This document shows, in pieces, positions 1-12,873 of a DNA stretch of 12,873 bases (position 1 is its first letter; every line of letters begins with the position of its first letter). The notes below the pieces were generated by a model. That model saw nothing but the letters and a program-made list of their open reading frames with translations. It did not search any database and was not told where the DNA came from. Where the stretch lies: assembly GCA_000787465.1 (NCBI GenBank), contig JSYX01000782.1, positions 1 through 12,873 on the forward strand. The letters are read 5' to 3'. The DNA comes from Thermomucor indicae-seudaticae. Taxonomy: Eukaryota; Mucoromycota; Mucoromycetes; Mucorales; Lichtheimiaceae. The translations under genes and the position numbers were made by a program.

Positions 1-372
1 AATGTAGCTTATACGGCTACACCGTTGCTTTATTCTATGTGTTAAGTCCACAGCTAGTTATTTATTAAGAAAAAGGCAAACCTACTCCAGTCGAAAGCAG
101 CCTGAGGTTCGCTGCATAGCATCACCTGGTCATTTTGACCTGTGCAGTAATTCCTTTATAAAAGCATAACCATTAGCGGAGGAGACATATATGTCCATCG
201 CGAGTTTTAAAGTGTACCATAAACCAAAGTTGATAAAGCTGTCGCGAAGTTGGAGACGAGCAAAGTATAGATATCTCAAGAACGGTCTGTACGTGTTTCC
301 GAGAAGCGTAAAGATCTGAAGCACGAGCGCTGAGAAATCGAAAAATGTAGCGAGGAATGGATGCAAAGACAT
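1..372 (-). CDS. SUR7/PalI-like membrane protein, 5' part (runs off left edge)
   Basis: The reading frame begins at the ATG at 372-370 and gives a hydrophobic first segment (LVLQIFTLLGNTY, about residues 16-28). This is followed by FLRYLYFARLQ and NFGLW, the pattern seen at the N-terminus of fungal SUR7/PalI tetraspan proteins of eisosomes and pH sensing. Exon 1 is 372-218 and ends inside the Trp codon at a GTACAC donor. Intron 1 is 217-140 (78 bp, ends GCACAG). Exon 2 (139-82) contains QVMLCSEPQAAFDWSR, which fits the extracellular loop of the family. A second intron is likely at 81-35. The exon 2 reading needs one base fewer than is present near the AAAA run at 133-136, so either there is a frameshift or the splice is not the one I chose. 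The transmembrane segments 2-4 expected in the family lie outside the window. The family call is fairly good; whether the gene is intact is unclear. Confidence 0.6.
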
Positions 373-1050
373 GGTTTATAAATTGTCACTGTAGTGAAAA
401 GAGAGGAGGAAACGAGAGAGGACAGGTCGCTTAGGCATAGTAGGCAATTTCCGCCTTTTTATAATCTGGCAGCAAACAATGTCCTGCATAGGGAAGAAGC
501 AAACTCCATGACGACATGGTATCCATCCTGGCTTCACCAAATACGGACAGCGGCATACCTGAAGCTCCGCGTTCCATCGCCAAGATTGCTTGCTATTTGC
601 TATTTTTAAAGTGTGCAGCGCTGGCTTTAGCTAACGTCCCCTTGAACCATCGGAAGAAGTCATGAGTGATGACCATCAGGTGCTTTGGTTATACAGGATA
701 ACGCGGAACCTTTCTTTCTCCTGTGGTCTATTCACCAAAGTCATTAGAGAGCCATCGCGCAAGAACAACAGTTCACAACGTGTATGGTCCATCAGCTTCT
801 TTAACGCTTGGCAAATCTGCACAGGCAAATACAAGATCCATGTGCACATGATCAGAATAGAAATCCGTTCCCGTTGGGATCATGCTGTGTCACCATTCTT
901 ACGTCGAACAAGCTATCCAGACACATATGATATACGTCTTGATGTTTCTGCCTCGCTCACGCGTCATACGCTTTGCATCAGAGCGGTACAGTAACTCTCT
1001 GATCGGGAGGCTGGTTAAGTCCGATCCTTGGTACAGAACGTTCGACGCAA
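373..1050. other. No recognisable gene
   Basis: This stretch lies upstream of the SUR7-like gene, so it probably includes that gene's promoter. The open frames on the plus strand (394-609, 662-994) show no motif, no plausible splice structure and no similarity I recognise. Nothing else supported was seen. Confidence 0.4.
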
Positions 1051-1052
1051 TA

Positions 1053-1090
1053 CAGTAGCTCCCCGTTAATTTCCGCTCTCGGTAATGTCA
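1053..1090 (+). repeat. Left terminal inverted repeat of the pogo/Tigger-like element
   Basis: It starts CAGTAGCTCCCCG immediately after TA and carries CTCTCGGTAATGTCA. It aligns, with one indel and a handful of mismatches over about 38 bp, to the reverse complement of 8154-8195. The CAGT start and TA flank are typical of pogo/Tigger ends. Confidence 0.6.
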
Positions 1091-1189
1091 GCCTCATTTT
1101 TTCAGGGAACAGCGAAAAAAACGTAGAGTTAACTTACCAAGTCCTCGTTATTTTCCTATTCCAAAGCCTAGCAGCGGTTGGATTCTTAT

Positions 1190-1428
1190 CGGAGATCACT
1201 ACGAAGCCCTTCTCTTAAGTCAAGACCAGCAGCTTTATTGCGTTTTTTTCTTTTTTTGGTTCGCTTGAGGATCTTCGATACCGTTGTTGCATCCGGCTTT
1301 TCGAAAGCTTGAATTCTATGTGAGGCCACTTGTCTAGCTCAGCCAAAGTCATCCTTGGATTTGGTTGTTTTTTTGGCTGCAATTTACTGTCGATGTTTCT
1401 CAGTCATCGACGTGTTCTGCTTCGTCAT
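1190..1428 (-). pseudogene. Broken pogo/CENP-B-type transposase, N-terminal helix-turn-helix
   Basis: Minus-strand reading from the ATG at 1428 gives an N-terminus with TEKHRQ. After a stop and a frame change it gives NPRMTLAELDKWPHIEFKLS. After another frame change at about 1285 it gives PDATTVSKILKR, then a basic run. This order (Lys-rich start, NP-x-MT-x-AEL-x-xW, then T-[TI]-[VS]-x-ILK) is the pogo/Tigger CENP-B-type DNA-binding helix-turn-helix. Only about 70-80 residues remain; the CENPB second domain and the DDE catalytic core are absent. The reading points towards the left TIR at 1053, so most of the gene has been deleted. It is certainly non-functional. Confidence 0.6.
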
Positions 1429-1866
1429 CCTGGAACGCGGCAGTAAAACATTGATGCGCCAGATTTTCTAAAGCTGCCACCCATAGTGCCCGCTCGATAT
1501 AGTCATCACCCCAGTGGCGCCACAAAGTGATCATCATAACTACAGATCGCTATATGGATTCAGTGATATTTCCCTGCGAGTGAAGTTGGTGCTAATTGAA
1601 AAGTGAACATTGCATTGAGCAGGCACTGTGTTTATAATGTCTTACATGGATGCATCGCCGAACAGCCCAGTCACTAACCCATGCTTACTGATGGCACCGT
1701 AACCTCGTACCACAACACCTACTGGCTTTTTCTTTGCAATTTGCGTAATTTGTATTTATTTTCGACGTTGTAAGTGATGCATCTTTTTCGCTAAGCATAA
1801 AGTATGATTTGCGTCAGTCGGAGAAGCACGTTCGAACCGAATGAGGAAGTATTTGCGCTCAAATTA
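1429..1866. other. Transposon interior without recognisable gene
   Basis: No supported coding region was found. By position it would include leader sequence upstream of the transposase remnant. Motifs resembling a pogo terminus (reverse complement starting CAGTAGGTG, at about 1698-1723) were seen but lack a TA flank. Confidence 0.3.
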
Positions 1867-2077
1867 TAGCGGCCCTCCGATTTAACGATGTTCGATTTGA
1901 CGATCACTTTTGAGCCTTCTCGAGTTTGTAAACTGGGAAATATCATTATTTCCGCCTTAACAATTATTGATCACTTCGGACGCTTCTATCGTTAAATCGT
2001 GAACCGATCAAAGGTATTTCGCTTAACGTTTACCCTTTGGATTCTCGCCCCAGAACGTTAAATCGAAGCAGCCACTG
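1867..2077. mobile_element. Pogo-like MITE, 211 bp
   Basis: The left end reads TAGCGGCCCTCCGATTTAAC. The right end, read on the minus strand from 2077, is CAGTGGCTGCTTCGATTTAA. The two match as imperfect terminal inverted repeats sharing CGATTTAACG. TA dinucleotides flank both ends (1865-1866, 2078-2079). The interior is AT-rich, holds further degenerate copies of the CGATTTAACG motif (for example the inverted CGTTAAATCG near 1992) and has no coding capacity. These termini differ from those at 1053 and 8195, so this is a separate element nested in the larger one. Confidence 0.6.
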
Positions 2078-2564
2078 TATTATACAGTTGCATAATGTCA
2101 GGAGGGGCTTCTATCCCGAATTCAGAAACTTGTGCGAAATATGTATATTTGCACAAAACTGCAATAAGGGAACTCCTGGAATCATTCTTTGGATTTGAGG
2201 TCGCATGAATGCCTAGTGATGGATATTTACTCACGCTGGTGTCTCTAACGGCCACTTTGTATATGACAGCTGGTTGGATTCGTTTTGTTTGCAGGATTTG
2301 GGACGAGTGGCATGCTTTCCCATCAAAATGATAGATTGGCAATTTTGGAGGCTCCAGGCTTCTCCGGGAGCCGATGATTGAACTATGCAACTCCCGTTGT
2401 TCGACGTACTCCATGTCTATAGCTAATTCGAGTCGCGACAGTGCTGAGACGGTGCCTGAGTCATGGCCTTCCGGCACCAGCTTTTGACCTTCTCCCAGGC
2501 GTAAGGTTAAGGTCTGTGTAATTTCGACAAACAGAAGAGACATATTGATAGATGCTGTTCTCAT
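2058..2564 (-). CDS. Uncharacterised open reading frame, 168 codons
   Basis: A clean open frame runs from the ATG at 2564 to a stop at 2060-2058. No domain, signal peptide or transmembrane segment is recognised. Its last codons and stop lie inside the right terminus of the MITE at 1867-2077, so if it was once a real coding sequence, its 3' end was replaced by that insertion. It could also be chance, since nothing beyond its length supports coding. Confidence 0.2.
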   Translation of the reverse strand: MRTASINMSLLFVEITQTLTLRLGEGQKLVPEGHDSGTVSALSRLELAIDMEYVEQRELHSSIIGSRRSLEPPKLPIYHFDGKACHSSQILQTKRIQPAVIYKVAVRDTSVSKYPSLGIHATSNPKNDSRSSLIAVLCKYTYFAQVSEFGIEAPPDIMQLYNTVAASI

Positions 2565-2967
2565 TTCCAGTCGGTTCTTTACGGCCGACAGACATTATGG
2601 AAATCTCCATCTTTGTCGTCCAAACTGATGAATATGATCGACGTAGTATACAACGTCCTCAAAGTTTCTGTGAAGCTGGCTTTGCGAATCTTTCTCTTGA
2701 CCATAACAAGTCAGAAAGTTGTGATATCTAGTGTTGGGAAACATCAACCGTGCATTCGCTGGCCTGAGCGTATACTCATAGTAAGCAATGATGGCTTGTC
2801 GTAAACAAGTTCTTTCTCTTGTTTGATACTGCTTCCGTCAGACGCAAGGAATAGCATGAATGTTGTCACACAAAACGGATGACTGAAACAGAAAGGCCAA
2901 CAGTTTGCATGAAAACGAGTGTTCTTGAGCTCGCGACCTTTTTCTTCTTCAAAGTGGACGGTCAACC

Positions 2968-3064
2968 ATGGGTGTAAAAGGCATTCATTACTTTGCGTCG
3001 AAAAACGGAGCATACCAAACTGTGCCATCGCTCGTGAACATTCTGGACGAGAGACAAATTACGG

Positions 3065-3095
<31 letters not shown>

Positions 3096-4491
3096 GACTT
3101 ATAGACTTTTGCGCTGTATTTTTCCCGTTTTTCCAGCAGCTTGTCGCAGAACACGCACTACATCTTGAAGTGATTAGAAAATTAAATCCTGGTACGATAA
3201 GTGGCATATTTGAACGGGGTTTTGGAAGCATGGAAAACTTACATATATATTATCAGATGATGCAATCCTCGTTAAGAAGCATGAAGAAGAGATGAAACAT
3301 TCGTTACGACGATTTGTCGACGTTGCTGTTGACCTTTCCAACAAGCTGCTGGATACGGGAGATTGCGGGTTGTGCCGGAGGGTGTGCTTGGTGATCGATG
3401 GTGACACTTTTCCTGCCAAGCGTGTAGCTGAATCTGCCCGACGCCAGAAGGCGACCAAGGCTTACGACGCAGCGGTGAGAATATGGACCGCTTCGACTGT
3501 TGTTACAAAGCGCAAGTGTGATAGATTTGCACGTCAAGCCAGGGACTGGGTACGAATGGTTCCAGCGCTGAGGTCGAAAATGATCGAGGTAAGTGCATAA
3601 ATGAAAAAGCCATGTTGCCCACGCTTATTAACCACGTGCTATGCTGGATCTCCAGATCTTGGAAAAGAAAGGTATAAAACTATACTCTGCAGCTGACGCC
3701 TGTGGTGCGGTCTCCTTTTTGAAGGCACCATTTGAAGCTGATCCTGTTTTGGTGTCCTTCGCTGCTGCGGCAGGTAACAGAGGAGCGATAGTGTCTCCAG
3801 ACGGCGACACATTGTGCTACACTGGTGGTCTGCTGGCCCTTGTAAGTGCTGTCTGCTTACGTTGGATAGGGCGTATCTGACCATTGCCTCAACAGCGTAT
3901 CCTCAGAGTGAATTGGTCTGATCCCAAATTGTCTGCAAAGATAACGACGAAGCAATTGGTACTGGATCATCTTGATTTACGTCAACCACAAGAGACAAGT
4001 TACAATCAGGTTTGGCCTTCCACTGTCCATTCTGCTGCATCCATGTATAAATGGGTCTGTTATATAATATCCAGGCAGAGGCAAGATGATCCGTGATTGC
4101 CGCAGCAAGCAGGAATGATTATGTAAGCAATATCAAGCAGAAGTCCTTCGAGGTTGTACGCCGCATTGTCATGCAAGCACGCAGTCGGTTGTGGTTCGCC
4201 GACGATCTTTTTGACCATGTATGTGCTGCACACTCAGGCGATCGTAATAAATTTTCTTATTTGTTTTAAAGCTCTGGAGCAAACTTGGATCGAATGATGA
4301 ATTCACGAAAAAGCGGATGACAATCGCCCTGCATCAATTTAATGTGCCTCTTGTATCAACTTCGGACAAGGTCTTCTATTTCAGCTCCAACAGCAAGCTA
4401 CGTTACTTCAGTGAGTTTATTATAAAAGAAACAGACAGAAAGCGCCTTTCGCAAGGCCCTCAAACTCGGTCTATGATGGTCAAAGCACGAG
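2968..4491 (+). pseudogene. Rad2/XPG-family (FEN1/EXO1-like) nuclease half of an XPG-Fanzor fusion gene, broken
   Basis: Rad2-family enzymes cut 5' flaps or duplex ends with two metal ions held by acidic residues. The ATG at 2968 gives MGVKGIHYF, the usual XPG N-terminal start. After a TA-microsatellite interruption comes IDFCAVFF, with the first conserved Asp. Then VIDGDTFPAKR (3388-3420) holds the second Asp and a basic residue. PFEADP (about 3731-3748) gives two acidic residues, VSPDGDTLCY (about 3791-3820) two Asp, and SRNDYV (4108-4125) the last Asp of the helix-hairpin-helix region, with Arg where Gly is usual. GT-AG introns are at 3589-3655, 3842-3895, 4010-4074 and 4219-4271 (53-67 bp). 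Damage: frame shifts at two TA tracts (3071-3108, about 3242-3255) and an in-frame TGA at 4087-4089. A fifth intron, 4492-4537, splices this half in frame onto the Fanzor half. Confidence 0.75.
3071..3108. repeat. TA microsatellite plus 8-bp duplication inside the XPG-like exon
   Basis: Positions 3071-3095 are an uninterrupted AT run of 25 bases, followed by ATAGACTT twice in tandem (3093-3100, 3101-3108). Upstream the frame reads ITDIHI and downstream another frame reads DFCAVFF. Removing the run and one duplicate would place the conserved Asp where the family has it, so the repeat is an expansion within coding sequence rather than an intron. There is no GT donor. Confidence 0.7.
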
Positions 4492-4537
4492 GTATACAGT
4501 ACATCAAAGAGTGCTACATAGGTCGAAAACCTACCAG
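4492..4537 (+). other. Intron joining the XPG-like and Fanzor halves
   Basis: The sequence starts GTATAC and ends CTACCAG, 46 bp, in phase 1. The upstream exon ends with VKAR plus G; the downstream exon continues with AT, giving Asp and then YTGHIPEFGNYVYP. Without this intron the upstream frame runs on as low-quality sequence and the downstream frame is closed by TAG at 4519-4521. The same length and style occur in the intron at 6622-6667. Confidence 0.6.
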
Positions 4538-6829
4538 ATTACACAGGGCATATCCCAGAATTCGGAAACTATGTTTATCCCATTGTCGCTCACAAGGTGG
4601 ACGAAAACCTCTTGGTGAAGTACCCGCAAAAAGAGGAGAAGAAAAACGAAAAGAAGCCGAGCTCCAGTCAAAGCACCATCAAGACACCAGATAACGCCAA
4701 CAAGCGCAATAGAAAGCAAAATTTATTTACAATCAACGATGGTACCGGTAGTGTAAGCACGATTGCAGCAAAGTCTAGGAAGAAGGTGACGTGGGATGCA
4801 GGCCTTTTTTCGTCAATTCTGTCAGCAGCGAAAACCCGTTGCAAAGACAATAATGATCTGTCTGTCAAAGAAGCGACTATCTTATGTGGAACATTAAGAG
4901 AATAATTGAATGATATGGCAATGGTGAGGCAAACAGCCTGTCAGCTTATGAACATCGTGCTACACATAGTAAACACTGGCAATTTTGACATGGAAGTCAA
5001 ACGCACTGTATATCGAAATTTCTTCATGTCTGACCGCAGTAAAAGAGGGGGGTACTCCGAGGTCTCCGGAGACTCGAAGAGCGCGGCAATGAAAACGTGG
5101 ACGTGGACGCTGCGTATGATTGTTAAAAAAGCCTGAGAACAAGAAGGCATAAACCATGACAAACGATGAATACAATCCTGGACAGCCAAGGATTAGCTAT
5201 AACGGAGAAATAGAAAACACGCAGAGCCTGAAAGCGTTTCCGAACGATGCCAATTGAGGACCTCCTGGAATTCACCAAGGACAACCGGATATTAGGCAAT
5301 TTCTTTTTATTGGCCAGGAAAGTTTGGTATCAAGGCTATCAGGACGATTGGAGCAAAGCTCCAGAATTCCCTCCCCTGCAGCATCGCTCTGACTTTATGG
5401 CCCAAACTGCACGAGAGTTAGACAAAGATTTTGGAGCAAACATAACACAGCAGCTTATACCACGCTACACGCAGTATATACAGGCAAGAAGGGCTGAAGA
5501 GGCCAGGGTGCCAGCGGGATGGCCGCGCCACGAATCCTTTTTGGTTTGGCTATTACAGCAATGCAATTCGACTACGCCCATAGACTTCTCTGTAATCAAC
5601 ACAACGTTCCCGTGGATCGGAGCCAAGACAAAAGATGCCATGCAGAGGTTTGTTCGAATGCTTCGCGAGAAGAGTATGTCGTGGAGTCAGACAGACATCA
5701 AACAAGAGCCCGTGTTCCTGGCTATGAAGAAAAAGACCATACCCGAGAACTGGCCAGACGACGAGGATTTTGTACACTATATATGCGATCGTATCTTACG
5801 TCTTGGAAAATTTCAAAATGATGACATTGACAAGAAGGTGCAGGACGCTGGCACAGACGTGCAGAGACAGATTGTCGAATTTATCACCTCTGAAAGACGA
5901 CTGTTGGAGGTTACATATGGGGTTCCTATTGTCGAAAAGCAGTCAGAGCAGGCACAGGTAGACGTAGGCTGGTGTCTCGGTCTTAGGGAACGACAGAGCA
6001 ACAATTGCAGCAGACAATGGGGTTTCCTCTTACATGCCACCATGCTTATCCATAGTTCTGGCAAATGTGGGAGCTTCGCGTTCTGCCCTACTGCATCTGT
6101 GTCCAGGCCATGCATGACCTTTTCTCGTCTTTTTACACATACGCTTCTGCAGAACTTTACGTACTTCGCTTCTACCTGGATTGCTAAGCAAGAAAAAGAC
6201 GCGCATAATTGGTGCAGCATAGCGGAAAGAATTGAGACTATGTACAAGCAGCAGCAAAACCCTATGGGTACAGCATTTACCTACTTACTTGACATTGGGA
6301 GAATGGCTTTCATCCAGCATGGGAAAGTCAGAGTTTCTAAACGTGGCTATGGGAGGGAATTGGCGAAGACTGTCCCTGGCATCCGCGAGCTGCAGCGATA
6401 TCAAGAGTGCGATGTTTTCAAAACCAATGGCGTCCGACTTATTTGCATGTACTATGATCTATGCTCTGCAAAGAACTCTCAACAGAAAGGGCTTCCTGAT
6501 TGCCATGGACTGGATTATCAAAATGAGATCGAGGCTGTGATCTGTCTGGATATTGGTGAGAGGTACACCACCGTGGCGTTTTGCATGCCGACTCCGTTCG
6601 ATCATGAAGGTTCGCCTTGTAGTATGTTCTAATGTAAGCCTAAGGTACTAAAGGGATGTATTTTTAGAAGAAGAGAAAGGTGCACGTCACCAGAAGGCCA
6701 TGAAACGTTCAGTGGACGACGATGCCACAGCCAGTCCCTCGGTGGAGGTATCGTGCCCAGAACGTGTGCTGGGAGCACAAATGGCAATTAAAAGCACGCG
6801 CTTACATGGGAGATCGAGTAAAAATACCA

Positions 6830-7116
6830 TGTAATGGTGCAGGGCTCAGGGCACCAGACTTACGATCGGAATCGTATTGCCAGATCGAGAGGAGAACCGT
6901 AATGTCGAAGCGAACAAAACGTGAGGATGTCCGAGTAGCGGACATCCGTCTTTATATAAGAAACGTCTGTGCGGAGACAATAAATCGTACACTTCTTTGT
7001 GCTACTTAAGCGTCTATCTACTCTATTCTAGGCTCTATCCTAATTGGGTGTCCGTCTGAAACCTTGATCCGTCGGTAGATACTTGTCCCGCTCATTGCTT
7101 CTGTAGCACCGCTACA
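6830..7116 (+). mobile_element. Solo LTR of a retrotransposon, 287 bp, inserted in the Fanzor exon
   Basis: It begins TGTAATGGTGC and ends GCACCGCTACA, an 11-bp near-perfect inverted terminal pair with the TG...CA ends of LTRs. It is flanked by a perfect 5-bp direct repeat TACCA (6825-6829 and 7117-7121), the target-site duplication made by integrase. Inside are a TATA box (TTTATATAAG, 6951-6960), a polyadenylation-type AATAAA at 6979-6984, and a perfect 9-bp stem with a 5-base loop (6925-6947) just before the TATA. Orientation is therefore plus. No retrotransposon internal region is present, so it is a solo LTR left by recombination. Removing the LTR and one TACCA joins the Fanzor frame exactly. 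Confidence 0.9.
6925..6947 (+). promoter_or_regulatory. Hairpin just upstream of the LTR TATA box
   Basis: GGATGTCCG and CGGACATCC form a perfect 9-bp inverted repeat around AGTAG, immediately before TTTATATAAG. It could be an operator-like palindrome or RNA hairpin of the LTR. Function unknown. Confidence 0.4.
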
Positions 7117-7741
7117 TACCATATGGTGCGCACAGCAGAAAATGGAGCACGGCGTACATATTGAGGAGCAACTGCTGAGTCGTGACTCAAAGTATGGCGG
7201 CTATGACGAGTACCTAGCGTACGTCCGTGCTTGGCAGAACTGCACACTACTGAAACCGTTCTACACAAGCAATTCGGTTGTACGCCGTCAATTGGACACT
7301 TATAGGAGCATTCGATCAGCTCATGACCGATGAGCATATGAGGTCTTAGAGCCTATAGTCAAGCAAAGGAAGTTCAAGGCTGCCGTTGTGTTTCGTCTGG
7401 ATGGTATAGCGAAGGCAGCAAGAAAAGGAGCAATGGCACCGCAGGATTCGAAGTTTGTGAAGAGCATCGAGCGCTCAAGCAAAAGCATCATGAGTCAGCA
7501 ACAGAACGAAATTGTGCTTGTACGTTCGAACGAATACTGCACTTCACGCATTTGTCCTAAATGCCTAACCCTCGGCCGGACTGTCTTCCTTAACCGCATC
7601 GACATGCGGCTTCTACGATGCCAATCGTGTACTACAGTATATCACCGAGACAAGATGGCTGCGTCAAACATCGTTATAATCGGCTATACAGAAATCGAAT
7701 ACTGCAAGAGGCCGGCATCTTTTATACCGAAAAGAAAGTGA

Positions 7742-7840
7742 ATCCCTACGTGTCGTTGGCACTGCCGTTTGGCGTACAGGTGAGTCAAAATGACTTCGCT
7801 TAAGCAGTTCAAACGGATCTTCTGACGCGACACGATATAT
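7742..7840 (+). ncRNA. Candidate omega-RNA region downstream of the Fanzor stop
   Basis: Fanzor and TnpB guide RNAs typically come from the sequence at and just after the 3' end of the gene, towards the element end. Here CGTGTCG (7749-7755) pairs with CGACACG (7828-7834), and a smaller AGTCA-AAA-TGACT hairpin (7783-7795) lies inside. No gene is evident. This is a positional and structural suggestion only; such short pairings can arise by chance. Confidence 0.22.
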
Positions 7841-8153
7841 AGTCTTCGAGATTGGTAAGAACAAAAGAAACATTTTGGCAAGTACATTGCAGGCTAACGT
7901 TCTGGGTGTTTGTACTGCTCTGGATGTATTTCGCGTCGACGAGTTCGCTCAGCAAGTATCGCTGGATTAGCTGGTAGGTGTCCAAAAATAAAATATCCTC
8001 TGCGTTCAAGTTCTCATTAAAGTTCATGGAATGGGCTTCATTTCTAGGGCGAAATTGCCTTTTGGTTGACGCAAAGAAAGACATCTGGAGTGGCAAAAAC
8101 ATCTTCAAAATCCAGTATAACCTGGCCACCTTGCGTCACAACGCTTTTGAAGA
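7841..8153. other. 3' non-coding part of the transposon, no recognisable gene
   Basis: Open frames exist on both strands (7978-8241 plus, 7809-8129 minus) but neither shows a known motif, and they overlap each other. If the element ends at 8195 this is its 3' flank, where a guide-RNA scaffold could extend. Confidence 0.3.
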
Positions 8154-8195
8154 CCGTCAGGAAACCGAGAGCTTGAAATTATCGGGGACTTACTG
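8154..8195 (-). repeat. Right terminal inverted repeat of the pogo/Tigger-like element
   Basis: Read on the minus strand it begins CAGTAAGTCCCCGATAATTT and continues to GCTCTCGGT, matching the left terminus at 1053. TA follows at 8196-8197. Confidence 0.6.
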
Positions 8196-8197
8196 TA

Positions 8198-8470
8198 AGC
8201 CGCCCGTAGGTCCCTTATGTTCCGTTCCTGAATTATTCTAATCATTGATATTGTAGTCTGCTATACATCTGAGACACCTTTTGCTTCAAGAACCTTCCCT
8301 ATTTTTCTTTGCGTTACTCACGGCAACTTCCTCACGTTTTTTAGATTATCATACACACAATGTTTTCGATAGCTTTTCTATCCGGAAGCATCTCTTTAAC
8401 TTCTCCACTGATTCATTCGCGCTTTCCGTCGCGAAGCGAGGGAACTTTTGCTCACAGAAAAAAATTTCTC
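8198..8470. other. No recognisable gene
   Basis: AT-rich sequence between the right end of the transposon and a tandem duplication. No coding motif or repeat was recognised on either strand. Confidence 0.35.
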
Positions 8471-8664
8471 TGCCCGCATATTGCCCAAATTTGTCGAACA
8501 AAGAAGAGGTGCGTGTGTGTGTGTTACACATAAAAGGCACACACGGATAATTCAAAAAGCCAAAGCGTGCCCGCATAATGCCCAAATTTGTCGAACAAAA
8601 GAAGAGGCGTGTGTGTGTCGCATATAAAAGGCACACACGAATAATGGAAAATGCAAAAGTGTGC
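8471..8664. repeat. Two-copy tandem duplication, unit about 97 bp
   Basis: Copy 1 (8471-8567) and copy 2 (8568-8664) both start TGCCCGCATA and share CCCAAATTTGTCGAACAAA, a GTGTGTGT tract, a TAAAAGGCACACACG block and an AAT-rich end. They differ by scattered substitutions and a few indels. The GTGTGTG and CACACAC parts of each copy can pair. The second copy lies directly before the P450 start codon and supplies a TATA-like motif. Confidence 0.85.
8621..8630 (+). promoter_or_regulatory. TATA-like motif before the P450 remnant
   Basis: CATATAAAAG lies in the second copy of the tandem duplication, about 20-30 bases before the proposed ATG at 8651. The equivalent site in copy 1 reads ACATAAAAGG, a weaker TATA match. 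The distance to the ATG is short for a fungal transcript, so this is tentative. Confidence 0.3.
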
Positions 8665-9857
8665 TTCTTACTTCCTTTATATTTTACAATCCATATCACT
8701 GAGCAGCGTACTTGGCGGCACTATCGCTGTGGTGCTTTGGTCTTTAGCATCGTCATCGTGTCAAAAGAACAACCGGTATTGTCCACCTTTTGCTCCGTAC
8801 TGAATTCCGAGGATTGGTCACCTTCTGCATTTTCTGAGACTGATGCCTATGCAAGAGCCCTTTCACCTATTGAGTCCAAAGCTGGGTCGTCCGGTGTTTA
8901 CCATCCAACTCGGCAGAAAGCACTGAGTAGTTTTGAACTCGATCGAGGCCGTGCAAACCTTGATTGCGGAGCGAAGCATTATTTATTCTTCAAGAGACTT
9001 GCCTGACACTTTGGTCAATGACCTTATGGATGGAGGTATTTAGATCCATGTCTAATAAAGAGTTCTCTTGTTATGCTGAGCTGTTATATAAATCAGTGGA
9101 AAAAGGTGGCGGATTCGCATTCTATCGCTACGGCAAACAATGGCGCTACCTACGTCGCATCGCCCACTCTGGTCTAACCAGAAAGAAGGCCGAACTGTAC
9201 CAAGCCATCTTGATCCAGCGACGCCTTGCGCTCTTGCAGAACATTTGGCCTGCCAATCGAGGCGCCACTGATGCGCCCTTGAAACTTAACCATTTGTTCG
9301 ACCACTGTGGCATGACCTTGATCCTGACCATCTTTTTCGCTGACACCTGTTCCTTCCAAACCGGAGACCCGGAACTTCATGAGCTTTCGCGCTGATGGAA
9401 CGCACGGCTGCTCCGCTCGGCCCCGGTGAACAATCCCGTGAATTCTTTCCGATCCTGAAAAAGATATTGCCCAGTACACGTAGTGAATTTGTGAACGTGC
9501 GCGAAACGATGCTATCATTCTATGGAGAACTACTAAGCAAGGCCAAGCAAGAAGTACAAAGTGGACAGGAGTGCTTTCTGAGCGAGATTTGAGAAAGAAC
9601 GAATTGAACGACTTGCAGGTCATTAGCTTCGCTGGCCTGTTTGTCGGTGCCGGTAAGAAAAGAAACGATGACGCTTTTGTGGGTCACATTGAATACCAAT
9701 TATTAACCTTCCTTGGCTTGAAAATATAGGATCGAAAACAACGGCATCTACCTTACAATGGATGATCGCCTTCTCTACTATGAAAAATGCATCGGTACTT
9801 ACGCTTAAAGTCCAAATTTGGAAAATGTATTCTTCTCAAAAAGATCTTCTTCTATAG
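8651..9857 (+). pseudogene. Cytochrome P450 pseudogene, N-terminal half only
   Basis: From the ATG at 8651 the frame gives a hydrophobic anchor (VLGGTIAVVLWSL), a Pro-rich hinge and VFTIQLGRK. After a 70-bp intron (9036-9105) comes the helix C pattern YGKQWRYLRRI. Further on are FFPILKKILP and, before and after a 77-bp intron (9653-9729), the helix I sequence AGLFVGAG/SKTTASTLQW with the conserved Ala-Gly and Thr. Defects: TGA at 8801-8803 and 8924-8926, both where Trp is plausible; a one-base loss near 9383-9386 (the frame moves from LHE to ALMERTAAPLG); a one-base loss near 9588-9592 (FLSEI to LRKNELNDLQ). The frame ends at TAG 9855-9857 shortly after helix I. The ExxR helix and the FxxGxxxCxG heme-cysteine loop are absent, so it cannot be an active monooxygenase. 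The substrate family cannot be told. Confidence 0.85.
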
Positions 9858-10342
9858 TTACTAATGGACGCGCTTTCTCTTTCTTATAGACTTCGTCTTT
9901 AGCAAATGGGTTCTCATCAGGTCAGTGTTGTCGTAAATGAGAGGATTATTAAGCCGATGATTGAGGATCCCTGTGCATTGCTCGAGATCTGAATCGCATC
10001 GCGCAAAGTTCAAACCTCTAGAAAAAAGAAAAAGGAGGAAGGCAAATGACGAAGAGCACTAACCTGAAACATACATCATAATGACAGCAAACTGAAATGT
10101 CACGCGCTTGTAGATGCGGTTCAACCTCGTATTACCGAACGAGTCATTCATCATGTCCCCTCAATTAACGGAACGTACGTCGTGGGGTTCACGGCGTAGC
10201 TGTATGCATTCAGTTAAGTTATGCTATGTTTATACTCACTTATACTTGGGTTTTTTTTTACTGTCCAGGATACTATCGCTTTCATTTCCGAAAATGGAAC
10301 TGAGTAGGTCCAGTCTTTTCCTTTGCGCGGAATGGAATTCAG
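9858..10342. other. No recognisable gene
   Basis: The missing P450 C-terminal half was looked for here and not found. The stretch contains purine-rich and T-rich runs (about 10021-10040, 10251-10259) but no supported coding or RNA gene. Confidence 0.4.
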
Positions 10343-10444
10343 AGACCTAAGGCCCCTGAAGCGAAGCGAAGGTTAGCCTTAGGTCTATCATGGAGCGAAG
10401 CGACGCGGCCCTGCGGTCCACGGAGCGTAGCGGAGGTTGGCCGC
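10343..10444. repeat. Pair of related GC-rich hairpins
   Basis: Hairpin 1 has a perfect 11-bp stem, AGACCTAAGGC (10343-10353) with GCCTTAGGTCT (10376-10386). Hairpin 2 has GCGGCC (10405-10410) with GGCCGC (10439-10444). The loop-side sequences are related: GAAGCGAAGCGAAGGTT in the first, GGAGCGTAGCGGAGGTT in the second, with another GGAGCGAAGCGA between them. This points to duplication of one palindromic unit with compensating stem change. Function unknown; it may be a small palindromic mobile repeat. Confidence 0.7.
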
Positions 10445-10517
10445 ACGGGCACGTTTATAATATTTATTTCCTTATCACGTCAAACATCCAGTACTATCAT
10501 GGAGTATAGTCTAAAAT

Positions 10518-10563
10518 CACGCCGGTAAACCTCAGCGTGCTATCTATTGAGGGGTTTGCCGTG
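10518..10563. repeat. Imperfect hairpin
   Basis: CACGCCGGTAAACCTCA and TGAGGGGTTTGCCGTG are imperfect inverted repeats around a loop of about 13 bases. It could be a transcription end or another palindromic repeat. Weak evidence. Confidence 0.35.
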
Positions 10564-10592
10564 CTTCATTTTAGCTTATCCTTAGTGTTGTC

Positions 10593-10795
10593 CTAGGGTG
10601 CTCTCAAGCAAACCCAGAAGGGTTCTGCACCTGGGAAGCCTTTTTTGGAAAGATCTCCTACTTGGTACTCAGGAACCACCCCGGAACCTCTGGCTTCCTG
10701 GGCAGTTCGACTATTGTCGGAAGGTACCTGCCTCACCGTTGCCTTCTAAATTTGGGTGTCCGGAATCCTTCCTGGGTTGCTTGAGAGCACCCCTG
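10593..10795. mobile_element. hAT-like MITE, about 203 bp
   Basis: The left end has GGGTGCTCTCAAGCAAACCC (from 10596) and the right end, on the minus strand, has GGGTGCTCTCAAGCAACCCA (from 10792). Weaker similarity extends to about 33 bp (AAGGGTTCTG against AAGGATTCCG). The outermost right bases read CAGGGGTGC, a hAT-style CAGRG start; the left is CTAGGGTGC. I could not find a convincing 8-bp target duplication. The interior has no coding capacity; the open frame that spans it is a by-product. Confidence 0.6.
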
Positions 10796-11235
10796 GACTC
10801 CAAGATATACAAGGTATTCCATGTTACCATCGCGGACAAAGTTCACCCTGATGTCTAATTATTGGACTTACGCTACCGTTCCCACACAAAGAAATGGCAG
10901 CTGCATGTACATAGCTGGTTTGCCCCATTATAGTATTTTGCCGATAAGCGCAAATTGGGATAATGTACTACAGTCCCGATACTAAATTCGTAATAGCCGA
11001 ATACACAAAGCTTCTAACCATGTTTTGAATGCTTTGTATCTGGCAACATTTTTAAAAGCAAAATAACATGACTAGAACTTGAATGGTACTTAGCTCCGTG
11101 CACATAATACAGGTCTGATAGCATAAAGAAATGTAAGGCGCGTATCTGATTGGGTGGACGATCGTGCGTGTCTACCCCATGGATTTGTCCTTCATTGTTT
11201 AAATACCTCTTTCTTCTCTGTCCTTAAAAACGTTG
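10796..11235 (+). promoter_or_regulatory. Upstream region of the HMG-box gene
   Basis: No gene was found. A TATA-like TTTAAATA lies at about 11198-11205, followed by a pyrimidine-rich stretch (CCTCTTTCTTCTCTG) ending about 15 bases before the ATG at 11236. This arrangement is common at fungal transcription starts. Confidence 0.35.
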
Positions 11236-12192
11236 ATGCGAACCAAATCTAATAGAATCTTGAAGCATCAATACCGTAGACCAATACGGTCTCGCTCGCA
11301 AGGCCCATCCGTATTATTTGTACAAAAGTTATCAATAACCCACGCCGGAACTCAGAGCTACCTGAAGATACATCCTAGTCAAACAAAAATCCCTGTCGAA
11401 GACTTATTATCAATGGTGTTGGAGAAGCGCAATTATCTGGTTACAGCCTCAGGAGAGCATGTGCAACGGCAAGACCTGCTTTCCGCCGCAAGCCATTTGC
11501 TAGAAGAGGGTAGAAGCCAGCACATTGCATCAACGGGAGCGACTTACAGCGACCCTCTACCATGGAATGCAGACGAACCCAGGAGGCCATCAAATGCATT
11601 TATACTTTACAGTAACGCTACAAGAAAACGGCTGCAGGAGATTTTCCCGGAATACCCGAACAGTGAAATATCAAAGGTTCTTGGAGCCCTGTGGAGTTCT
11701 GCGCCAGACAACGTGAAGCGGAAGTACACCGAGAAAGCGGAAGAGCTTCGAAAGCTACACAGAGAAATTTATCCAACATATTCTTATCACAGACAACAAC
11801 AGAAGAGAAGAGATTCGTCGCCTTGTCACAGCCATCCGGCCACAGACGGACAGCAGAGTTCATCAGATCAGTCTTACGAGCAGATCGATGCGATTTTGTA
11901 TCAATATCCAATTCCAACGGCAGAAGGACTACTTCAACCACCTTTTGAAGGACCCCATGCTGTATACCAAACTCTGCCCTCCGCAAATATGCAATTTCAA
12001 GAGAGCGGTTCTGCGAATAGCTGGGAGACCTGGCCTGAGTACATACAACAAGCTGACGAATGGCAAGACTTATGTAACAAGATCACTTCACTTTTTCCAT
12101 ATCCCGAAGATCTCCATCAACTGCTTCAAGAACCTACATGGCCGGTTCCTTCAAGCTCCAACAACCTTAACAGTGGCATTTGGAACACCTAG
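11236..12192 (+). CDS. MATA-type HMG-box transcription factor, 318 aa
   Basis: An intact single-exon frame runs from the ATG at 11236 to TAG at 12190-12192. The HMG box spans about residues 115-184. It opens with PRRPSNAFILY and continues with SEISKVLGALW, a conserved Trp, and KYTEKAEELRKLH, closing with YPTYSYHRQQQKRR, a basic tail that may serve nuclear import. This pattern (PNAFILY, SK-x-xG-x-x-W, H-x-x-x-YP-x-Y) is the MATA_HMG subfamily of fungal mating-type and related regulators, which bend DNA through the minor groove. The N-terminal 110 residues are basic then mixed. The C-terminal 130 residues are rich in Gln, Ser, Pro, Trp and acids, suggesting an activation region. In Mucoromycota such genes include the sex-locus SexM/SexP, but the usual triose-phosphate transporter and RNA helicase neighbours are not visible, so that identity is not claimed. 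Confidence 0.88.
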   Translation: MRTKSNRILKHQYRRPIRSRSQGPSVLFVQKLSITHAGTQSYLKIHPSQTKIPVEDLLSMVLEKRNYLVTASGEHVQRQDLLSAASHLLEEGRSQHIASTGATYSDPLPWNADEPRRPSNAFILYSNATRKRLQEIFPEYPNSEISKVLGALWSSAPDNVKRKYTEKAEELRKLHREIYPTYSYHRQQQKRRDSSPCHSHPATDGQQSSSDQSYEQIDAILYQYPIPTAEGLLQPPFEGPHAVYQTLPSANMQFQESGSANSWETWPEYIQQADEWQDLCNKITSLFPYPEDLHQLLQEPTWPVPSSSNNLNSGIWNT

Positions 12193-12436
12193 CTAGCTTC
12201 CAAAAAGCCGACCGTAACATGACTGTCAGTAGCATATTCTTCCCGCTATAAACGAAGTCGAAACTTGAAAGTTCCTTGCATAATAGTCGGTGGACCTTAG
12301 AAATGCTAGGTAGAACCCATAATACAGCATGGTGTATGCTGCTTAGTCTCGTAAATTCTGCGATATTTTAAACACAGCGCGTGAAAGAATAGCCGGGAGC
12401 GAGGTAAACAAAGGGCAGGCTACCCAGGACAAATAT
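12193..12436. other. Intergenic, convergent 3' flanks; one small hairpin
   Basis: The HMG gene and the small minus-strand ORF converge here. CAGCAT (12325-12330) and ATGCTG (12336-12341) form a short hairpin that might contribute to transcript ends. No gene was recognised. Confidence 0.35.
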
Positions 12437-12631
12437 TCAATTTTGCATGCCGATTCTTCTGTGAGATCGGTATTTACGACTGGTAAACTTTTTGACTATC
12501 TCCTGAGCTTCTTTTGCATCCTTCATGTCGGCGTAAGCTTCAATGTACTTCCAGCATCGCTTATAAAGACGCCTGATCTTAGTCGGCACTGCGCTAGTGG
12601 AAGCATCTTCAGTCGGAGGCGATGACACCAT
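12437..12631 (-). CDS. Small ORF, possibly LYR-motif protein
   Basis: A 64-codon frame starts at the ATG at 12631. It contains IRRLYKRCWKYIEAYAD and, about 25 residues later, VKKFTSRKYR. LYR proteins of mitochondrial complex I and Fe-S assembly show an L-Y-[RK] tripeptide followed some 25 residues later by a conserved Phe and basic residues, which this resembles. The fit is loose, Lys replaces Arg, and the protein is short. It could be one exon of a longer gene or a hypothetical protein of another kind. The upstream side is a GC-rich repeat. Confidence 0.35.
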   Translation of the reverse strand: MVSSPPTEDASTSAVPTKIRRLYKRCWKYIEAYADMKDAKEAQEIVKKFTSRKYRSHRRIGMQN

Positions 12632-12664
12632 GTGCGCCCACGTAGATTTGAAAGGCCTCGGCTA

Positions 12665-12752
12665 GGGACCCCCCGGACCCCCCTCTCAACTAGTGACGTA
12701 AGCAGATCAAAAAAGCCGTCACGGAGGGGTCCTGCTAAGAGGGGGGTGTCCC
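12665..12752. repeat. GC-rich imperfect inverted repeat, possible small element
   Basis: The left arm opens GGGACCCCCC and closes GTGACG (to 12698). The right arm mirrors it with CGTCAC (from about 12717) and closes GTGTCCC at 12752. C-runs followed by TCT occur in both arms. It sits directly upstream of the minus-strand ORF at 12631, so it may also lie in that gene's promoter. No target duplication was identified. Confidence 0.45.
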
Positions 12753-12873
12753 GTAAACTGAGGGGGGGCCATCGCGATCCCCACATTATTTCTGTTACAT
12801 TGAAAGTCGACTTTTGCTGAAATGAACTCCAACATGTCTAACAACGATGTTACTAGCAACCACTTCGCAGTCG

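Follow-up and report, generated by a model that had tools for sequence, protein, structure and literature searches.

Among the closest described relatives of the protein analysed here are Fanzor1 nucleases, such as SpuFz1 of Spizellomyces punctatus and PpFz1 of Parasitella parasitica. Most Fz1 proteins are 600-700 aa long, according to the accessible text of one report (PMC11423790), and the Fanzor fingerprint joins a RuvC-I motif DPG to an alternative RuvC-II glutamate that precedes the zinc finger by six residues (PMC10711439). In excerpts of an earlier study, Bao and Jurka (2013) gave the TnpB/Fanzor superfamily motif as D-X(125,275)-[TS][TS]xx-C4 zinc finger-X(5,50)-RD, and SPu-1 appears there as a Fanzor element that has one ORF of 633 aa, putative TA duplications and no XPG part (PMC3627910). 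SpuFz1 cuts both DNA strands, leaving 5' overhangs next to CATA, and the available portion of that report describes the biological role of Fanzors as unknown (PMC10432273). Engineers have joined 5' exonucleases to RNA-guided nucleases: a human EXO1-based Cas9 editor raised HDR and lowered NHEJ (PMC11107001), and a T5exo-Cas12a fusion was active (PMC8945719), as far as the accessible parts of both papers go. No published description of an exonuclease-Fanzor fusion was found in the literature.

The family described here resembles Fanzor1 in its split RuvC D-E-D, in a glutamate placed shortly before the zinc ribbon and in the TNB zinc ribbon itself, and it resembles the SPu-1 transposon in its TA duplications. 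Unlike Fanzor1, it has an EXO1-like nuclease in front and D[F/I/S]G rather than DPG at RuvC-I. By motifs alone, its RuvC combination, except for DSG in one relative (L031), is that of a TnpB clade with the alternative glutamate and D-hydrophobic-G (PMC10711439); unlike that clade, the family is spliced, by putative introns, and fused to an XPG nuclease. The engineered fusions are man-made, whereas this is a natural protein family.

The element and the state of its window copy

In the window (the whole stretch of 12,873 nucleotides that was analysed), the real unit is a transposable element at 1720-8117, larger than the 2968-7741 of the initial annotation. Its features are the following.

1720-8117, + strand: whole transposable element including terminal TA dinucleotides (body 1722-8115), from end alignments and differing flanks
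1720-1737, + strand: left end TA-CTGGCTTTTTCTTTGC, TA target duplication and short terminal inverted repeat
8101-8117, + strand: right end ...AAAATCCAG-TA, seen in the window and C391 only
1869-2077, no strand assigned: nested MITE-like insertion, TA-flanked, missing in the C637 relative, whose matches, within about 10 bases, skip from query 1257 to 1479
2968-3066, + strand: XPG half N-terminus (MGVKGIHYFA...), with matches in L030, L033 and L039
3064-3096, + strand: frame-breaking (TA)n tract, TAG at 3094
3098-3588, + strand: XPG half from IDFC (first acidic motif) to VIDGDTFPAKR and a helical part, in two frames
3589-3655, + strand: putative intron GTAAGT...CCAG
3656-3841, + strand: XPG I-region exon (PFEADP, SPDGDT)
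3842-3895, + strand: putative intron GT..AG
3896-4009, + strand: XPG exon RILRVNWSDPKL...
4010-4074, + strand: putative intron GT..AG
4075-4218, + strand: XPG exon with RNDY; in-frame stop TGA at 4087
4219-4271, + strand: putative intron GT..AG
4272-4491, + strand: XPG tail exon (MTIALHQFNVPLV...)
4492-4537, + strand: putative 46-bp intron GT..AG at the junction, as put forward in the initial annotation, sequence verified
4538-4902, + strand: linker, then the first conserved block on the Fanzor side (DAGLFSSILSA), in a frame without ATG ahead of the block
4906-5133, + strand: Fanzor N-terminal part continued, between TAA 4903 and TGA 5134; part matches L032 at 48%
5232-6632, + strand: large Fanzor exon reaching from the N-terminal part to RuvC-I (ICLDIGERYTT), with 21 further matching genome stretches at E 0.001 or better
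6830-7116, + strand: solo LTR within the Fanzor half, bordered by TACCA (6825-6829, 7117-7121); 28 genome matches, itself counted
7157-7738, + strand: Fanzor C-terminal part with RuvC-II NEYCTS, zinc ribbon and RuvC-III HRDKMAASN; internal stop TGA at 7331

The proposed transposon context was supported by the element ends and by a 461-bp deletion derivative elsewhere in the genome. Alignments start exactly at 1720 in C391, C108 and C708 and at 1735 in C104, and on the right the alignment stops exactly at 8117 in C391, with differing flanks; two of the four left flanks (C391, C708) read CATA. Among 17 loci scanned, C8/L053 (3 edits) and, more weakly, C671/L049 (4 edits) have a similar left end ahead of their XPG half, and another 14 have none; the left-end pattern had no match in 349,479 shuffled bases. 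The inverted ends are short, and a search for long terminal inverted repeats gave none. A Pfam search of the minus-strand ORFs 2061-2594 and 5816-6280 and of the sense pieces identified no transposase. Folding of right-end RNA was inconsistent between the window and C391: over the final 120 nt z was 0.59 and 2.34, and over the 150 nt before them it was 0.78 and -3.46.

The window copy is dead. Its frames contain the stops TGA 4087, TAA 4903, TGA 5134 and TGA 7331, the (TA)n tract with its terminal TAG at 3094 and a frame change ahead of 5232, and a solo LTR of 287 bp with TACCA on both sides sits in its Fanzor half. The single stop-free reading frame of the initial annotation is thus true only locally, over 4538-4902.

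The two nuclease halves

The motifs listed in that annotation are all present on the + strand in the order claimed: MGVKGI (2968), IDFCAVFF, VIDGDTFPAKR, PFEADP, SPDGDT, RNDY, CLDIGERYTT, NEYCTS, two CxxC and HRDKMAASN. The first six belong to a half that is like EXO1/FEN1 of the Rad2/XPG family in its MGxKG-like start, its acidic positions, the lysine after the second aspartate and its fold, and unlike them in being part of a transposon protein and in scoring under the Pfam cut-offs for XPG_N and, in several copies, XPG_I. In a profile comparison EXO1 was nearest (human EXO1, E 8.6e-11), and Foldseek matched the predicted model (mean pLDDT 63) to EXO1 with probability 1.00 at low TM-scores of 0.42-0.48. 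Of the seven acidic active-site positions, named here by their EXO1 counterparts, D78, E150, D152 and D173 are acidic in all six rows, D30 in all five readable rows, D225 in all four readable rows and D171 in five of six (N in L039). This conservation would fit flap or end processing paired with programmable cutting. For XPG_I (PF00867, cut-off 24.9 bits), the window's 14.1 bits is suggestive only; L034 (30.3) and L035 (25.1) exceed the cut-off and the L039 piece has no match. XPG_N (PF00752, cut-off 22) reached 16.9 bits in L035; neither L054 nor the L039 pieces matched it.

The other half exceeds the 26.3-bit cut-off for the TNB/OrfB zinc ribbon (PF07282) in the window (39.7 bits, 7334-7738), L031 (42.4) and L039 (39.8), and the RuvC D, E and D and four cysteines are present in all six rows. 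L031 satisfies the superfamily motif with D61, T250-S251-R-I-C254, C257, C298, C301 and R307-D308. The alternative RuvC-II glutamate, in [N/D]EYx[T/S]S, is likewise found in six of six rows (E247 and C254 in L031). RuvC-I reads DSG in L031, DFG in L039, L034, L035 and L030, and DIG in the window; none of the six has DPG. The best Foldseek match of the predicted model (mean pLDDT 53) was SpuFz, with probability 0.96 and a TM-score of 0.17. The comparison of rows, repeated with direct references only, gave weaker hits of the same kind (TranC 6e-4, L79 0.014, SpuFz 0.022, TnpB 0.17). The label "Fanzor" for this predicted RNA-guided nuclease carries the caveat that its RuvC-I motif lies outside the DPG fingerprint.

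Recurrence of the probable fusion and its junction

The claim that the two halves form a fusion is supported, with corrections, by sequence comparison, and by the relatives more than by the window. An EXO1/FEN-like XPG half, a linker and a TnpB/Fanzor half follow each other on one strand in fixed order at 14 of the 19 XPG loci followed in this genome (12 read, window counted, and 2 by coordinates), which rules out chance adjacency; mutual identity of these units is mostly about 30%. Weak XPG matches outside the followed set lie at C551, C432, C524, C122, C118, C241, C708 and C391:23161. We also rejected the possibility that the XPG half is a host gene beside a Fanzor. Twelve of 18 XPG_I matches in the genome exceed the cut-off; the four of element type (C65, C134, C431, C187) score 26-31 bits, against 37-98 bits for the eight others (C45, C52, C274, C30 twice, C165, C60, C128), which we read as host genes from their ORFs.

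An XPG part is not a general property of Fanzor-like genes here, given that L042 and L043 (both DPG) and L045 have no XPG match; L042 and L043 are a limited control because only short stretches of each were covered. L045 has a Zn2Cys6 match just below cut-off (20.6 vs 21), in keeping with a probably fungal genome. An XPG match accompanies the match to the Fanzor half on only 13 of 33 contigs. The other 20 hold mostly C-terminal pieces, with contig-end cuts at C294, C290, C215 and C64; C570 and C607 likewise lack an XPG match, and C396 has Fanzor N-terminal sequence and ample DNA upstream, yet no XPG match. XPG occurs without Fanzor at C452 and C710. We read such one-half loci as decay of the full unit. 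Across five loci the identities of the two halves correlate weakly (r 0.41), so congruent descent is not demonstrated. In protein searches of other species, two of which scored roughly 8,000 candidates sharing most words, the sole match was P0001, 99% identical to L031 and probably from the same species; viral contigs gave one pattern match and no relative.

At three junctions the halves read through without a stop (C4/L039, C209/L032, C187/L054), and at these neither an XPG stop nor a separate Fanzor start intervenes. The open stretches span 190 (L039), 277 (L032) and 107 codons (L054), and 0, 0 and 37 of 5000 base shuffles, respectively, were as open, statistics that overstate the case because the stretches were chosen for being open. 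In C4/L039 one frame of 944 codons connects the XPG tail with the end of the Fanzor and contains 3 stops, whereas shuffles average 50 and none of 2000 has 3 or fewer. In C431/L033 we read the frame as kept across a 54-bp GT..AG stretch containing a stop. The XPG and Fanzor parts are in different frames in L030, L031, L034, L035 and the window, so these five junctions need an intron or indel; in the window, the GT..AG stretch at 4492-4537 would join both frames if spliced out, and its intron status is putative. The first conserved Fanzor-side block is present in 8 of 11 loci scanned, and in four of those eight (window, L030, L031, L033) the open frame ahead of it lacks an ATG, although in L030 that frame has 17 codons only.

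Divergence by codon position 1/2/3, from tblastx pieces picked at >=45% identity (a choice favouring coding-like patterns), was highest at the third in the XPG half (L034/L054, 0.34/0.19/0.64), the linker (L034/L054, 0.21/0.31/0.79) and the Fanzor half (L030/L032, 0.37/0.25/0.69). For the recent pair L035/L051 the values were 0.09/0.11/0.06 when read in the frame of the XPG tail and 0.05/0.06/0.11 when read in that of the Fanzor.

A possible role in recombination repair

To the explanation we prefer we give about an even chance: a DNA transposon that targets TA has left a decayed copy in the window, and the sole protein recognised in it is the two-nuclease fusion, in which an N-terminal EXO1/FEN1-like XPG nuclease is joined through a basic linker of variable sequence to a C-terminal TnpB/Fanzor nuclease. 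Such a fusion would steer repair by guided cutting and resection. The recurrence, open junctions, conserved active sites and element ends are the part supported by the sequences, and guided cutting with 5' resection is a likely mechanism. A right-end guide RNA would target the Fanzor half to the vacant TA site, either once the element has excised or on the other allele, and the single RuvC centre of that half would cut there with 5' overhangs, as in SpuFz1. The tethered EXO1-like half would immediately resect the 5' strands and expose 3' tails. End joining would be suppressed and recombination from the element-bearing copy would mend the break, so that the element would be kept or copied. Also counting for this explanation are CATA at two of the four left flanks, the sequence next to which SpuFz1 cuts, and the performance of the EXO1-based Cas9 editor and T5exo-Cas12a; counting against it are the broken copies, the five junctions in need of an intron or indel, the loci with one half only, the inconsistent right-end folds and the low TM-scores. 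With somewhat less confidence, we suggest that a natural "exonuclease editor" evolved in eukaryotic transposons, with resection enzyme and RNA-guided nuclease in one polypeptide, in a lineage outside canonical DPG Fanzors; homing would then be driven because each guided cut becomes a recombination-prone end. A conserved EXO1-like fusion would be a strong genetic hint that the Fanzor cut is meant for recombination repair, an idea that the fusion makes directly testable. If true, it would give the engineers' fusions for increased homology-directed repair a natural precedent and would add a second RuvC-motif lineage to the eukaryotic TnpB relatives.

Two other readings accept the fusion, and we regard both as improbable. 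In one, the XPG half serves transposition: at excision intermediates and TA-target gaps it would trim flaps or 5' ends, covering part of the missing transposase's job. The ORFs tested held no recognised transposase, yet clean TA-flanked ends and a deletion derivative exist; against this, no DNA-joining activity is known from XPG nucleases, and an XPG part is unnecessary for TA-flanked ends since SPu-1 moves without one. In the other, equally improbable, the XPG half acts on RNA or the R-loop, trimming the guide RNA precursor or cutting the displaced strand in aid of the one RuvC centre. XPG relatives cleave bubble and flap structures, and the Fanzor half has a single RuvC centre, both of which would suit such a role; against it, the nearest profile is that of EXO1, a DNA exonuclease, and SpuFz1 cuts both strands (PMC10432273, accessible text).

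Rather unlikely, too, is a relic family in which the fusion arose once and only dead copies without a present role are left in the genome. All eight closely inspected copies (window, L030-L035, L039) are either broken or truncated where their contig stops, and many Fanzor-half matches lack an XPG match. Speaking against a relic are the codon-position pattern in several diverged pairs and L031, the best Fanzor half, which is open over 677 aa (its XPG start missing at the contig end, its XPG tail in another frame) and has a 99%-identical open protein, P0001, in a public record. That one transposon carries two separate adjacent genes, with junctions open by chance, would suit the five loci with XPG tail and Fanzor side in different frames and is very unlikely given the three stop-free junctions, the codon-like divergence of the linker, the four of eight loci without an ATG ahead of the conserved Fanzor block and the near-open 944-codon frame of L039.

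An XPG-Fanzor element and its recurrence in the genome

Reading the three forward frames of the window (contig C645 of the probably fungal genome examined, 24.8 Mb in 735 contigs) recovered an XPG-like motif series followed by Fanzor motifs on the same strand, as the initial annotation had described. In searches with the upstream and downstream DNA, contig C391 was found to join window 1720-1869 directly with 7805-8117 at 90% identity, and by this alignment it is a 461-bp internal deletion derivative of a larger element. The following features were placed in the window:

1720-8117, + strand: element, TA-CTGG...CCAG-TA, ends matched to C391
1869-2077: MITE-like insertion with TA flanks in the left part of the element, missing from the relative on C637
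6830-7116: solo LTR, 287 bp, flanked by TACCA as a 5-bp duplication

Both ends of C391, and the left ends on C108 and C708, agree with the window ends to the base and have different flanks; the C104 alignment begins only at 1735. The diverged C8 copy has a related left end about 1.06 kb before its XPG start, C671 has a weaker one, and the scan of the other 14 loci gave none. Among the ORFs tested, no transposase was recognised. Further copies of window ~2078-2415, in the 5′ region of the element, were seen on C637, C254, C305, C338, and C59, where protein searches gave no XPG match; these may be further deletion derivatives or elements with other cargo.

The architecture recurs. When pieces of the window were compared by tblastn with ten loci from elsewhere in this genome, seven (C198, C591, C209, C431, C65, C134, and C4) had XPG pieces, linker, and Fanzor pieces with order and strand kept, and the remaining three (C64, which is truncated at the contig end, C570, and C607) had the Fanzor pieces but no XPG part in order. 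Further loci on C671, C89, C300, and C8 have the ordered architecture too. For C272 and C368 it was deduced from coordinates in separate searches, and the C368 XPG match spans just 32 residues (E 4.7e-4). Altogether, counting the window, the architecture is present at 14 of 19 followed loci with an element-type XPG match. Among the other five, C187 reaches the contig edge inside the linker, C354 is truncated by the contig end, C156 retains its XPG part and linker but gave no Fanzor match, and at C452 and C710 an XPG copy stands without any Fanzor match in the DNA examined. Fanzor-half matches occur on 33 contigs, 13 of them with an XPG match; the other 20 are mostly C-terminal pieces, some of the 20 begin at a contig end, and XPG-free copies of the Fanzor half may be among them. 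Pairwise identity among five full-length copies is 29-33% for the XPG halves and 30-41% for the Fanzor halves, which indicates that the copies are old lineages.

One protein or two

The window copy is dead. The single frame without a stop that the initial annotation proposed for it holds only locally (4538-4902): there are in-frame stops at 4087, 4903, 5134, and 7331, frame changes, and a (TA)n tract that includes TAG at 3094. The putative 46-bp intron at 4492-4537, which the initial annotation placed between the halves, has the formal structure of an intron. Given the stops, the tract, the frame changes, and the LTR (a repeat with 28 genome matches including itself, at 76-100% identity), a fused protein is unprovable from the window alone.

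Support for a fusion comes more from the relatives. At L039 (on C4), a stop-free frame of 190 codons takes in both the XPG tail and the Fanzor-side block, and the junction frame is stop-free over 277 codons at L032 (C209) and over 107 codons, until the contig end, at L054 (C187). Base shuffles were stop-free in 0/5000, 0/5000, and 37/5000 cases, respectively, counts that overstate the case because the stretches were chosen for being open. Followed to the end of the Fanzor part, the L039 frame spans 944 codons and contains 3 stops, compared with a shuffled mean of 50. At L033 (C431), by our own reading, the frame is preserved across a 54-bp GT..AG stretch. Furthermore, the tail-linker frame of L054 matches the linker of L034, which is in frame with the L034 Fanzor block. 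Of 11 loci scanned, eight have the conserved Fanzor block, and in four of these no ATG precedes it within the open frame. Against a single frame, the junction requires an intron or indel in L030, L031, L034, L035, and the window.

Differences between diverged copies fall mainly at third codon positions in all three parts. At positions 1, 2, and 3 they are 0.34/0.19/0.64 (XPG part), 0.21/0.31/0.79 (linker), and 0.37/0.25/0.69 (Fanzor part), in tblastx pieces no shorter than 30 codons and at least 45% identical, a choice that favours conserved stretches. Most diverged pairs are saturated for synonymous change, so no dN/dS figure is given for them. In the recent pair L035/L051, of which L051 is broken, the XPG-tail frame gives 0.09/0.11/0.06 and the Fanzor frame 0.05/0.06/0.11.

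Identity of the two halves

A six-row profile of the XPG half matched human EXO1 (E 8.6e-11), FEN-1 (1a76; 0.0011), and RAD2 (0.0076), and EXO1 was the top match of its AlphaFold2 model (mean pLDDT 63; E 3.7e-5, probability 1.00, TM 0.42). The acidic residues are conserved. XPG_I is above cut-off in some relatives; XPG_N was not found above cut-off in the relatives tested. Separately, two ORFs that we read as EXO1-like lie ~9 kb apart on one contig (C30:22490 and C30:31169).

PF07282 is present in the Fanzor half of the window and its relatives; genome-wide, 36 of 68 matches are above cut-off, not all from this transposon family. RuvC/zinc-ribbon profiles matched TranC, TnpB-like L79, SpuFz, Cas12m, and TnpB, more weakly with direct references only. 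Single-sequence and first-profile searches of the Fanzor half found no Fanzor in the PDB, and SpuFz was the top match of a low-confidence model (mean pLDDT 53). The Fanzor fingerprint is reported as DPG plus an alternative glutamate (PMC10711439). Here RuvC-I reads D[F/I/S]G, with DPG in 0/6 rows, and the RuvC-II glutamate is of the alternative type; this family has half of the fingerprint. A second Fanzor-like set in the same genome, L042 and L043 (C616 and C25), has the DPG motif, and no XPG match was found at either locus. The public record P0001, a 633-aa open protein, shares 99% identity with the Fanzor half of L031, which means that this half also exists in a slightly different open copy.

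Proposed mechanism, precedent, and neighbouring DNA

The architecture, conserved residues, and mobile ends of the element are all supported by sequence. Guided breaks by SpuFz1 carry 5′ overhangs and adjoin CATA (PMC10432273), TnpB cuts element-free plasmids and thereby drives its own element (PMC11870625), and with a Cas9 editor based on human EXO1 HDR goes up and NHEJ goes down (PMC11107001). Most likely, the fused EXO1-like half would resect a break made by a guided Fanzor half, and such resection would tilt repair toward recombination with the element-bearing copy. No description of an XPG, FEN1, or exonuclease 1 fusion to Fanzor or TnpB was found in the main text of the mostly open PMC papers searched. 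XPG, Rad2, and exonuclease are absent from the main text examined of the 2013 Fanzor catalogue, which includes the Mucor MCi-2 family with a 6-kb Fanzor-coding region (PMC3627910).

Immediately outside the element, window 1485-1629 is another short multi-copy genome repeat. Downstream, C538 matches 8571-9772 at 82%, 8964-9392 resembles a cytochrome P450 remnant (17.5 bits, under cut-off), and 11203-12189 is an HMG-box protein ORF (PF00505, 64.6 bits), perhaps for a mating-type regulator or one of another kind.
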